A stretch of DNA of 64,000 nucleotides from NCBI RefSeq assembly GCF_007747655.1, contig NZ_CP036274.1, forward strand, positions 3,658,001 through 3,722,000, given 5' to 3'. Numbering within the stretch: the first letter of the stretch is position 1; each line of letters begins with the position of its first letter. Below, piece by piece: positions 1-64,000 of the stretch. A model generated the notes under the pieces. It worked only from the letters and a program-made list of their open reading frames with translations, was not told the DNA's origin and did not search any database. Position numbers and translations under genes: made by a program. Origin of the DNA: Anatilimnocola aggregata. GTDB lineage: Bacteria > Planctomycetota > Planctomycetia > Pirellulales > Pirellulaceae.

Positions 1-547
1 ATGGTTGAATCACGCGTGATAAATAAAAATGAAAACGACGACACTAGCAGTGGATCGAACTTCGTCAGCCGAGCGAGGTGAATACCTGCGTCTCGAGCGT
101 TACTGCATCGGCACCTCCCCTCGGTAGATGAGATATGGGGAAAGCGACCACACGTTTGTTGTAGTTCTCGGGGCGGCGATTCTCAAGCGCGCACGCTGCG
201 ACAGCGTGCGGTTTGTCCCAATTTCCGAATGCGGTGGCAAATCGATCAGCTCTGATTGCTCGAATCCAGCCCATCACTCACGACTTGTGAAAATAGGTAG
301 TTCACGTCTTCTGCTCCCTGGTCGATTTCAAACCGGCCCGGTTTAGCCCGGAACAAGTGACTTGCCCGCACTGGTCGCGTAGTAACCAATCCTGTGGATT
401 TACGAGGAAAAACGACACTTTTGGCGAGAGTTGCGGCAGTCGGCATTGATGTTGCAAAAGTGTTGAATCATCACTGCCAAGTGATTGATACCCGGAGGAA
501 GGGCAGTGTGTACTCCTTCGCAGACTCTCCATAAGGATCGGCCGGTT
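1..547. other. Region with no supported gene at window start
   Basis: Short open frames exist on both strands, but they overlap one another, lack ribosome-binding sites and look like no family I know. I see no tRNA-like cloverleaf, although one short stretch near 255-270 resembles part of a T-loop. The last 60 bases are the leader of the next gene, with AAGGA at 533-537. The promoter was not identified with confidence. Confidence 0.5.
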
Positions 548-1657
548 ATGAATACGCCAAAAGCATTGAGTCGGAATACTCGTCGCACCTCGTCATCCCT
601 GAGCCATTCGCGTCGTCTATTTCCGGAAGGTTTGGAAAACCGGCAGGTTCTCGCCGCGGATATGGGGCCGTTTCTCGCTACTGAAAGCGTTCAGCAAGTC
701 GAACCCGAGTCGCCTGAGGACACGTCGTACCTTATCTCTTGCGACTTTGGCACCACGACCTTTGAAGAGAGTGGAGAACAGCCAGTCGCCGCGAATCAAA
801 GTGCGATGACTGCGACCAGTGCCGGTGAAGACGTAGGTGGCGATTTGAATTCTGATCTCGCTGCGGACCTGCATCTCAATCTGGCGAGCGATCACACTTC
901 GTTAGAGACAAGCGTCGGTGCTGACGTGGCTAGTGCTACCGATGCTGATGTCGCGGCGACCGTGGATGCCGACGCTGATACCGTTCTCGAAGATTTGACC
1001 GGTTCGCTTGGCTCTAGCACCGATCTCAGTATCTCCGCTGATGTTGATGCCAGTGCCAGTGCGGACTTGAATGATTCGACGAATGTAGACAACAGTCTTG
1101 AGGCGGACATCAAAGCGAACGTGGACGCGAATCTTGACGAGGTGATCGATGGCTTGGATATCGATGGACTCGGTTTGGGAACCGACTTGGATATCGATAC
1201 TGCCATCACCGCCAACCTGCTGTTGGACTCGGCCCTCAACAGTTCCAGCAACCTGGGCGTCAGTTCGCTGCTGAATAGCGACAACAACTTGAATGGCTCC
1301 ATTGGTGGTTCCGCCGCCCTCAATCTAACAGGCGATGCGAACTTCGACGACTTGGCCACGTTCAACGGCGTCAGTGCCGCCAATCTGACGGTGGACGATG
1401 CAGCGAATCTCGCCCTGAACAACTCGCTCCAGTTCAGCTTGGCCAATCAAGCTGCCGATGATTTCTTTGCCAGCCTGGCTGGTCAGAATCAGCTTAACGT
1501 GAATGCCAATCTGAACACCGAGGCTAGTTTGTTTGCAAACCTAAGCAGCCAGAACAACAGCCAGGATTCGTTCGGTAACCTGGGCCTCAACAGCAATATC
1601 AACGCTGGCGTACGCAGCGTCAGCCAATCTCGCCTGGGCAGCCTGCCGTTTGCCTAG
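548..1657 (+). CDS. Secreted/surface protein with LEPR-XLL-type N-terminus and Asp/Ala/Asn-rich low-complexity body
   Basis: A 369-residue protein. Residues 24-38 (LFPEGLENRQVLAAD) match the planctomycete LEPR-XLL-type N-terminal signature, which marks large exported or surface proteins. The rest is a low-complexity acidic chain of short imperfect units such as DADVAAT, DLDIDTA and LNLTGDANF, rich in Asp, Ala, Asn, Leu and Ser. It has almost no Cys or aromatic residues and no membrane segment. The ATG at 548 is preferred because AAGGA lies 10 bases upstream; the upstream TTG at 485 has no such site. A strong terminator follows at 1689, so the gene looks monocistronic. A structural, matrix or ion-binding role is inference only; no catalytic motif is visible. 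Confidence 0.75.
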   Translation: MNTPKALSRNTRRTSSSLSHSRRLFPEGLENRQVLAADMGPFLATESVQQVEPESPEDTSYLISCDFGTTTFEESGEQPVAANQSAMTATSAGEDVGGDLNSDLAADLHLNLASDHTSLETSVGADVASATDADVAATVDADADTVLEDLTGSLGSSTDLSISADVDASASADLNDSTNVDNSLEADIKANVDANLDEVIDGLDIDGLGLGTDLDIDTAITANLLLDSALNSSSNLGVSSLLNSDNNLNGSIGGSAALNLTGDANFDDLATFNGVSAANLTVDDAANLALNNSLQFSLANQAADDFFASLAGQNQLNVNANLNTEASLFANLSSQNNSQDSFGNLGLNSNINAGVRSVSQSRLGSLPFA

Positions 1658-1688
1658 CGCGTACTCCTCACTTTCGACGATCCCCGTG

Positions 1689-1714
1689 GGCCCCGGTTGA
1701 TACCGGGGCCTTTT
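1689..1714 (+). terminator. Rho-independent terminator after 548-1657
   Basis: A perfect 8-bp stem (GGCCCCGG, 1689-1696, with CCGGGGCC, 1703-1710) encloses a 6-base loop and is followed by TTTT and a second T run. It lies 32 bases after the stop codon. Confidence 0.9.
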
Positions 1715-1840
1715 GCTTTTGCGCGCGGGCTCCGGGAATTCACCGTCAGGGGAGAGAAAAATCTCACGCGGAAAGCTATCGTAGGAAGTTGATCGGTTGA
1801 AATTCGTTCAGCTCGCACCTTTCCCTTGCCAGAGGTTCTT

Positions 1841-4462
1841 ATGCGTTTTGCCGGAAGTCATTGGTTCTTGTTCGCCGCATTGGCCGCTGTAATTGCCATC
1901 GGACTTGGCGAAGGGCACGGGCAAGACGCGGGAAAGAAAAAAGGAAAGCAGGCTCAGCCCAAGCGAGCCGATAAAGCGCCGGACAAGAATGCCCATCTCC
2001 CCGAGCCGCCTGCAACTCCGGTCGCTCAGTTGAAGGTTGCCAAAGGCTTTCAGGTGGAGTTGCTTTACAGCGTGCCGAAAACGGAGGAAGGTTCGTGGGT
2101 CAATCTGTGCGTCGATCCGAAAGGGCGGCTGATCGCGTCCGATCAAAACGGCGGTCTCTACCGAATCACCGTCCCCGAGATTGGCAGCAAAGACGCCACG
2201 AAGATCGAGAAGATCCCGGTCGATATTGGCGAAGCTCAAGGCCTGCTATGGGCCTTCGACAGTTTATATGTCGTCGTGAACACAGCGGGAAAATACCCGA
2301 GTGGTGTCTACCGTGTGACCGACACCGACAACAACGACATGCTCGATAAAGTCGAGACACTCCGCACGCTGGAGGGGCGCGGCGAACATGGTCCGCATGC
2401 CGTGCTGTTGACGCCGGATAAGCAGAACCTGTATATCGTTTGCGGCAATGGTACGAAGCAGACCCAATTCAATCGCTCGCGCGTGCCGCAGCTTTGGGGC
2501 GAAGATCACCTGCTGCCACGAATGCCCGATGGTCGTGGCTTCATGCGCGACGTGCTCGGTCCGGGTGGTTGCATCTACAAGATTGACCCAGCAGGAAAAG
2601 AGTGGGAACTCGTTTCGACCGGCTACCGCAACGAGTTCGACGCAGCCATCAATCGCGAAGGAGAACTCTTCACCTACGACGCCGATATGGAGTGGGACTT
2701 CAACACTCCCTGGTATCGCCCGACTCGCGTGTGCCATGCGACCAGCGGCAGCGAATGGGGCTGGCGCAACGGAGCGGGGAAATGGCCGACCTACTATGCC
2801 GATACGTTGCCACCCGTGGTCGACGTTGGCCCCGGCTCGCCGACTGGAATTGTCTTTGGTTACGGCGCGAAGTTTCCTGCCCGCTATCAAGAGGCTCTGT
2901 TCATTTGCGATTGGAGCTACGGCAAGCTCTACGCAGTCCATTTTGAGCCGCAAGGATCTTCCTACACCGCCAAGTTGGAAGAGTTCGTCACTGGTACTCC
3001 CCTGCCCCTCACCGATCTAGTCGTTCGTCCCCAGGATGGCGCAATGTACTTCGCCATCGGCGGACGTAAGACCAAATCGGGCCTGTACCGTGTGACTTAC
3101 ACCGGCAGCGAATCAACCGAGCCCAGCAAGCTGGATCAAACCGTCGGCAAGCAGGATCGTGAACTCCGCCGCGAACTGGAGTCACTTCATTTGCAAAAAG
3201 ATCCGCGCGTAATCGACAAGGCCTGGCCTCATTTGGCTAGTACGGATCGCTTTATCCGCTTTGCCGCACGAGTGGCCATTGAACACCAGGATGTGAAGCA
3301 GTGGCAGGACAAAGCACTTGCCGAAAAAGATCCGCAAGGTGCGATCACCGCGCTGCTCGCTCTCGTGCGCGCTGCGGGGACAGACCCGTTTCATCGAAAG
3401 GCTGATTTGCCCGTTGCCGATTCTACTTTGCTCGGCAAAATTGTTACCTCGCTCGAAAAAATCGATTGGCAGTCGCTCGACGGCCAACAGCGCAATGAAC
3501 TGCTGCGGGTATATGCGGTTGCTTTCAATCGCTTGGGTCCGCCCAGCGATGACCTCAAGGCCCGGACAATCGCCCGCTTCGATCCTGCTTATCCAGCGGC
3601 CACGCGCGAGCAAAATGCGGAACTCGCGAATCTGCTCGTCTATCTGCAGGCTCCGTCGGCCGCCGAAAAAACGGTCCTTTTGCTAGCAACCGCGCCGACC
3701 CAGGAAGAGCAGATTGAATATGCCCGCGCCTTGCGAATGCTGCGTGCTGGCTGGACTCCGGATCTGCGTGAATCGTACTTCAAGTGGTTTCACAAAGCGG
3801 CTGGTTACAAGGGAGGAATGAGCTTCGTCTTGTTTGTAGAGAACATCAAGAAGGATGCGCTCACCACTCTTTCCGACGCCGAAAAAGATCAACTCAAACC
3901 CCTCTTGGATGCTCAACCCATTCAATCAGCCGGTCCGGTTGCTCCTCCGCGACCGTTTGTGAAGGAATGGAAACTCGACGAGTTGACGCAATTGGCCGAT
4001 GCAAAATTGACGGGCCGCAATTTCGACCAGGGGCGCAAGATGTTCGCTGCAGCGAATTGCTTTGGCTGCCATCGCTTTGGCAATGAAGGTGGCTCCGTGG
4101 GCCCCGATCTTTCTGGCGCTGCGGGGCGCTTCAGCCGTCGCGATCTGCTGGAAAACATCGTCGACCCTAGCAAGGTCATCAGCGATCAGTACGCTGCGGT
4201 GCGAATTCTCACGGCCGATGGCCGAATCGTGATTGGGCGCGTCGTAAATCTGGCGGGCGATAACATCAAGATCAACACCAACATGCTTGATCCGACCGCA
4301 GTGGTGGATGTCGATCATCGCCTGGTAGAAGAAATCTCGCCGTCGCCGAATTCCATGATGCCCAATGGACTAATGAACACGCTTAGCGAGGAAGAAGCTC
4401 TGGATCTGGTCGCTTACCTGCTCTCGCGTGGCGATCGGTCGAGTCCTATGTTCGCCAAGTAA
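1841..4462 (+). CDS. PVC-type heme-binding protein: beta-propeller, HEAT-like region, C-terminal cytochrome c
   Basis: An 873-residue exported protein. A signal peptide covers about residues 1-26. Residues about 45-410 form a glucose/sorbosone-dehydrogenase-like propeller. A helical HEAT-like stretch follows to about 690, then a cytochrome c domain with CFGCH at 740-744 and a likely Met axial ligand near 839-840 (MMP). This order is that of the Pirellula/Verrucomicrobium proteins with a 'membrane-bound dehydrogenase' N-terminal domain and a 'putative heme-binding' C-terminal domain. The likely role is periplasmic oxidation of a sugar-type substrate with electron transfer to the c-type heme; the substrate cannot be read from sequence. 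The ATG at 1841 has AGAGG 5 bases upstream. The in-frame TTG at 1826 is less likely. Confidence 0.88.
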   Translation: MRFAGSHWFLFAALAAVIAIGLGEGHGQDAGKKKGKQAQPKRADKAPDKNAHLPEPPATPVAQLKVAKGFQVELLYSVPKTEEGSWVNLCVDPKGRLIASDQNGGLYRITVPEIGSKDATKIEKIPVDIGEAQGLLWAFDSLYVVVNTAGKYPSGVYRVTDTDNNDMLDKVETLRTLEGRGEHGPHAVLLTPDKQNLYIVCGNGTKQTQFNRSRVPQLWGEDHLLPRMPDGRGFMRDVLGPGGCIYKIDPAGKEWELVSTGYRNEFDAAINREGELFTYDADMEWDFNTPWYRPTRVCHATSGSEWGWRNGAGKWPTYYADTLPPVVDVGPGSPTGIVFGYGAKFPARYQEALFICDWSYGKLYAVHFEPQGSSYTAKLEEFVTGTPLPLTDLVVRPQDGAMYFAIGGRKTKSGLYRVTYTGSESTEPSKLDQTVGKQDRELRRELESLHLQKDPRVIDKAWPHLASTDRFIRFAARVAIEHQDVKQWQDKALAEKDPQGAITALLALVRAAGTDPFHRKADLPVADSTLLGKIVTSLEKIDWQSLDGQQRNELLRVYAVAFNRLGPPSDDLKARTIARFDPAYPAATREQNAELANLLVYLQAPSAAEKTVLLLATAPTQEEQIEYARALRMLRAGWTPDLRESYFKWFHKAAGYKGGMSFVLFVENIKKDALTTLSDAEKDQLKPLLDAQPIQSAGPVAPPRPFVKEWKLDELTQLADAKLTGRNFDQGRKMFAAANCFGCHRFGNEGGSVGPDLSGAAGRFSRRDLLENIVDPSKVISDQYAAVRILTADGRIVIGRVVNLAGDNIKINTNMLDPTAVVDVDHRLVEEISPSPNSMMPNGLMNTLSEEEALDLVAYLLSRGDRSSPMFAK

Positions 4463-4494
4463 GCAGAAGTGGCGGCTTCCGCCAATATAGAGTC

Positions 4495-4522
4495 TTGTCT
4501 TGACACCGCTGCTGAATACAAT
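4495..4522 (+). promoter_or_regulatory. Putative sigma-70-type promoter for the copper-storage-like gene
   Basis: TTGTCT (4495-4500, 4/6 to the -35 consensus), a 16-base spacer and TACAAT (4517-4522, 5/6 to the -10 consensus) lie about 130 bases before the start at 4651. It was recognised by consensus only. Confidence 0.35.
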
Positions 4523-4650
4523 TCGCGCGCCACGAGTCTCCGTCAATGGACCGTGGCATGTTGGAGAGGATAGTAGTCGGAACAGTGCGGGGGTGTTGTT
4601 CGACTTCTCATGATCTTTCGGTTCCGTTCCTTTTTTCAAGGATGCCTACC

Positions 4651-5130
4651 ATGATCGGACGAAGAGAATTCACCGTAGCCAGTTTAACAGCGGCTGCCTT
4701 AGCGGCGATGCAGAACTCGGGAAGTGCGCAAGCTCCGGCGACCAAGCCCGGCCCCAGCGCGGAGAACAATCACGCGCACGCCGACATGAACGATGCCTGT
4801 GCCAAGGCTTGTTCCGATTGTCAACGCGAGTGTGATAGCTGTGCGGCTCATTGCGCTCGGCAACTGGAGGCCGGCAAGAAAGATCACGCCAAGACGCTGG
4901 CGTTTTGCCACGACTGCGCTGCGTTTTGCGCCACGGCAGCTTCGATCGTGGCCCGCAGTGGTCCTCTTGCCGCACTCATCTGCAAAGCGTGTGTCGATGC
5001 CTGTGCGATGTGCGCCAAGGAATGTGAAAAGTTCGCCGACGATAAGCACATGAAGGAATGCGCCGCCGAGTGCCGTAAGTGCGAGAAGGCGTGTAAGGAC
5101 ATGGTTGCGCATGCTGGGCACGCGCATTAG
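4651..5130 (+). CDS. Tat-exported four-helix-bundle copper-storage-like protein (Csp1/DUF326 type)
   Basis: A 159-residue protein. The N-terminus has a twin-arginine pair (GRREFTVAS, residues 3-11) followed by an Ala-rich segment, indicating Tat export. The mature part carries 18 cysteines in repeated CxxxC and CxxC spacings on predicted long helices, such as CAKACSDCQREC and CMCAKEC-type runs, plus His-rich ends. This is the layout of the Csp copper-storage four-helix bundles, in which Cys thiols line the core and bind many Cu(I) ions. Csp1 members are exported and Csp3 members cytosolic; the Tat signal points to the Csp1 side. The ATG at 4651 has AAGGA 8 bases upstream; the ATG at 4642 overlaps that site. 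No other copper gene is adjacent. Confidence 0.85.
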   Translation: MIGRREFTVASLTAAALAAMQNSGSAQAPATKPGPSAENNHAHADMNDACAKACSDCQRECDSCAAHCARQLEAGKKDHAKTLAFCHDCAAFCATAASIVARSGPLAALICKACVDACAMCAKECEKFADDKHMKECAAECRKCEKACKDMVAHAGHAH

Positions 5131-5229
5131 ACTCCTAAGGAAGCATTTGGATTTGGTTGCAGCCTCGATGATGCGGAAGTAGATTCAGAAAAATTTGGCC
5201 TGACTACTGTGGTGCATTTAGAGGGGCTG

Positions 5230-6774
5230 ATGAATCGATTGACTTCCTGCGTTAGCGTTGCTTGGCTAGCGCTTACCATTTCGTCGCTGGCCGCGGAACC
5301 GGGGCGGAAATTCCCGGTGCCAGAAGCCGCCGCACAGCAGGCCGCTGTGGCGCAAGTCGCCGAAGTCTACAAACCGGACTATGAGCTGGCGAAGTCTCCC
5401 GCCCAGAAGATTGAACTCGCGAAGAAACTACTGCTCGAAGCTACCGCGACCAAAGACGATCTGGTCGCGCGCTTTGTCCTGTTCCGCGTGGCGCGGGACA
5501 TCGCCGCGCAGCAGGGCGACTTGACAACGGCTTTTGATGCTATCGAGCGCATCGACGTCGAATACGACTCCAACGTGTTACCGCAGAAGATGGCTGCTGC
5601 CGCTACAGCCGCCAAGGCGCTTAATACCGAAAAAGAGAAGCGGGAAGTTGCCGCGTTGCTTTACCCGCTGGTCGATGAAGCCCGCATGGCGGATCGCTAT
5701 GAGCCGGCCAAAGCCTTGGCCGAGTTAGCCCTGAATTGTGCCAAGGAAGGGAGGGATCCCGAACTTGCGCGGCACCTGGCAGCCAAGGCAACTGAGATTG
5801 AGGAAGCAGCCGCGGAATTTCCGACCATCCAGGCAGCGGAGAAAGTCTTGCTCGACAAGCCGTCCGATCCTGAGGCGAATGCCGCCGTCGGGAAGTTCGC
5901 TTGCTTTTGGAAAGGGGATTGGGAGCGCGGTGTGCCGATGCTAGCGCTGGGGAACGATGGATTGTCGAACGCCGCGGCACTTCTTGAACTGGCGGAGAGA
6001 CCTGATCCACTCAAAGTGGGCGATGCCTGGTGGAAGGTTGCCGAGGCGGTCGAAGGAAGCCGGCGGTCGCGGGTGCAAACTCATGCGGCCGAATTCTACC
6101 GCCAGGCCCTCCCGGCTTTGAGTGGTTTGACGAAAACCCGCGTGGACCGCCTGCTGGCATCGCTTCCGGCAACGACGAACTATTCGCCGACTCCCGCGGG
6201 AGCAAGGGATCGAACTCCATCCATCGAAGGAATCTGGCGAGAATCGGCCAACGTGGTTTACTCGATCAGCCAGACAGGCAATCGTTTCCAAGGGACAACG
6301 ATCTATCGCCACCCTACGGCTGGCCAGATTCGCGCGGTGGTGGAGGGAAACATTGCGCTAGATGGCAAGATCACGGCGAGTTTGCGGCATGTCCAGGCTC
6401 CCCGCGATTGGCAGTCGCAGAAGAGATCCGCCGCCCTATCGGCAGATGGCAAAACCATTCAGGGGCGAGCGATCTTAGAGAGTGGGAAGTCCGAAGCCTT
6501 TGAATGGAAGTTGCAAGACACGGAAGCGGCATTTATCGGCATGAAACGAAAGTCACTGAACTTCAGTAAACGGGTGTTCCAGATTGCCAGCGGAGGAGTC
6601 GTTATCGGTGCAGTAAGTGAGACGCAGAGTTGGAAAATGGTCGGGCAGCAATTGGTGATCTCGTGGGGACCCGGCGACACCGAGACGTTAACGTTGTCGG
6701 CGGACCAAAAGACGGCGAGAGCTGTGGTCGTCTTTAAGAATGGGAAGAAAGAAACAACGGCGTGGCAGAAATAG
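5230..6774 (+). CDS. Exported protein of unknown function, helical repeats then beta-rich C-terminus
   Basis: A 514-residue protein of no family I recognise. Residues 1-22 form a signal peptide ending LAA. Residues about 25-330 are Ala/Glu/Lys-rich and helical, consistent with TPR-like or other helical repeats. The last about 180 residues are beta-rich with two similar-looking halves: IEGIWRESANVVYSISQTG, then a later section with GMKRKSLNFSKRVFQIA, resembling lipocalin-like or 'extracellular lysozyme inhibitor'-type sheets. The start at 5230 is chosen because it begins the signal peptide and GAGGGG lies just upstream; the GTG at 5209 would add a polar leader. Function is unknown. Confidence 0.7.
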   Translation: MNRLTSCVSVAWLALTISSLAAEPGRKFPVPEAAAQQAAVAQVAEVYKPDYELAKSPAQKIELAKKLLLEATATKDDLVARFVLFRVARDIAAQQGDLTTAFDAIERIDVEYDSNVLPQKMAAAATAAKALNTEKEKREVAALLYPLVDEARMADRYEPAKALAELALNCAKEGRDPELARHLAAKATEIEEAAAEFPTIQAAEKVLLDKPSDPEANAAVGKFACFWKGDWERGVPMLALGNDGLSNAAALLELAERPDPLKVGDAWWKVAEAVEGSRRSRVQTHAAEFYRQALPALSGLTKTRVDRLLASLPATTNYSPTPAGARDRTPSIEGIWRESANVVYSISQTGNRFQGTTIYRHPTAGQIRAVVEGNIALDGKITASLRHVQAPRDWQSQKRSAALSADGKTIQGRAILESGKSEAFEWKLQDTEAAFIGMKRKSLNFSKRVFQIASGGVVIGAVSETQSWKMVGQQLVISWGPGDTETLTLSADQKTARAVVVFKNGKKETTAWQK

Positions 6775-6833
6775 TGCCTGAATTCGTGATTTTTCCCCAG
6801 GTCAGTTCATAGCATCGTCGTTCCGCTGGCAGT

Positions 6834-6839
6834 TATAAT
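6834..6839 (+). promoter_or_regulatory. Perfect -10 box (TATAAT) upstream of the PSD1 gene
   Basis: TATAAT at 6834-6839 overlaps the upstream in-frame ATG at 6838. If it is used as a -10 element, transcription begins downstream of that ATG, so translation must start later, at 6922. No good -35 element was seen at 16-18 bases. Confidence 0.35.
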
Positions 6840-6921
6840 GCAGACCGCTGCAGCGACTGAGTTAAAGTCTGCTACGGCCCCTTCCGCTCGCTCCCTCCCC
6901 GCACTTCGAGGCTCTGCTCCG

Positions 6922-9900
6922 ATGCTTCGCAGCTGGCTGATTGCGTATCCACTCTTCGTCTGCTTCGCCCTCTCAGCGGCAATCATGGCCGCCGAGCCGT
7001 CGAAGCAAATCGACTTCAATCGCGACATCAAGCCGATCTTGTCGAATAAATGCTACTTTTGCCACGGCCCCGACGAGGCTGAGCGAAAAGGGGGCATCGA
7101 TGGCCTGCGGCTCGATACGTTCGAAGGAGCCAAAGCAGACCTCGGCAGCGGTCACGCGGCTGTTGTCCCCGGCCAGCCTGAAAAGAGTGAATTGATCAAG
7201 CGAGTCACCTCGCGCGAGGCGGATCAAGTGATGCCGCCCCCGGGCATTGGCAAGAATCTGACGCCTCGCGAGATTGAGCTTCTGCGAGAGTGGATTCGCC
7301 AAGGCGCTCCTTTCGCCCAGCACTGGTCGTATGTCAAACCAACATTTCCGCAGCTTCCCGCGATCAAAAACAAGGCTTGGCCAAAGAACGAAATCGATCA
7401 CTTCCTGCTCGCACGGCTGGAGCGCGAAGGGCTGCAGCCGCAAGACGAGGCCGATCGCTATACGCTCATTCGCCGCCTCTCACTTGATCTCACTGGTTTG
7501 CCTCCCACGCTCGCGGAAGTCGATGCTTTTGTAAGTGATTCGGATCCCCAGGCCTATGAGAAACTCGTTGACCGCCTGTTGCAGAAAGAGGCTTACGGCG
7601 AGCATTGGGCGCATCAGTGGCTTGACCTGGCCCGCTATGCAGACTCCGCTGGCTATGCCGACGATCCAGCGCGGACCATCTGGTCCTACCGCGATTATGT
7701 GATTCGCTCGTTCAATACGAACAAGCCCTTCGATCAATTTACGATCGAACAGATTGCGGGCGATTTGCTACCGAACCCAACTGATGAACAGCTGACTGCG
7801 ACGGCCTTCCATCGCAACACGCTAACGAATAACGAGGGTGGCACGAACGACGAGGAGTTCCGTAACGTCGCAGTCGTCGATCGCGTGAATACCACGATGG
7901 CGGTTTGGATGGGAACGACCATCGCCTGCGCTCAGTGCCACACGCACAAGTACGATCCGCTCTCGCAGAAGGAGTTCTTCGGACTGTTTGCCATTTTTAA
8001 CAATACCGAAGATGCCGATCGCAAAGATGAATCGCCATTGTTGTCCCGCTTCTCGCCAATGCAATTGGAACAGAAGACCCAATGGGAAAGCGAACTTGCC
8101 GCCCTGGCAAAAACCCTGCAAACAACCACCCCAGAATTGGCCGCTGCTCAAGCAAAATGGGAAGCAACCATTCCGCGCGCGGTGGAATGGACATCGCTGG
8201 TGCCAGCCAAGTTTCAATCGCAGACGGGCCTGCCTGGAGTCATCGCAAATGATGGCGTCGTCCGCGTGGCAACGGCTGCTGACAACGACGACTACACGCT
8301 AGAAATTCCGCTGGCCGCTGGGAGACTCCGCGCCCTGCGACTGGAAGCACTGGCTGACGAACAATTGCCCGGCAAAGGCCCTGGGCATTCTGGCAGCAAC
8401 TTCGTCATCAGCGAAATCTCTGCCGTCGTTGTGCCGCCCGAGGACAGCTTGCTGCGCGGCCGCTACGTCCGCGTGGAGATTCCCGGCAAGAAGAAAATGC
8501 TCTCCCTGGCGGAAGTGCAAGTGTTCTCGGGCTCAAATAACCTGGCACTCGCCGGCGAAGCCACGCAAAGTTCGACCGACTACGATGGCCCGCCGAAGTT
8601 GGCCATCGATGGTAACACGAATGGTGATTTTCAAGCCAAGAGTGTTACACATACCGCGGCGTCGAACGATCCTTGGTGGGAAGTCGATCTTAAGGATGCA
8701 CGCGATGTCGACCGCATCGTGATTTGGAACCGGACCGACGGAAATGCCGGCGGACGGCTCGCTGATTTTCAGGTGACTTTGCTGGACGAGCAGAGAAAGC
8801 CCGTTTGGCAGAAAATGGTAGCTAAGGCACCACCGAAGAGCGAAGAGTTTCTTCTCTCCGGCGAGAAGGCACTCGACTTTACTACGGCGTTTGCTACTTA
8901 CTCTCAGCCCCAATTTGAAGCGGCCAGTTTGATTCGCCCGGATGGCAAGGCCGACCGCAAGCAGAAGGGCTGGGCGATTGGCGGGAGGCCAGGCGAATCG
9001 CATTCGGTCACGCTAGTTGCCAAGCAGCCAGCGGAAGTGGGCGCAGGCAGCAAGCTGGTCGTTACCATTCACCAGCAGTCTGTTCACAAGCAGCACACAC
9101 TCGGCAAATTTCGCTTGAGTGCGACATCGTCCGACCAGGTGCAAATGTGGGCTGAGGCACCCGCCAACGTTTTGGCCGCCCTTCAGCCTGCCGTGGATGA
9201 ACGAACTCCAGAGCAAAAAGATCTGATCGCCAAGCATTTCCTCAGCATCACGCCCGAGTTGAAGGGGACTCGCGATCGGCAAGCAGCGATCAATAAGTTG
9301 ATTGCCGATCTCAAGCCCAATACGGTCCCGATCATGAAGGAGATGGCAGGCAAAGGTCGGGTCACACGACTGCAACATCGCGGGAACTATCTGGACCTGG
9401 GTGACGAAGTTCAGCCTGGCAGCCCGGCCATCTTTCCGCCGCTCCGCACCGATATTCATCAGCGGCTCGCGCTGGCGCATTGGTTGGTGGACGATAACAA
9501 TCCACTCACGGGGCGGGTGATCGCCAATCGTTACTGGGAACAGATCTTCGGTATCGGCATTGTCTCTACCAGTGAAGAGTTTGGCTCGCAAGGCGAACAG
9601 CCCGCGCATCCTGAGTTGCTTGATTGGTTGGCGACTGACCTCGTCAAGAACAAATGGGATCTCAAGGCCTTCGTCAAAAAGCTGGTGACATCAGCCGCTT
9701 ATCGGCAATCATCGCGTGTCACGCCCGACCTTCAGCAGCGCGATCCTGATAATCGCTTACTCGCGCGAGGACCACGGTTCCGGTTGTCAGCCGAAATGGT
9801 GCGCGATCAAACGCTGGCTGCCTGCGGGCTGCTGAGTACTAAGATGTATGGCCCGCCCGTTAAGCCGATGCAGCCCGCGATGGGTTTGAACGCGGCCTTT

Positions 9901-10401
9901 GGTAGCGGCATCGATTGGCAGACCAGCGAAGGCCCTGATCGCTATCGCCGGGCGCTGTACACCACCTGGCGTCGGTCGAATCCCTATCCTTCCATGGCGA
10001 CCTTTGATGCTCCGAATCGTGAAGTCTGCACGGTCCGGCGAGTTCGCACCAATACCCCGTTGCAGGCGCTCGTCACGTTGAATGACCCCGTGTACATCGA
10101 AGCTGCTCAGGCTCTCGCGCGGAAAGTTGTTGCCGAGGGCGGAGCTACGCCTGCCGATCGCGCGGCATTTGCTTTTCGCCTCTGCCTGGCCCGCCCTCCT
10201 CACGCCGACGAGCGAGAGCGGCTGACGCAACTCTTCACTCGCACCCTTACGAAATTCCAAGCCGATCCCGATGCAGCCCGCCGTTTGGCGACCGAACCGA
10301 TTGGCCCGCTGCCGAAAGATGCGTCCGCTCCCGAACTGGCTGCTTGGACTGTCGTTGGCAACGTGCTCCTCAACTTGGACGAAACGCTGATGAAGCGATA
10401 A
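6922..10401 (+). CDS. PSD1 / planctomycete cytochrome protein (PSCyt1-DUF1549-DUF1553) with a discoidin-like insert
   Basis: A 1159-residue exported protein. A signal peptide is followed by a planctomycete cytochrome c-like domain with CYFCH at 44-48. DUF1549 spans about 153-363 and includes a second heme-type motif, CAQCH at 336-340. A beta-sandwich at about 538-630 resembles F5/8 type C (discoidin) carbohydrate-binding modules ([32 protein letters not shown]). DUF1553 (PSD1) covers about 843-1100. This order is standard for the family, which is expanded in Planctomycetes and usually paired with DUF1501 proteins, as here 10 bases downstream. The biochemical role is unproven; envelope redox chemistry on polysaccharides is plausible. 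The start at 6922 is chosen for the signal peptide; the ATG at 6838 overlaps a TATAAT. Confidence 0.88.
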
Positions 10402-10411
10402 GGAACCAACG

Positions 10412-11884
10412 ATGAATCCAATTTGTGATCAGCTCCAACACCGCACCCGCCGTCACTTTCTCCAGGACTCGGGTGTCGGCCTCGGCGCGATGGCCCTTGC
10501 TGGGTTGCTTCAGCAAAACGGCTATGCGGCGCCGGATAACGGGACGAACAAGGCAGTGGCCGAGATTAATCCTCTTACGCCCAAGCTGCCGCATTTTGCT
10601 GCGAAGGCCAAGCAGGTGATTTATCTTCACCTGACCGGTTCGCCACCTCACCTAGATATGTACGACTACAAGCCCGAGCTCGTGAAGCGCGACGGGCAGG
10701 CCTGTCCCGATGAGTTCGTCAAAGGGAAGCGGTTTGCCTTTACCTCCGGCGTTCCTAAGCTGATGGGTACGCCCCGCAAGTTCGCTCAGCATGGCGAGGG
10801 TGGCGTGTGGCTTTCCGATGCGGTCCCGAATTTTCACGGCATCGCCGACGAGATGTGCGTCGTCAAGAGCATGTTCACCGAGCAGTTCAACCATGCTCCC
10901 GCGGAACTGCTGCTTTACACAGGCTCACCGCGCTCGGGCCGACCTTCGTTCGGCACGTGGGTCACTTATGGCCTCGGTAGTGAGAACGAAAACCTGCCGG
11001 GCTTTGTCGTTCTCATCTCCAGCGGTGTACAGCCCAACGGTGGGAAGAATTCGTTTGGCAGCGGCTTTCTCCCCTCTGTCTATCAAGGCGTGCAGTGCCG
11101 CTCCAAGGGAGACCCTGTTCTATATGCTTCCGATCCCGCTGGTATGAATCGTGACCTGCGCCGCGACACCCTCGACGCTCTCCGAGATCTGAACGAAATG
11201 CAGGCCCGCGAACTTGGGCACCCTGAGACCGCGACACGCATCGCGCAATACGAACTGGCCTTTCGCATGCAGACCGCCGTGCCAGAAGTAATGGACATCA
11301 CGCGCGAGAGCAAAGAAACGCTCGAAGCCTATGGTGCGACTCCTGGCGGAGCCAGCTTTGCCAATAACTGCCTGCTCGCGCGGCGGTTGGTCGAACAAGG
11401 GGTTCGCTACGTTCAATTGTTCGACTGGGGCTGGGATTTTCATGGTACGGGCCCTGGCGAGAGCATCGGTGACGGCCTCACGAAGAAGTGTGCCACAATG
11501 GATAGGCCGGTTGCCGCGCTCATCAAGGATTTGAAACAGCGAGGTTTGCTGCAGGATACGTTGATCGTCTGCGGTGGCGAGTTTGGCCGTACGCCGTTCC
11601 GCGAAGGACGCACCGCCGGCGGACCGAACCTGGGCCGCGATCATTTTCCCGATTGCTACAGCATGTGGCTGGCTGGTGGCGGAGTGAAAGGCGGCTTCAG
11701 CCACGGCGAATCGGACGAACTTGGCTTCTCGATCGCTCGCGACAAAGTTCACATCCACGATCTGCAAGCCACGCTGCTCCACCTACTCGGTTTCGATCAC
11801 ACCAAGCTGGTGTACCGTTTTCAGGGGCGCGATTATCGCTTGACGGATGTCCACGGGCAGGTCGTCAAGCAATTGATCGCTTGA
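10412..11884 (+). CDS. DUF1501 (alkaline-phosphatase/sulfatase-superfamily-like) Tat-exported protein
   Basis: A 490-residue protein. The N-terminus has a Tat signal (RTRRHFLQDS, residues 11-20, then a hydrophobic Ala/Leu stretch). The body matches DUF1501, including the GGEFGRTPF motif near residues 388-396 and the nearby GRDH. It starts 10 bases after the PSD1 gene with AAGGAA in the gap, so the two are co-transcribed. That pairing is the usual one in Planctomycetes. DUF1501 has the fold of metal-dependent sulfatases and phosphatases, but the catalytic Cys/Ser of sulfatases is not evident, so no substrate is proposed. Confidence 0.88.
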   Translation: MNPICDQLQHRTRRHFLQDSGVGLGAMALAGLLQQNGYAAPDNGTNKAVAEINPLTPKLPHFAAKAKQVIYLHLTGSPPHLDMYDYKPELVKRDGQACPDEFVKGKRFAFTSGVPKLMGTPRKFAQHGEGGVWLSDAVPNFHGIADEMCVVKSMFTEQFNHAPAELLLYTGSPRSGRPSFGTWVTYGLGSENENLPGFVVLISSGVQPNGGKNSFGSGFLPSVYQGVQCRSKGDPVLYASDPAGMNRDLRRDTLDALRDLNEMQARELGHPETATRIAQYELAFRMQTAVPEVMDITRESKETLEAYGATPGGASFANNCLLARRLVEQGVRYVQLFDWGWDFHGTGPGESIGDGLTKKCATMDRPVAALIKDLKQRGLLQDTLIVCGGEFGRTPFREGRTAGGPNLGRDHFPDCYSMWLAGGGVKGGFSHGESDELGFSIARDKVHIHDLQATLLHLLGFDHTKLVYRFQGRDYRLTDVHGQVVKQLIA

Positions 11885-11931
11885 GGCATTTAATATTCGC
11901 AGCTTGGCAACCAGCAACGTGAGTCCGCAGC

Positions 11932-12345
11932 ATGGCGAAGAAAAAAGTAGCACCGAAGAAGCCGATCAAGGCCAAGCCTGTGCTGGCCAAGGCGAAAAAG
12001 GGAACGTCAAAAGCAGCGGTCGTAAAGTCGGCGAAGCTCAAGCCGGCCAAGAAAACCACAGCGAAGCCCAAACCCAAACAACCAACTTTGGGCCGGCCCT
12101 TAGTCACCGCGGAAGAGAAACTCTACATGCTCTTCAAGGAAGACTACGAAGCGCGACAAGTGTTCGAATTCCTGCGGGTCGACTCCGTCGGTGACCTGGA
12201 AAAACTCTCGCCCGAAGAAATCATCCGCGTCCTCACCGCCCCTGTGCGTCGCACCGTCCACCGCATTCGCCAACGCCTCGCCGAAAAGAACCGAGCCTTG
12301 CAAGGCGATATCGAGTTCGCACTTCAGCATCGAAACTCAACTTGA
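11932..12345 (+). CDS. Small protein with histone-H1-like Lys/Ala/Pro-rich tail and helical C-terminus
   Basis: A 137-residue protein. Residues 1-50 are almost entirely Lys, Ala, Pro, Val and Ser, like the basic tails of bacterial H1/HU-type proteins and a likely nucleic-acid contact. Residues about 58-130 form a helical segment with a leucine-rich pattern (EEKLYMLFKEDYEARQVFEF, PVRRTVHRIRQRL). I do not recognise a named family. It starts 48 bases after the DUF1501 stop and ends 2 bases before the stop of the opposing vapC remnant. DNA binding is inferred from composition only. Confidence 0.7.
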   Translation: MAKKKVAPKKPIKAKPVLAKAKKGTSKAAVVKSAKLKPAKKTTAKPKPKQPTLGRPLVTAEEKLYMLFKEDYEARQVFEFLRVDSVGDLEKLSPEEIIRVLTAPVRRTVHRIRQRLAEKNRALQGDIEFALQHRNST

Positions 12346-12347
12346 AG

Positions 12348-12806
12348 TCACTTCAGAGTTGCCGACAAAAGGCTACTTGGAGTGTGAACGTCAATCTCGT
12401 GATAACGGCGAAAATCCGAATCGTTTAGCGTCAGTATGGTTGGCACTTGATTCGAAAGCATGACGGCGACTAATCTCGCGTCATGGACCGACACGCCGCA
12501 AATCTGGTAGCGCACAATCAAACTGCGCCAGTGTACGTAGTCAGCCAAATCGAAGGGCACAATGCGGCAAACTCGTTCAATCAGTTTGACGCGTGGTTCA
12601 ACGATGGAGGGAGCAAGTCCTAAACTGCCGCGAGCCGATGCGGGTCGTGTCGATACGTTCCAAAACTCGGCTATGTTCTGCGTCGTCGTTAGCAACTCTT
12701 GTTTCTCGAGCCAGAGTCTTTGAAACGACTGCAGAATCGGGGGGCGTTCCGGGGAGTTACGTTGAAACGCTCTCAGCTACACGCCGGTATCAATCAGAAT
12801 TGACAT
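12348..12806 (-). pseudogene. VapC-type PIN-domain toxin interrupted by an in-frame stop codon
   Basis: Read from the ATG at 12806, the frame gives MSILIDTGV, a TAG stop (bases 12779-12777), then LRAFQRNSPERPPI and an uninterrupted PIN-type domain to 12348. Typical VapC proteins of this kind have Trp at the stop position, so a single TGG-to-TAG change is the simplest explanation. PIN features remain: the first acidic residue (ILID), the NIAEFW glutamate, and the late acidic pair in SVHDARLVAVM and TLNDSDF. Total span is 152 codons, normal for VapC. The nearest in-frame restart (TTG/ATG near 12695) would lose the first catalytic Asp. The antitoxin lies 17 bases upstream. Confidence 0.8.
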
Positions 12807-12823
12807 GGCTTCAACCGAAGGAG

Positions 12824-13048
12824 CTAGTCGTGGTCTTGATAGATTTCAGCGCGCGAGTAATTGGAATCCACGACCTCAGCCGAACTCAGCAGGTTCAGCT
12901 GATGGACCAGATCGTCGAAAGATAGTGGCGCTGATTCAGGAGGTAGCTTCGCAATCAGCCGGAGAAAATCCTCCAAGCTGCAACCACGGGCCGCGGCGCT
13001 GGTGCGCAGGGCATTTGCAGTGGCGTCGTCTAAATTGATGGTTACCAT
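12824..13048 (-). CDS. Antitoxin of the vapBC-type pair
   Basis: A 74-residue protein starting MVTINLDDATANALRTSA, a beta-strand then helix typical of ribbon-helix-helix (VapB/CopG-like) antitoxins. An acidic C-terminus would contact the toxin. It lies directly upstream of the PIN-domain remnant on the same strand, the classic antitoxin-toxin order. The ATG at 13048 is preferred to the upstream GTG at 13075 because the RHH strand begins there. The toxin is broken, so this antitoxin may now be an orphan regulator of its own promoter. Confidence 0.72.
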   Translation of the reverse strand: MVTINLDDATANALRTSAAARGCSLEDFLRLIAKLPPESAPLSFDDLVHQLNLLSSAEVVDSNYSRAEIYQDHD

Positions 13049-13190
13049 TTTGGGTTCCTGGGAGTCACACACCAATTATACGCTATTGCATCTGACGATT
13101 CGACGATTGCTTGAGAGATGGCTGTATTCTGCTTCGGCGACGGCTAAGATGGCCGCAGCAATTCAATCCCAGCAATGCAAAGGTGAACCA

Positions 13191-13808
13191 ATGCTCCTCT
13201 CTCCTTGGCGATTTCTTAGGATCTTTCTGGTGCTGACAACGGCCTGCCCCGCCCTCGCCGCTGATCTGAGCGATGAAGAAAAGAAGGCGGGCTATGTCTC
13301 CCTGTTCAATGGCACCGATTTAACCAACTGGCGTTTCGGTGAAGAGTCGCCGCCGAAAGAAATGCCCGCGAACTGGAAGGTGGAAGAGGGTGTGATCAAA
13401 GTCACCGGCGGTGGCAGCCCGCATCTGGCTTCTGCCAAGGAGTACGGCGATTTTGAATTTCGGCTGGAGTGGCGGGGGATGAAGCCCAAGTACAACAGCG
13501 GGCTCTTTTTTCGTTCGGGCAAAAAGGTCGGCGCGAATCAGATCAACCTCGCCAGTGGCAGCGAAGGGAACTACATCAACGGCAAAATGATGGGGCCGAA
13601 ACCGGTTCCAAAAATGCAAAAGCCTTCGGGGGAGTGGAACGAGTGGCGTGTCCGCTGCGTGGGAGACAAGGTTACCTTTCATTGCAACGGCGAGTTAGCT
13701 TGGGAAGGAACCGGCCTGGTTGCGAAAAGTGGCTATCTCGGTTTGCAGGCTGAAGGTGCTCCGCTCGAGTTCCGCAACCTGCGGATCTTAGAAATCAAGT
13801 CGCCCTAA
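13191..13808 (+). CDS. DUF1080 family exported protein (3-keto-disaccharide hydrolase-like)
   Basis: A 205-residue protein. A signal peptide (about residues 1-24, ending PALAAD) precedes one DUF1080 domain with family features: YVSLFNGTDLTNW, GDFEFRLEWRG, NSGLFFRSG and a final LEFRNLRILEI strand. DUF1080 is a concanavalin-like jelly-roll fold. Members include 3-keto-glycoside hydrolases, and the family is strongly expanded in Planctomycetes. The start at 13191 has AAAGGTG 5-6 bases upstream; longer in-frame starts run through the antitoxin region and are rejected. The transcript probably ends at the hairpin 13919-13949. Confidence 0.88.
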   Translation: MLLSPWRFLRIFLVLTTACPALAADLSDEEKKAGYVSLFNGTDLTNWRFGEESPPKEMPANWKVEEGVIKVTGGGSPHLASAKEYGDFEFRLEWRGMKPKYNSGLFFRSGKKVGANQINLASGSEGNYINGKMMGPKPVPKMQKPSGEWNEWRVRCVGDKVTFHCNGELAWEGTGLVAKSGYLGLQAEGAPLEFRNLRILEIKSP

Positions 13809-13856
13809 GCGATCGACGTAAGTTGTCAGTCGCGCGATCGGTTTTTAGCGCACTTG

Positions 13857-13882
13857 TTGAAAATCGGGTCGACTTATTCAAC
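13857..13882. repeat. Degenerate copy of the GTTGAAAAAGTC-type hairpin
   Basis: GTTGAA (13857-13862) and TTCAAC (13877-13882) frame a partly palindromic centre (TCGGGTCGAC). It resembles a decayed copy of the perfect hairpin 37 bases downstream. Confidence 0.5.
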
Positions 13883-13918
13883 ACGACCTAGCGTAACTCT
13901 CGTGCGCGGCGTGCCTGA

Positions 13919-13949
13919 GTGTTGAAAAAGTCCCTGACTTTTTCAACAC
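13919..13949. terminator. Bidirectional hairpin terminator between DUF1080 and ppc
   Basis: A perfect 14-bp stem: GTGTTGAAAAAGTC (13919-13932) pairs with GACTTTTTCAACAC (13936-13949) across a CCT loop. It sits between the two convergent genes and offers an A-run/T-run on either strand. Such elements recur in planctomycete intergenic DNA. Confidence 0.75.
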
Positions 13950-13996
13950 CCTCCGAATTTGGTGCGCAAGACTTACGTCAATTCCCGCGAACGCAG

Positions 13997-16744
13997 TTAG
14001 CCCGTGGTGCGCATCCCTGCCGCGATTCCCTGCACGGTTAGGCGGAGCATATCGCGCAGTTGTTCGCGCTCGGCGTCGGTGGCTTCGGCTGGCAAGGTTC
14101 GCCGCCGGCGAAGCAAGTCGACCTGAATCAGGTTGAGCGGATCGATGTACGGATTCCGCGCATCGATCGAACTATAGAACCAGGGGTTTGTCGCCAACAA
14201 CTCGCCACCGCCGACCATGTCGAGCAGCGCTTGCCGAGTGCGGTCTCGTTCGGCTGCGATCAGGCTCCAGCAGCGCTGGCGAATATCGCTATCTTCTTCC
14301 AAGTCGGCATAGTGATGGGCAATGTACATGTCAGCCTTCGCCAGCGCGAGGACCGCGTTGTCGATTGTTGCCTGCATGAACGGCCAGGCCCGGTACATTT
14401 CGCAGATTGTGTTCCAACTGGTCCGATCGCGATACTTCACTTCGGCCAGCGCGGTCCCCAAGCCATACCAGGCGGGAATCATGCAGCGATTCTGCGTCCA
14501 GGAGAAGACCCAAGGAATCGCGCGCAAATCTCCCAAAGAACGCTCGCCGCGCCGCCGCGCGGGACGCGAGCCGATCGGCAAGTTTTCGATTTCGTCGATG
14601 GGCGTTGCCGAGGCAAAGAACTGAATGAAGCCGGGCTGATCGACCAATTCGCGATACGCTGTGTAAGACCGCTTCGATAGTTCGTCGATCATGTCGCGCC
14701 AGGCAGGTTTCACTTCCACGCCGGGCAAGGCGGAAGCGGTCAACGTGGCCCAGGCTACTTGCTCTAAGTGCCGAAATGCAACCTGCGTGTCGTCGTACCG
14801 TTCGGCGAGCACTTCCCCCTGCTCTGTGAGCCGCAACGTGCCGTCGAGCGCCTCGGGTGGCAACGACAGAATGCCGCGCGCGGCGGGACCACCGCCACGG
14901 CCGAGCGAACCGCCACGACCATGGAAGAACGTGAGCGAAACGTCGTGCTTTTCGGCGACTGCCTGCAGTTGGCTTTGCGCCTGATACAGCCCCCAGCAAG
15001 CGGCGAGATAGCCACCGTCCTTGGTACTGTCGGAATAGCCGACCATGATGACTTGCCGATTCTGCAGCCGCGAAACATGCTCGCGATACAGTGGATGACT
15101 GAGAATCGCATCGAGCGTTTGCGAGGCATTTTTCAGGTCCTCGATTTTCTCGAAGAGAGGAATGATTCGCAGTTCGTCGTCTATTGTTTCAGTCGCGGTC
15201 GCCTGTGCCCAGCGCCACAGCCACAGCACATTCAGCACGTCGCTCGGGCACTGCGTCAAGCTGATGACGTGACCGCCGAGGCAATCGGGACCAAACGAGC
15301 GGACAGCTTCGTGCAATAGGCGAAACAGTTCGAGGGTATCCAGAGTGAGTGGCGCGAGTTTGTCGGTCGCGATCGGCTTGGTCCAGGGCAAGCTCTTCGA
15401 GAGCACTTCACAGCGTTTCTCTTCGGGCAAGTCGCCATATCCCTCGACGATGCCGAGCGTCGAGAGAATGTCGGTCATGATTTCGCGGTAGCGGCGCGCA
15501 TCTTGCCGCACATCGAGCCGCGTCAAATGCAGGCCGAAAACGCGAGCCAAATCGAGCCAACGCTGGACTTCTGTTTCCGCCAGCAATTGGCTGTGATGAA
15601 CCGTCAGGCTGTCTTGAATTACCTGCAAGTCAGCAAACAAATCGGCACCATCGCGATAGCCTCCGATCGGAATGCTCGCGCCGGCATCGACGGGCATCGA
15701 CTTCTGCAACCGCCACTGAATCATGCAGACCCAGCGCCGATAAACTTCCAGCGGCGTGACTGGCTCCAGTGACTTGGCCAGTTCCGGCCAAGTCGCCGAC
15801 CGTTCGGCCAACCGTTGCACAATTACCGATTCCACCGGAATCTCGTGCGTGGATAAGCTGAGAAAGTCGTACATTTTTTTGCACATGGCCAGGTGCTGAG
15901 CAATCGCCGATTCTCGCAGCCAGAGAAGCGTTTGCCGTGAGACGGCGGCGGTAACGTGCGGATTGCCATCCCGGTCGCCACCCATCCAGGAGCCAAACCG
16001 CAGGAAGAGCGGAATATCGAACTTCTTGCCCGGATAGTACATCTCGAGCGCGCGGCGCAGAGAGTCGTAGACCTGCGGCACGACTTCAACCAGGCGAGGT
16101 GTGATCGATAGCCCGCGTTCGACTTCTTCCAACACGGTTGGTTTCGAGGGACGGAGAAAGTCGGTCTGCCAAAGCACGGTCAGGTCGGCGCGAATTTGCA
16201 TCTCCAGCCGCTCGCATTCACGCGGCAACAGGTCCGGGCGATCGCGCTCCTGAAGCGCGTGCCGCATCCGGCGAAGTTTCGCGCGGATCGATCGACGCTT
16301 GGCCTCGCTGGGGTGGGCCGTGAAGACGAGCTCAATTTTGACGGCGTTGATCGCAGCCTGCACTTGGTCGGCTGTGAAGCCGGCCTCGCGTAACTTCGCA
16401 ATGCCGGCAGCAATCGTCTCGCTGATGGGGTTGGGAGCAGTTTCTTGCACACGTGCCCGCAACACGCGAATACGGTGACGGTCCTCCGCCAGATTTGCCA
16501 GGTCGAAAAATACGCTGAAAGCGCGAGCCACGACACGCGCTTCGGGAATCGTAAGCTGCGGGATTCGCTCCGCCAATTCCGCCTCAGCAACATGATCGCC
16601 ACTGCGCCGCCGCCGAGACAGTTGCCGGATCGTCTCGATCAGGGCGAGTGCCTCGCTCCCTGCCGACTCGGTTATGACCTCTCCCAGCATGTCCCCCAAA
16701 GTCCGCACATCGCGCCGCAATAAGTCGCTGCTAATCGTCGCCAT
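13997..16744 (-). CDS. ppc: Phosphoenolpyruvate carboxylase
   Basis: A 915-residue enzyme that carboxylates PEP with bicarbonate to oxaloacetate, an anaplerotic cytosolic reaction. The N-terminal catalytic His is in FTAHPSEAKRR (His144). The Gly-rich loop is FHGRGGSLGRGGGP (His608, Arg610). Other signatures are GYSDSTKDGG and the C-terminal MRTTG, close to the usual RNTG end. The motifs differ slightly from textbook forms (TAHPTE, GRGGTVGRGG, SDSGKDAG). The ATG at 16744 is chosen because the earlier in-frame start at 16798 adds an unrelated leader. It is transcribed alone, convergent with the DUF1080 gene. Confidence 0.95.
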   Translation of the reverse strand: MATISSDLLRRDVRTLGDMLGEVITESAGSEALALIETIRQLSRRRRSGDHVAEAELAERIPQLTIPEARVVARAFSVFFDLANLAEDRHRIRVLRARVQETAPNPISETIAAGIAKLREAGFTADQVQAAINAVKIELVFTAHPSEAKRRSIRAKLRRMRHALQERDRPDLLPRECERLEMQIRADLTVLWQTDFLRPSKPTVLEEVERGLSITPRLVEVVPQVYDSLRRALEMYYPGKKFDIPLFLRFGSWMGGDRDGNPHVTAAVSRQTLLWLRESAIAQHLAMCKKMYDFLSLSTHEIPVESVIVQRLAERSATWPELAKSLEPVTPLEVYRRWVCMIQWRLQKSMPVDAGASIPIGGYRDGADLFADLQVIQDSLTVHHSQLLAETEVQRWLDLARVFGLHLTRLDVRQDARRYREIMTDILSTLGIVEGYGDLPEEKRCEVLSKSLPWTKPIATDKLAPLTLDTLELFRLLHEAVRSFGPDCLGGHVISLTQCPSDVLNVLWLWRWAQATATETIDDELRIIPLFEKIEDLKNASQTLDAILSHPLYREHVSRLQNRQVIMVGYSDSTKDGGYLAACWGLYQAQSQLQAVAEKHDVSLTFFHGRGGSLGRGGGPAARGILSLPPEALDGTLRLTEQGEVLAERYDDTQVAFRHLEQVAWATLTASALPGVEVKPAWRDMIDELSKRSYTAYRELVDQPGFIQFFASATPIDEIENLPIGSRPARRRGERSLGDLRAIPWVFSWTQNRCMIPAWYGLGTALAEVKYRDRTSWNTICEMYRAWPFMQATIDNAVLALAKADMYIAHHYADLEEDSDIRQRCWSLIAAERDRTRQALLDMVGGGELLATNPWFYSSIDARNPYIDPLNLIQVDLLRRRRTLPAEATDAEREQLRDMLRLTVQGIAAGMRTTG

Positions 16745-17246
16745 GATTACCGATCCGCCTGATGCCAATTCAAAAGTGAAACCCACGGCTAATGGCAAAA
16801 GTCATTCCATTCCAAACGTTCCCAAAAACCGATTTACAACTGCTTATAGGCTTTGGGCTTAAGGCCATGACGTCGTGTCTGGCGAGTACTCTCCCAACTC
16901 GCACTTGCCCAGAAAGCAGGCAACGGTGCGGTGAAAGGAGCGGAACGATCGCCGGCAGTTTAGTTCGCGGTTCACCCGCCAATGCTGAGTATAACGACCG
17001 GTTAGGCTGATCGAACGCCGAATAACCAGCGCGAAAGTGCCGGTTGTAATGTTTGCTCGGCAAAGTGGTCGCCGGATGGCGGGCTTCTCTCTCCCTCGGC
17101 GTTGATAATTGCAGCCCGCGGTGAACTAGGGTTGCACGGGGCAGAACTAAGGCAGGCCGATGCGCGCGGAGAAATCCGGGGCTGCGCAATGGCCGCGCTA
17201 CGGTTATGCCGTGAAAGATTTGAATTTCACGGTTAATGAGTGTGCG
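16745..17246. other. Divergent intergenic region between ppc and the thioredoxin-like gene
   Basis: I see no gene here. On the minus strand TTCGAT (17015-17010), a 16-base spacer and TATACT (16993-16988) form a weak candidate promoter for ppc. On the plus strand AAGGCAGG before the ATG at 17160 could support a longer version of the next gene. Confidence 0.4.
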
Positions 17247-17897
17247 ATGAATCGCGTAATGACCTGGGGCCTACTTCTCGGCGGCGAAGCAGCACTGGCT
17301 GTGCTGGTGGGCGCTACGTTTTGGTATCAAGATGCCCAGTATTCGCTCCCGACGCCCCGCCCCCTGGAACTCGTGCAACCTGCGCTCGGCGAAGTTGTAG
17401 AACTGCCTGAGTTGAACCACCTTAGGGTTGATGATATTGACCCGCGGCCCACGCTCTTGCACTTTTTCAATCCGAGTTGTCCTTGTTCGCGTTTCAATTT
17501 GACGCACGTGCGAGAATTGATCCATGAATTCGGCCCCCGGGTGAAGGTGGTTGCCGTTTTACAAACAAAACAAGACACAACAGCGCTTTCAGAGTTTAAG
17601 CAGTTAAAACTCCCCTGCCCTGCCCTGGTCGACCGGCAGGGAAATCTCGCGCAGCGTCTGGGAGTTTACTCGACTCCTCAAGCGGTCGTCCTCGATGCTC
17701 AAGGTACGTTGTTCTACCGCGGAAACTACAACCTCAGTCGCTACTGCATTGCGCCCGATAGCCAGTTTGTCGTCCGGGCCTTAAAGGCCTGCCTGGCAGA
17801 CGAACCGCTACCCCGCTTCGAGCCGATCGCCATGGTGGCCCAAGGCTGCCCGCTTCCCAATGCCGCGCACGTGGTGCAGGAGAAACCTGCGCCATGA
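17247..17897 (+). CDS. Membrane-anchored thioredoxin-like protein with CPC motif (DUF6436-like)
   Basis: A 216-residue protein. One N-terminal membrane anchor (about residues 6-26) is followed by a thioredoxin-fold domain: [19 protein letters not shown] puts cysteines at 78 and 80 (Cys-Pro-Cys), with a cis-Pro segment near STPQAVV and a further Cys in KLPCPAL. Proteins with NPxCPCSRF motifs are TlpA/SCO-like and act on the outer face of the membrane. The stop overlaps the next start as ATGA (17894-17897), so the product is translationally coupled to a hybrid histidine kinase. The start is uncertain: 17247 gives the anchor at the N-terminus, while the ATG at 17160 has a better Shine-Dalgarno match and would add 29 residues. 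Confidence 0.75.
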
Positions 17898-19840
17898 CGT
17901 TCAGCGCCAATCAAGCGAGCGAATCGCACCCGCTCACACTCGCGGATGAATTGCACCAAAGTGATCAGCCGATCACGTTGAGTCGCGACGAAGCCGAGCG
18001 CGCGTTGAGCGAACACCGCGCGCTAGGGCATCGCCTGATTACGCAGTTCCTGCTGTTGCACCTGGTAATTGCGTTGGCGTTGGGCTGCGTTTATCAAACG
18101 TGGCTCGTCACCTTGACGGTGTCGACCGCCGGGCTGGCGATGTACGTCCTCAGCGCGAAGCTATCCCCGCAGTCGTTCTTCACACGCTGCATGGCAGGCG
18201 TCGCGCTGCAGGTCTTTGTGGCCCTGCACATTTATCAAATGCACGGCATGCCCGAGATGCACTTCTTTTTCTTCACCGCCTTCACGGTGATGATTGCCTA
18301 TTGCGACTGGAAAGCAATGTGGCCGGGTGCGCTGCTCATCATCGGTCAGCACATTTTGTTTGCTGTGCTGACAAACTCCGGCGTGAATATGTTCTTCTTT
18401 CCCGAGACTTATGTCAGCTTTACGAAGCTGTTTTTCCACTTTGGCATTGCCCTGGCACACGTGGGTGTTTGCGGAACGTGGGCCTGCATTCGGCAGAATC
18501 AGATCTTGCAAGATGCGCGACAGCGGCGAGTTTTGCGGCGGTCATTCGAAACAGTTGCCGTTGCTGGGGCAAGGCTCGAAGAGCAATCGATCCAGCTGCA
18601 ACTGCGCAACGAAGAACTGGGCGAAGCGCGCCAGCGGGCTGAATCGGCCACGATGGCGAAAAGCGAGTTTCTGGCCAACATGAGCCATGAAATCCGCACT
18701 CCGATGACGGCCATCTTGGGCTATTGCGATCTGCTGTTGGGCGAGTCCGAAACGAACGAGCATTTGCAAAATCATCGTAATTCGCTGCAGACAATCCGCC
18801 GCAATGGAGATTTTCTGCTGGGCCTAGTGAACGAAATTCTCGATCTGTCGAAGATCGAAGCCGGCAAGCTCGAAATCGAGCGCATTACCTTCTCGGTCGA
18901 AACGCTGCTGGCCGATATCGTTTCGCTGTTTCGCGTGCGGGCCGAAGGAAAAGGCCTGCAGTTGACGGCCCGGTTTGTTGGCGCGGTACCGGAGAAGATT
19001 GAATCGGACCCCACTCGCATTCGCCAGATTCTCGTCAACCTGGTGAGTAACGCCATCAAATTCACGGAAACCGGTACGGTAAGTATCGTCGTACGAATGC
19101 TGCCGCAAACTTGCCCGAAGTTGCAATTTGAAGTGTCCGATACCGGGATCGGCATCTCAGCCGAAGCGGCGACCAGGTTATTTAGTCCGTTTACGCAGGC
19201 CGATACTTCCACGACGCGCAAGTTCGGGGGGACTGGTCTTGGGCTGTCGATCAGCCGCCGATTGGCCCAGATGCTGGCAGGAGATATCACGGTCGAAAGT
19301 CAGCCGGGCCGCGGAAGTCGCTTCTGCTTGACGCTGGACGTCGGCGATGTCGATATGTCCGCAGTCGTCAAGTCTTCGGCCAGCGTGGTGAGTGAAGCGG
19401 CGAAGCCCGTTGTTGCCAAAGGAATGCCGAAACTGCCAGAGGGTTGCCGCGTCTTGCTCGTGGAAGATGGCCCCGACAATCAACGGTTGATTTCGTACGT
19501 GCTGAAGAAAGCAGGCGCGAGCGTGGTGCTGGCCGAGAACGGCGAGATTGGTGTGCAAACCGCATTGGCGGCCAGCGATCGCCGCGAACCGTTCGACGTG
19601 ATCTTGATGGACATGCAAATGCCGGTGCTCGATGGGTATGCGGCTGCCACCAAGCTGCGTCAACTAGGTTATCCTCATCCAATTATCGCCCTCACCGCGC
19701 ATGCCATGAGTGGCGATCGGCAGAAGTGCCTGGCGTCTGGATGCGACGATTACCTGCAAAAGCCCATCGATCGCGAAGTGCTGGTGCAGCGCATCCTGAC
19801 GTGGATTGAGCAAAACCAGACGGCGGCCCTTTTGGCTTAG
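17894..19840 (+). CDS. Hybrid sensor histidine kinase/response regulator with His-rich membrane sensor
   Basis: A 648-residue protein. The N-terminal sensor (about residues 45-195) has about five to six membrane segments with a conserved-looking His/Glu cluster (His112, His117, Glu121, His123 in [16 protein letters not shown]). A coiled region leads to HisKA with phospho-acceptor His265 ([15 protein letters not shown]). The HATPase domain has [16 protein letters not shown] and [12 protein letters not shown]-terminal receiver has acceptor Asp573 ([12 protein letters not shown]). There is no HPt domain or output domain in the chain, so phosphate must pass to a protein encoded elsewhere. It is coupled to the thioredoxin-like gene by ATGA overlap. 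The stimulus is unknown; a metal or redox signal fits the His cluster and partner but is inference. Confidence 0.9.
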
Positions 19841-20718
19841 AGTGACTTACCCGTCAGTCGCTCAAGCGCTTCCAGATACTTCGCCCGCGTTTGCTGGGCG
19901 ACATCGTCAGGCAATACGGGTGGCGGGCTGTTCTTGTCCCAACCACTTTGCTCCAACCATTCGCGCACGAACTGCTTATCGTACGATGGCTGAGCCCGAC
20001 CCGATTGATAGCGATCAGCTGGCCAGAAGCGGCTGCTATCGGGCGTGAGGACCTCGTCGCACAAAATCAACTTGCCGTCGTGCCAGCCCCACTCGAGTTT
20101 GGTATCGGCAATGATTACGCCGCGTGTGAGTGCATGTTTGGCTGCTCGTTCATAAACGCCCAGGCTCAACAATTTCAGTTGGTCGGCAGTCTCTTGGCCA
20201 ATCAGGTCGACCATCTGCGAAAACGTAATGTTGATGTCATGGCCGCTTTCCTCTTTCGTTGCCGGTGTGAAGATGGCTTCCGGCAAGCGGTCGCACTGCT
20301 GCAGCCCAGCTGGCAGTTCTACGCCACAGACAGCCTGATTTTGACGATATTCTTTCCACCCCGAACCTTCCAGGTAGCCGCGCACGACGCATTCGATCGG
20401 CACGATGTTCGCTTTACGGCAAATCATGGAACGGCCACGCAGCGGTCCGCGATCGACGGTGGCGGGGAGCGAAATGCTGTCGACATCCAGGGAGAGCAGG
20501 TGATGCGGCACTTGGAGCAAATCGAACCAGAAGGCGCTCAATTGCGTGAGAATTCGCCCTTTGTCGGGAATGCCGTTGGGCATTACCCAGTCGAACGCGC
20601 TGATGCGGTCGGAAGCGACTAGTAACAGTTGTTCGCCCAGGTCGAAGACATCGCGCACTTTGCCGCGGCGAACCGCCAGGCCAGGGATTTCGGTTTGCAG
20701 GACAGGAGCCATTGTCAT
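19837..20718 (-). CDS. purC: Phosphoribosylaminoimidazole-succinocarboxamide synthase
   Basis: A 293-residue SAICAR synthetase, which joins aspartate to CAIR with ATP in purine biosynthesis. Signatures are [32 protein letters not shown], the [17 protein letters not shown] segment, and the [14 protein letters not shown] / [15 protein letters not shown] block. It is of the longer (about 300-residue) bacterial/eukaryal type rather than the short E. coli form. Start MTMAPVL at 20718 (or MAPVL at 20712); the longer frame to 20793 has no support. Its stop codon overlaps the stop of the opposing kinase (19837-19840). Confidence 0.95.
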
Positions 20719-20959
20719 GGAGTCCAAGGCCGCTGAAGTGAAATAGGGAGAAGCTACGGAACCTAAGCTTCGCCAATTGCCAACGACTGTCAACGAGGGC
20801 TATCGGATGAGCCGCAAACAGTGGCCAGATTGGTCACTTCGGTTGCTCCGCAGCACCTGTTAAGTTAGACTCGCCACGGGCGTGGGAAATGGGCAATCGG
20901 TCTGCTCCCGGCCTGCTTTTGTTTTCTGCCTTACTGTGCTGGGGAAGCATCGTTCGCCA

Positions 20960-22444
20960 ATGGGTCAGTTGCGATTTACCGTTCCCGCTCCCGAGCGGCT
21001 CGCAGCGCATGGCCGTGAATTGGCATACGTCGCCGGAGCCGATGGCATTCCCTGGGAAGGCCGAGCTCGGCTCGATGGTCAACTCCTCACGATTGAGCGC
21101 GACCAACGCGAATCGGGTTGGATCTATTGTGCGTGGCACGTGCCGAAGCGGGGCGTGCAAATGCTCTGCACAGGCAGCCTGATGGAGCGGCAAAGACCTT
21201 ACTTGTTACCGATTGAATTGGCCCGCGGCACGATCACGCGGCTGCGCAATCAATCGGCGGCCTGGCAGCAAGCGGGCATGCATCTGCCGGAGTCGTATCT
21301 AAGCTCTGCCAAACTGGCGACTCAGAAATTGGTCGCGGCCCTCACTGATCGCTCGTCGGATGAAACGGTGGCAAAGCTGGCGGACGAGAGTTTGGTTCAC
21401 GGGCTCGATGCGGCCGACCATTTGGCTCAAGCCTATACGCAGCAGGTGCTGGAAATTCGCCGCGGACAGCATGCCGTGTTGCCGACCCTCTTGGGCGCTC
21501 GGCTCGAGAATGCTCCGGCGAAAGAGATTGCCGATGATTTGGCAGCGGCCAGCAACACGTCGCTGATTTCCCCGCGCTGGAACATTGTTGAGCCGGAAGC
21601 CGGCGAGTACTCGTGGCAAGCCACCGATGCCGCTATGCACTGGGCCCGCGAACGGGGCCAGCGAATTTGCCTGGGCCCGCTCGTGCAACTCGATCGCCCC
21701 AGTTTGCCCGACTGGCTGTTCTTAATGGCCGACGACTTTGATGAAATCCTGGACTATGTGCTGCAACATGTCGAACGAGTCGTGCAGCGGTACAAGGGGA
21801 AGGTTCACTTGTGGCATGTTGCCGCGCGCATGAACTTGCCCACGGGAATTGAACTCGACGAAGAACAGCGGCTGAAGTTGACTGTCGAAGCTGTCGACCG
21901 CGTGCGCACGCTGGATGGCAAGACGCCAATGATCGTCAGCTTCGATCGGCCTTGGGCTGAGTACATCGCGGCCGAAGATCAAGAACTGACGCCCCTTCAC
22001 TTTGCAGATACGCTGGTGCGCGGTGGACTTGGGCTCGCGGGCATTGGACTGGAATTGAACCTGGGCTACTGGCCTGGCGGCAGCGTGATGCGCGATCCAC
22101 TGGAGATTAGCCGGCTAGTCGACCGCTGGAGTCAACTTGGTGTGCCTCTGGTTTTGCAACTCACCATGCCCAGCCAGGACACTTCCGATCCACTTGCGCG
22201 GCATCACGAAAAGCCGCATTACTGCCAACCCTATTCCCCCTTCACGCCCACAGAACAGGCGGCGGTAATGAATCGCCTTGGCACTTTGCTGCTGGCTAAG
22301 CAGCCGGTGCAAGCGCTGTTCTGGAATCAGGTGCGCGATGACGTGCCCCACGATTATCCGCTGGGAGGGCTGGTTGATATGGGGGGCAAACTGAAGCCGG
22401 TGGTCTCGGTTCTCGCTAAATTACGAGCCGAACTTCTGAGCTGA
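20960..22444 (+). CDS. GH10 (endo-xylanase)-like protein without recognisable catalytic glutamates
   Basis: A 494-residue protein. The C-terminal two thirds follow the GH10 barrel: RWNIVEPEAGEYSWQATDA, then RGQRICLGPLVQLDRPSLPDW, match the GH10 beta-3 and LPDW landmarks. At the place of the acid/base Asn-Glu motif it reads KVHLWHVAARMNL, and at the nucleophile strand VPLVLQLTMPSQ; neither has the usual Glu. The N-terminal 200 residues are a planctomycete-specific extension starting MGQLRFTVPAPERL, with no signal peptide. It is therefore probably cytosolic and may not be a classical retaining xylanase. The ATG at 20960 is chosen because the upstream in-frame part has no family resemblance. It was likely acquired as a lineage-specific family; the function is open. 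Confidence 0.75.
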   Translation: MGQLRFTVPAPERLAAHGRELAYVAGADGIPWEGRARLDGQLLTIERDQRESGWIYCAWHVPKRGVQMLCTGSLMERQRPYLLPIELARGTITRLRNQSAAWQQAGMHLPESYLSSAKLATQKLVAALTDRSSDETVAKLADESLVHGLDAADHLAQAYTQQVLEIRRGQHAVLPTLLGARLENAPAKEIADDLAAASNTSLISPRWNIVEPEAGEYSWQATDAAMHWARERGQRICLGPLVQLDRPSLPDWLFLMADDFDEILDYVLQHVERVVQRYKGKVHLWHVAARMNLPTGIELDEEQRLKLTVEAVDRVRTLDGKTPMIVSFDRPWAEYIAAEDQELTPLHFADTLVRGGLGLAGIGLELNLGYWPGGSVMRDPLEISRLVDRWSQLGVPLVLQLTMPSQDTSDPLARHHEKPHYCQPYSPFTPTEQAAVMNRLGTLLLAKQPVQALFWNQVRDDVPHDYPLGGLVDMGGKLKPVVSVLAKLRAELLS

Positions 22445-22651
22445 TCGTAGCGATTATGCTATTAACGACGCCTGAATGGATCGGCGCGCTCCCCAGTTCA
22501 AGACGAATTGGGGCTTACCTGCCGGGCTGCAAACTACATTTGCAAAGCTTGGCTGCGGATGGATCGCCAGTATTTTTTAGGCAGTGTTTTTGGGAAGCAA
22601 CGGGCCGAACAATCAACTTGCATGGCAACTGTGAATTGGGGAGTAAGCGTT

Positions 22652-23740
22652 ATGAGGCGGATGGCAGCAGAGCGAATCGTCGCGGCACTAGTGTTGGCTT
22701 GGATGCTGGTCTTGGCGGGCACAGCAGTGCAAGCCGCTGATCCACCGAAGGACAAGAACAAGAAGACCTTTCTCGACGCAACCGAAGCTGGTCTCGACTA
22801 TGCCTTGCAGGGCGAACTCGTCGGCGCTGCCCGCGCTCCCGGTTGGGGCTATGTGAACACTGGTTTGCAAGTCATCGCCAATGGAGACGGCAAGTTCGAC
22901 GCGGTCCTCTATCGTGGCGGATTGCCGGGTGCGGGTTGGGATCGCACGAATAAGCTGAAGCTCAGTGGCCAGACCAACGAACAGAATATCCTGTGGGTCG
23001 AAAATGAAAATCTGAAGATCGCCGTCACGGCTGCGGATGCAACCGTGTTCGACATCTATGGCAATATCGCAGGCAACTTGCAAAAGACTCGCCGCATCAG
23101 CCCGACGATGGGCTTGCTGCCCCCCGCGGGTGCCGTGGTCCTGTTCAATGGTCAGCCGACCGAAGAACTCAAGGGAGCCAAGCTGACGAAAGACAATCTG
23201 CTGCTCGCCGGCACGCTGACGAAGATGCCGGTCGGCGATTTCCGCCTGCACCTGGAGTTCCGCTCGCCGTTCATGCCCTATGCCAAGGGACAAGCCCGCG
23301 GCAACAGCGGCGTCTACATTCAGCAACGGTATGAAGTGCAAATTCTCGATTCATTCGGCCTCGAAGGAGTCGAAAACGAATGCGGCGGCCTCTATAAGCA
23401 AAAGCGGCCCGACATCAACATGTGCCTGCCGCCGCTGACCTGGCAGACCTACGACATCTACTTCTCGCAGGCTCGCTGGTCGTCGGAAGACAGTAAGAAG
23501 AAGACTCAAAATGCCCGCATTACCGTGCTGCAGAACGGCGTGCCGATTCACTGGCATCGCGAGATTCCCGCCAAGACTGGCGGCGGCAAGGCTGAAGCAC
23601 CCGAAATCTTCCCGATCAACCTGCAAGATCACGGCAACCCCGTGACCTTCCGCAACATCTGGATTGTGCCCGACCAGGGTGATGTGATTGCCCCCGCAGT
23701 CAACTACCAAAGCTGCTGCGGACGACGGCGTTGCCGGTAA
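22652..23740 (+). CDS. DUF1080 family exported protein, long form
   Basis: A 362-residue protein. A signal peptide (residues 1-29, ending VQAAD) is followed by an N-terminal region with LDYALQGELVGA (about residues 45-150), then DUF1080 (about 155-345). Family landmarks are VVLFNGQPTEELKG, FRLHLEFRSPFMPYAKG, RGNSGVYIQQRYEVQILDSF and the YKQKRPDINMCLPPLTW block. The start at 22652 has GGGGAG 9 bases upstream and begins the signal peptide; 22661 is an alternative. The last residues (CCGRRRCR) are Cys/Arg-rich. It is convergent with the DUF4058 gene, 21 bases apart. The likely role is extracytoplasmic binding or cleavage of a glycoside. Confidence 0.87.
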   Translation: MRRMAAERIVAALVLAWMLVLAGTAVQAADPPKDKNKKTFLDATEAGLDYALQGELVGAARAPGWGYVNTGLQVIANGDGKFDAVLYRGGLPGAGWDRTNKLKLSGQTNEQNILWVENENLKIAVTAADATVFDIYGNIAGNLQKTRRISPTMGLLPPAGAVVLFNGQPTEELKGAKLTKDNLLLAGTLTKMPVGDFRLHLEFRSPFMPYAKGQARGNSGVYIQQRYEVQILDSFGLEGVENECGGLYKQKRPDINMCLPPLTWQTYDIYFSQARWSSEDSKKKTQNARITVLQNGVPIHWHREIPAKTGGGKAEAPEIFPINLQDHGNPVTFRNIWIVPDQGDVIAPAVNYQSCCGRRRCR

Positions 23741-23761
23741 CGACTTGGAATTTGTTGTGCA

Positions 23762-24553
23762 CTAGGGAGCATTCTGGTTGCGAGCGATTGCTCGCGACCA
23801 TGCCAAGTCTGCGCCAGTCAGAGGAAGCTCAGGCTCGTGCTCGTAGATGATCAGATCGTACCGGACCTTATCGTATTCGGTGTCCAGCAGTTTCTTTAGA
23901 TCGATACGCACATCGGGATCCCCAGGACCAAGCGGCACTTGCAGTGGCGGGAAGGGATCTCGCACGCTGAAGGGCCAAATGTCAGCCTGCGGTCGCTCGT
24001 CGACACGGCTAACGAGAAGATAGTAATCGCAGTGCTCTAGCCCCTTCCAAGGAAGTTGCGGCCCGCTGCGTCGCAAGTCAATTTCCACGTAGTTGGCATC
24101 GCTCTTCAACACTTCATGTCGGCGGGCGATGAACAAGTCGCGATCTTTCCCCAATGACTTATTGGCCGGGCTTAGCAACTCGATGACGGTGACGACGTTG
24201 TGAGATTCTCGGTCGTGGATCTCGATAAAGGATACCCGCTCTTCGCTGTAGTGCGTCTGCCAAACATGCTTCGGTGCCGCAGACTCCGCGTGCGACAAAG
24301 TGGCGATCGCCACATTCTCTACCACGCGCGCAGGTGGTCGTTCTGTTACGGCTACATCGGCTCGCGCAAAAGAGCGAGGAGTTTGTTCTTCGAAATCATG
24401 TATGTAAAGGTGCTCTTCGATATTTGCGTAGTACTTCGGTGTGATCACAGCATTGAGCGCGGCGCGAATTGCCGTGATGAACGCCCCGTGAAAGTCTTGC
24501 CAGGCGGCAGGCTGTTCTAAGTAGGGGTTCATCCCGGGAAATTGCGAAGGCAT
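23762..24553 (-). CDS. DUF4058 family protein
   Basis: A 263-residue protein beginning MPSQFPGMNPYLEQPAAW, the characteristic N-terminus of DUF4058, and so started at 24553; the ATG at 24580 would add nine residues. The core has VTVIELLSPANKSLG then YVEIDLRRSG, resembling the PD-(D/E)XK-type core of Uma2-like domains, although nuclease activity has not been shown for the family to my knowledge. The last part reads VRIDLKKLLDTEYDKVRYDL. It lies downstream of the DUF1854 and ABC exporter genes on the same strand, 44 bases after the DUF1854 stop, so it may be co-transcribed with the cyanophycin-associated pair. A functional link is unproven. Confidence 0.85.
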   Translation of the reverse strand: MPSQFPGMNPYLEQPAAWQDFHGAFITAIRAALNAVITPKYYANIEEHLYIHDFEEQTPRSFARADVAVTERPPARVVENVAIATLSHAESAAPKHVWQTHYSEERVSFIEIHDRESHNVVTVIELLSPANKSLGKDRDLFIARRHEVLKSDANYVEIDLRRSGPQLPWKGLEHCDYYLLVSRVDERPQADIWPFSVRDPFPPLQVPLGPGDPDVRIDLKKLLDTEYDKVRYDLIIYEHEPELPLTGADLAWSRAIARNQNAP

Positions 24554-24597
24554 AGGTCGGGCTTCCGCAGCAAAAGACATGGAGCCAAAGACGGCCC

Positions 24598-25083
24598 TTA
24601 TGCGTATTCTTCCATCACCCGGCGGCTATAGCTATCGAGCTTGCGAAAATCAGGCACAAGGTACCGCATGCCGATGGCATCGACGATCAGCAGTTTGCCG
24701 GGTCCAAGGCTGCGGATATCGTCTTCGCTCTTGAGCACGAAGCGGGTTGGCCCGCGGTCGGTCTGTACATGCCACTCGCTGGGTTCGGTGTCGCTGCTGC
24801 AATGAGTCAACTGCTCGATGACTGGCAGGAACTCACGGTCTGCCAATTCACTCTCCAAGACCTCGCGCAAGTGAGTGGGTAGTTTCGTCAAGTCTTCGAT
24901 CAGAAGTACTTCGACGTTGCCGGGACCGACGAGCGAAATCCAATGATCGCGATCCGAGAATGGGAATAACCGGAGAGGAATTACGCCGACGTGCCGCACT
25001 CCGTCGGCATCGATCATGATCAATTGACCGAACGAGTCGCGTCCCAAGCTGAATAAATCTCCGTCGTGATGCTCGTTTTTCAT
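24598..25083 (-). CDS. Cyanophycin-associated DUF1854 protein
   Basis: A 161-residue protein matching DUF1854. It has the LGRDSFGQLIMIDADG opening, VRHVGVIPLRLFPFSDRDHWISL, and a C-terminal RYLVPDFRKLDSYSRRVMEEY. There is no signal peptide or membrane segment. Its start overlaps the stop of the ABC exporter (ATGA, 25080-25083), indicating coupled translation and probably a shared complex. This DUF1854/ABC-transporter pair is known from cyanophycin loci, and a cyanophycin synthetase gene is divergently encoded 3.3 kb away here. The molecular role is not established; a cytosolic regulator or adaptor of the exporter is a guess. Confidence 0.85.
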   Translation of the reverse strand: MKNEHHDGDLFSLGRDSFGQLIMIDADGVRHVGVIPLRLFPFSDRDHWISLVGPGNVEVLLIEDLTKLPTHLREVLESELADREFLPVIEQLTHCSSDTEPSEWHVQTDRGPTRFVLKSEDDIRSLGPGKLLIVDAIGMRYLVPDFRKLDSYSRRVMEEYA

Positions 25084-27329
25084 GGCGAGACGCCTCCCTG
25101 AGCCAATTCGTACTGAGCCTGATGCAACTTGGCGTAAGCGCCGTTGCGATCGAGCAGTTCCGTGTGACCGCCTACTTCCATGATGCGGCCCTGGTCCATC
25201 ACGACAATACGGCTAGCGTTGCGCAGGGTGCTAATGCGGTGGGCGATCGCGATTGTCGTGCGGCCACGGGTAAGGACGTCGAGCGCTTCCTGAATCTCTC
25301 GTTCGGTTTCGGTATCCACCGAAGAAGTGGCTTCGTCCAGGATTAAAATTCGCGGATCGGTGAGCAAGGCGCGAGCAATCGAAATTCGTTGACGTTCGCC
25401 CCCCGAGAGCGACTGGCCACGTTCGCCGACGATGGAATCGTAACCATCGGGCAGGCGAAGGATGAAGTCGTGCGCTTTGGCCGCTTTGGCGGCGGCGATG
25501 ATCTGCCCGCGAGTTGCACCGGGCTTGGCATAGGCAATGTTTTCGGCAATCGACCCGAAGAACAGAAACGGCTCTTGCAGCACAATGCCGATGTTGCGGC
25601 GGTATTCCTCGACAGGAAACGAACGAATATCGATGCCGTCGACCAGGATCGCTCCCGATGCTACGTCATAAAAGCGGCAGACAAGGTTCACGAGAGTGCT
25701 CTTGCCGGCACCACTCGCGCCGACCAGGCCGATCATTTCGCCCGGGGCAATCGACAAGCGGACGTCGTTAATTACCTGGCGACTGCCATAGGAGAAACGA
25801 ATGTCTCGAATCTCGATTTTTCCCTCCACACGTCCCGGTGAGACCGGCTTCATCGGTTCGGCCACGCTGGGGATGCGGTCGAGAATCTCGAAGATGCGGT
25901 GGGAAGCGGCAGCCGCTCGTTGCGAGTTCGAGAACATTCGGCTCATCGCATCGAGCCGAGTATAGAACCGGCCGATGTAGGCGAGAAACCCGATTAGCAC
26001 GCCTGTCTTCAGTTGGCCATTGGCAATTTGATAAACGCCGAACGCCCAAACCACAAGAATACCCGCATCGGTTAGCAAGCTGACCATTGGCCCGAAGAAT
26101 GCCCAGACGCGATTGACTCGGTCGTTCGATTCCAGCACATGGTTGTTGGCCGAGCGAAAACGCTCGACCTCACGCTGTTCCTGGGCAAACGCCTTGACCA
26201 CGCGAATGCCGGGGATCGTGTCGGAAAGCACGCTGATCATGTTCGACCAGGTGCGGTTCTCTTGATTGAACCCGTGCCGCATCTGCTTGCGGACTTTTTG
26301 AATCAGCCAGGCAATGATCGGAAACGGCACCAACGTGACGAGCGCTAGCTTCACATCTTGGGAGAACAGGATGAGCGAAGTGCCCACGATCATCAACAAG
26401 TCGCTGGCAAATTCGAGCAGATAGATGGAGAGGAACGTGCAAATTTTATCAGTGTCGCTACCCACGCGAGAGATCAAGTCGCCCGTGCGTTTGCCGCCGA
26501 AAAACTCCAGCGACAACTTCTGCAGGTGCGAGTACATCGCATTGCGCAGGTCGGCAGATATGCGGGAACTCAGGCGGGCGATGATCCAGGTTTTGGCCCA
26601 GCCCAAGAGCCAGGCGAGGAGTGCAGCAGCTAATAATCCTGAGAGATACCAGACGATCAGGCTCTGCTCGACCTTTTGGCCGGCCGCGAGAGGCGTCAGG
26701 ACTTCGTCGACCAGCGGCATCGTCAGGTAGGGCGGAATCAGTGTTGCGGCAGTGGCGGCGATCGTCAAAACCAGGCCGATCGCAAGCATCCCGCCACGCC
26801 GCTGGGCAAAGGGCAACAGCCGCAGCAGTGATTTCGAGGGTGGCAACTGAGCCATTGGCGCGCAGTTGGCGCAAGTCACATCTTCGGGCCCCAGCGTAGA
26901 ACCGCAGGACGGACAAACGGTGACTGTATCTTTGTCGGCGAGCGTTTCGTTCCGCAGGGCTGCGGCAACCCGCTGAGCAAAGCGATGGGCGGCGGTGGTA
27001 TGGCGAGACGTGAACCGCCAAGTGCCTAACCGGGCCGCAGCGCTGAGTAGTTCAATGGTTCCCAGGCCAAATTGATCGCGGCATTGGATCGATTGAAGCT
27101 GGTCGCGATCCCAGGTCTTGTTTTCGCCGCTTACCGCCGCAGCAGGAATGGCCAGAAACCGACGGTCGGTGAAGAGTAATAAAGTCTTGCCGTAGCTTAG
27201 GTTAGCAGCAAGATCGACTTCCAGCCAACAAATCAGATTTTCCCCTGCCGAAAGCGCAGCAGTCACCTTGGGCCCCCATTCTGGTGGAATGGCAGCCGGA
27301 GGAGTCGCAGAAGAAATGGGTTCGATCAC
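25080..27329 (-). CDS. Cyanophycin-associated ABC exporter with PH-like and zinc-ribbon N-terminal domains
   Basis: A 749-residue fused ABC exporter half. Residues about 20-125 form a PH-like beta domain (ICWLEVDLAANLSYGKTLLL). A zinc ribbon follows with Cys139, Cys142, Cys153 and Cys156. The six-helix transmembrane domain covers about 180-465 and the nucleotide-binding domain about 500-745. The latter has Walker A GASGAGKST, signature LSGGERQRIS, Walker B ILILDEATSSVD and the H-loop AIAHRIST. All ATPase motifs are intact, so a homodimer is likely. The soluble N-terminal domains are not part of ordinary lipid or peptide exporters and probably sense or recruit a partner. It is coupled to DUF1854 and divergent from cphA. 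The substrate is unknown. Confidence 0.9.
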   Translation of the reverse strand: MIEPISSATPPAAIPPEWGPKVTAALSAGENLICWLEVDLAANLSYGKTLLLFTDRRFLAIPAAAVSGENKTWDRDQLQSIQCRDQFGLGTIELLSAAARLGTWRFTSRHTTAAHRFAQRVAAALRNETLADKDTVTVCPSCGSTLGPEDVTCANCAPMAQLPPSKSLLRLLPFAQRRGGMLAIGLVLTIAATAATLIPPYLTMPLVDEVLTPLAAGQKVEQSLIVWYLSGLLAAALLAWLLGWAKTWIIARLSSRISADLRNAMYSHLQKLSLEFFGGKRTGDLISRVGSDTDKICTFLSIYLLEFASDLLMIVGTSLILFSQDVKLALVTLVPFPIIAWLIQKVRKQMRHGFNQENRTWSNMISVLSDTIPGIRVVKAFAQEQREVERFRSANNHVLESNDRVNRVWAFFGPMVSLLTDAGILVVWAFGVYQIANGQLKTGVLIGFLAYIGRFYTRLDAMSRMFSNSQRAAAASHRIFEILDRIPSVAEPMKPVSPGRVEGKIEIRDIRFSYGSRQVINDVRLSIAPGEMIGLVGASGAGKSTLVNLVCRFYDVASGAILVDGIDIRSFPVEEYRRNIGIVLQEPFLFFGSIAENIAYAKPGATRGQIIAAAKAAKAHDFILRLPDGYDSIVGERGQSLSGGERQRISIARALLTDPRILILDEATSSVDTETEREIQEALDVLTRGRTTIAIAHRISTLRNASRIVVMDQGRIMEVGGHTELLDRNGAYAKLHQAQYELAQGGVSP

Positions 27330-28431
27330 AGGCCGGCGAGAAGGAGCACTCTGGCGGGAAACAGCAAACTTCGCACAAATCTTTGGTCACGCAGTAACAA
27401 GACGTAACTCATTTTCCATATCTTACTTCAGAGAGATCATTCGGCGATTGTTTGCGAGTTGGTTGAGTTAGCTAAATCTTAGGAATCCTGCACCGATCTA
27501 GCTAGCCGAAACGTTACCAACGAGCATAATAATCGTCACCATTCCGGCGTTAAGCCGGGGAAGAAGAATAGTCTGGTGCGGATGGCGAGGGACGTCGCCA
27601 AGGGCGTCGCGGGTGTTTGGGGGACTTTGCCGGTGGTTTGGGCTAATTGCCAGGCCATGCGGTGAGTCAGTCACACATTGCGGCGCATCAGGATTTCTTC
27701 TTCGATGCGGAGCGATTGATAGGTACAAGCAGTTGCGGAAACTCCTTCGTGGTTGAGTTTCCGTTGCCGCAGCCGAAATCAATCGACTTTATTGATGCAT
27801 CGCCGCGCCATATTGGCTGTCAACACAACGCACCACTCGAACCTACAGCAAAGATTCGAGCGGGCTTCAACCCTGCGCCAGTCCTGTCGATATAGCTTAG
27901 GACCAGTTCTCGGGGTTGAAAGGATGAAGTTTGCTGTGCCTGTACGGTTGTACGATTCGCGACGATTGCACAGTACGCAGACAGTTTGTCCGACAGCGAC
28001 GGCTGGGAATGTTGACCGACACTTGATTCTCAACAATCGGGTGGCAACCAACGAACAGGCGGGCTTTGGCCTGCGTAGCCAATCACGAGGAATCGCTCCT
28101 GATGTTATCAGGCGGGAGATGGAAGCTCCCACGCAGCCAAGCGGACAATGGCCGGCGGCAATCCGTTATTTAAGACATTTTTCGCTTGAGCAACCATATT
28201 TCTGATCACGAGCGCATCAGATTTGCAACGGCAGGAAGCCTAATTCTCCTCTTAGTCCCCTGCCCCAACCGCGCGGAAGTGATCCAACACATGTAATCGT
28301 TCAAAACAACTCCTCAGCGCATCGCACGTGTGTACCTGCCGAGTCGTCACTCGACGCACGCTCCGCGATGCTGACCGTACAACCTCTCCTCAACTTACAC
28401 CCGCTTTTTTCGATAGGCTTGAATTACAGCC
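27330..28431. other. 1.1-kb divergent intergenic region between ABC exporter and cphA
   Basis: I see no intact gene. On the minus strand at about 27765-27545 a frame reads RLRQRKLNHEGVSATACTY, then EILMRRNV, a stop, and then LTHRMAWQLAQTTGKV, like a decayed coding fragment or a dispersed repeat. Another frame, open over 27498-27782, lacks a start context. The rest, including the promoters that must serve both divergent genes, shows nothing I can call with confidence. Confidence 0.4.
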
Positions 28432-31140
28432 ATGCAATTCCGTAAAGTTCTCGCGCTGCGTGGACCTAACTACTGGGCTAATTTTCCGGTGCTTGAAGCC
28501 TGGGTCGATCTGGGGGAGTGGAAAGACACTTCTTCGGAGATGATGCCCGGTTTCAACGAGCGGCTGATGTCATGGTTGCCCACCATGATCGAGCATCGCT
28601 GCAGTGTCGGCGAGCGCGGCGGCTTCTTCGAACGCCTCCGCCGCGGCACGTACCTCGCGCACATCCTCGAGCACGTCACGCTCGAGCTGCAATCGCTGGC
28701 CGGCACCGAGGTGGGCTTCGGCCGTGCTCGCGAGACTTCCGAGGAGGGAGTCTATAAGGTTGCGATCGAGTTTTCCGAAGAAACGCTGGCTCGCGCTTGC
28801 TTGGAAAAAGGTCGCGAACTGTGCATGGCTGCGGTGCTCGACAAGCCCTTTGACGTCGCTGCCGAAGTGCAACGACTCAAGGAACTGGCTTACGAATCGT
28901 GCTTGGGGCCTAGCACGGCCGCTATCGTGGATGCCGCGACTGCCCGGGGCATTCCCTATCGCCGTCTGAACTCGGGCAGCCTGGTGGTGCTTGGTCATGG
29001 GCATAAGCAACGCCGCATTCTGGCGGCTGAAACGGATCGGACCGGCGCGATTGCCGAGTCGATTGCCCAGGACAAAGATCTGACGCGTTCACTACTTTCC
29101 AGTGTCGGCGTGCCGGTGCCGGAAGGGCGGCCGGTGACCGATGCGGAAGATGCCTGGGAAGCAGCCCAGGAAATCGACGCTCCCGTCGTCGTGAAGCCGC
29201 AGTTCGGCAATCATGGTCGCGGTGTCGCCACGAACCTGACGACTCGCGATCAGGTGATGGCAGCTTTCGATGCCGCGCGGCAAGAAGGCAAAGAAATCAT
29301 CGTCGAGAAGTACGCTCCTGGCGCCGATCACCGCTTGCTGATTGTCGGTAATAAGGTGATCGCCGCTGCTCGCCGCGATCCACCCACAGTGACTGGCGAC
29401 GGTCGCTCGACCGTAGCTCAACTCGTCGCCGAAGTGAACAAAGATCCTCGCCGTAGCGACGGTCACTCGACGGTGATGAGCATCATCAAGCTCGATACCA
29501 TTGCCCGCGCGGTCCTGGGTGAACAGGGTTTATCGCCCGATGCGGTACCCGCCGTAGGCCAGGTGGTACTCATCCGCCGCAATGCCAACTTGAGCACCGG
29601 TGGCAGCGCCATTGATGTGACCGACGAAGTTCACCCCAGTGTGGCCGAGCAAGCTGTCGATGCAGCTCGCGTCATTGGTCTAGATATCGCCGGTGTCGAT
29701 ATCATTTGCCAGGACATTCGCCAGCCACTGAACGAACAAGGTGGCATTGTTTGCGAAGTGAACGCGGGCCCCGGCCTGCGGATGCACTTGCAACCTGCGA
29801 GTGGCCAGCCCAAGCCGGTCGGCGAGAAAATTGTCGAACTGATGTTTCCGCCAGGCGAAAACGGCCGTGTGCCGATCGTCGCCGTGACCGGTGTGAATGG
29901 CAAAACGACGACGACTCGCCTCATTGCTCATATCTTGAGTGTGACAGGTCGCACCGTTGGCCTCACTTGCACCGATGGCATCTACATCGGTTCGCGCCGT
30001 CTCGATACGGGCGACTGCAGCGGGCCAAAATCGGCTCGCGCTGTCCTGATTAATCCCACGGTCGAAGCTGCGGTGCTGGAAACAGCTCGCGGTGGTATCC
30101 TCCGCGAAGGTCTGGCCTACGATCAGTGCGATGTGGCCGTCGTCACCAACATTGGCGAAGGTGATCACCTCGGGTTGTCGGATATCGACGATCTGGAGAA
30201 GCTCGCTCGCGTCAAGCGCGTCATTGTCGATGCCGTTGCCAAGACCGGCTATGCAGTGCTCAATGCGGCTGATCCGTTGGTGGCTGCGATGGCGGAGAAA
30301 TGCCCTGGCGGCGTGGTCTTCTTCGCGCTCGACGAGAAGAATTCCGTCCTGAGCAACTGGCGCGACGGCAACGGCCGCGTGGTCTTTGTGCGGGACAACA
30401 GCGTCGTCCTCGCTGACGGGCTGTCCGAATTCTCGCTACTCTCGCTCGAGCGGATTCCGCTCACGCACGGCGGACGAGTTTCGTTCCAAGTCGAGAACGT
30501 GTTGGCTTCGGCAGCTGCTTGCTGGGCTCTCGGAGTACCGGCGGAACAAATCCGCGCTGGGCTCGAATCGTTCCACGCCAGCGTCGGCAAGTCGCCAGGT
30601 CGCTTCAATCTGTTTGCCTACAATGGGGCGACGATGATTGTCGACTACGGCCACAATCCTTCGTCCCTCCTCGCGCTGATGGATGTGATCCAGCAGTTCC
30701 CGCACGAGAAGCGGCTTGCCGTTTACTCGGCGGCTGGCGATCGACGCGATATCGACCTGGTTCGACAGGGCGAAATCCTTGGCGAACACTTCGACCGCGT
30801 GGTGGTTTACGAAGATCACTACCTGCGTGGCCGCAAGCCGGGCGAAATCACTGCTCGCTTTCGAGAAGGTTTGGAGCGTGGCAAGCGAGTGAAAGAGATT
30901 CAGGAAATCACAGGCTGGAAGATTGCCTGCGAACAAGTCCTGGCCAACGTTCGCCCCGGTGAACTGGTGCTGATGCAGGCCGACGTGGTGGATGAGACGG
31001 TCGACTACCTGAAGACGCTCGTTGCTGCCGACGCGCCGATTCGGCAAATCGATCTTTCCGAAGCACTCGCCCAGTCGAAGCCAGCCACGGAAGAGAAGCC
31101 CGCAGACCAGCCTCACTCGTCCAAAGTGCCGCTGAAGTAG
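28432..31140 (+). CDS. cphA: Cyanophycin synthetase
   Basis: A 902-residue enzyme that polymerises aspartate and arginine into multi-L-arginyl-poly-L-aspartate using ATP. The N-terminal domain begins MQFRKVLALRGPNYWANFPV, the CphA hallmark. An ATP-grasp domain (about 215-470) has VVKPQFGNHGRGV and CEVNAGPGLRMHL. A Mur-ligase-like domain has its P-loop VTGVNGKTTTTR with Lys491, the LETARGGILREGLAYD block, and later VDYGHNP. Both ligase sites look intact, arguing for a CphA1-type enzyme rather than the dipeptide-using CphA2. The last about 25 residues are Lys/Pro/Glu-rich. No cyanophycinase (cphB) gene is in the window. It is transcribed alone and ends at a strong terminator. Confidence 0.95.
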   Translation: MQFRKVLALRGPNYWANFPVLEAWVDLGEWKDTSSEMMPGFNERLMSWLPTMIEHRCSVGERGGFFERLRRGTYLAHILEHVTLELQSLAGTEVGFGRARETSEEGVYKVAIEFSEETLARACLEKGRELCMAAVLDKPFDVAAEVQRLKELAYESCLGPSTAAIVDAATARGIPYRRLNSGSLVVLGHGHKQRRILAAETDRTGAIAESIAQDKDLTRSLLSSVGVPVPEGRPVTDAEDAWEAAQEIDAPVVVKPQFGNHGRGVATNLTTRDQVMAAFDAARQEGKEIIVEKYAPGADHRLLIVGNKVIAAARRDPPTVTGDGRSTVAQLVAEVNKDPRRSDGHSTVMSIIKLDTIARAVLGEQGLSPDAVPAVGQVVLIRRNANLSTGGSAIDVTDEVHPSVAEQAVDAARVIGLDIAGVDIICQDIRQPLNEQGGIVCEVNAGPGLRMHLQPASGQPKPVGEKIVELMFPPGENGRVPIVAVTGVNGKTTTTRLIAHILSVTGRTVGLTCTDGIYIGSRRLDTGDCSGPKSARAVLINPTVEAAVLETARGGILREGLAYDQCDVAVVTNIGEGDHLGLSDIDDLEKLARVKRVIVDAVAKTGYAVLNAADPLVAAMAEKCPGGVVFFALDEKNSVLSNWRDGNGRVVFVRDNSVVLADGLSEFSLLSLERIPLTHGGRVSFQVENVLASAAACWALGVPAEQIRAGLESFHASVGKSPGRFNLFAYNGATMIVDYGHNPSSLLALMDVIQQFPHEKRLAVYSAAGDRRDIDLVRQGEILGEHFDRVVVYEDHYLRGRKPGEITARFREGLERGKRVKEIQEITGWKIACEQVLANVRPGELVLMQADVVDETVDYLKTLVAADAPIRQIDLSEALAQSKPATEEKPADQPHSSKVPLK

Positions 31141-31170
31141 TGGTGGCGTAAGTATAGGCGCGAATCAACG

Positions 31171-31201
31171 AGGCCCGTCGGTGTTCCCGGTGGGCCTTTT
31201 T
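31171..31201 (+). terminator. Rho-independent terminator after cphA
   Basis: An 11-bp stem with two G-T pairs (31171-31181 with 31186-31196) encloses a 5-base loop and ends in a T tract (31196-31201), 30 bases after the cphA stop. Confidence 0.85.
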
Positions 31202-31221
31202 CGTTGGTCAATTAATCCAAA

Positions 31222-32019
31222 TCAACACCGGCACGTCTTCTTCTTTTTTCCGAGCGTGCCGCGGGCGTGCATTTTCGCAATGTATTCGGGGGCAAAGGGT
31301 GTCTTGCACGACGTGTCGCCCATGTCGACCTCCACAATGCCGATTGCCTTCGCGATGGCCTGCGCTTTCTCTGTGAGCGGCTGGGAGTAGCCGCCACAGG
31401 AGATCACAAACATATTCATGGCGGCGCGAACGCGGTTCGGCTGCTGATGAATCGTCTTTTGCACGCGTTGCAGCAACTTGAGGAATGCGGCGAAGTCAAG
31501 TTCGTCGTCAGGCTTCACCGCAATCAGATTGCTGAGCGTGGTCCAGCCTGCGGCAGCGGTTTTCTCATCCTTGCTCTCGATCCATTTCAGCGCTAGTGCC
31601 CAGCCATGCGGCCCTTCGGCGGCTACCCAAGGGACGGTGTACTCGCTCAGCATGTACCAGTAGGCGCCCTTGAGCCAGGTTTCCAAGTCGGCTTTCGTCA
31701 TTTGCATTTCGTCGGCAATCAGGCCGGCGAGGTACATGGCGTCCGAAATGCCGGTGGCATACAGATCGAGGGCCAGTTGATAGTCCTTCTTAATCCGTTT
31801 TTGGATCGGCTTCATGTCCTGAATCTTCGTGCCGAAGAAAGGCTCGCGCGCACCATGCTTCATCAGCGTGTTTTTGGTCGACTGGCTGCCGAGCTTTCGC
31901 AGTTCTTCCACAATCGCTGCGGCGGATTCAGTTCGCTTCGCTCCAACTCCCTTCGTTACCGCCGGCTTTTTCGGAGATGATTTCTTCGGCGGCGACTTCG
32001 GGACAGCTTTCTTCTTCAT
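31222..32019 (-). CDS. DNA alkylation repair protein (AlkD-like HEAT-repeat family)
   Basis: A 265-residue protein. The first about 25 residues are Lys/Pro/Ala-rich, a basic DNA-binding-type tail. The rest matches DNA alkylation repair (PF08713-type) helical repeats: ESAAAIVEELRKLGSQSTKN, then GVRIQ-like spacing in FGTKIQDMKPIQKRIKKDYQ, and a WKGAYWYMLSEYTVPWV-like helix. Family members excise or bind alkylated bases through a HEAT superhelix. The C-terminus ends in a Lys/Cys run (GKKKKTCRC). It starts one base after the stop of the APC permease gene, so expression is coupled. Whether the catalytic Asp/Trp of AlkD is kept cannot be settled by eye. Confidence 0.8.
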   Translation of the reverse strand: MKKKAVPKSPPKKSSPKKPAVTKGVGAKRTESAAAIVEELRKLGSQSTKNTLMKHGAREPFFGTKIQDMKPIQKRIKKDYQLALDLYATGISDAMYLAGLIADEMQMTKADLETWLKGAYWYMLSEYTVPWVAAEGPHGWALALKWIESKDEKTAAAGWTTLSNLIAVKPDDELDFAAFLKLLQRVQKTIHQQPNRVRAAMNMFVISCGGYSQPLTEKAQAIAKAIGIVEVDMGDTSCKTPFAPEYIAKMHARGTLGKKKKTCRC

Positions 32020-32020
32020 C

Positions 32021-33586
32021 TCATTTATCTCCGCCCTTCATTGCCGATTCCCTGCCCACCACAATGAAATAAACAACGACTCCGGCCACGATCAGCAGTG
32101 AGCCGGCAATCGTTTGCGGCAACGCATCGAGCAATAGGCTGACCAGGGCCGCTGCGAAGACGAGCAAATAAAACGCCGGCGTAATTGGGTAGCCCCAGGT
32201 GCGATAGGGACGAGGTAACTCGGGCCTTGTCCAACGGAGAATGAAGACGGCCCCGACGGCCATCGCATAAAAGATCGAACCGCCAAAGATGACGAAATTT
32301 GTCAGCGCATCGAAGGCCTCGCGCGGTCCACTCTTGGGAATAAATGCTTTCCGCAGCCATTGGGCGATCATGCCCACGGGTTGTGCGTCGGCAGCAACCA
32401 TGGGGCTGGTGACTGGTTCCGGTCCGGGCACTGGTGGATCGGGGGCAGTCCACCAATACGCTCCGATCACCAGCACCAACGACCAGGCCATTTGGGCGAT
32501 GACGGCATTGGCCGGTGTTTTGAAACGAGGATGAACATGGCTGATGGCAGCGGGAAGCAGACCGTCGCGCGCCATCGCGAAATAGATTCGGGGGCCGGCG
32601 AGCAAATTGGAATTGAGCGCGCCGAAGGTGGAGAACGTTACCCCCAGCGCGGCGAGCCACAGCCAGTGAGTGCCAAGCAGCGACCGGGTGACGTCGGTTG
32701 CCACCGCAGTGGAGTTAGCGACATCCTGCATGGGAAGCACGAGGTGATAACTGGCGTTCGCCCCCAAATAAACGGCAATTACCAGCAACACCCCTGCAGC
32801 CAGCGCGAAGGGAACATTTCGCTGAGGTTCTTTGATTTCTTCGGCGACCGGGCCAATGTTGATCCAGCCATCGTAGGGCCAGAAGACGGCGATCATGGCA
32901 ATGCCCATCGAGCGGAAAAAGGCCAGCGACCAATCGGCGGGCCATATAGGTTGCAGGTTGTCGGTCTTCGCTTTGAGCAGGACGAATGGAGCCACGATCA
33001 GAAACAGGATGAACGCGACCTTGATGACCGAGGTTACGTTCTGCACCCAAGCTGCCCAGCGCGTGCCGATCACGTTAATCACCGAACAAATGATGATCAG
33101 CAGCAGCGAGACCATTCCTTGGGCATTGTGGGTGAGAGGTATATGGTCAGCGAAGAACGCGGGTAACCAGTCGGCGCTCTTGGCTGCGACCAGCAATTCA
33201 TTGCCGTAAATAACCGTTGCGCACGCCAGCGCGCCGAGCGAACCGGTGCGAATAATCCAGAACTCGGTCCACCCCCATAAGAAGGCAGGCAAGCGTCCAT
33301 AAGCTTCGCGCAGATAGACATACGGTCCTCCCGCCTGCGGCAGCATCGCGGCTAGTTCAGCCAAGGCAAGTGCGCCACAAAGTGTGACCAGGCCCACGAC
33401 AATCCAGATCAGCATGATCGGGCCGAAGGACTGCAGTTCTGTCGCAACGGTGCTGGCCTTGAGAAAGATTCCGCTGCCGATGATCGATCCGACCACGACG
33501 GTAATCGCATCGAAGCGATTCAGCACTCGCGGCAGCGTTTCGGCGCTACTTAGTGGTTCATTGGCACTCTCGGGTCGTGAAGACAT
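32021..33586 (-). CDS. APC-superfamily amino-acid permease
   Basis: A 520-residue inner-membrane transporter with about 12 membrane segments. The N-terminal signature NRFDAITVVVGSIIGSGIFL is the substrate-binding unwound helix 1 of APC/LAT-type amino-acid permeases. GALALAELAAMLPQAGGPYV and the later GPRIYFAMARDGLLP are also family marks. The loop after about residue 365 is longer than usual and Pro-rich (WWTAPDPPVPGPEPVTSP). The ATG at 33586 is supported by AAAGG 6 bases upstream. The gene is divergent from the glycine-cleavage operon and co-transcribed with the alkylation-repair gene. Substrate unknown; neutral amino acids are the family norm. Confidence 0.9.
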   Translation of the reverse strand: MSSRPESANEPLSSAETLPRVLNRFDAITVVVGSIIGSGIFLKASTVATELQSFGPIMLIWIVVGLVTLCGALALAELAAMLPQAGGPYVYLREAYGRLPAFLWGWTEFWIIRTGSLGALACATVIYGNELLVAAKSADWLPAFFADHIPLTHNAQGMVSLLLIIICSVINVIGTRWAAWVQNVTSVIKVAFILFLIVAPFVLLKAKTDNLQPIWPADWSLAFFRSMGIAMIAVFWPYDGWINIGPVAEEIKEPQRNVPFALAAGVLLVIAVYLGANASYHLVLPMQDVANSTAVATDVTRSLLGTHWLWLAALGVTFSTFGALNSNLLAGPRIYFAMARDGLLPAAISHVHPRFKTPANAVIAQMAWSLVLVIGAYWWTAPDPPVPGPEPVTSPMVAADAQPVGMIAQWLRKAFIPKSGPREAFDALTNFVIFGGSIFYAMAVGAVFILRWTRPELPRPYRTWGYPITPAFYLLVFAAALVSLLLDALPQTIAGSLLIVAGVVVYFIVVGRESAMKGGDK

Positions 33587-33952
33587 GCAGACCTTTCGCA
33601 AACCGGAAATAGACCGCTAGCGCACAAGAGAGGAATTCGCCCGCGCAGCATATCGCAGCAGCGCGGCTCTGGCGAGGCGGAAGCGAAATTCCTTGCCCAG
33701 AATCAATCGAACTTCAGCTTTCGGTTTCTCGCAAAAAATGAGGGCAAAGGATTCGATGGGTTTGGGGTAATTTCGCTGCAGTTCTGCACTCACCCACGAA
33801 CCGCCAAGCTAGCGCCGCCCCTAGTTTCGCCCGACCGCCGCGATACAATGCACCTCTTGCAGTTCGATCCTTGACAACCTGAACCAATCGCTTCCCTAAA
33901 TGCCCTGCCCGGCCACGTTGGCGGCTATCCGGGAAATGTTCCGGGAGATGTG
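33587..33952. other. Divergent intergenic region between the APC permease and gcvT
   Basis: It holds no gene. I looked for a glycine riboswitch ahead of gcvT and did not see its conserved core. The last bases carry GGGAG ahead of the gcvT start. Confidence 0.5.
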
Positions 33953-35071
33953 ATGAGCGGTGCGCTGAATCAAACGCCTCTGCACGCCTGGCATGCCGCG
34001 CACGGCGGCCGGATGGTCGACTTTGCGGGCTGGTCGATGCCCGTGCAGTACGGATCGATCATCGACGAACATCAGGCCACTCGCACCGCGGTGGGCCTGT
34101 TTGATGTCTCGCACATGGGGCGACTCCGGATCGACGGACCGGGCGGCGCTGCTCTTCTCGATCGCCTGCTGACTCGCAAGGTCACCGGCCTTGGCCCCGG
34201 GAAGATTCGTTATTCGCTCGTTTGCAAAGAGGACGGCGGTATTCTCGACGATGTGCTGGTCTATCATCTCCGCCAACCTCAGGATGCGCTCTATCACCAG
34301 TTGGTCGTGAACGCGAGCAATCGCGAGAAGATCGTCAACTGGTTTCGCAGTCAGATGCGAGCTGACGACGAAGCCACACTCACTGATCAAACCGTCGAGA
34401 CCGCGATGATCGCGGTCCAAGGGCCGTCCGCTCTGCGATTGCTGGAACCCCTCGTTGGTGCCGATTTGGGCGGCCTCGCCTATTACAGCGGGGCTGAGAC
34501 TTCGATCTGCGGTCACCGTGGCATTGTCAGTCGCACGGGTTACACCGGTGAAGATGGTTGCGAACTGATTGTTCCTGCTGCTGCGGCTGTCGACGTTTGG
34601 ACCCGCGTGCTGGAAACTGGCAAAGATCAAGGTGCTCGAGCGGTGGGCCTCGCTGCCCGCGATACCTTGCGGCTGGAAGCTGCTATGCCCTTGTACGGGC
34701 ACGAACTGAACGAGTGCATTGATCCGCTGACCGCCGATCTTGCCTGCGCGGTAAACTTCTCCGGGCGAGATTTTGTGGGGCGCGAAGCGCTGCTGGTCAT
34801 TCAAGCAAAGCCGGGGCGTCCACGACGCGTGGGACTGGAACTGGTCGGACGGCGAATTCCCCGCGAGCACTATCCGATTGTCGTCGGCGGTGAGAAAATC
34901 GGCGAAGTCACGAGTGGTACATTTTCACCGACGTTGCAAAAATCGATTGCGATGGCCTATGTCCAGCCGCAATTTGCAGAAGTAGGAACGGAAGTGGCGG
35001 TCGATATCCGCGGAGCAATGGAACCGGCGCACGTGGTGAAGCTGCCGTTTTATCATTCACGGGCCAAATAG
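33953..35071 (+). CDS. gcvT: Glycine cleavage system T protein (aminomethyltransferase)
   Basis: A 372-residue protein that releases ammonia from the aminomethyl-lipoyl group on GcvH and passes the one-carbon unit to tetrahydrofolate. Signatures are MVDFAGWSMPVQYGSI, TAVGLFDVSHMGRLRIDG, SRTGYTGEDGCELIVP, and AARDTLRLEAAMPLYGHEL. The C-terminal beta barrel reads IGEVTSGTFSPTLQKSIAMA. The ATG at 33953 has GGGAG upstream; a GTG sits directly before it. It is the first gene of gcvT-gcvH-gcvPA-gcvPB plus a lipoyl transferase, all on one strand with short gaps. Confidence 0.96.
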   Translation: MSGALNQTPLHAWHAAHGGRMVDFAGWSMPVQYGSIIDEHQATRTAVGLFDVSHMGRLRIDGPGGAALLDRLLTRKVTGLGPGKIRYSLVCKEDGGILDDVLVYHLRQPQDALYHQLVVNASNREKIVNWFRSQMRADDEATLTDQTVETAMIAVQGPSALRLLEPLVGADLGGLAYYSGAETSICGHRGIVSRTGYTGEDGCELIVPAAAAVDVWTRVLETGKDQGARAVGLAARDTLRLEAAMPLYGHELNECIDPLTADLACAVNFSGRDFVGREALLVIQAKPGRPRRVGLELVGRRIPREHYPIVVGGEKIGEVTSGTFSPTLQKSIAMAYVQPQFAEVGTEVAVDIRGAMEPAHVVKLPFYHSRAK

Positions 35072-35153
35072 CCCGAGCGATCTGCGAGAGTGGTTGCCAC
35101 TGAGTTTGTTTTCGATCATCCAGACATTTGAATCACTGATACAGAGGTTGCGC

Positions 35154-35546
35154 ATGAAGCCCACAGAACTGTTGTACGCCGAGACGCACGAATGGGTCGC
35201 AGTCAGCACCGAAGGTGGCCGCAAGGTCGGGACGATCGGCATCACAGCCTTCGCCATCGAACAACTGACCGACCTGGTCCACATGGTTCTTCCCAAAGTG
35301 GGAACCAAAGTCGGCGCTGGTAAGGAATTTGGCGAAGTTGAATCGGTAAAGGCGGTCAGTTCTCTCTATAGTCCCGTGAGCGGCGAAATCGTAGCGGTGA
35401 ATGATCAGTTGCCCGGACGGTTAGAGAAGCTGGGCGACGACCCGTACAACTCGGGATGGATGATTAAGGTCGCGCTCTCGGATGAAGCTGACCTGAATAA
35501 GTTGATGGACCATGCTGCGTATCAAAAGCAGTGTGCGTCGGAATAG
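35154..35546 (+). CDS. gcvH: Glycine cleavage system H protein (lipoyl carrier)
   Basis: A 130-residue swinging-arm carrier. The lipoyl-lysine is Lys66 in GEVESVKAVSSLYSPVSGE. The N-terminal LLYAETHEWVAVS and the IGITAFAIEQLTDLV block are typical. The length is normal for GcvH. The ATG at 35154 has AGAGG 7-8 bases upstream, and the in-frame extension to 35094 has no family match. It would be modified by the lipoyl transferase at the end of the same cluster. Confidence 0.96.
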   Translation: MKPTELLYAETHEWVAVSTEGGRKVGTIGITAFAIEQLTDLVHMVLPKVGTKVGAGKEFGEVESVKAVSSLYSPVSGEIVAVNDQLPGRLEKLGDDPYNSGWMIKVALSDEADLNKLMDHAAYQKQCASE

Positions 35547-35603
35547 TTGCCCGTTTAGCGTGGTGCTTGTTCTCATTGGTCCATTTTTTGGTTACTGGTT
35601 CTC

Positions 35604-36998
35604 ATGCCTTATACGTACAACACGCCTGATGACGAACGGTCCATGTTGCAATCGATCGGCGTCGATTCCGTCGCCGAACTTTTTCAGTTCGTTCCGGAAG
35701 AGTTTCGGCTGCAACGACCGCTCGACATCCCTTCCGCCCTGGGCGAATTGGAACTGACGCAGCACTTGTCGGCCCTGGCCAATCGGAATGCCAGCGCGCA
35801 GCAGAAGGCCTGCTTCCTCGGCGGTGGCAGTTACGATCACTTTGTCCCCGCAGTCGTCGATGCCCTGGCTTCTCGCGGCGAGTTCTACACGAGCTACACG
35901 CCTTATCAGCCTGAAGTGAGCCAAGGCAATTTGCAGGTGATGTTTGAATATCAAACACTCATCTGCCAATTGACGGGCATGGACGTCAGCAACGCCAGTT
36001 TGTACGACGGCGGCAGCGCTGTGGCCGAAGCTGTGTTGCTGGCCATGAGTGTGACCGGACGCAACCGCGTGGTTGTCCCCGCGAGCATGCACCCTGAATA
36101 TCGCCAGATTCTCGAAACCTACTTCGCGTGCTTGGGCGCGGAACTCGTCACCGTCGCCGCACCGAGTGGTTCGGTTTCGCTGGCGGATATTGCGGCCGCC
36201 GTGAATGCGGAGACTGCCTGCGTGGTGGTGCAGCATCCGAATTTCTTCGGCTGTTTGGAAGATGTGCAAGGAATCGCCAAGATCGCTCACGCCGCGGGTG
36301 CGCTGTTGATCCAGTCGTTCGATCCCCTCAGCTTGGGCTTGCTCAAGCGGCCCGCGGATATGGATGCCGATGTGGCGGTGGCTGAAGGTCAATGCCTGGG
36401 AACTCCGATGCTCTTCGGCGGGCCCTACTTGGGCATCATGGCTTGCAAGGAACAGTTTGTCCGCCGGATGCCAGGACGAATTGCCGGGCAAACGGTCGAC
36501 CGTCGTGGCCGTCGCTGCTGGGTTCTGACGATGCAAACGCGTGAGCAGCATATTCGCCGCGAGAAGGCCACCAGCAATATCTGCACAAACCAAGGGTTGT
36601 TCGCCTTGCGGGCCGCAATTTATCTGTCCGAAATGGGACCGCAGGGTCTCCGCGAAGTGGCGGACCTGTGCGTTCGCAAGACAGCCTACGCGAAGCAGCA
36701 ATTGACTTCGCAGCCGCGGTTTGTATCCGCCTTTGATCGGCCGACGTTCAAGGAGTTTGTCGTTCGCGATACGCAAGGTCGTGTTGCCGAAATGCTGGAG
36801 CAGGCCGCTGATGCCGGTTATCTGGCTGGTGTGCCGCTGGCTCGTTGGTATCCCGAAATGGCCGATTGCTTCCTCGTCGCCGTCACCGAGAAGCGGACTC
36901 GTCAAGAAATCGACGGGCTCGTTTCGGCTCTCTCTGCCGCCAGCAAGTCGTCGGCTCCTCGTCCGCACACTTCCCTCGCTCAAGCTGCCTGGGCGTAA
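35604..36998 (+). CDS. gcvPA: Glycine dehydrogenase (decarboxylating) subunit 1
   Basis: A 464-residue N-terminal half of the split P protein, which works with GcvPB to decarboxylate glycine via PLP and load GcvH. Signatures are AELFQFVPEE, CFLGGGSYDHFVPAVVDAL, FYTSYTPYQPEVSQG, TGMDVSNASLYDGGSAVAEA, and later REQHIRREKATSNICTNQGL. Length matches the split bacterial form. It starts 57 bases after gcvH and is followed 65 bases later by gcvPB. Confidence 0.95.
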   Translation: MPYTYNTPDDERSMLQSIGVDSVAELFQFVPEEFRLQRPLDIPSALGELELTQHLSALANRNASAQQKACFLGGGSYDHFVPAVVDALASRGEFYTSYTPYQPEVSQGNLQVMFEYQTLICQLTGMDVSNASLYDGGSAVAEAVLLAMSVTGRNRVVVPASMHPEYRQILETYFACLGAELVTVAAPSGSVSLADIAAAVNAETACVVVQHPNFFGCLEDVQGIAKIAHAAGALLIQSFDPLSLGLLKRPADMDADVAVAEGQCLGTPMLFGGPYLGIMACKEQFVRRMPGRIAGQTVDRRGRRCWVLTMQTREQHIRREKATSNICTNQGLFALRAAIYLSEMGPQGLREVADLCVRKTAYAKQQLTSQPRFVSAFDRPTFKEFVVRDTQGRVAEMLEQAADAGYLAGVPLARWYPEMADCFLVAVTEKRTRQEIDGLVSALSAASKSSAPRPHTSLAQAAWA

Positions 36999-37063
36999 GT
37001 GGCCCTGTAAGTCACTCCCCTGCCCTGCTTCGAAATACATTTGTCTTTTGCTTGCTGTTAACC

Positions 37064-38524
37064 ATGCGAAACCTCAAATCAACCACGCTGATCTTCGAAC
37101 TCTCGAAAAAAGGACGGCGTGGCGCTCACTTGCCGGCCTGCGATGTCGGCGGGCCATCCGCCGCAGAATTGCTCCCCGCGGAGGCGCTCGCGGCTGAACC
37201 ACCGCCGTTGCCCGAAGTCGCCGAGCCCGAAGTCGTGCGGCACTTCACTAACCTGTCGACGCTCAACATGTCCGTCGATACACACTTCTATCCGCTCGGC
37301 AGTTGCACGATGAAGTACAACAGCAAGCGGAACGAGCGAATCGCCGGCCTGCCGGGCCTAGCTGATTTACACCCCTATCAGCCCGAAAGCACTCTGCAAG
37401 GCATTTTGCAACTCTTTCATGAGCTGCAGCAATATTTCGGCGAAATCTCCGGCCTCCCAGCCGTTTCCTTGCAACCTGCTGCCGGTGCACATGGTGAACT
37501 CACGGCACTTATGGTCGCGGCCGCTCACTTCCGCAAGTTGGGACAGAAGCGGACCAAGATTCTCGCCCCCGATAGTGCTCACGGGACAAACCCAGCCAGC
37601 GCTAAAATGGCTGGCTTCGAGTTTGTTACGGTGAAGAGCTTGCCCACTGGCAACGTCGATATGGACGATCTCCGCTCCAAGCTCGACGACACGGTCGCCG
37701 TCTTCATGATCACCAATCCGAACACGCTCGGCATGTTCGACAAAACGGTCGGCGAGATTGCCAATCTGGTTCACTCGTTCGGCGGTTTGATCTATCTGGA
37801 CGGTGCGAACATGAACGCCATTCTGGGCATTGCCCGGCCTGGCGACTTTGGTGCCGACATGATGCACTACAACCCGCACAAGACCTTCAGCGGTCCGCAC
37901 GGTGGCGGTGGTCCTGGGGCTGGTCCGATTTGCGTAACCGAGACCTTGCGACCGTACCTCCCCTGCCCTGTTGTCGAAAAGACGGACGGTCAATATCGCC
38001 TTGTCTATGACAAGCCCGATTCGATCGGCCGCGTCCGCAGCTTTTTTGGCAACGTCGGAGTGTTGATTCGGGCCTATTGCTATATCCGAACGCACGGACC
38101 TGATGGTCTCAAGCGAGTGTCTGAGACTGCGGTCCTTAACGCGAATTACTTGCTCAGCAAGGTGAAGCACTTCTTGCCGGTGCCACAGGGAGCTCGCTGT
38201 ATGCATGAATTCGTGGCCAGCGGCCTCACGTTGAAGAAGTCGAAGGGCATTTCGGCCATGGATGTCGCCAAGCGGCTGCTTGATTATGGCTTCCATGCCC
38301 CGACGGTTTATTTCCCGCTCACTGTGCCTGAAGCAATGATGATCGAGCCGACCGAAACCGAGAGCAAGGAAACGCTCGACTCGTTTGCCGAAGTGCTGTT
38401 TCGCATTACGGAAGAGTCGGGCGAACTGTTGCACGAAGCACCGCATACCACGCCGATTAGTCGTCCCGACGAAGTGCGGGCCGCTCGTCAGCCGGTGATT
38501 AAGTGGACTCCGGCAGCGACCTAA
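37064..38524 (+). CDS. gcvPB: Glycine dehydrogenase (decarboxylating) subunit 2, PLP-binding
   Basis: A 486-residue C-terminal half of split GcvP. The PLP lysine is Lys273 in YNPHKTFSGPHGGGGPG. Other landmarks are FYPLGSCTMKYNSK, LQPAAGAHGELTALM, DSAHGTNPASAKMAGF, and FHAPTVYFPL. The ATG at 37064 matches the normal GcvPB N-terminus (MRNLKSTTLIFELSKKGRRG). The longer in-frame start at 36845 runs inside gcvPA and is rejected. Five bases separate its stop from the lipoyl-transferase start. Confidence 0.95.
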   Translation: MRNLKSTTLIFELSKKGRRGAHLPACDVGGPSAAELLPAEALAAEPPPLPEVAEPEVVRHFTNLSTLNMSVDTHFYPLGSCTMKYNSKRNERIAGLPGLADLHPYQPESTLQGILQLFHELQQYFGEISGLPAVSLQPAAGAHGELTALMVAAAHFRKLGQKRTKILAPDSAHGTNPASAKMAGFEFVTVKSLPTGNVDMDDLRSKLDDTVAVFMITNPNTLGMFDKTVGEIANLVHSFGGLIYLDGANMNAILGIARPGDFGADMMHYNPHKTFSGPHGGGGPGAGPICVTETLRPYLPCPVVEKTDGQYRLVYDKPDSIGRVRSFFGNVGVLIRAYCYIRTHGPDGLKRVSETAVLNANYLLSKVKHFLPVPQGARCMHEFVASGLTLKKSKGISAMDVAKRLLDYGFHAPTVYFPLTVPEAMMIEPTETESKETLDSFAEVLFRITEESGELLHEAPHTTPISRPDEVRAARQPVIKWTPAAT

Positions 38525-38529
38525 TTCCG

Positions 38530-39276
38530 ATGACAGTTCCACTGCGCGTCATCATCGATTCGCCGGCGTCGGGCGCGTGGAACATGGCCGTCGACGAGGC
38601 AATCCTGCAGTCGACAGCCTTCGACGGGCTTACACTTCGTTTTTATCAATGGGCGGAGCCGACTCTTTCGCTTGGCTACTTTCAAGCGCTCACTGACCGG
38701 TTGCAGCATCCGGCCAGCCTTGGTTGTTCGGTGGTCCGTCGCGCCAGTGGTGGCGGTGCGATTCTTCACGATCGTGAATTGACCTACAGTCTGATTGCGC
38801 CGGTATCGGAGCGGTTTGGTGCTGCTGCACACGAACTCTATCTGATCGCGCACCGCTCACTGTGTGTCGTTCTGGCCGACTTCGGCGTCAGAGTGTCGTT
38901 GTACGAAGTTCCCTCCCCTGCCCTGCCGAAGGCAGCGGAACCATTTCTCTGCTTCCAACGGCGCAGCGGCGGAGATGTCGTACTCGCCGGCGCGAAAATC
39001 TGTGGTAGCGCGCAGCGGCGTCATTTGTCCCGTGTGTTGCAGCACGGAAGCGTGCTTTTGGGGAGTTCACTTGCCGCACCAGAACTACCCGGACTCCTTG
39101 AATTGACCGGTATGGCAATCGATCTGGCCGACTTCCGTGGGGCTTGGCTCGCTCAACTGGCCCAGAGTTTGCATGGCAATATTGTGCCAGCAGAACTTAC
39201 GGCAGCAGAAGTAGAAGCAGTAAGCCAGATCTCGCAAGGGAAATTTGGCAACCATAAATGGACAGCCAAGCGGTAG
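38530..39276 (+). CDS. LipM-like octanoyl/lipoyl transferase (BPL/LPL family)
   Basis: A 248-residue cofactor transferase of the biotin/lipoate ligase fold. Motifs are RRASGGGAILHDRELTYSL (substrate loop), Cys141 in PFLCFQRRSGGD, and Lys156 in GAKICGSAQRR. The Cys at this site is used by LipM-type octanoyl-ACP:GcvH octanoyltransferases rather than by ATP-using LplA enzymes. It is the last gene of the glycine-cleavage cluster, 5 bases after gcvPB, so its likely target is GcvH. A LipB- or LplA-like reaction cannot be excluded from sequence. Starts at 38530; the upstream in-frame start at 38503 overlaps gcvPB. Confidence 0.82.
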   Translation: MTVPLRVIIDSPASGAWNMAVDEAILQSTAFDGLTLRFYQWAEPTLSLGYFQALTDRLQHPASLGCSVVRRASGGGAILHDRELTYSLIAPVSERFGAAAHELYLIAHRSLCVVLADFGVRVSLYEVPSPALPKAAEPFLCFQRRSGGDVVLAGAKICGSAQRRHLSRVLQHGSVLLGSSLAAPELPGLLELTGMAIDLADFRGAWLAQLAQSLHGNIVPAELTAAEVEAVSQISQGKFGNHKWTAKR

Positions 39277-39608
39277 TGTTTTGCCTAACGAACTTGACAG
39301 CAACGAATTTTTCGCAAGAAATTCACTGAGTTTGGTAGTTGCAAACCGCTCCCGGGTCTGATGATAATTCGAGGAGGTGACAACTGACTGTCGCTGGATC
39401 TAAGACGACTGAGGCTAATCAAATATTTCATTCGGCGTATTCTCGCCACTCAGTTTTCTTCGAAAGGCTACTAGCAGTTGCCACAGCAGGCGTACGGAGC
39501 GCTTGCACACAAGTATCATTCGCCCCGCTTCGAGATGATTTTGATCAATCCGTCATTATTCTCGTAGGGTAGGTTTGCAGATCGCAAATCGCGAAGGGAA
39601 GGCGAGTT
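39277..39608. other. Intergenic region between the gcv cluster and the FHA gene
   Basis: I see no gene, tRNA or clear terminator. An AGGAGG-like stretch near 39372 has no open frame behind it. The last bases hold AAGGCGAG ahead of the FHA start. Confidence 0.4.
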
Positions 39609-40289
39609 ATGCAGGTTCGATTCAAGCTGTTGAAGGGATCTCATGCGGGCAAGGAAGTCAAACTTCCGGCACCTAAGTGCTTGATTGGGCGAAATGACGA
39701 TTGCCACCTCAAACCGCAAAGCGAAGCGGTCAGCAGGCGGCACTGTGTGATTTTGACAACCGATAGCGAAGTGATTGTTCGAGATTTGAACAGTCGCAAC
39801 GGCACTTATGTGAACGGGGAGAAGATTTCTGGCGATACCGTGTTGCTAAACGGCGACACGGTAAAGGTAGGTCCGCTGGAATTCGAAATGATGATCGAGC
39901 ACACCGCGGCCCGCATCAAGCGGCCGAAGGTCTCGGACATCAAGGAAGCCGCCACGCGGATGGTGCAAACCAATGCTTCGGCTTCCAGTCAGGATTTGAG
40001 CGACGTCACGGCGTGGCTCGACGAAGCTGACGTCAAAGCACGGACGGAAACGCGGCAATTTCGCGTCGATGATACCGCCACCGGAACCATCGCCGACGTA
40101 ATGGGCGAAGCGGGTGCGGCTCAGGTCAAGGCAGAAGCGAGTCGCGAAACGGCAGAAGTGAAGGTGGACGAGTCCAAGCGTTCCGACAAGAAGCCGCCCG
40201 GCAAGTTGCCGCCTCGTCAGGCAGAGAAGGCCAAGGACTCGCGCGAAGCCGCTTCCGACATGTTGAAAAAGTTGTTTAACCGCCGCTAG
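39609..40289 (+). CDS. FHA-domain protein with charged C-terminal tail
   Basis: A 226-residue cytosolic protein. Residues about 5-95 form an FHA phosphothreonine-binding domain (CLIGRNDDCHL, SEAVSRRHCVI, NSRNGTYVNGEKI, with the GR, SRRH and NGT landmarks). The rest, about 100-226, is a charged, Ala/Lys/Glu-rich tail without a fold I recognise (IADVMGEAGAAQ, KKPPGKLPPRQAEK). FHA proteins dock onto Ser/Thr-kinase targets, which Planctomycetes encode in large number, but no kinase is adjacent. AAGGCGAG precedes the start. It ends at an inverted repeat, so it is likely monocistronic. Confidence 0.87.
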   Translation: MQVRFKLLKGSHAGKEVKLPAPKCLIGRNDDCHLKPQSEAVSRRHCVILTTDSEVIVRDLNSRNGTYVNGEKISGDTVLLNGDTVKVGPLEFEMMIEHTAARIKRPKVSDIKEAATRMVQTNASASSQDLSDVTAWLDEADVKARTETRQFRVDDTATGTIADVMGEAGAAQVKAEASRETAEVKVDESKRSDKKPPGKLPPRQAEKAKDSREAASDMLKKLFNRR

Positions 40290-40311
40290 CGGTTGAATTC
40301 CTCATCAATCG

Positions 40312-40345
40312 GCCGACAACGAGGTTTTTGTATGTCGTTGTCGGC
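40312..40345. terminator. Inverted repeat downstream of the FHA gene
   Basis: A perfect 11-bp stem (GCCGACAACGA, 40312-40322, with TCGTTGTCGGC, 40335-40345) and a 12-base loop containing TTTTT. It lies 22 bases after the FHA stop. There is no T tract after it, so a rho-independent role is only probable. Confidence 0.6.
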
Positions 40346-40507
40346 AAGATTCTTATCTGCGAGTAGAATACTCCGCAGGGACACCGCCACCGCAGGTTTC
40401 AGGCTGGAAACGCGGTCCCTTCTTCTACTTTGCGGACGTACCCATTTATTCATTCCTGCAAGCTGCTTGCTGGTGAAACTCCCACAGCCAGGGCGGAGTA
40501 CAACTGC

Positions 40508-41128
40508 ATGACAAAGCCTCCGGCTGCTGCAAGCAGTTTAGTTCCCGATTCTTCGCCAGACTCCATGTTGCCAGACGAACTGCGTCCGCTTGTTACGCTC
40601 TGTTTACAGGGCAATCAGCGGGCAATGTTGGCGCTGGTGGATCGATTTCGCGGACAGGTGTTTGGCCTCTGTTTGCGCATGCTGGGTCAGCGTCAGGATG
40701 CCGAAGACGCAGCTCAGGAAACGTTTGTCCGAGTGCTGAAAAACCTGCATCGTTGGGATCCGGGACGGGACTTCGAGCCGTGGTTGTTGGCGATTGCCGG
40801 CAATCGGTGCCGTACTGCCTTGGCCACGCGCAAACGAAAGCCAGCGGCGGAGATTCTGCCCGAGCAGGTTCCCGATGACGGCCCGGACGAGCAAAGTGCT
40901 CAACATCTGGCCGAGGAAGTAACGTTAGCGCTAGTGGACGTGCGGGTTGAATATCGGCAAGCCTTTGTCCTGTTTCATGAACATCAAATGAGTTACGACC
41001 AGATCGCCGAAGCCATGGCGGTACCACTGGGTACCGTCAAAACCTGGGTTCACCGGGCCCGGCGCGGGTTGATCGAACGCTTGCGGCAGCGAGGCATAGT
41101 TGAGGGGGCCTCTTATGAAGTGCACTGA
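40508..41128 (+). CDS. ECF-type sigma-70 factor
   Basis: A 206-residue sigma factor. Region 2 reads RFRGQVFGLCLRMLGQRQDAEDAAQETFVR in pieces (FGLCLRMLGQRQDAEDAAQE being the core). Region 4 has EHQMSYDQIAEAMAVPLGTV and KTWVHRARRGLIERL, the helix-turn-helix that contacts the -35 element. The linker is short and there is no region 1 or 3, so it is ECF-type. GGCGGAG precedes the ATG at 40508; the longer frame from 40430 is not needed. The stop overlaps the anti-sigma gene by 14 bases, indicating co-regulation by a membrane anti-sigma. Confidence 0.93.
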   Translation: MTKPPAAASSLVPDSSPDSMLPDELRPLVTLCLQGNQRAMLALVDRFRGQVFGLCLRMLGQRQDAEDAAQETFVRVLKNLHRWDPGRDFEPWLLAIAGNRCRTALATRKRKPAAEILPEQVPDDGPDEQSAQHLAEEVTLALVDVRVEYRQAFVLFHEHQMSYDQIAEAMAVPLGTVKTWVHRARRGLIERLRQRGIVEGASYEVH

Positions 41129-41870
41129 CTTTGAAGATCGTTTAAACCAACTGCTCGATGATCGTCTGCCCGTGCAGGACGACCAGGAGCTCGCCGCGCA
41201 TGCCGATCAATGTGCCGATTGCCGTGAAGTGCTGACCGCACAGGAGCATCTTTTCCGTGGCCTGCGCACGTTGCAGCGGCAAACCATGGCTCCCGATCTG
41301 GGCCGCCTTGTGTTGGCAGAAGTCGTAACTCAACCCATTTCGTTCCCCCCCATTCCGCCGCCGCGGTTTCAGCGACCGTGGGCAGCGATCCTCACCTCGG
41401 CTGCCGCACTGTTAGTGGCCGTGAGCTTGGGGACGTGGATTGCCAATCGCAGCAATCCCGCAATACCTGCCACCGGCACGAACGAGACCAGCAGCAGGCC
41501 GCTGCGTCCCGATGGTCTGGCGATCATTAAGGCCGGTCCCAAGCGGTTGCAAGCAACGCCCCACGGGTTGGCGCTTAATCCAGCGCCCAGCGGTGATTCG
41601 TCCGTCCCTTTGGACCAGCGCGCTGCCTATCGGCAGGCAATGGAATCGCTCTCAACGCATTGGCCACACTCTTCCGCTTGGACTCAGCCTTCGACCTGGC
41701 CGGTGGAGAATCTGGACGTCGAGCACTACGCCCCGAGCATTCGGCCCATTCGCGAATCCTTCGAGGTGGCCATTGATGTGCTCATGCGCACTTTGCCCGG
41801 CAAGCGGGACGTCCGGTCCTCGCCCCCTCAGGCTCTTCAACCCTACGGCGGTTGGCGAGACGTGGCCTAA
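41115..41870 (+). CDS. Membrane-anchored zinc-finger anti-sigma factor
   Basis: A 251-residue protein. The N-terminal ZAS-type finger has His29, Cys33 and Cys36 (HADQCADC), with the helix LDDRLPVQDDQELAAH before it. One membrane segment (about residues 89-110, AILTSAAALLVAVSLGTWIA) is followed by a Pro/Ser-rich extracytoplasmic part of about 140 residues. It overlaps the sigma gene by 14 bases, a standard sigma/anti-sigma unit. The ATG at 41115 has GAGGGGG upstream. The outer part shows no recognised sensor domain. Confidence 0.88.
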   Translation: MKCTDFEDRLNQLLDDRLPVQDDQELAAHADQCADCREVLTAQEHLFRGLRTLQRQTMAPDLGRLVLAEVVTQPISFPPIPPPRFQRPWAAILTSAAALLVAVSLGTWIANRSNPAIPATGTNETSSRPLRPDGLAIIKAGPKRLQATPHGLALNPAPSGDSSVPLDQRAAYRQAMESLSTHWPHSSAWTQPSTWPVENLDVEHYAPSIRPIRESFEVAIDVLMRTLPGKRDVRSSPPQALQPYGGWRDVA

Positions 41871-42194
41871 GCTACCCTGCTGCCTGATTGCCCCTAACCA
41901 TCATCCCGGCTGGGCGCGTCTGGATCGGTAATGGCCATCCTTGATTGGCCACAGAATCGGCAGCCTGCGCGCATTCTGTCGATATCCGTTCGTGCCGGCA
42001 TAATCGTTACTGCTTCAACCGGCAGGTCTCGCTAATCGCGCAAGACCGGACTTTCCGTCATCTTTGGCTTAGCCGAACATTTTCACTGTCCGGTCTATTT
42101 TATCAGGCTGGTGGGACGATTCCCTATCTTGTCGCCCCTGCTTTCCGGCGACGTGTTGCGATCCCCCTCGCTCCCCGTTCTCAAGGTGAATCAC
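41871..42194. other. Intergenic region after the anti-sigma gene
   Basis: No gene is seen. The final part holds AAGGTG ahead of the GTG start of the next gene. No clear terminator or promoter was identified. Confidence 0.4.
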
Positions 42195-42572
42195 GTGCCT
42201 AAGACCAACTCGCCCGAAGTCGAACTCAGCCGCCGCTCTAGCGATCGCCGTGCTACGAAGGAAGAACGTCGCAAGGAAAGCGTCCCTGTTGCCGCCGAAC
42301 GCCGTGGAACTGACCGCCGCAAAGTACAACGCCGCCGTCAAATCGATCCCACCACCTGCGAACGCGATTATTCCGGCGAAGAGATCGAATTCATGCAAGC
42401 CATGGACGCCTACAAGCGAGCCAACGGTCGCATGTTCCCCACCTGCAGCGAAATTCTGGAAGTGATTCGCGGCATGGGCTACGTCCGCCTGAACGGCACC
42501 CCCAACCCGACCGAAGGGACCGGCAGCGACGACGTCGTCGCCTCCTCGTCGGACGAAAATCAATCTGCCTAG
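42195..42572 (+). CDS. Small conserved-looking protein, basic N-terminus and helical C-terminus
   Basis: A 125-residue protein of unknown function. The first half is strongly basic, with repeated RR/RRK runs (SRRSSDRRATKEERRKE, RRGTDRRKVQRRRQ). The second half is a helical motif, GEEIEFMQAMDAYKRANGRM then FPTCSEILEVIRGMGYVRL, which recalls small planctomycete proteins of unnamed family. The tail is acidic and disordered. GTG at 42195 is chosen because AAGGTG lies 6 bases upstream; an ATG-less extension to 42111 has no support. DNA or RNA contact through the basic part is inference. Confidence 0.72.
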   Translation: MPKTNSPEVELSRRSSDRRATKEERRKESVPVAAERRGTDRRKVQRRRQIDPTTCERDYSGEEIEFMQAMDAYKRANGRMFPTCSEILEVIRGMGYVRLNGTPNPTEGTGSDDVVASSSDENQSA

Positions 42573-42615
42573 GCCAACTGGCCAGCAGTTCCCGCTCGGA
42601 CCCACGCCGTAGACT

Positions 42616-42645
42616 GCGGGGCTAGTGCGCAAGCATTAGCCCCGC
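42616..42645. terminator. Hairpin after the 42195-42572 gene
   Basis: A 9-bp stem (GCGGGGCTA, 42616-42624, with TAGCCCCGC, 42637-42645) continues across a mismatch as TGC/GCA around a GCAA loop. It is followed by GGTCGTTTCTT. The shape suits termination, and the sequence looks like a dispersed planctomycete repeat. Confidence 0.65.
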
Positions 42646-42735
42646 GGTCGTTTCTTGGCACTCTCGCCACGCCTGCGCCCGGTTGATACGCTTGGGCATC
42701 GACCAATCCGCAACTCCTCTTCCCCAAGTGTCACC

Positions 42736-43665
42736 ATGAACATAGCTCCACGGATTATCGCGCTCAGCTCCGTCTTTGCCCTGCTCCTTCCCGCCTTCGC
42801 AACTGCGCAGCAGCGTCTGGCCTTGCAAGGTGCCGGCAAGTTGGCCATTGTCGATCGCGCGGGGAAGATCGAATGGCAAATGCCATGGGGCGGGATTCAC
42901 GACCTGCATGTGCTGGCCAATGGCAATCTGATGGTGCAGCAGGGCTCGACCAAAGTCGCTGAGATCGACGTTGCCAACAAGAAAGTCACCTGGTCGTACG
43001 ATGCTGCCAAGAGCAACGGCAACGAAGGAAAGAAGATCGAAATCCACGGTTTCCAGCCGCTGGCCGATGGCAGTGTGATGATTGCCGAAAGTGGTGCCAG
43101 GCGAATCATCGAAATCGATCGCACTGGCAAGCTGCTCAAAGAGTTTCCGCTCAAGGTGAACCATCCGCATCAGCACACCGACACTCGTCTGGCTCGCAAA
43201 CTCGAGAATGGCAACTACCTTGTCTGCCATGAAGGAGACGGCACCGTTCGCGAATATGATTCCGCCGGCAAAGTGGTTTGGGAGTTTGAAGTCCCGCTCT
43301 TCGGCCGCCAATCCAAGGGTGGCCATGGTCCCGATTCCTTCGGCAACAAGTGCTTTGCCGCCGTGCGCCTCGCCAGCGGCAACACCCTCATTGCCACCGG
43401 CAACGGCCATAGCGTGCTCGAAGTGACTCCCGAAAAAGAGATTACCTGGAAAGTCGAGCAGCGGGACCTTCCCGGCATTACGCTCTCGTGGGTGACAACG
43501 CTGGAAGTGCTGAAGAACGGCAACTACTTGATCGGCAACTGTCACGCGGGTGCCGGACAGCCGCTAGTGATCGAACTCGAACCGAAGGCCAAGAAAGTAG
43601 TTTGGACCTTCGATCAATACGAGACCTTCGGCAACGATGTCTCCAACACCACGGCCCTCGACTAA
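42736..43665 (+). CDS. Exported beta-propeller protein (PQQ/NHL-like)
   Basis: A 309-residue protein. A signal peptide (residues 1-25, ending FATAQQ) precedes six to seven short beta-propeller blades with recurring patterns such as LANGNLMVQQG, LADGSVMIAESG, LENGNYLVCHEGDG and LKNGNYLIGNCHAG. This spacing resembles PQQ-like or NHL propellers. No catalytic residues are evident, and it lacks the tryptophan-docking motifs of quinoprotein dehydrogenases. It could bind a ligand or act as a scaffold at the envelope. It is convergent with the VWA gene. The ATG at 42736 begins the signal peptide; the earlier frame from 42655 is a non-coding leader. Confidence 0.82.
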   Translation: MNIAPRIIALSSVFALLLPAFATAQQRLALQGAGKLAIVDRAGKIEWQMPWGGIHDLHVLANGNLMVQQGSTKVAEIDVANKKVTWSYDAAKSNGNEGKKIEIHGFQPLADGSVMIAESGARRIIEIDRTGKLLKEFPLKVNHPHQHTDTRLARKLENGNYLVCHEGDGTVREYDSAGKVVWEFEVPLFGRQSKGGHGPDSFGNKCFAAVRLASGNTLIATGNGHSVLEVTPEKEITWKVEQRDLPGITLSWVTTLEVLKNGNYLIGNCHAGAGQPLVIELEPKAKKVVWTFDQYETFGNDVSNTTALD

Positions 43666-43684
43666 GCCGCCAACGCCTCGCAGC

Positions 43685-44782
43685 TTACTTCTCCGGCACA
43701 AAACGATACGTGCCGCCATGGGCCTTGGCGATTGCTTGCATTGCCTCTTCACCATCGCGCTGCCAGAAAGCGATGGTGTGGACGACAGAGCGCGGCCTGG
43801 TTCCAATCGCCGGATCTTCCAAAATGTTCTCGGTCTGCAGATAGCGGACAGTCTGGCCCCGGTCGGTGAATTTGCCGTCCGAGAGAATGTAAATTGCATC
43901 GGGCTCGAGCGTGAGGGCGAACTTCACTGCGTCGTACGGATTGGTTTGCAACTCGTTCTTTACCGTCTTGATCCACGCCACGCAGCGGTTGATGTTCTTG
44001 GTCGTGGCTGGGGCCGCGTTGTCTTCGGGGAACATTTCGTCCGCGAACTTCATCCGTTCCGCATTCTGATCGAAAAAGATCACATAGAACAACTGCTCCG
44101 GACTGAGCCGCCGCAGCGAGTACTCCAACTCTTCTTTCGCGGCGTCAAACTTTCCTTTGCGCATGCTGTTCGAGCTATCGACGATGAAGACGAACTTGCG
44201 CCCCGCGGCCTTCACGCCAAAAAACTCCGCAGCCTTGAGCGACGAGTTCCCCGCTTCGCTCATGCCGGTCCCTTCGCCGCTGAATAGTCCGCCGATATCT
44301 CCCGTCGTATCCACTTCCAATTCGCCATCGCTCACACTGACTGCTGCTGTTTCGCCGCCGACTTGCGTGATGTCGCTCACTTCAATCTCGCCTGCTGCGA
44401 CCGACGACGCCATCGATTGAACATCCTCCAGCGGTTCCAGCGTCAATTCTTCGACTTGAACAATGGCTGGCGTTTCTTCGACAAAACTCGAGGCAATGAC
44501 TGTCGCCAATAGCTTTGGCTGAACAGTCACGGTGCAGAGCGCGAGCAGCACGAGCAGCAACAAATGAATTGCCAGGCTCACTAGCCAACTGGGCGACTGC
44601 CGCAGCGAAATCAGCGGAGCCGCGTCTACTTCTACAGGAGCGGGCGACGTAGCCGGAGGAGTTACCGGTGGCTCTTCCGCCTTGATCGACTTGCGCGGCT
44701 TCGCTGCACGCACCGGCGGAGGCGCAATCGGCCTTGCGGGCGAATGTTCGAATTGCAGTCCGGAATCGCTGACAGACGACAT
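43685..44782 (-). CDS. Membrane VWA-domain protein
   Basis: A 365-residue protein. The N-terminus is Pro/Ala-rich and cytoplasmic, then one membrane segment (LVSLAIHLLLLVLLALCTV, near residues 78-96), then a Glu/Val-rich linker. A von Willebrand factor A domain begins with the MIDAS motif FIVDSSNSMRKG (Asp202). The fold continues with ELEYSLRRLSPEQLFYVIFF and AIYILSDGKFTD. VWA domains bind a metal and a protein partner, so this is probably an outward-facing adhesion or assembly protein. Its start at 44782 has GAGG upstream. It lies downstream of an ABC-2-type permease on the same strand, about 110 bases away. Confidence 0.85.
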   Translation of the reverse strand: MSSVSDSGLQFEHSPARPIAPPPVRAAKPRKSIKAEEPPVTPPATSPAPVEVDAAPLISLRQSPSWLVSLAIHLLLLVLLALCTVTVQPKLLATVIASSFVEETPAIVQVEELTLEPLEDVQSMASSVAAGEIEVSDITQVGGETAAVSVSDGELEVDTTGDIGGLFSGEGTGMSEAGNSSLKAAEFFGVKAAGRKFVFIVDSSNSMRKGKFDAAKEELEYSLRRLSPEQLFYVIFFDQNAERMKFADEMFPEDNAAPATTKNINRCVAWIKTVKNELQTNPYDAVKFALTLEPDAIYILSDGKFTDRGQTVRYLQTENILEDPAIGTRPRSVVHTIAFWQRDGEEAMQAIAKAHGGTYRFVPEK

Positions 44783-44896
44783 GGTCTGCCTCACGCTGCG
44801 GGGCCCCTGAGATGAGATAGCCCGATTCTCAGTGAGCCCTGCTCAGGAGTCAATCAAACTTTTTGGAGTTGATCGCACCTCGCTACGAGATCGTCA

Positions 44897-46681
44897 TTAC
44901 GCCAGGTCACGATCTTCGAACAGTGTGAGCGCCAGCAGCATTGCAATCGTGCTATAGATCGCCGCATACACAAAGCACCAGCCGAGATACACCAGCGGCA
45001 CGATTCGACCGCCGGCCACACTTGCTTGCACATCGAAGTGGTCAAGCACGGGAAAGACCGTTGCAATCAACTTGCTGAAGAAGATGATTGGCGGCAATTG
45101 CTCGGCCACCACTTGCGACTGCGCCAACTGCGGCGTGAGATGCCCCAGGGCCCAAATCGTGAAGCAAATCAGCAAGTTCGGAATGAACGGCAACCGCGTC
45201 GAGATCGCCACGCTGATTGCGGTCATCACCACGACTTGCAAATAAACCAGCACCAGGCCCGGCACGGTCGAGGCCATTTCATGAAAGCACAACTGCCACG
45301 TCAACGTATAGTCGGCCCCTTCGCGCTCGTCGTATACGGGCTTGTATGCCACGCCGAGTAAGAGCACTAAACCCAGCACCGTACACATGAACAGGGTCGA
45401 CCAGGCAATGCCCGAGAATTTGCCGAGGATAAAATCCAAGCGACTGACCGGCTTCGAGAGGACCGTGAGTGCCGTCTTGCCGTCAATTTCTTCCGCCAGC
45501 GAAGTACTCGCCGACCAAATCGCGGTGAACAGGCCGAGCACCGCAATCAAGCTAAAGCCCGCGTTCTTTAAACCCTTGATGTCGTTGCCAAACGAGTTCA
45601 TGGGCACGATCACGAAGATTAAAAGTGCGAACACGCCAATGGCCATCACCAATCCATACACGGGCTGGGCGAAGTCGGTCTTGGCGGTGGCCAAGGTCAC
45701 GGCGGTCAGCTTCGGCATGGCGGTCCGCTGCAGCAGATAAAGCAGGAATATGCCCACGACGCAGATCGCCACAATCGGCGCGGCCTTGATTTCCGGATTC
45801 GCAATCGTGCTAAACCGCGAGACGGTCAACTTGGCCGGCCCGGTCCCCATATTCTTCACATAGAACTTGCTCACGTTCCGTTCCGCGAACGGAGTGACGC
45901 CGGAACCATCGCGTCGCCAAACGGTCGGTTCGCCAGGAGTCAGATCAATGGTGATCGAAGTGGCTCCGGGCTTATTGAAGGGTGCCGTCGACACCTTGAG
46001 GTGTTGATTCGCTTCGAAAGTAAGTTGCCGAACTTCGTCGCGCCGAAAATTGGTGGGAACTTCCTGCTCAAGCGAAGCGTTCAGATCCAGCGATGGGGCG
46101 GCAATCTCAAACGAGTGGGTCGCCGTTCCTTCGGAAACCATCGCCGGCCAGCGACTCAGGCTTTCGACCATTTCGCTCGGCTTGCGGACGAACACCGTCC
46201 CCAGCACGCCGACCACCGCCATTACGACCACCACGACACCGAACGGCGCGAGCACCCCTTCGGTGACAGTCTCCCACGTTTCGTTGGCCGCGCGGGCCGA
46301 AACCAGCGTCACGGCACCAATGGCAATGACCCAACTGGCTACTGCCAGCCCGCCGAGTAGCAAGATTCCATCGAACACGCTAATCGGTGCTGCCGCATTG
46401 GCACTGGGCTGAAACCACCAGACAAGCGTGCCGACAAAAATCAGGACGGCCAGCACCGCCGAGACAATTCGCGACGCCTGTTTGTTGGCGGCCAGATTGC
46501 CCAAGCCCGGAATGCGCGAGAGGCCGAACATCAGCGCCCAGATCAGCCCGCACAGAACGAGCCCCATCAATGCTCCAATTCCCAGGATCCAAATTGGCGT
46601 CAGCGCGCTGACCAATTCGTCCTTGATATCAATGTGCAACGAGTCCAGCCAGTTGGCCAGAAACAACGGAGGGACAGCCAT
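44897..46681 (-). CDS. ABC-2-type permease subunit
   Basis: A 594-residue integral membrane protein with about ten membrane segments. The core (KTALTVLSKPVSRLDFILGK, then the SGIAWSTLF helix) is the gate region of the ABC-2/NosY-type permeases that export polysaccharide, drug or copper-site components. A soluble loop near residues 200-300 has beta-sheet character (VPTNFRRDEVRQLTFEANQH). No ATP-binding partner is adjacent, so the cognate ATPase must be encoded elsewhere. The ATG at 46681 follows a weak GAG site. The upstream 650 bases have no gene. Confidence 0.78.
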   Translation of the reverse strand: MAVPPLFLANWLDSLHIDIKDELVSALTPIWILGIGALMGLVLCGLIWALMFGLSRIPGLGNLAANKQASRIVSAVLAVLIFVGTLVWWFQPSANAAAPISVFDGILLLGGLAVASWVIAIGAVTLVSARAANETWETVTEGVLAPFGVVVVVMAVVGVLGTVFVRKPSEMVESLSRWPAMVSEGTATHSFEIAAPSLDLNASLEQEVPTNFRRDEVRQLTFEANQHLKVSTAPFNKPGATSITIDLTPGEPTVWRRDGSGVTPFAERNVSKFYVKNMGTGPAKLTVSRFSTIANPEIKAAPIVAICVVGIFLLYLLQRTAMPKLTAVTLATAKTDFAQPVYGLVMAIGVFALLIFVIVPMNSFGNDIKGLKNAGFSLIAVLGLFTAIWSASTSLAEEIDGKTALTVLSKPVSRLDFILGKFSGIAWSTLFMCTVLGLVLLLGVAYKPVYDEREGADYTLTWQLCFHEMASTVPGLVLVYLQVVVMTAISVAISTRLPFIPNLLICFTIWALGHLTPQLAQSQVVAEQLPPIIFFSKLIATVFPVLDHFDVQASVAGGRIVPLVYLGWCFVYAAIYSTIAMLLALTLFEDRDLA

Positions 46682-47333
46682 ATCGGGCTCACGCGCTGGT
46701 CGTACGAATCGAAATTGACGGAAAAGGCCTTATGGTAGCAGTTTACGCTGTCTGACAGCAGGTGGTTCGCGCGGTTGGGCAATCTCTCCAGGAAATTCGC
46801 CGGCCCGTTTTGAATTCTGCCAGTTGCGTTGAGTTCGGCAGCGTCGCCCCGGCTCAAGGCAGCCCGTTGAACAGTCGGAAATCGATAAAGTTGCGTCACG
46901 AAGCGTTCTTTGGGTTGAAACGTAAGTGTCCACGTAGTATTGATTTACGGTGTAGTCGATGCGTTTGATATCGCCCGAAGTGCCTGTTCAGCGATTTTCT
47001 TGAACAGGCCCTAACCGGGGGGCTGTTCAGGTCTGGGTGGTGGCTTCATTTCCAGTGACTCGTTACGGACGGCAAGTTTCCCACTTCCCATTCAGCATTC
47101 AACCATAACGTTGTGACACGTCTGGTCAAAGCAACGCGGAGTGCGTAATAGTTCGCGCTGGCATCCTTGGGTGGGCGAGGCTCCTGCCGAGCCGTTAATC
47201 GTTGGTCGTCGCTTCCCTTCTGCCATTTCAATCGATTTTGAAGACGGGAGCCAATCGTCGACTACAATTTCATCGCGACCACGGCTCGGCAGGAGCCTCG
47301 CCCTCCCAGCGTTGGCTCGGATATTGTTCGCAA
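46682..47333. other. 652-base intergenic region with inverted repeats
   Basis: No gene is supported. It holds the GAGGCTCCTGCCGAGCC inverted-repeat element (47173-47303), and a smaller stem of 9 bp (GCCTGTTCA, 46982-46990, with TGAACAGGC, 47001-47009) with a third partial copy near 47032. The remaining bases show nothing I can name. Confidence 0.45.
47173..47303. repeat. MITE-like inverted-repeat element (GAGGCTCCTGCCGAGCC family)
   Basis: Two perfect 23-base arms, 47173-47195 and 47281-47303, face each other across 85 bases. The shared core is GGCGAGGCTCCTGCCGAGCC. In other frames it encodes the peptide WVGEAPAEP, which I recall from spurious proteins in planctomycete annotations. It has no transposase and looks non-autonomous. 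Target-site duplications were not confirmed. Confidence 0.6.
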
Positions 47334-47618
47334 CTAGGCAATCGAAAATGCGACGTACTTGCCACTGGCTGGGGCGGTCGATTGATGGGCGGCCGTGATA
47401 TTGCCGGCCATCGAGTCGGCGATATCGGCCAGGAACTGCTCGACGTGCTCCTTCTCCCCTTCTGCCAGCAGATGCACGCGACCATCCGGCAAATTGCGGA
47501 CGAATCCCGTCACCACATAACGCCGTGATATATGCCGGGCATTGGCCCGAAAGCCCACTCCCTGCACCCGGCCCGAATAGTAGACCTCGTATTGTTTGGC
47601 TGTCGTGGGAGCACTCAT
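47334..47618 (-). CDS. acyP: Acylphosphatase
   Basis: A 94-residue enzyme that hydrolyses acylphosphates. The signature [17 protein letters not shown] holds the catalytic Arg24, and [19 protein letters not shown] holds Asn42, the two active-site residues. The length (about 90-95) is the family norm. It is a cytosolic single-gene unit. The start ATG is at 47618 and there is no strong Shine-Dalgarno match. Confidence 0.93.
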
Positions 47619-47845
47619 CGGGAACTCATCTGCGGCGACGATTAGGATCGAAAGACTGTTGTCTGCCAGTCTCCGCCCGCGGAGAAACGGGGCCGAGCGG
47701 CATTGACGCTATTTGCAAGCCACTTCTATACTTGCGATTCTCAGCTGGCATTTTCCAGTTGAAACGAACGGGCGTTTGACGAGGTGCGACCGCAACATCG
47801 CGCCTTGAGCCCGCCACTAGGGCGATTGTACGGAAATCCCTCGCT

Positions 47846-48700
47846 ATGAAGTCCGAGAAACGACACGAACTGCAAAAAAACGAACTGGCCGATTGGCTGG
47901 GCAATCGCGTTGAAACCTACAGCGAATACTTCTGGCCCGTCGTGGGCGGAATCGTCGTCGCCTTTGTGGCCGCGATTGGCATCGCCTGGTACGTGGGCAC
48001 GCAAGACGCCAAAGCGGCGACTGCCTGGAACGCCTATTTTCAAGCCTATGGCGAACGTGACCGCGAAGCCGAATTGAAAAAAGTTGCCGAGACCGATGTC
48101 GGCACCCCAGCTGCCATGTGGGCCCTGCAAGGTGTGGCCGACTTGAGCCTGGCCAAGGCCTCGAACCTGATGTTCACCGACCGGGCCGAAGCGAGCAAAC
48201 ATCTGAAGGATGCCGAAGACAACTACAACGCAGTCTTGAAAGAAGCCCGCGATCCTTTCCTGCTCGCGCGTGCTCAGTACGGCATGGCTCGGCTGCAAGA
48301 GACGCAATGCAAACCTGCGGAAGCACTCAAGTACTACGAACTGGTTGCCAAGAGTCAGAAAGACAAAGCACTCGGCAAAGCTGCCGCGCAAGATGTGAAG
48401 CGGATGAGCGACCCGCAGACGATCGCCTTCCTGGAATGGTTTGCTGCGCAATCTCCCAAGCGGCCCGTCCCCACGGGGCATGGCGGCATGCCGGGTATGC
48501 CTCCGCTCAACGTGCCGACCGATCTGCCCGAACGTCCCGATATCAGCTTGCCGGGCAATTTGAATCTCGATCTTCCCCAGTCACCGACCGGCGAAACAAA
48601 GCTCGAATTCCCCAAGCCTGACGATGCTCCGAAGAACGACGCTCCCAAGGCCGACGCGCCGAAGGGTGATGTTCCTCCTGCGCCTGAACCGAAGAAGTAA
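47846..48700 (+). CDS. Membrane-anchored TPR protein (YfgM-like)
   Basis: A 284-residue protein. A short charged N-terminus is followed by one membrane segment (about residues 29-50, YFWPVVGGIVVAFVAAIGIAW in part). A helical TPR-like domain (about 55-200) resembles YfgM-type Tetratricopeptide_21 proteins that sit at the SecYEG/periplasm interface. The C-terminal about 80 residues are Pro/Asp/Lys-rich with no fold, including a Met/Gly-rich stretch (GHGGMPGMPPLN). It may help periplasmic chaperoning, as YfgM does, but this is by analogy only. It is followed 42 bases later by rluD. Confidence 0.75.
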   Translation: MKSEKRHELQKNELADWLGNRVETYSEYFWPVVGGIVVAFVAAIGIAWYVGTQDAKAATAWNAYFQAYGERDREAELKKVAETDVGTPAAMWALQGVADLSLAKASNLMFTDRAEASKHLKDAEDNYNAVLKEARDPFLLARAQYGMARLQETQCKPAEALKYYELVAKSQKDKALGKAAAQDVKRMSDPQTIAFLEWFAAQSPKRPVPTGHGGMPGMPPLNVPTDLPERPDISLPGNLNLDLPQSPTGETKLEFPKPDDAPKNDAPKADAPKGDVPPAPEPKK

Positions 48701-48742
48701 GGCGCTGGCCGAACGTTTGGCGGAGAGGATTTACGGTTTCCC

Positions 48743-49765
48743 ATGTCTGCAGATGACGAGCTGATTGAGCCAGCCCCTGAGCTCGTCGTCTTGAATGAGC
48801 AAACGCAAGAGCTCGTCGTCGGCGAGGCAGACACGGGAACTCGGCTCGATGCCTTTCTGGCGAAGACTTTTCCCAAGTACAGCCGCATGCAACTGCGCCG
48901 GATCATCGGGGCGGGGGGCGTGCGGGTCAACGATCAGGGGACGAAGGTCGCTCACAAATTGCAGCCCGGCAATCGCGTCTCGATCTTTCTGCCGCCGATG
49001 CCTTCGGCCGGGCCGAACCCCGAGAACATCCCGCTCGACATCTTGTACGAAGACGAAGTGATGCTGGCGATCAACAAACCGCCAGCGATGGTCGTCCATC
49101 CTTCGCGCGGTCATTGGTCCGGCACACTCACCAGCGCGCTAGCCTTCCACTTCGACCAGTTGAGCACTGCTGGCGGCGCACATCGCCCGGGCATCGTCCA
49201 TCGTTTGGATCGGGACACCAGTGGCGTCATGGTCGTCGCCAAGACCGACACCTGTCACTATGCCCTGGCCGAGCAATTCGCTGCCCGCACCACCGAGAAA
49301 GAGTACCTGGCGATCACGGCCGGCGTACCTGACCGGGATCGCGATATGATCGAACAGCCGATCGGCATTCATCCCTATCAGCGCGAGAAGATGGCCATTC
49401 GTTCAAACCACGAGACGAGCCGCGAAGCGACCACTTTCTACGAAGTGCAAGAGCGACTACGAGGTTTCGGCATTCTCAAGCTGTTGCCGAAGACGGGCCG
49501 CACGCATCAGATTCGCGTTCACTTGTCGCACATCGGTTCGCCTGTGCTCTGCGATCGCTTGTACGGCGGCCGCGCAGAAATCAGACGGGGCGAATTGAGC
49601 GGCGACCTCCGCGAGCAAGACCTCGTGCTCAATCGACAGGCTCTCCATGCCCGCCGGATTCGCTTCCTGCATCCCGAGACGAAGGAAATGCTCGAAATCG
49701 AAGCCCCCATCCCCGCCGACATTCAGCACGCCATCGATACGCTGCGTGAACTCCGCCAGCGCTAA
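48743..49765 (+). CDS. rluD: RluA-family 23S rRNA pseudouridine synthase (RluD type)
   Basis: A 340-residue enzyme that isomerises uridines in the large ribosomal subunit. An S4 RNA-binding domain (about residues 30-90) is followed by the catalytic domain, whose Asp156 lies in HRLDRDTSGVMVVAKT. Further marks are KEYLAITAGVP, EATTFYEVQERL and GRTHQIRVHLSHIG. RluD versus RluC substrate choice cannot be read with certainty. It starts at 48743. Confidence 0.92.
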   Translation: MSADDELIEPAPELVVLNEQTQELVVGEADTGTRLDAFLAKTFPKYSRMQLRRIIGAGGVRVNDQGTKVAHKLQPGNRVSIFLPPMPSAGPNPENIPLDILYEDEVMLAINKPPAMVVHPSRGHWSGTLTSALAFHFDQLSTAGGAHRPGIVHRLDRDTSGVMVVAKTDTCHYALAEQFAARTTEKEYLAITAGVPDRDRDMIEQPIGIHPYQREKMAIRSNHETSREATTFYEVQERLRGFGILKLLPKTGRTHQIRVHLSHIGSPVLCDRLYGGRAEIRRGELSGDLREQDLVLNRQALHARRIRFLHPETKEMLEIEAPIPADIQHAIDTLRELRQR

Positions 49766-49790
49766 GTCTTCCTATTCCCTCGACTCGGTA

Positions 49791-49820
49791 CTCCGGGGAG
49801 AGGGTTAGGGTGAGGGGCTG
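49791..49820. repeat. Dispersed 'CCCTAACCCTCTCCCC'-type repeat
   Basis: A copy of the widely distributed bacterial intergenic repeat, read here as GGGGAGAGGGTTAGGGTGAG. The opposite strand encodes the familiar peptide PLTLTLSPEYR. It lies between rluD and the antitoxin gene. Confidence 0.6.
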
Positions 49821-49857
49821 AACTGCAACATAGCGTCTTGAATTGCAGCTACGCGCT

Positions 49858-50085
49858 TCATTGGTGGCGCAGTTTAGAAAGTTGAGATTCAACCTGCTCT
49901 TTGGTCAATGCCGTTGATGGGTCTGCATCGTGCGCGGCCAAGCGACGAGAAATCTCCAGCTGTTGGGCAGAAGTCAGTGGCGGAACGTCTGAGTCGTCAA
50001 GCGAATCCCAGATAGCGTCTGCCAATTGAAGTCGTTCGGCAACAGTCAACATTGGAACTGCCGCGATCGTCTGTGCTAAGGTCAT
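49858..50085 (-). CDS. Orphan addiction-module antitoxin
   Basis: A 75-residue protein. TVAERLQLADAIWDSLDDSD is the family signature of RelB/ParD-like 'addiction module' proteins (PF09720-type), followed by a helical tail PLTSAQQLEISRRLAAHD. No RelE/ParE-type toxin lies on either side, so it is an orphan here. A toxin elsewhere could be its partner. It is transcribed on the minus strand in a repeat-rich patch. Confidence 0.78.
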   Translation of the reverse strand: MTLAQTIAAVPMLTVAERLQLADAIWDSLDDSDVPPLTSAQQLEISRRLAAHDADPSTALTKEQVESQLSKLRHQ

Positions 50086-50166
50086 ATTGTCGCTCCAGTT
50101 TCGTCTTCATTGTAGCAAGATGGTTGGCAAAGTGAGTCGTCAAAAAACTCAGGATATATTCGCCTA

Positions 50167-50265
50167 CAACGCGCTGCCCTGTGCAAAAAGGCGAGATGTT
50201 AAGTTTCGGCTGCACATCGATCTTCGTGTCGCAAAACAGCACTGGCAAAGCCAGTGACACCCGGC
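50167..50265. repeat. Direct repeat copy 1 (99 bp)
   Basis: It shares about 88% identity, by my count, with 51198-51296. It ends in CACTGGCAAAGCCAGTGACACCCGGC in pieces, with a small hairpin formed by CACTGGC and GCCAGTG. In the minus frame it reads GVTGFASAV, a peptide I recall from planctomycete repeats. Confidence 0.7.
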
Positions 50266-50334
50266 GAGTGGCCATAGGGGAACGACTCCGCACTGCAGCG
50301 GCGGGGGCCGAGTGAGCTATGAATCGGGAAAAGC

Positions 50335-51042
50335 TTACATGCCCCCGCCGTCTGCTGCAGCGCCTGGTTCGGCGTGCTGCTGCTTGTAGTATCGTGGTTC
50401 GTAGTTTTGGGTTTGAACGAGGAACTCCACAAAGAGTCTTCCGACCTCCAACACCAATTCTGTGAACACGATTAGCGGGGCGATGTGCCCTTGGTGGCCC
50501 GCAAGACGAACATGCTGCATCTTTATCAGAGGCTCTTCAACTGTGAGGTCTTCGTGACTGCTCCCAACCTGTTGAGCAACAGCGAGAATCAGTTCCCGGT
50601 AGCTGTAGTCGTAGGGTGCAATGAAAACGGCGAGGCTTTTTTCGACATACTCCCGGAACGGGACGGGGCGTCGGAGTGAGGCCTGCCTTTGCAGCACTTG
50701 ACTTAACTTCTGCTCATCACCGATTGCAGCTTGGACTTCGGCCGTCAATTGCTTGTGAGCTGGGTCGTCCCGCCACCCGACCATCGTGATCGGTTGTTTG
50801 TCGAACGGCGGACCCGGCGGCTGCACGTCGAAGGGAAAGGCGAACTCCTCCATCAGCTTGAGGAGGAGAGGGTGATTTGTTCGAGTTTCACAGACGAGAA
50901 TGCGCAGCTCGGCGGCGATTTGCTTGAACCGATCCTCCTGCGCCGGGTACAGCCGGCGCGCGTCCCAGAGAAAGTAAAGGTGCGTCTCGCAGTCTTGAAG
51001 CCGCTGCTCCAGCGACTTCGGGATACGGGGCTTGGCGGACAC
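50335..51042 (-). CDS. Unknown protein between two direct repeats
   Basis: A 235-residue protein that matches no family I recognise. It is mostly helical and charged (SLEQRLQDCETHLYFLWDA, EDRFKQIAAELRILVCE), with a later segment HVRLAGHQGHIAPLIVF and a Tyr-rich tail. There is no signal peptide. It sits between the two 99-base direct repeats, which might have brought it in together with flanking DNA. Start at 51042. Role unknown. Confidence 0.6.
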   Translation of the reverse strand: MSAKPRIPKSLEQRLQDCETHLYFLWDARRLYPAQEDRFKQIAAELRILVCETRTNHPLLLKLMEEFAFPFDVQPPGPPFDKQPITMVGWRDDPAHKQLTAEVQAAIGDEQKLSQVLQRQASLRRPVPFREYVEKSLAVFIAPYDYSYRELILAVAQQVGSSHEDLTVEEPLIKMQHVRLAGHQGHIAPLIVFTELVLEVGRLFVEFLVQTQNYEPRYYKQQHAEPGAAADGGGM

Positions 51043-51197
51043 TTTTGCCTCCGGCTGGCACGAGCAATGCGGAACTTATCCCAATACGTGACAGATTCGG
51101 AACACCGCAGGTTCGCCTGGTGCCACTGGTGTTGCCGGTGCCTAGTCAGCGCGGGTGAGTGGACGGATCGCTGAAAGTTGGAGAATTTACATTTTAC

Positions 51198-51296
51198 CAA
51201 CGCGCTGCCCTGTGCAAAAAGGCGAGATGTCAAGTTTCGGCTGAAGATCGATCTGCGGAGGCCAAATCGGCACTGACAAAGCCAGTGACACCCGGC
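51198..51296. repeat. Direct repeat copy 2 (99 bp)
   Basis: The same orientation and length as 50167-50265, with about a dozen differences and no gap by eye. It lies on the other side of the unknown gene 50335-51042. Confidence 0.7.
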
Positions 51297-51340
51297 AGTC
51301 GCCGAAGAGATGTTGACCATCGCCTTATCGCGGTCGGGGA

Positions 51341-51814
51341 CTAGAAATCCACTCGGCTGGCAGCCGGATCGCAGCCCTGCATGAACTGGAGCCAATAGTC
51401 GGAACTAGTCTGGAAATCTCCGCGGGGCGGAAGCGTCGGGCCGCCTTGGACGAGCAGGTCGCGGAACCAACGGTGGCTCTCTTCCGTTCCCGCCTCGGGC
51501 GGCCGCGGCGGGTAGTCGGCGTGCTCCCACTCGAGGAGCGGGCGACCGATGTACTCCTCGACGCACTCGACCGCCTCTTGCAGCGTCGCGAACTCAGCGC
51601 GGTAGTACAACCCTCCTTCATCCATCCCCCACACGTCGAACTCGATGATGACGCGGTTGCCCTCGCTGATCGTCGTGGTCCGCACATAACCCGGTGCGCC
51701 ATCGACGGGGCGGACATCGACGCGCACGGCGTATTCCTGACCGACAGATACCTCGCGAGTTAAGTCGTCGAAAGTCAGAGGGCCTCCGCCGAAGAATGAA
51801 TGTTTCTCTTGCAA
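51341..51814 (-). CDS. Unknown small protein
   Basis: A 157-residue protein of unrecognised family. The middle is a beta-rich stretch (GYVRTTTISEGNRVIIEFDV, GGLYYRAEFATLQEAVECVE). The C-terminus is Pro/Trp-rich (EWEHADYPPRPPEAG). There is no membrane segment or signal. It lies on the minus strand beside the repeats. A cytosolic accessory protein is all that can be said. Confidence 0.55.
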   Translation of the reverse strand: MQEKHSFFGGGPLTFDDLTREVSVGQEYAVRVDVRPVDGAPGYVRTTTISEGNRVIIEFDVWGMDEGGLYYRAEFATLQEAVECVEEYIGRPLLEWEHADYPPRPPEAGTEESHRWFRDLLVQGGPTLPPRGDFQTSSDYWLQFMQGCDPAASRVDF

Positions 51815-51945
51815 GTAATCGTGTCAACGTAAGTCGGCGAAAAGGGGTCGTCAATCGCGCAAACCAAGAATGGAATTGAGTTTCTGCGCACCGTCCAAAC
51901 CTACACTCGCTGGGTCGAAGTGGCGCGAGCGTGTATCATGCACCC

Positions 51946-52839
51946 ATGGCCGTCGAAAAGTATTTAAAACCCGAAGTGATCAACCAGATCAAGCGACTCG
52001 ATCTGCGCGCTCAGTTCGTCGTGAAAGGCTTCTTGCAGGGTTTGCATGCCAGCCCGTTTCACGGCTTCTCGGTCGAGTTCAGCGAGCATCGCCGCTATTC
52101 GACCGGCGACGACCCGAAGGATATCGATTGGCTCGTCTTCGCGAAGACCGACAAGTACTACGTCAAGAAGTTTGAAGCGGAGACCAACATCACCGGCTAC
52201 CTGGTGATGGACCTTAGTTCGTCGATGGGCTACACGCTGCGGCAGGAACTGACGAAGTTCGATTACGCCATCTGTCTCGCGGCCTCGCTCTGTTACTTGA
52301 TGATTCTGCAGCAAGATCCCTGCGGACTCATTACCTTCGACGAAAAGATCCGCGACTCGCTGCCCCCGAAGAGCAAGCGGACGCAACTGGGGAACGTCCT
52401 CGCGCACCTGGCGAAGCTGAAACCAACCGGCCCGACCGATATTGGCCGCAGCCTGACGCAGGTGGCGGCGATGCTGCGGCACAAAAGCCTGGTGATGGTC
52501 TTTTCCGATCTGCTGACCGATCCAATACCGGTTTTTCAAGCGCTGCGACGACTGCGTCATCGCGGTCACGACGTCATCTTGTTCCACATCCTGGACGAAG
52601 CTGAAGTCGCGTTTCCCTTCGACGGCATGGTCGAGTTCGAAGATCCGGAAACGAACGAGAAGGTAGTCGTTGACGCGTCTGCCTATCGCAAGGACTATCA
52701 AAGTGAGATCGAAGCCTTCCGCGCGCTCTACAAGCAAGAGTGTTTTCAAACGCGCGTCGACTATGTGCCGCTCGACACCAGCATGCAATTCGACCGCGCG
52801 CTGCTCGAGTATCTCACCAGTCGCAAAGACCGGGGCTGA
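51946..52839 (+). CDS. DUF58 protein (MoxR-associated VWA-like)
   Basis: A 297-residue protein. The DUF58 signature is HRRYSTGDDPKDIDWLVFAK (residues about 48-67). The metal-site motif is MDLSSSMGY, with Asp89, Ser91 and Ser93 matching DxSxS. The chain then follows the VWA fold. DUF58 proteins normally work with a MoxR AAA+ ATPase in envelope or respiratory-chain maturation, but no moxR gene is near. Starts at 51946 after an in-frame alternative at 51931. It is convergent with the glycosyltransferase gene. Confidence 0.85.
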   Translation: MAVEKYLKPEVINQIKRLDLRAQFVVKGFLQGLHASPFHGFSVEFSEHRRYSTGDDPKDIDWLVFAKTDKYYVKKFEAETNITGYLVMDLSSSMGYTLRQELTKFDYAICLAASLCYLMILQQDPCGLITFDEKIRDSLPPKSKRTQLGNVLAHLAKLKPTGPTDIGRSLTQVAAMLRHKSLVMVFSDLLTDPIPVFQALRRLRHRGHDVILFHILDEAEVAFPFDGMVEFEDPETNEKVVVDASAYRKDYQSEIEAFRALYKQECFQTRVDYVPLDTSMQFDRALLEYLTSRKDRG

Positions 52840-52872
52840 GAGTGGGACAGGCAGCTTGCCTGTCATCACTTC

Positions 52873-54372
52873 CTACTTCTCGCGGACCCGCACTCGCTGC
52901 AAAAAGACACCGCCCCAGGTTTTCGGCTCGTCCGTTTCGATTCGGTACTTCGGTCCCAGCGACTCTCCTATTTGAGCGAGCAGTTGTTGCTTCTTGGTGG
53001 CACTCGTCGTGCGGATGAGCAGCCATGCTTCTCCCTTTGCGACCAATGCCGAGCGGGCCTTGGCGCTAAGTTGGCCGGGGTTTTTGGTGGGGAGGGGAAA
53101 AAGTTGATCGTCGGCGAAGTTCGCTCGGTATATGCCCCGCACGGGGAGCAGGCAGTATTGCAAAAAGAGAGAATCCTCGCGGGCCGGGAGTTCATCCGCC
53201 TCGATCAGCCCGCTCCGCACCAGCACGGGGGCGGGAGAAGTTTTGAGCTGCTCGTTGAGTTCCGCCACGGCCGCGCGCCAGTCTTCATTGCGGCCGGGAA
53301 GTGGCCTGCCTGTCGCGCGCAGATTCTGAATCAACCCGCTGTTGCCGACCGCGATGGCCAACAGAACTCCGATCACTGCTGGTTGCCAGTTCACATTTTT
53401 TGTCAGACTCGAGCAGAGGGCGGCCATCACCAGCGTCGGCGGCACTGCGAACAGCAGATACCGCGGATAAAAGATCGCAACCCAGCCAAAGCGCGTTGCG
53501 GTCCACGCCACGATCAGCGGGACGAAGAGCCAGCAACTGAGGACGATCAAACTTCGCTGCGAAACAACTTGTCGCCAACCGTTGGCGACGATCAAGACCA
53601 CCGCCGCAATCGTCCAAGGAAAGAGGCTGAAGAGATCGAGCGCCTCGGGCCGGGCGACAAACGTTTCCCAGTTTCCCTTGCGCGCGGCGACAGTTGCAAT
53701 GCCCGGAAGTGCGGGGACTATCAGCAAGCACATCAGCAGCAAGTCCATGCCCCGCTGCAACAGGAACTCACGTCGCTGGGCCGGCGCGTAAGCATAGGAG
53801 ATCATCGCCAGCGCCACGACTTCGGCCACCAGCAACAATCCCGCGGTGTAATGCAGATGCACCAGCAGCGCACCAGTGATTATCCAAGCAATGCGCGCCG
53901 GCCAATTCGCCTGGGCGAGTACATTCAATAAGAGCCCGATATGCACGACCGCCAGCAACATCAGCAGCGCATAGGGCCGCGCCTCTTGCGAGTAGGCAAT
54001 CGCCAGCGGATCGACGACCGTCAACCACGCGGCCAGCAGTGGCGCGGTATCGTCTTCCTCGTCACTCGCAGCGCTTACGAATTTTCTGGTCAGCCAAAAA
54101 ACAGCGACCGGCAGCGAGCAGCCGGCGAGGAGGCTCGGCAGACGCAGCACAATCTCCGCCGGTCCAGGCAAGAATGTGAAGAGCCACACCAGCCAGAAGT
54201 AAAGGGGCGATTGATTGCCAATGGCTGCCCGCTCGTAGACTTCGGTGAGCGACCCGCTGACAGTCCACGAAGTGTGCAATTCGTCAAGCCAGAGACTTTC
54301 ACTTGCTTGATAACAGCGCAGCACTGTTCCAACGACGACGGCAACAATGAGCAAGAGAGGAGTGGACTTCAA
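52873..54372 (-). CDS. GT39/ArnT-like membrane glycosyltransferase
   Basis: A 499-residue protein with about ten membrane segments. LWLDELHTSW at residues 27-36 places the catalytic-type Asp/Glu pair (Asp30, Glu31) in the first outer loop, as in GT-C enzymes of the PMT_2/ArnT family that use polyprenyl-phosphate sugars. The C-terminal about 120 residues form a soluble domain. A substrate cannot be named. It starts 30 bases downstream of the HtrA gene on the same strand, suggesting co-transcription. Confidence 0.82.
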   Translation of the reverse strand: MKSTPLLLIVAVVVGTVLRCYQASESLWLDELHTSWTVSGSLTEVYERAAIGNQSPLYFWLVWLFTFLPGPAEIVLRLPSLLAGCSLPVAVFWLTRKFVSAASDEEDDTAPLLAAWLTVVDPLAIAYSQEARPYALLMLLAVVHIGLLLNVLAQANWPARIAWIITGALLVHLHYTAGLLLVAEVVALAMISYAYAPAQRREFLLQRGMDLLLMCLLIVPALPGIATVAARKGNWETFVARPEALDLFSLFPWTIAAVVLIVANGWRQVVSQRSLIVLSCWLFVPLIVAWTATRFGWVAIFYPRYLLFAVPPTLVMAALCSSLTKNVNWQPAVIGVLLAIAVGNSGLIQNLRATGRPLPGRNEDWRAAVAELNEQLKTSPAPVLVRSGLIEADELPAREDSLFLQYCLLPVRGIYRANFADDQLFPLPTKNPGQLSAKARSALVAKGEAWLLIRTTSATKKQQLLAQIGESLGPKYRIETDEPKTWGGVFLQRVRVREK

Positions 54373-54402
54373 GGGGAACTCGGCAGGTGATTCAGCGGCA
54401 GG

Positions 54403-55899
54403 TTATTCAGCAGCGATGGTGCGCGTCTCGGTGCCGGTCAGCAGACCGCTCAATTTAAGCGAGACACTTCCCCGCAAGTCAGCGGTTGCTTGATAGAACT
54501 GCTTGGGTGTGGTGACGCGCGACTTACCCACATGACTAATGAACTCACCGGGCCTCAGTCCCGCCTTCCAGGCTGCCGAGTCTTTCTCGACATCGATCAC
54601 CCCCAGGCTTCCTTCCGGATCAAGATCTCGGCTGTGATCGCGAAACTGCGGAGTGGCCGTCGCGTACTCGACGCGGAGTCCGCGCCAGCTGGGGTCCGGT
54701 TGTTCTGCAAAGGCAGGGCGCGGTCCTTCGACGCGCTTCTTCGAGAGTGTGACTTTAGACGTCACCACTTTGCCGCGACGATTTGCACCACCGCCGCGCT
54801 CAAGCGTTAGTTGAACGTTCGTATCGGCGGGCAAACCACTCAAGCGGCGAATCAGTTGCAACTCGTCGCTGATCGGCTCCCCTTCGACATGCGTGATCAC
54901 ATCGCCAGGTTGCAGGCCCGACTTGGCCGCGGGTGTGGAGGGAACAACATCGAGTAGCCGCGCGCCGAAGCGGCCTTGGCGGCGCTCTTCGGCAGCAAGA
55001 AAAGTGGGAGCAACGCCGAGAAAGCCATACTCCGGAACTCGCCCCGACTTGAGCGTTTCCAGTGACCGGCGAAAATCCTCATCGACGGGAATCGCAAAGC
55101 CGCCACTCTTTTCATAACCAACCAGCGCGGCCAGTGAAGTGGTGATGCCGATCAACTCCCCCTTCAAATTGACGAGTGCTCCGCCGCTGCTGCCCAGTTC
55201 GAGGCGGGCATCGGTTTGAATTAGATTACCGTAGTGATGCAGAGTGAATCGACCTTCGGTGGCACCCGCTCCGGTTCGTTCGGGAGCAGGCGGGGCGGGA
55301 CGAGCCAGATTGGCGATGATGCCCCAGGTGGCGCTCGGCTCGCCATCGCGGGCAATCGCGTATGGATTGCCGAGGGCCAGGACGATCTGTCCCTTTTTCA
55401 GCGACTTCGCATCACCCAGTGCCAGGGCCTGCAGCTCATTCGCTTCGATTTTCAGTACAGCCAGATCGAGCCACGGGTCAGCCGCTTTGACGGTGGCTGG
55501 GTAGGGCTTCTTGCCGATCCAAACGAGATAGCGCGAAACCCGGATATCGCCTACGACGTGATAAGTAGTGAGAATCAGCCCACGAGAATCGATCACAACG
55601 CCAGAGCCGAAGTCGTGCGGCACATAGTCGGGGCGAGTGGGATCGCTGAAGAGATCGGCCCCTTCGCCGGACAAGCCTTCACCTAATTCGGCAGCTGGCG
55701 AAGCATCGGGCGATTGCTTGCGCAGGCGGGCGACAGCGACAACCGACTTCTCGGCTTTCGCGATAGTATCGACCAATACCGATTCCAGCGCGACGGCAGC
55801 TTGCAGCCCGGATGGCTCCTGGGCTGGTGCGGAGTTAACACCAGCCAGCAGCCAGGTACCTAAGAGCAAACCGAGCAAGCGCTGGGAGTTGAATATCAT
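54403..55899 (-). CDS. HtrA/DegP-like serine protease with two PDZ domains
   Basis: A 498-residue exported protease. Signal peptide about residues 1-26 (ending SAPAQ). The trypsin-like triad is His114 (TTYHVVGD), Asp145 (PWLDLAVLK) and Ser238 (ELGSSGGALVN; GSSGG in place of the usual GNSGG). Two PDZ domains follow, one about 285-370 with GDVITHVEGEPISDELQ, the second about 420-490 with LRPGEFISHVGKSRV. It degrades or refolds damaged envelope proteins. It is transcribed after recA on the same strand, 105 bases away, and before the glycosyltransferase gene. Confidence 0.9.
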   Translation of the reverse strand: MIFNSQRLLGLLLGTWLLAGVNSAPAQEPSGLQAAVALESVLVDTIAKAEKSVVAVARLRKQSPDASPAAELGEGLSGEGADLFSDPTRPDYVPHDFGSGVVIDSRGLILTTYHVVGDIRVSRYLVWIGKKPYPATVKAADPWLDLAVLKIEANELQALALGDAKSLKKGQIVLALGNPYAIARDGEPSATWGIIANLARPAPPAPERTGAGATEGRFTLHHYGNLIQTDARLELGSSGGALVNLKGELIGITTSLAALVGYEKSGGFAIPVDEDFRRSLETLKSGRVPEYGFLGVAPTFLAAEERRQGRFGARLLDVVPSTPAAKSGLQPGDVITHVEGEPISDELQLIRRLSGLPADTNVQLTLERGGGANRRGKVVTSKVTLSKKRVEGPRPAFAEQPDPSWRGLRVEYATATPQFRDHSRDLDPEGSLGVIDVEKDSAAWKAGLRPGEFISHVGKSRVTTPKQFYQATADLRGSVSLKLSGLLTGTETRTIAAE

Positions 55900-56004
55900 G
55901 CGGCGAGTCCTTCTTCAGACACGATGCGTGCTGCGCGAAGAAGAAGGAGGCTGCTGACGGGCCAGCAGTCGCCGTTTGGCCAATTCCTGTGAGGCCAGCC
56001 CCGA

Positions 56005-57129
56005 CTATTCGTCAGGACCGCCTTCATCTTCTTCACCAGGTTCGGGGGCGACTTCCTTCACGCCAACGATTCCCGACGCCAGAATCTTATCACGAATTTC
56101 GTCGCGAATCGCGGTATTCTCGGCCAGGTAGGCCCGGGCCTTCTCTTTGCCCTGGCCAATGTAGGCATCGTTGTACTTAAACCACGAACCGCTCCGGGTG
56201 AGGACTTTCTGTTCGACACCCATGTCGAGCACGTCCCCTTCGAAGCTGATGCCGTTAGTATGCATCATGTCGAATTCCGCCACGCGGAAGGGTGGTGCGA
56301 CCTTGTTCTTCACGATCTTGGCCCGTACCCGCTGGCCGACCACATCTTCACCCTCTTTGATTTGGGTGACGCGGCGGACATCGATCCGGCACGAGCAGTA
56401 GAACTTGAGAGCGCGACCACCGGGAGTTGTTTCCGGGCTGCCGTAGGTAACGCCGATCTTTTCGCGAATCTGGTTGATGAAGATGACCGCTGTCTTGCTC
56501 TTGGCGATCACCCCGGTCAGCTTACGCATCGACTGGCTCATCAAGCGAGCTTGCAGGCCGACGTGCGTATCGCCGATGTCACCTTCCAATTCCGCCCGCG
56601 GCACGAGGGCTGCCACCGAGTCGACCACGATCACATCGACTGCGTTCGATTTCACCAGCATTTCGGTGATTTGCATCGCCTCTTCGCCGCTGGCCGGTTG
56701 GCTGACGAGCAACGTATCGAGCTGCACGCCCAGCTTTTTGCCCCAGGTCGGGTCGAAAGCATGTTCGGCGTCGATGATCGCGCACACGCCATCTTTTTTC
56801 TGAGCTTCGGCAATCACATGCAGTGCGAGGGTTGTTTTACCGCTCGATTCTGGGCCAAAGATCTCGATGATGCGGCCGCGAGGAATGCCCTGTCCGCCGA
56901 GCGCCACGTCGAGTGCCAGGCTGCCGGTCGGAATGCCAGAAATGGCCAAGGTGCGATCGCCACCTAGGGGCATGATCGAGCCATCGCCGAATTGCTTTTC
57001 GATATTCTGAAGGGTGGCCTTCAGGACCTCGTTACCCTCAATCAGCGCGGCCAGCTTGGCCTTGCCGCTATCCTTGGGAGCCTTCTCTTTTTTTGCCATA
57101 CGTCCATTCACCTTCTCAGCAGCAACCAT
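56005..57129 (-). CDS. recA: RecA recombinase
   Basis: A 374-residue DNA-strand-exchange and SOS coprotease. Walker [15 protein letters not shown], Walker [18 protein letters not shown], and the L2 segment [20 protein letters not shown] identify it. The C-terminus is acidic (EEDEGGPDE), as usual. The ATG at 57129 has AAAAGGAGAAG directly upstream, and the longer in-frame part to 57309 is the 5' leader. A promoter with a palindrome over the -10 element is annotated at 57221-57248. Confidence 0.97.
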
Positions 57130-57220
57130 CGGAACTTCTCCTTTTATGAGGAAGGCTCGGGCGGCTTGCAAGCGGCCCGGCTTCCATCGTGGAAGCGAAA
57201 TCGATAGTGGACAAAGGAAT

Positions 57221-57248
57221 ACTGTACAGTTATCCACATCGACGTCAA
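57221..57248 (-). promoter_or_regulatory. recA promoter with palindromic operator (putative LexA site)
   Basis: On the minus strand TTGACG (57248-57243, 5/6), a 16-base spacer and TACAGT (57226-57221, 4/6) make a sigma-70-like promoter about 90 bases before the start codon. The 10-base palindrome ACTGTACAGT (57221-57230) covers the -10 element, an ideal place for repressor binding. It contains CTGT and ACAG half-sites like LexA boxes, but with a shorter centre than the E. coli CTGT-N8-ACAG form, so LexA is inferred. Confidence 0.6.
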
Positions 57249-57430
57249 CAGCTTTGTTATTAAGATTTTCGCGAAGAGAGTGACTAGTCTGGTCACGGCG
57301 CGGACACATTCGGAAAAAAGGAGGATTTTTTTGGAGATAGCCGCCCGCTGCAACTGGTCCAAGAGATTGACCGAAATTGATACCTGTTGGCCGCTAGCGG
57401 CTGCTCGCTCAGGTGAACAAAATAGCCAGC

Positions 57431-57823
57431 ATGAAAATCGTGGAACTAAATCATGTGGCCATTCACGTCGCCGACCTTGAGCGCAGCCGGGCTTTCTTTC
57501 GAGACGTACTACAGCTAGCGGAGATTGAGCGTCCGGCGTTCGACTTCCCGGGTGCCTGGTTTCGCCTGGGAACGCAGCAGGAATTGCATTTGATTGCCGG
57601 GCGGCAACTCGCCACGCACTCTCACAATCGCGGCGATCACTGGGCCTTGATGGTGGACGATCTCGACGCCTGGGAGGCACATTTAACATCCGTCGGCTAT
57701 CCGCATTTCCCGCGCAAACGTCGTCCCGATGGCGCGGGGCAGGTCTTTTTGATCGATCCCGATGGCCACTACATCGAACTTTGCACCCCTCCTGGTGTCA
57801 TTTCCAGCGAGCAGGCAAAATAA
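57431..57823 (+). CDS. VOC-family (glyoxalase-like) protein
   Basis: A 130-residue protein of the vicinal-oxygen-chelate fold. The two beta-alpha-beta-beta-beta modules appear in ELNHVAIHVADLERSRAFF and DHWALMVDDLDAWEAHL, with the end strand LIDPDGHYIELCTP. Likely metal ligands are His in NHVAIHV, His in DHWAL and Glu in YIEL. The enzyme activity cannot be chosen among glyoxalase, fosfomycin-resistance and dioxygenase members; glyoxalase-like is the safest label. The ATG at 57431 is preferred to the GTG at 57413. It is divergent from recA. Confidence 0.85.
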   Translation: MKIVELNHVAIHVADLERSRAFFRDVLQLAEIERPAFDFPGAWFRLGTQQELHLIAGRQLATHSHNRGDHWALMVDDLDAWEAHLTSVGYPHFPRKRRPDGAGQVFLIDPDGHYIELCTPPGVISSEQAK

Positions 57824-58112
57824 TCTTCGTCGTCTAGAAACTGGCGCAATACACCGGTACGGACGGCGGAAATTCCTGCCGACTACCATCGCTGAATTGC
57901 CCAGTTGATTTTTTCTGGCCTGACGAAATGCCGATACAACTAGTGTCCTCAAGGTTTGCTTGGTCGCTAAGACAGTCAACAAAGCGCGGTTTGTTCGACA
58001 ATTTTTCGTGATTCCTGCCGAAATTACCTGCCCCGCGATTTGGGTTTTTGAAAGCGCCGGTTAGAATTGATGTAGAGAGCGTTCCTCCAGTGAATGGCTG
58101 AGATGATTCGCC

Positions 58113-58676
58113 ATGTCTGACCCCAACCGCATCCGCCGCCAACAGATCCTTCGGGAAGCCGAAGGTTATTTGGATCTCATCACTGTCTTTGGCGGTCGTT
58201 GGCCGTGTCGACCCGATGCTCGCGACCAGGTGGCTTTGCGAGTGCTGGCAACGCTGGATCGCATTGATAACCCAGGTGGCTTGCGAGCTCATATGTTGTT
58301 CCTCCGCGGGCAGGCCCTGCGAACGATGGAACGGTACGGCGACGCGGTCAAGCCGCTGCGCGAAGCAGCTGATCTTGAGCCCGAGAATTTCCACATTCGC
58401 TTGGCTCTTGGCTGGTGCTACAAACGGGTGAAGCGGCTCGATCTCGCCATTCAATCGTTGGAAGAAGCGCTCGAAGCTGATGCCGAACAGGCGATTCTGC
58501 ACTACAACCTGGCTTGCTACTGGAGCCTGGCTGGCAACGCGAAGATTGCCTGCTCTTATCTTGCCCAAGCTTTCGACTTGCAGCCCGATTATCGCGAGCT
58601 GGTCGGCAGCGAGCGGGATTTCGATCCGATCCGCCGGCACCCTTACTTTCAATCGCTGACGAGCGTCATCGTTTGA
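58113..58676 (+). CDS. TPR protein
   Basis: A 187-residue protein. Two to three tetratricopeptide repeats are visible: AHMLFLRGQALRTMERYGDA, EPENFHIRLALGWCYKRVKR and AILHYNLACYWSLAGNA. The N-terminus is charged and helical. There is no signal peptide or membrane segment, so it is a cytosolic scaffold whose partner is unknown. It ends 70 bases before an inverted repeat and is convergent with the WecG/TagA gene. Confidence 0.78.
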   Translation: MSDPNRIRRQQILREAEGYLDLITVFGGRWPCRPDARDQVALRVLATLDRIDNPGGLRAHMLFLRGQALRTMERYGDAVKPLREAADLEPENFHIRLALGWCYKRVKRLDLAIQSLEEALEADAEQAILHYNLACYWSLAGNAKIACSYLAQAFDLQPDYRELVGSERDFDPIRRHPYFQSLTSVIV

Positions 58677-58746
58677 AGGTCGGCATTCGCGCTCGTTGCG
58701 TGGGCGCTCACTACTGCCGTGTTAGGTAAGACGAGTTTCTGAGCCG

Positions 58747-58810
58747 GAAGCGTAAGCGCCCGGAGATTTCACCATCTTAAGCGCCACTACTCTCCGGGCG
58801 CTTACGCTTC
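58747..58810. terminator. Bidirectional inverted repeat between the TPR and WecG/TagA genes
   Basis: Perfect 20-base arms (58747-58766 and 58791-58810, containing GAAGCGTAAGCGCCCGGAGA) flank a 24-base loop. The position between convergent genes and the symmetry suit transcription termination on both strands. The core AGCCGGAAGCGTAAGCGCC looks like a dispersed planctomycete repeat. Confidence 0.6.
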
Positions 58811-58818
58811 ACGCTCAT

Positions 58819-59589
58819 TTACCGGTTCAAATAAGACTTCAGCACCAGTTGCGGGAAGATCCAGGCATCGCGGGCGTAACGACTGGCCAGCCGACGTGGT
58901 TCCGTTGCTAAGCGGTGCATCCATTCGATGCCCATCCCGCGCATCCAAACCGGCGCGCGGCGTTTTTCACCTGCCAGGAAGTCGATCGTCGCGCCAACAC
59001 ACAGCGCGGCCCGGGCTGCAATACGCTCGCGATGGCGATGTACCCACAACTCCTGCTTAGGAGCACCGACCCCCACGATCAGCAAGTCGGGCTCGGCAGC
59101 GGCGATCTGTGCAAGGATCTTGTCGTTTTCTTCCGCAGATTTTTCAAAGCCCAGTGGCGGGCTGTAGCAACCGGTTACCTTCACCTGCGGCCAGCGGCGC
59201 TCGATGTTCTGGGCTGCTACTTCGGCCACGCCGGGCATTGCGCCCAGCAAGTAGGTCTTCAGGATTCGATCTGGCGGCACGGCGGCGAAGATCGCCGGCG
59301 TCAGGTCGGAGCCCGGAATGCGGTCGGGAAGTCGTCGGCCGAGCAAGTGCGACGCCCAGACCACTGGCGCGCCATCGGCCAGAATTAGTTCTGCACCTTC
59401 ATAGGCAGCTTGCAGGTCTTCGTGGTGTTGCAGCAGCACGATGTGGTCGACGTTCGGCGTGACGACATAGCGGCACGGTCCTGGCTTGGCAGTCCATGCC
59501 AGGACAGTTTCGACCGCCTGGCTCATGGTCAGCGGATCGATGGCGACGCCCATCAAGTTGATGCGTTCCGGCCGAACACAGATTGTCAT
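58819..59589 (-). CDS. WecG/TagA/CpsF-family glycosyltransferase
   Basis: A 256-residue enzyme of the GT26 family, which transfers a sugar (ManNAc or ManNAcA in known members) to a polyprenyl-linked intermediate in cell-surface polymer synthesis. Signatures are YVVTPNVDHIVLLQ, ELILADGAPVVWASHLLG and the VGVGAPKQELWVHRHRERI block. GATIDFLAGEKRRAPVWMR completes the family pattern. It is monotopic and no signal is present. The ATG at 59589 has AGAGGG 9 bases upstream; the frame to 59613 is longer without support. No polymer genes adjoin. Confidence 0.9.
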   Translation of the reverse strand: MTICVRPERINLMGVAIDPLTMSQAVETVLAWTAKPGPCRYVVTPNVDHIVLLQHHEDLQAAYEGAELILADGAPVVWASHLLGRRLPDRIPGSDLTPAIFAAVPPDRILKTYLLGAMPGVAEVAAQNIERRWPQVKVTGCYSPPLGFEKSAEENDKILAQIAAAEPDLLIVGVGAPKQELWVHRHRERIAARAALCVGATIDFLAGEKRRAPVWMRGMGIEWMHRLATEPRRLASRYARDAWIFPQLVLKSYLNR

Positions 59590-59865
59590 AACGCGTTCCC
59601 TCTGACGGTACAAACGACAAAGCCGGCAGAATCGCTCCCGCCGGCCAGGTCGCTGTTTCCCCGTCTCATTTGCATTTCGGTCCCAGCCGTAAAGCTGCCG
59701 GACGTTAGGAAAATGTAGGTCGCACTTTGGCGGGTCGTTGGCAGCTCAAACCGGAAAATCGCGGTTGCCGCTAAGTCGATAGGGGCCTACGCTTTAGTGC
59801 CGAACTTGGTTAACGTTACGCAGTCAGCCAATCAGAGGGGCTGATGGGCGGTTTGGGGTGGCCTT

Positions 59866-60480
59866 GTGGTATCGAAGAGACTGACGAGCTCAATCCTGGC
59901 TGGCATCGCGAGAATGCTGAGCGGGGCAACCGTGCGCTGGCACGAGATCCAGCCCGATCCTTGTCAGCGCATCTACTTTGCCAATCACACCAGCCATCTC
60001 GATGCCCTGGTCCTGTGGTCGTCGTTGCCGCGGCCGGTGCGGGAAGTCACCCGTCCGGTCGCTGCCAAAGACTACTGGTCGAAAGACCCGGTTCGCCGGT
60101 ACATCTCTAGCTGTTTCAACGCGATGCTGATCGACCGCGAAGAGATCAAGGTGCACCAGAGTCCGGTCGATGTGATGATTCGCGAGATCGGCCTGAAATA
60201 CTCGCTGATAGTATTCCCCGAAGGAACGCGCAACCGCGACGAAGAAATGCAGGAGTTCAAGAGCGGGCTGTATTACCTAAGTAAGAAACGCCCCGATCTG
60301 GAACTCGTTCCCGTTTACATCGACAACTTGAATCGAGTTTTGCCACGTGGAGAGTTCCTGCCGGTGCCGCTCTTGAGTTGCATCACGTTTGGCCCGCCAA
60401 TGTGGCTGGAACCGAAGGAATCGAAAGTCGAGTTTTTAAAGCGGGCCCGCGAAGCGGTGCGCCGGCTGAAAGAAGTATGA
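59866..60480 (+). CDS. plsC: 1-acyl-sn-glycerol-3-phosphate acyltransferase
   Basis: A 204-residue enzyme that acylates lysophosphatidate to phosphatidate. The HxxxxD motif is ANHTSHLD (His41 to Asp46) and the second motif is FPEGTR (residues 117-122). It lacks long membrane segments and is short for the family. It starts with GTG at 59866. Its stop overlaps the start of cdsA as ATGA (60477-60480), coupling two consecutive steps of phospholipid synthesis. Confidence 0.88.
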   Translation: MVSKRLTSSILAGIARMLSGATVRWHEIQPDPCQRIYFANHTSHLDALVLWSSLPRPVREVTRPVAAKDYWSKDPVRRYISSCFNAMLIDREEIKVHQSPVDVMIREIGLKYSLIVFPEGTRNRDEEMQEFKSGLYYLSKKRPDLELVPVYIDNLNRVLPRGEFLPVPLLSCITFGPPMWLEPKESKVEFLKRAREAVRRLKEV

Positions 60481-61652
60481 GCCCTGCGTCGTCATTCATC
60501 ACCGACAGCTTCGCGCTGGCAGGTCAATTGACCTGGCTGCCGGAAATTCGCGCCAACATTCCGCAGATCAAACTCGACGCGCGCACGAACATTCTGCTTG
60601 GTACGGTTCTGGTGCTGCTGTTCGCCGCCTATATCGTCGGCCGCGTGCTCAAGCGGCAACCAGAGAGTACTGCGAACCCGGCCGTGGTGCGGACGTTCAA
60701 TCTGCGCGTGCGGGCCTGGTGGATGATGTTCTCGATCCTGATCGCGGGTTTTGTGATGGGCTATTCCGTCACACTCGTGCTGTTTGGGGTGATTTCGTTT
60801 TGGGCCCTGCGCGAATTCATCACCATGACGCCGACGCGCCGCGGCGACCACCGCGCGCTGTTTTGGACGTTCTTTCTCTTCACGCCGCTGCAGTACTTGC
60901 TCGTGGGTTTGGGCAAGGAGTTCTACGCAATTTATACCGTGATGATTCCCGTCTATGCCTCGCTGATCATTCCCGCGCGGATTGCCTTCTCGGGCGATCC
61001 CAAACGATTCTTGGAGCGAACGGCGAAGATTCAGGCCGGCCTGCTGATTTGTGTGTATTCGCTTAGCCATGCGCCGGCGATCTTAAGCCTCGATCTGACT
61101 GACTCCAGCAAGAATCCTTGGGACCTAAGTGCTGCTGCGACAAACAATGCCGGCACATTGGCGGATGAGATGCCGCCAACCGAGCCCGCGATTAGCGCCG
61201 CCCCACCGCTGCCAGTCGTGAAAGTGGCGAAGGAGCCGGGCAGTAATGCCGGCCTGCTGTTTTATTTCATTCTCCTCGTGCAGTTGAACGATGTTTTTCA
61301 ATATGGTTGGGGGATTCTGCTTGGCAAGCATGTGATTGCGCCGCAGATCAACGCGAGTCGCACCTGGGAAGGATTGATTGGAGGCTGCCTTTGTACGATG
61401 CTCGTCGGCACGTTGCTGTTTTGGGCAACGCCGTTTGAAGTTTGGGAAGCAGCTTGCATTTCGCTGATTGTGGCGATCATGGGCTCAGCTGGTGGCATCA
61501 CGATGTCGGCCATCAAGCGCGACCGGGGTGTGCGCGACTACGGCACGCTGGTGCAAGGCCATGCCGGAGTGCTCGACCGGATCGATTCACTCTGCTTCGC
61601 CGCCCCGGTCTTCTTTCACATCACGCGTTTTTTCTTCACACAGTGGTCATAA
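60477..61652 (+). CDS. cdsA: Phosphatidate cytidylyltransferase (CDP-diglyceride synthase)
   Basis: A 391-residue membrane enzyme that makes CDP-diacylglycerol from phosphatidate and CTP. The C-terminal signature SAIKRDRGVRDYGTLVQGHA with GVLDRIDSL corresponds to the family motif S-x-x-K-R-x4-K-D...HGG-x-x-D-R, but with Arg for the Lys and GHAG for HGG. About eight membrane segments are seen. The substrate comes from the coupled upstream plsC. Start at the ATG 60477. It is convergent with the next minus-strand gene, one base apart. Confidence 0.9.
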   Translation: MSPASSFITDSFALAGQLTWLPEIRANIPQIKLDARTNILLGTVLVLLFAAYIVGRVLKRQPESTANPAVVRTFNLRVRAWWMMFSILIAGFVMGYSVTLVLFGVISFWALREFITMTPTRRGDHRALFWTFFLFTPLQYLLVGLGKEFYAIYTVMIPVYASLIIPARIAFSGDPKRFLERTAKIQAGLLICVYSLSHAPAILSLDLTDSSKNPWDLSAAATNNAGTLADEMPPTEPAISAAPPLPVVKVAKEPGSNAGLLFYFILLVQLNDVFQYGWGILLGKHVIAPQINASRTWEGLIGGCLCTMLVGTLLFWATPFEVWEAACISLIVAIMGSAGGITMSAIKRDRGVRDYGTLVQGHAGVLDRIDSLCFAAPVFFHITRFFFTQWS

Positions 61653-61653
61653 G

Positions 61654-62067
61654 CTACCGCACTTGTTCGAGCAGATAAGCTCCGACCAGAAACGAAACGA
61701 GATTTGCGACAACAATAGCAGCACAATCTTGCCAGGTGCTGCGCGAGCGATTCGATGAATCGCCATCTCGTGGCGCGTCTTGCTCCGGCGGAAAGGCCAA
61801 GATGAAAAGTACGCACTCTGCGAGCGGGGCAAAGATTTCGGCAATCACCACATACGTGGTGTAGCCCCAAAGAGGCCAGATCGTCAGGGGCATCAACACC
61901 ACGACGATGGGATACGTGCAGGCAGTCAGCCAGAATCCAGCGAAGAGTCGTCGCTGCCACGAATGACGGCGTGACAGACCGAGAAGCAAAACTGGCGTCT
62001 CGAGCGCGATGGTCAGCAAATAGCCCCACAGCAGAAACTGCCACAATTCAGCGGAGCTAGGAGGCAT
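61654..62067 (-). CDS. Unknown small membrane protein
   Basis: A 137-residue protein with four membrane segments, roughly LLWGYLLTIALETPVLLLGL, WLTACTYPIVVVLMPLTIW, VVIAEIFAPLAECVLFILAF and a last one near the C-terminus (IVVANLVSFLVGAYLL). No family is recognised. It starts 18 bases after the stop of the next upstream membrane-protein gene, and the two probably form an operon. Confidence 0.65.
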   Translation of the reverse strand: MPPSSAELWQFLLWGYLLTIALETPVLLLGLSRRHSWQRRLFAGFWLTACTYPIVVVLMPLTIWPLWGYTTYVVIAEIFAPLAECVLFILAFPPEQDAPRDGDSSNRSRSTWQDCAAIVVANLVSFLVGAYLLEQVR

Positions 62068-62085
62068 GACGAATTCTTGGGGACG

Positions 62086-63114
62086 CTACAACAGTCGCAG
62101 CAGGAAGGGAACTTCCGCCAGCACGTGCAGCATGGCCACGGTGAAATAAACGTTGCGTGTCAGCGGATAATCGGCGGCGAAACCGGCCCAGAGCGCGATG
62201 ACAATGATTAGTCCCAGTGCGAGCAGGCACGCGATTCCAATTCGCCAGATCTGTCCGCGCCGCGCGAGCGGAAGCTGCTCGAGTTGCCACGGTTTGCTGA
62301 TTCCCGCTAACAGCGGAACAGCAATCAGCCACACGCCGTAGTGCAGCATTTCCAAAAAAGTATGCGTGGCCACCAGCAAGTGAGTTGAGATGCCACTTAA
62401 GATGCCATCTCCCGCGTGCTGAGAGATCTGCAGCGAGAGGATGTCTTCGCCGGGCAAATCGGGGGTGTTGCGGAGCGTCCACCAGAGCAGGCCTAGTAAC
62501 AGCGGCAGCAAAGCCAGGCAACCGCGATACGCAGTTAGCCACGGCGACTTGGCGCGGGCCAGTTCCCGTTCGAGAAAGGTGAGCGCTACGAGCGGATGAA
62601 TGTAAACGAGCGCCAAACTCCAGCCGAGCGGCCAGAGCCAGTTCAAACCAATCAGCAGTAGGCCGACGGGAATGAGCCAGCGCCAATCGCGCCGCGGGTT
62701 TTGTGTGCTACGAAGGAGCGCAAGCGAGATGATCCAGACGACGAGCGCCGTGTTCCAGAGGGCGATGGTCGACAACCAATCGTCGGCCGACCAACGGGCC
62801 GATCGGCCCAGCCAGGGAAACAGCGCCTGCCAGGCGGCGAGCGCGATCGTCCCGCCGATACCGAGAGCGAAGTAACCTGTCAGCGGGCCCCACTTGGCTG
62901 GCATGCGCCGCAGCATGTAGCGGGCTTCCATCCAGTTATGCGGACCGGCAAACAGGAAGACAGCCACAATCGAAAACCCGAGCGGAGCGCACGCCGCCAG
63001 CAACCAAGCGGCGAGAACAAACACAACGACCACCGGCACCGGCCACCAGAGGATGACCGCTGAGGTCGATTCCGAGTATTCACCTCTCGCGGGTAGGCTA
63101 GCGAAAGTCGACAA
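62086..63114 (-). CDS. Unknown polytopic membrane protein
   Basis: A 342-residue protein with about nine membrane segments, Trp-rich (FLFAGPHNWMEARYMLRRMP, WSADDWLSTIALWN, LNWLWPLGWSLALVYIHPL). It carries several intramembrane His residues (AGPHNW, YIHP, THTFLEMLHYG), which may bind metal or heme. I recognise no family. The start is a TTG at 63114 with GGAG about 9 bases upstream, so the N-terminus is uncertain. It is co-directional with 61654-62067. Confidence 0.6.
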   Translation of the reverse strand: MSTFASLPARGEYSESTSAVILWWPVPVVVVFVLAAWLLAACAPLGFSIVAVFLFAGPHNWMEARYMLRRMPAKWGPLTGYFALGIGGTIALAAWQALFPWLGRSARWSADDWLSTIALWNTALVVWIISLALLRSTQNPRRDWRWLIPVGLLLIGLNWLWPLGWSLALVYIHPLVALTFLERELARAKSPWLTAYRGCLALLPLLLGLLWWTLRNTPDLPGEDILSLQISQHAGDGILSGISTHLLVATHTFLEMLHYGVWLIAVPLLAGISKPWQLEQLPLARRGQIWRIGIACLLALGLIIVIALWAGFAADYPLTRNVYFTVAMLHVLAEVPFLLRLL

Positions 63115-63169
63115 GAGAGTGTGCTCCGTGAATCGAAGACTAGGTCGATCGAACTTGTCGATCGAACCC

Positions 63170-63709
63170 TTACTTGCCGCTGCTGAGGGTGAGCGTCACT
63201 TCTTCAGCTTCGTCCGAGTACTCAATCATGATTTGCGGCTTATCGTCACCAGGTGGTCGAGCCGGCCCGCGATAGGGTTGACCGGGAACCTTGATGTCAG
63301 CTTGGGCCACTCCCAACACGGCGAGCAGGCCAGCAGCGCCCAAGACAACAGCCTTCGTCGTTCGCAGCACATGCTTGCCCCGCAGCACGAACACGACACT
63401 AACCGCGGCCAGCGAGAGTGCGATGGCGGCAACGATCGAGCGCGGCGTGGGAGCAAGCGAACCTTGAGGTCTCGGTCCGGGTCCAAAACCGGGGATGCGA
63501 GGTGCCTCAGCTACAGGCTTCAAGCGAGCTGGAATGACAATCTTGGCTCGCACGCCTTGGTCACTCAAATCGGCCGTCTTGATCACTACCGGCGCTTTTT
63601 GAGAAGTCGCTTGTGGCCGCGGTATCGGCGCAGCATTGGCCGCCGCAAAGCGGACTCCCAACAGCAACATGGTGAGCGAAACGGCCATCGTCAACGTACC
63701 GGTTCTCAT
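63170..63709 (-). CDS. Unknown exported protein with one internal membrane segment
   Basis: A 179-residue protein. A signal-type segment (MAVSLTMLLLGVRFAAANA) is followed by a Pro/Arg-rich linker, then a membrane segment near residues 95-120 (SIVAAIALSLAAVSVVFVLR), a further hydrophobic stretch (AVVLGAAGLLAVLGVAQ) and an acidic tail (YSDEAEEVTLTLSSGK). The ATG at 63709 has AAGGA 8 bases upstream; the ATG at 63718 is too close to it. Function unknown. Confidence 0.6.
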   Translation of the reverse strand: MRTGTLTMAVSLTMLLLGVRFAAANAAPIPRPQATSQKAPVVIKTADLSDQGVRAKIVIPARLKPVAEAPRIPGFGPGPRPQGSLAPTPRSIVAAIALSLAAVSVVFVLRGKHVLRTTKAVVLGAAGLLAVLGVAQADIKVPGQPYRGPARPPGDDKPQIMIEYSDEAEEVTLTLSSGK

Positions 63710-63947
63710 GGATTTCATCCTTTGACGTTGTTGCCCCACTAGGAACGCCCGCTATTAGAGCGTGATTCGCTCCCCCAGTGCAAACGTGGCCAGCCAGCAT
63801 CTGTTACACGAATGGCTGATGATAGCGAGACAATCTGTCGGACTGATTGCTTCTGCTTCTCGCCCATGCGCACAATGACCGCATTCGGACAGTCAGCTGA
63901 GTGCCGTACTTGGCGGCTGTGTTGCATCTTTTGTCGGGAGTGGAACC

Positions 63948-64000
63948 ATGCGCAAAACTGTCTCGTTCGCCAGTCTGCTGGTCATGTTGCTGACTTTGGC
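63948..64000 (+). CDS. 5' end of an exported protein, cut by the window
   Basis: The ATG at 63948, preceded by GGGAG 7 bases upstream, opens a frame reading MRKTVSFASLLVMLLTL, a typical signal peptide. The rest lies outside the window, so no family can be named. Confidence 0.55.
   Translation, partial: MRKTVSFASLLVMLLTL

Follow-up and report, generated by a model that had tools for sequence, protein, structure and literature searches.

The window analysed here is a 64-kb stretch (C1:3658001-3722000) of the 9.0-Mb single-contig genome of Anatilimnocola aggregata, in which the gene of a cyanophycin synthetase faces the minus-strand genes of an ABC exporter, a DUF1854 protein and a DUF4058 protein. 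As judged from reading frames, start and stop codons and family matches, the four genes are intact at the positions where the earlier note had placed them:

28432-31140, plus strand: cphA, cyanophycin synthetase of 902 amino acids, belonging to the exporter-linked clade
27330-28431, no strand: divergent intergenic region of 1.1 kb between the ABC gene and cphA
25080-27329, minus strand: ABC exporter, an ABCB/MsbA-like half transporter of 749 amino acids with a GTG start
26952-27284, minus strand: N-terminal PH domain of the ABC exporter, about residues 16-126
26862-26915, minus strand: zinc ribbon motif of the ABC exporter, residues 139-156, CPSCGSTLGPEDVTCANC
24598-25083, minus strand: DUF1854, a small soluble protein of 161 amino acids, ATGA-coupled to the ABC gene
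23762-24580, minus strand: DUF4058, 272 amino acids, judged to be a neighbour and not part of the system

CphA is matched over its full length by TIGR02068 (1091 bits, cut-off 850, residues 5-862) and over residues 1-865 by NF010623 (1268 bits, cut-off 877). In SuCphA1 numbering, it keeps the N-domain motif Cx19HxxEH, H267 of the G-domain, and D585 and H586 of the M-domain. According to passages of PMC9262961, Cx19HxxEH constitutes the primer-making site of the N-domain, and altered residues in the G- and M-domains inactivate SuCphA1. With both curated cut-offs passed and the known active-site motifs retained, the description of cphA as an intact two-ligase synthetase holds. The intergenic region upstream of it (27330-28431) gave no Rfam match.

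The ABC protein passes the cut-off of NF052233, "cyanophycin metabolism-associated ABC transporter" (1134 bits, cut-off 880), and its Walker A, signature, Walker B and H-loop motifs are all complete. Transmembrane and nucleotide-binding domains as well as complete motifs are common to this protein and ABCB/MsbA-type exporters such as the bile salt export pump, P-gp, TM_0288 and MsbA; unlike these, it carries an extra cytosolic PH domain, whose seven-strand sheet and capping C-terminal helix agree with solved PH domains, and a zinc ribbon, and it has a DUF1854 partner. The zinc ribbon is read from its motif and from a weak eL40 match of the N-terminal profile. Small or amphipathic molecules are the usual cargo of ABCB-type exporters; carrying a long insoluble polymer would be out of the ordinary for them, which counts against the reading as an export system that is developed below.

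The DUF1854 protein is recognized by NF052234 (181 bits, cut-off 150) and PF08909 (144 bits, cut-off 26.8). Its start and the stop of the ABC gene share an ATGA; as called, 25 of 100 ABC-DUF1854 pairs overlap by 4 nt, and DUF1854 is sometimes fused to the ABC protein, with one such fusion lying inside the cph clade. The predicted model comprises two successive modules, each of six strands and a helix, whose best matches among solved folds, PH- and polo-box-like ones being compared, are weak and correspond to binding modules. DUF1854 is probably a soluble accessory of the ABC exporter, by which this family would gain a likely role. The DUF4058 gene (PF13267, 230 bits, cut-off 25) starts 17 nt past DUF1854 and had been counted as the third member of a three-gene unit. 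What stands of that unit is the ATGA-coupled ABC-DUF1854 pair. A DUF4058 profile built from one protein, that of the window, had no match in 171 other stretches, only some of which hold the pair, and DUF4058 was not found as a recurrent neighbour of other ABC-DUF1854 copies.

An association of ABC and DUF1854 with cyanophycin is already present in the curated library, since both window proteins pass the cut-offs of NF052233 and NF052234, but the NCBIfam names assigned by the curators give no mechanism. What the present analysis adds is the exclusivity towards cphB, the division of CphA into two clades, the combination of PH domain and zinc ribbon in the ABC protein, and the existence of stand-alone relatives.

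Profiles for CphA, CphB, ABC, DUF1854 and DUF4058 were self-built from the window and its relatives. In a phylum sample of 294 genomes, cphA exceeded the cut-off in 32 and the ABC gene in four, all within these 32; the four come from the 21 genomes that represent the window's class in this sample, and the four strongest DUF1854 matches are theirs. A sample of 158 genomes of this class contained cphA together with ABC in 37, cphA alone in two (G370 and G390), ABC alone in one (G311) and neither in 118. Presence and absence, therefore, agree in 155 of 158 genomes (Fisher p ~1e-32, kinship ignored). The thresholds were E 1e-60 for cphA (40 genomes, reduced to 39 upon removal of G309, which has an ATP-grasp part match only) and at least 730 bits for ABC (38 genomes); in five of the 37 genomes (G332, G320, G360, G415 and G443) all cphA matches are below the TIGR02068 cut-off. 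With a threshold of 100 bits, DUF1854 is found in exactly the 38 genomes with ABC. In 26 of the 37 genomes, a stretch of 12 kb holds all three genes; in G105, G283, G367 and G386 at least one of them is far off on the same contig, with all three kept, and the other seven have the genes split over contigs and do not bear on linkage.

Beyond the class, 84,980 species genomes were scanned with DUF1854, seeded by the proteins of four cphA genomes and one peptide pattern, a design which favours the cph-linked kind. The best 80 of the 176 relatives obtained come largely from beta-proteobacteria, judging by record titles, and otherwise from Planctomycetota, Verrucomicrobiota and a few further groups. 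Of these 80 loci, 77 have ABC adjacent and 67 contain cphA, which is present in two or more copies in 57 and divergent from the pair in 63. The 13 genomes with no cphA in the locus have a match elsewhere in 12 cases, nine of them above the cut-off. The earlier note had stated a link of the pair to cphA in other bacteria and had named a neighbourhood survey as its possible refuter; that survey revealed co-occurrence, and adjacency in most of the 80 loci. Judged by gene content, the three genes are kept together, be they adjacent or scattered, and it is nearly certain that they form a functional set, a well-supported module of three components. On the other hand, cphA is missing from 28 of 32 phylum genomes in which DUF1854 occurs, and an ABC gene accompanies DUF1854 in 34 of 39 loci; since DUF1854 and ABC are often found without cphA, this transporter family has other cargoes as well.

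Genomes with and without the pair differ in cphB. This gene adjoins cphA in 28 of the 30 planctomycete genomes that have cphA but not the pair, i.e., in 26 of 28 phylum-sample genomes with cphA above the cut-off (five with sub-cut-off matches were left out of this count) and in both class genomes G370 and G390; the exceptions are G058 and G149, in the latter of which cphA is at a contig end. In contrast, the cphA-bearing stretches of the trio genomes contain cphB in 0 of 37 (at least one stretch per genome, some of them short). In the best 80 of 176 relatives, two of the wider loci have cphB: L142 with a signal-less cphB directly after ABC-DUF1854, and L194, whose cphB has, by eye, a signal-like start. 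By comparison of the loci, the pair stands, at cphA loci, where other planctomycetes have a cytosolic cphB.

In trees calculated with a quick method (LG+G4), CphA shows one main split with full support, separating a cphB-linked clade (26 with and two without cphB) from an exporter-linked one (67). The single misfit is G370, which combines an exporter-clade CphA with a signal-less cphB starting ~65 nt after cphA, and in which the pair was not found; CphA of G390 falls into the cphB-linked clade. The exclusivity of cphB and exporter, thus, goes back mainly to a single old split, to which G370 adds an apparent swap, so that, with two changes, the genome counts are not independent. In the ABC tree, the cph-linked proteins form one clade beside stand-alone ABC-DUF1854 pairs. 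Compared to classical cphB-cphA storage loci (cyanobacteria; planctomycete loci L089, L091 and L097), the window locus has the N, G and M domains of CphA in common, but lacks an adjacent cphB, and its CphA is in the other clade.

In both trees, a single exporter-linked group includes members of several phyla, a pattern that block transfer would produce, and a functional link might be missing altogether if a mobile or shared-ancestry cluster were carried together by chance. This is very improbable considering that four genomes retain all three genes despite their separation on one contig and that cphA and ABC agree in 155 of 158. A composite transposon is suspected in passages of PMC10687191 for the "Group 1" cluster from activated sludge, in which two cphA copies are located beside an ABC transporter gene with no cphB. 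The window likewise has cphA near an ABC transporter gene and no cphB; unlike "Group 1" as described there, it has one cphA copy, divergent from the pair. The string "DUF" has no occurrence in the main text of that paper.

A different explanation of the exchange would be that DUF1854, or the complex, is itself the missing cytosolic cyanophycinase of genomes without cphB. DUF1854 stands in the place of cphB, G370 has cphB where the pair was not found, and parts of PMC10206079 propose cyanophycinase isozymes, so far unknown, for cphA genomes without a recognized enzyme. We consider this improbable. An alignment of 12 sequences, covering cph-linked and stand-alone members, has as invariant residues M1, P41, R73, T108, G111, D135, G138 and L149, among which a Ser/Cys/His nucleophile set is not evident; furthermore, the model's weak matches are to binding modules, and DUF1854 adjoins ABC genes also where no cphA was found.

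The earlier note had seen no cyanophycinase in the window; the self-built CphB profile has no match there either, and the note's suggestion that degradation is encoded elsewhere agrees with the genome-wide search. TIGR02069 retrieved two S51 proteins, one of 319 aa that exceeds the cyanophycinase cut-off and one of 570 aa with two domains, and by hydropathy rules each of them has a signal-peptide-like N-terminus; by the same means, which an unrecognized isozyme would escape, the genome yielded no cyanophycinase of the cytosolic kind. Aligned with solved cyanophycinases, the 319-aa protein keeps GGTSAGA and DQHFxxRxRxxR, residues with a role in the pocket. Regarding isoaspartyl dipeptidases, for which a whole-genome check had been suggested alongside cphB, there is one IaaA-type member (Asparaginase_2, 359 bits), of a family with several activities, and no IadA above the cut-off (best 35 bits, cut-off 331).

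Secreted-looking S51 frames make up 49 of 52 in the trio genomes vs 1 of 27 among cphA-linked CphB frames. This count applies a uniform rule (a hydrophobic segment no more than 75 residues ahead of the domain) that was devised after a first rule had missed hydrophobic stretches visible by eye; frames below 100 bits or with a match starting after profile position 20 were dropped (10 of 62 and 1 of 28, respectively). In the three trio frames that do not pass, the domain begins at frame residues 245-415. The first rule had given 13/15 and, for the remaining trio-genome loci, 28/49 rows (two repeated from the earlier set), as well as 13/16 in genomes without cphA and 0/28 for cphA-linked CphB. At E 1e-20, S51 proteins are present in 31 of 37 trio genomes vs 53 of 118 genomes with neither gene, hence enriched but not specific; given the latter genomes and the equally secreted-looking proteins where cphA is absent, they may serve scavenging.

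In the best reading of this material, to which we assign a probability of roughly 0.47, the locus encodes a module that makes and exports cyanophycin or its oligomers. In the cytosol, CphA of the distinct clade would synthesize either cyanophycin or short oligomers of beta-Asp-Arg; the synthase or its product would be engaged by the PH domain and the zinc ribbon as well as by DUF1854, and the ABC exporter would move this product across the inner membrane. The CphA product would be a cargo that leaves the cytosol and on which the S51 proteins act: in these planctomycetes it could be cleaved beyond the cytosol by S51 cyanophycinases that the cell secretes, with permeases bringing the amino acids back in, while in beta-proteobacteria, with almost no cyanophycinase in published counts, the product would stay outside. 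According to PMC10206079, 903 genomes of beta-proteobacteria have CphA1 and 2.8% of them a recognized cyanophycinase, vs 95.6-100% in six other named clades and 70% in "Other", and this near absence is called "unanticipated" there; extracellular cyanophycinases in Ralstonia and Nitrosomonas are mentioned in parts of PMC8560796.

The export reading draws on the 37/2/1/118 distribution, the retention of unlinked trios and the adjacency in the 80 loci; on cphB beside cphA in pair-less genomes vs its absence from trio stretches, including the G370 swap; on the secreted appearance of S51 proteins; on the ABC-DUF1854 fusions; and on the beta-proteobacterial cyanophycinase count. It is weakened by the non-independence of the counts, by cphB in L142 and L194, by S51 without cphA and DUF1854 without cphA, and by the cyanophycin listed for Bordetella in PMC8560796.

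Cyanophycin, made of amino acids and rich in nitrogen, is described as a storage polymer, and the earlier note held that the cell stores nitrogen in this form. Ordinary intracellular storage, with CphA filling granules, is the main competitor of export, if a doubtful one; the pair would then protect or balance the cell without carrying the polymer, for instance by exporting surplus arginine or the beta-Asp-Arg dipeptide, or by flipping envelope lipids. The three active-site motifs of the window CphA, the small-molecule cargo familiar from ABCB-type exporters and the IaaA-type family member in the genome fit such a role. Storage leaves unexplained why the pair occupies the usual place of cphB, and it is at odds with a genome whose two S51 proteins both look secreted and in which a cytosolic cyanophycinase was not found. 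According to passages of PMC8560796 and PMC11362209, two CphA homologues of Ralstonia eutropha (Cupriavidus necator) yielded no cyanophycin in the native host or in E. coli, by which the storage claim is weakened; PMC8560796, in turn, lists Bordetella, whose locus type was not determined here, among the bacteria in which cyanophycin was found. Three Cupriavidus loci of our set, strain H16 not among them, are of the same type as the window locus.

Following the export reading further, we tentatively propose that two kinds of cyanophycin systems exist, the second of which would have a CphA of its own clade that feeds a dedicated PH/zinc-ribbon ABC exporter with DUF1854 as adaptor, giving an exported polyamide or oligomer instead of a cytosolic store. 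If true, this would explain the hundreds of beta-proteobacterial cphA genomes without recognized cyanophycinase, an exporter in the usual place of cphB being a direct and testable answer to the missing enzyme. That cphA travels with an exporter and not with a degrading enzyme suggests that some bacteria may ship the polymer out, beyond storing it, which bears on biotechnological polymer production, where export would be valuable.

Within the exporter-linked clade the product itself may vary. H267 is present in all 28 rows of the cphB-linked clade, and is likewise kept by the window CphA, vs 19 of 68 rows of the exporter-linked clade (47 Gln, 2 Tyr); because of such losses of H267 and the N-domain site, a changed product is possible in parts of this clade. 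In loci with two copies that are both in the tree, one copy often retains the N-domain site together with H267 while both are lost in its partner, as exemplified by L139 and L153.

In the vicinity of cphA, which makes up the trio together with the ABC exporter gene and the DUF1854 gene, the window also carries a transporter gene on the strand opposite to cphA:

32021-33601, strand opposite to cphA, amino acid permease (PF13520)

Among the loci of the window's class in Planctomycetota, two further types of genes recur near the trio, both named by eye: a ketol-acid reductoisomerase-like gene in eight loci and an acetolactate-synthase-small-subunit-like gene in seven, with L315 and L327 as examples.

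Additional CphA-like proteins are found in two settings, their extents being given here as profile positions. In nine loci of planctomycetes from outside the window's class (L089, L090, L091, L097, L098, L099, L102, L103 and L104), cphA is directly followed by a CphA-like ligase of about 550-690 amino acids, of which only the Mur-ligase half is matched (about 475-860); the order cphB (cyanophycinase gene), cphA, short ligase is present in all of these loci except L090 (8/9). The planctomycete MAGs of L127, L129, L130, L131, L133 and L137 encode up to three CphA-like proteins in addition to cphA, many of them about 715-755 amino acids long and covering positions of about 4-710.

DUF1854 is also encountered in other arrangements. 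In five loci with family code f34 (L075, L079, L082, L083 and L085), DUF1854 has no ABC neighbour. All five contain a protein resembling the PDZ/trypsin-type protein of L075 and L085, with its gene immediately preceding DUF1854 in three loci, and four of them carry a RecA-like gene. An archaeal DUF1854 match was obtained in the control genome of Sulfolobus acidocaldarius, where no cphA match was found at E 1e-60. ABC and DUF1854 are also encoded together in one open frame of 900-1060 amino acids, as in L068, L077, L084, L087 and L345 among others, mostly distant from any cphA.

Elsewhere in the organism's own genome lies a cyanophycinase-like protein of family S51:

C1:681468-682886 (L101:7385-9097), two-domain S51 cyanophycinase-like protein, 570 amino acids, signal-like N-terminus

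Such tandem S51 proteins were seen repeatedly in the window's class.
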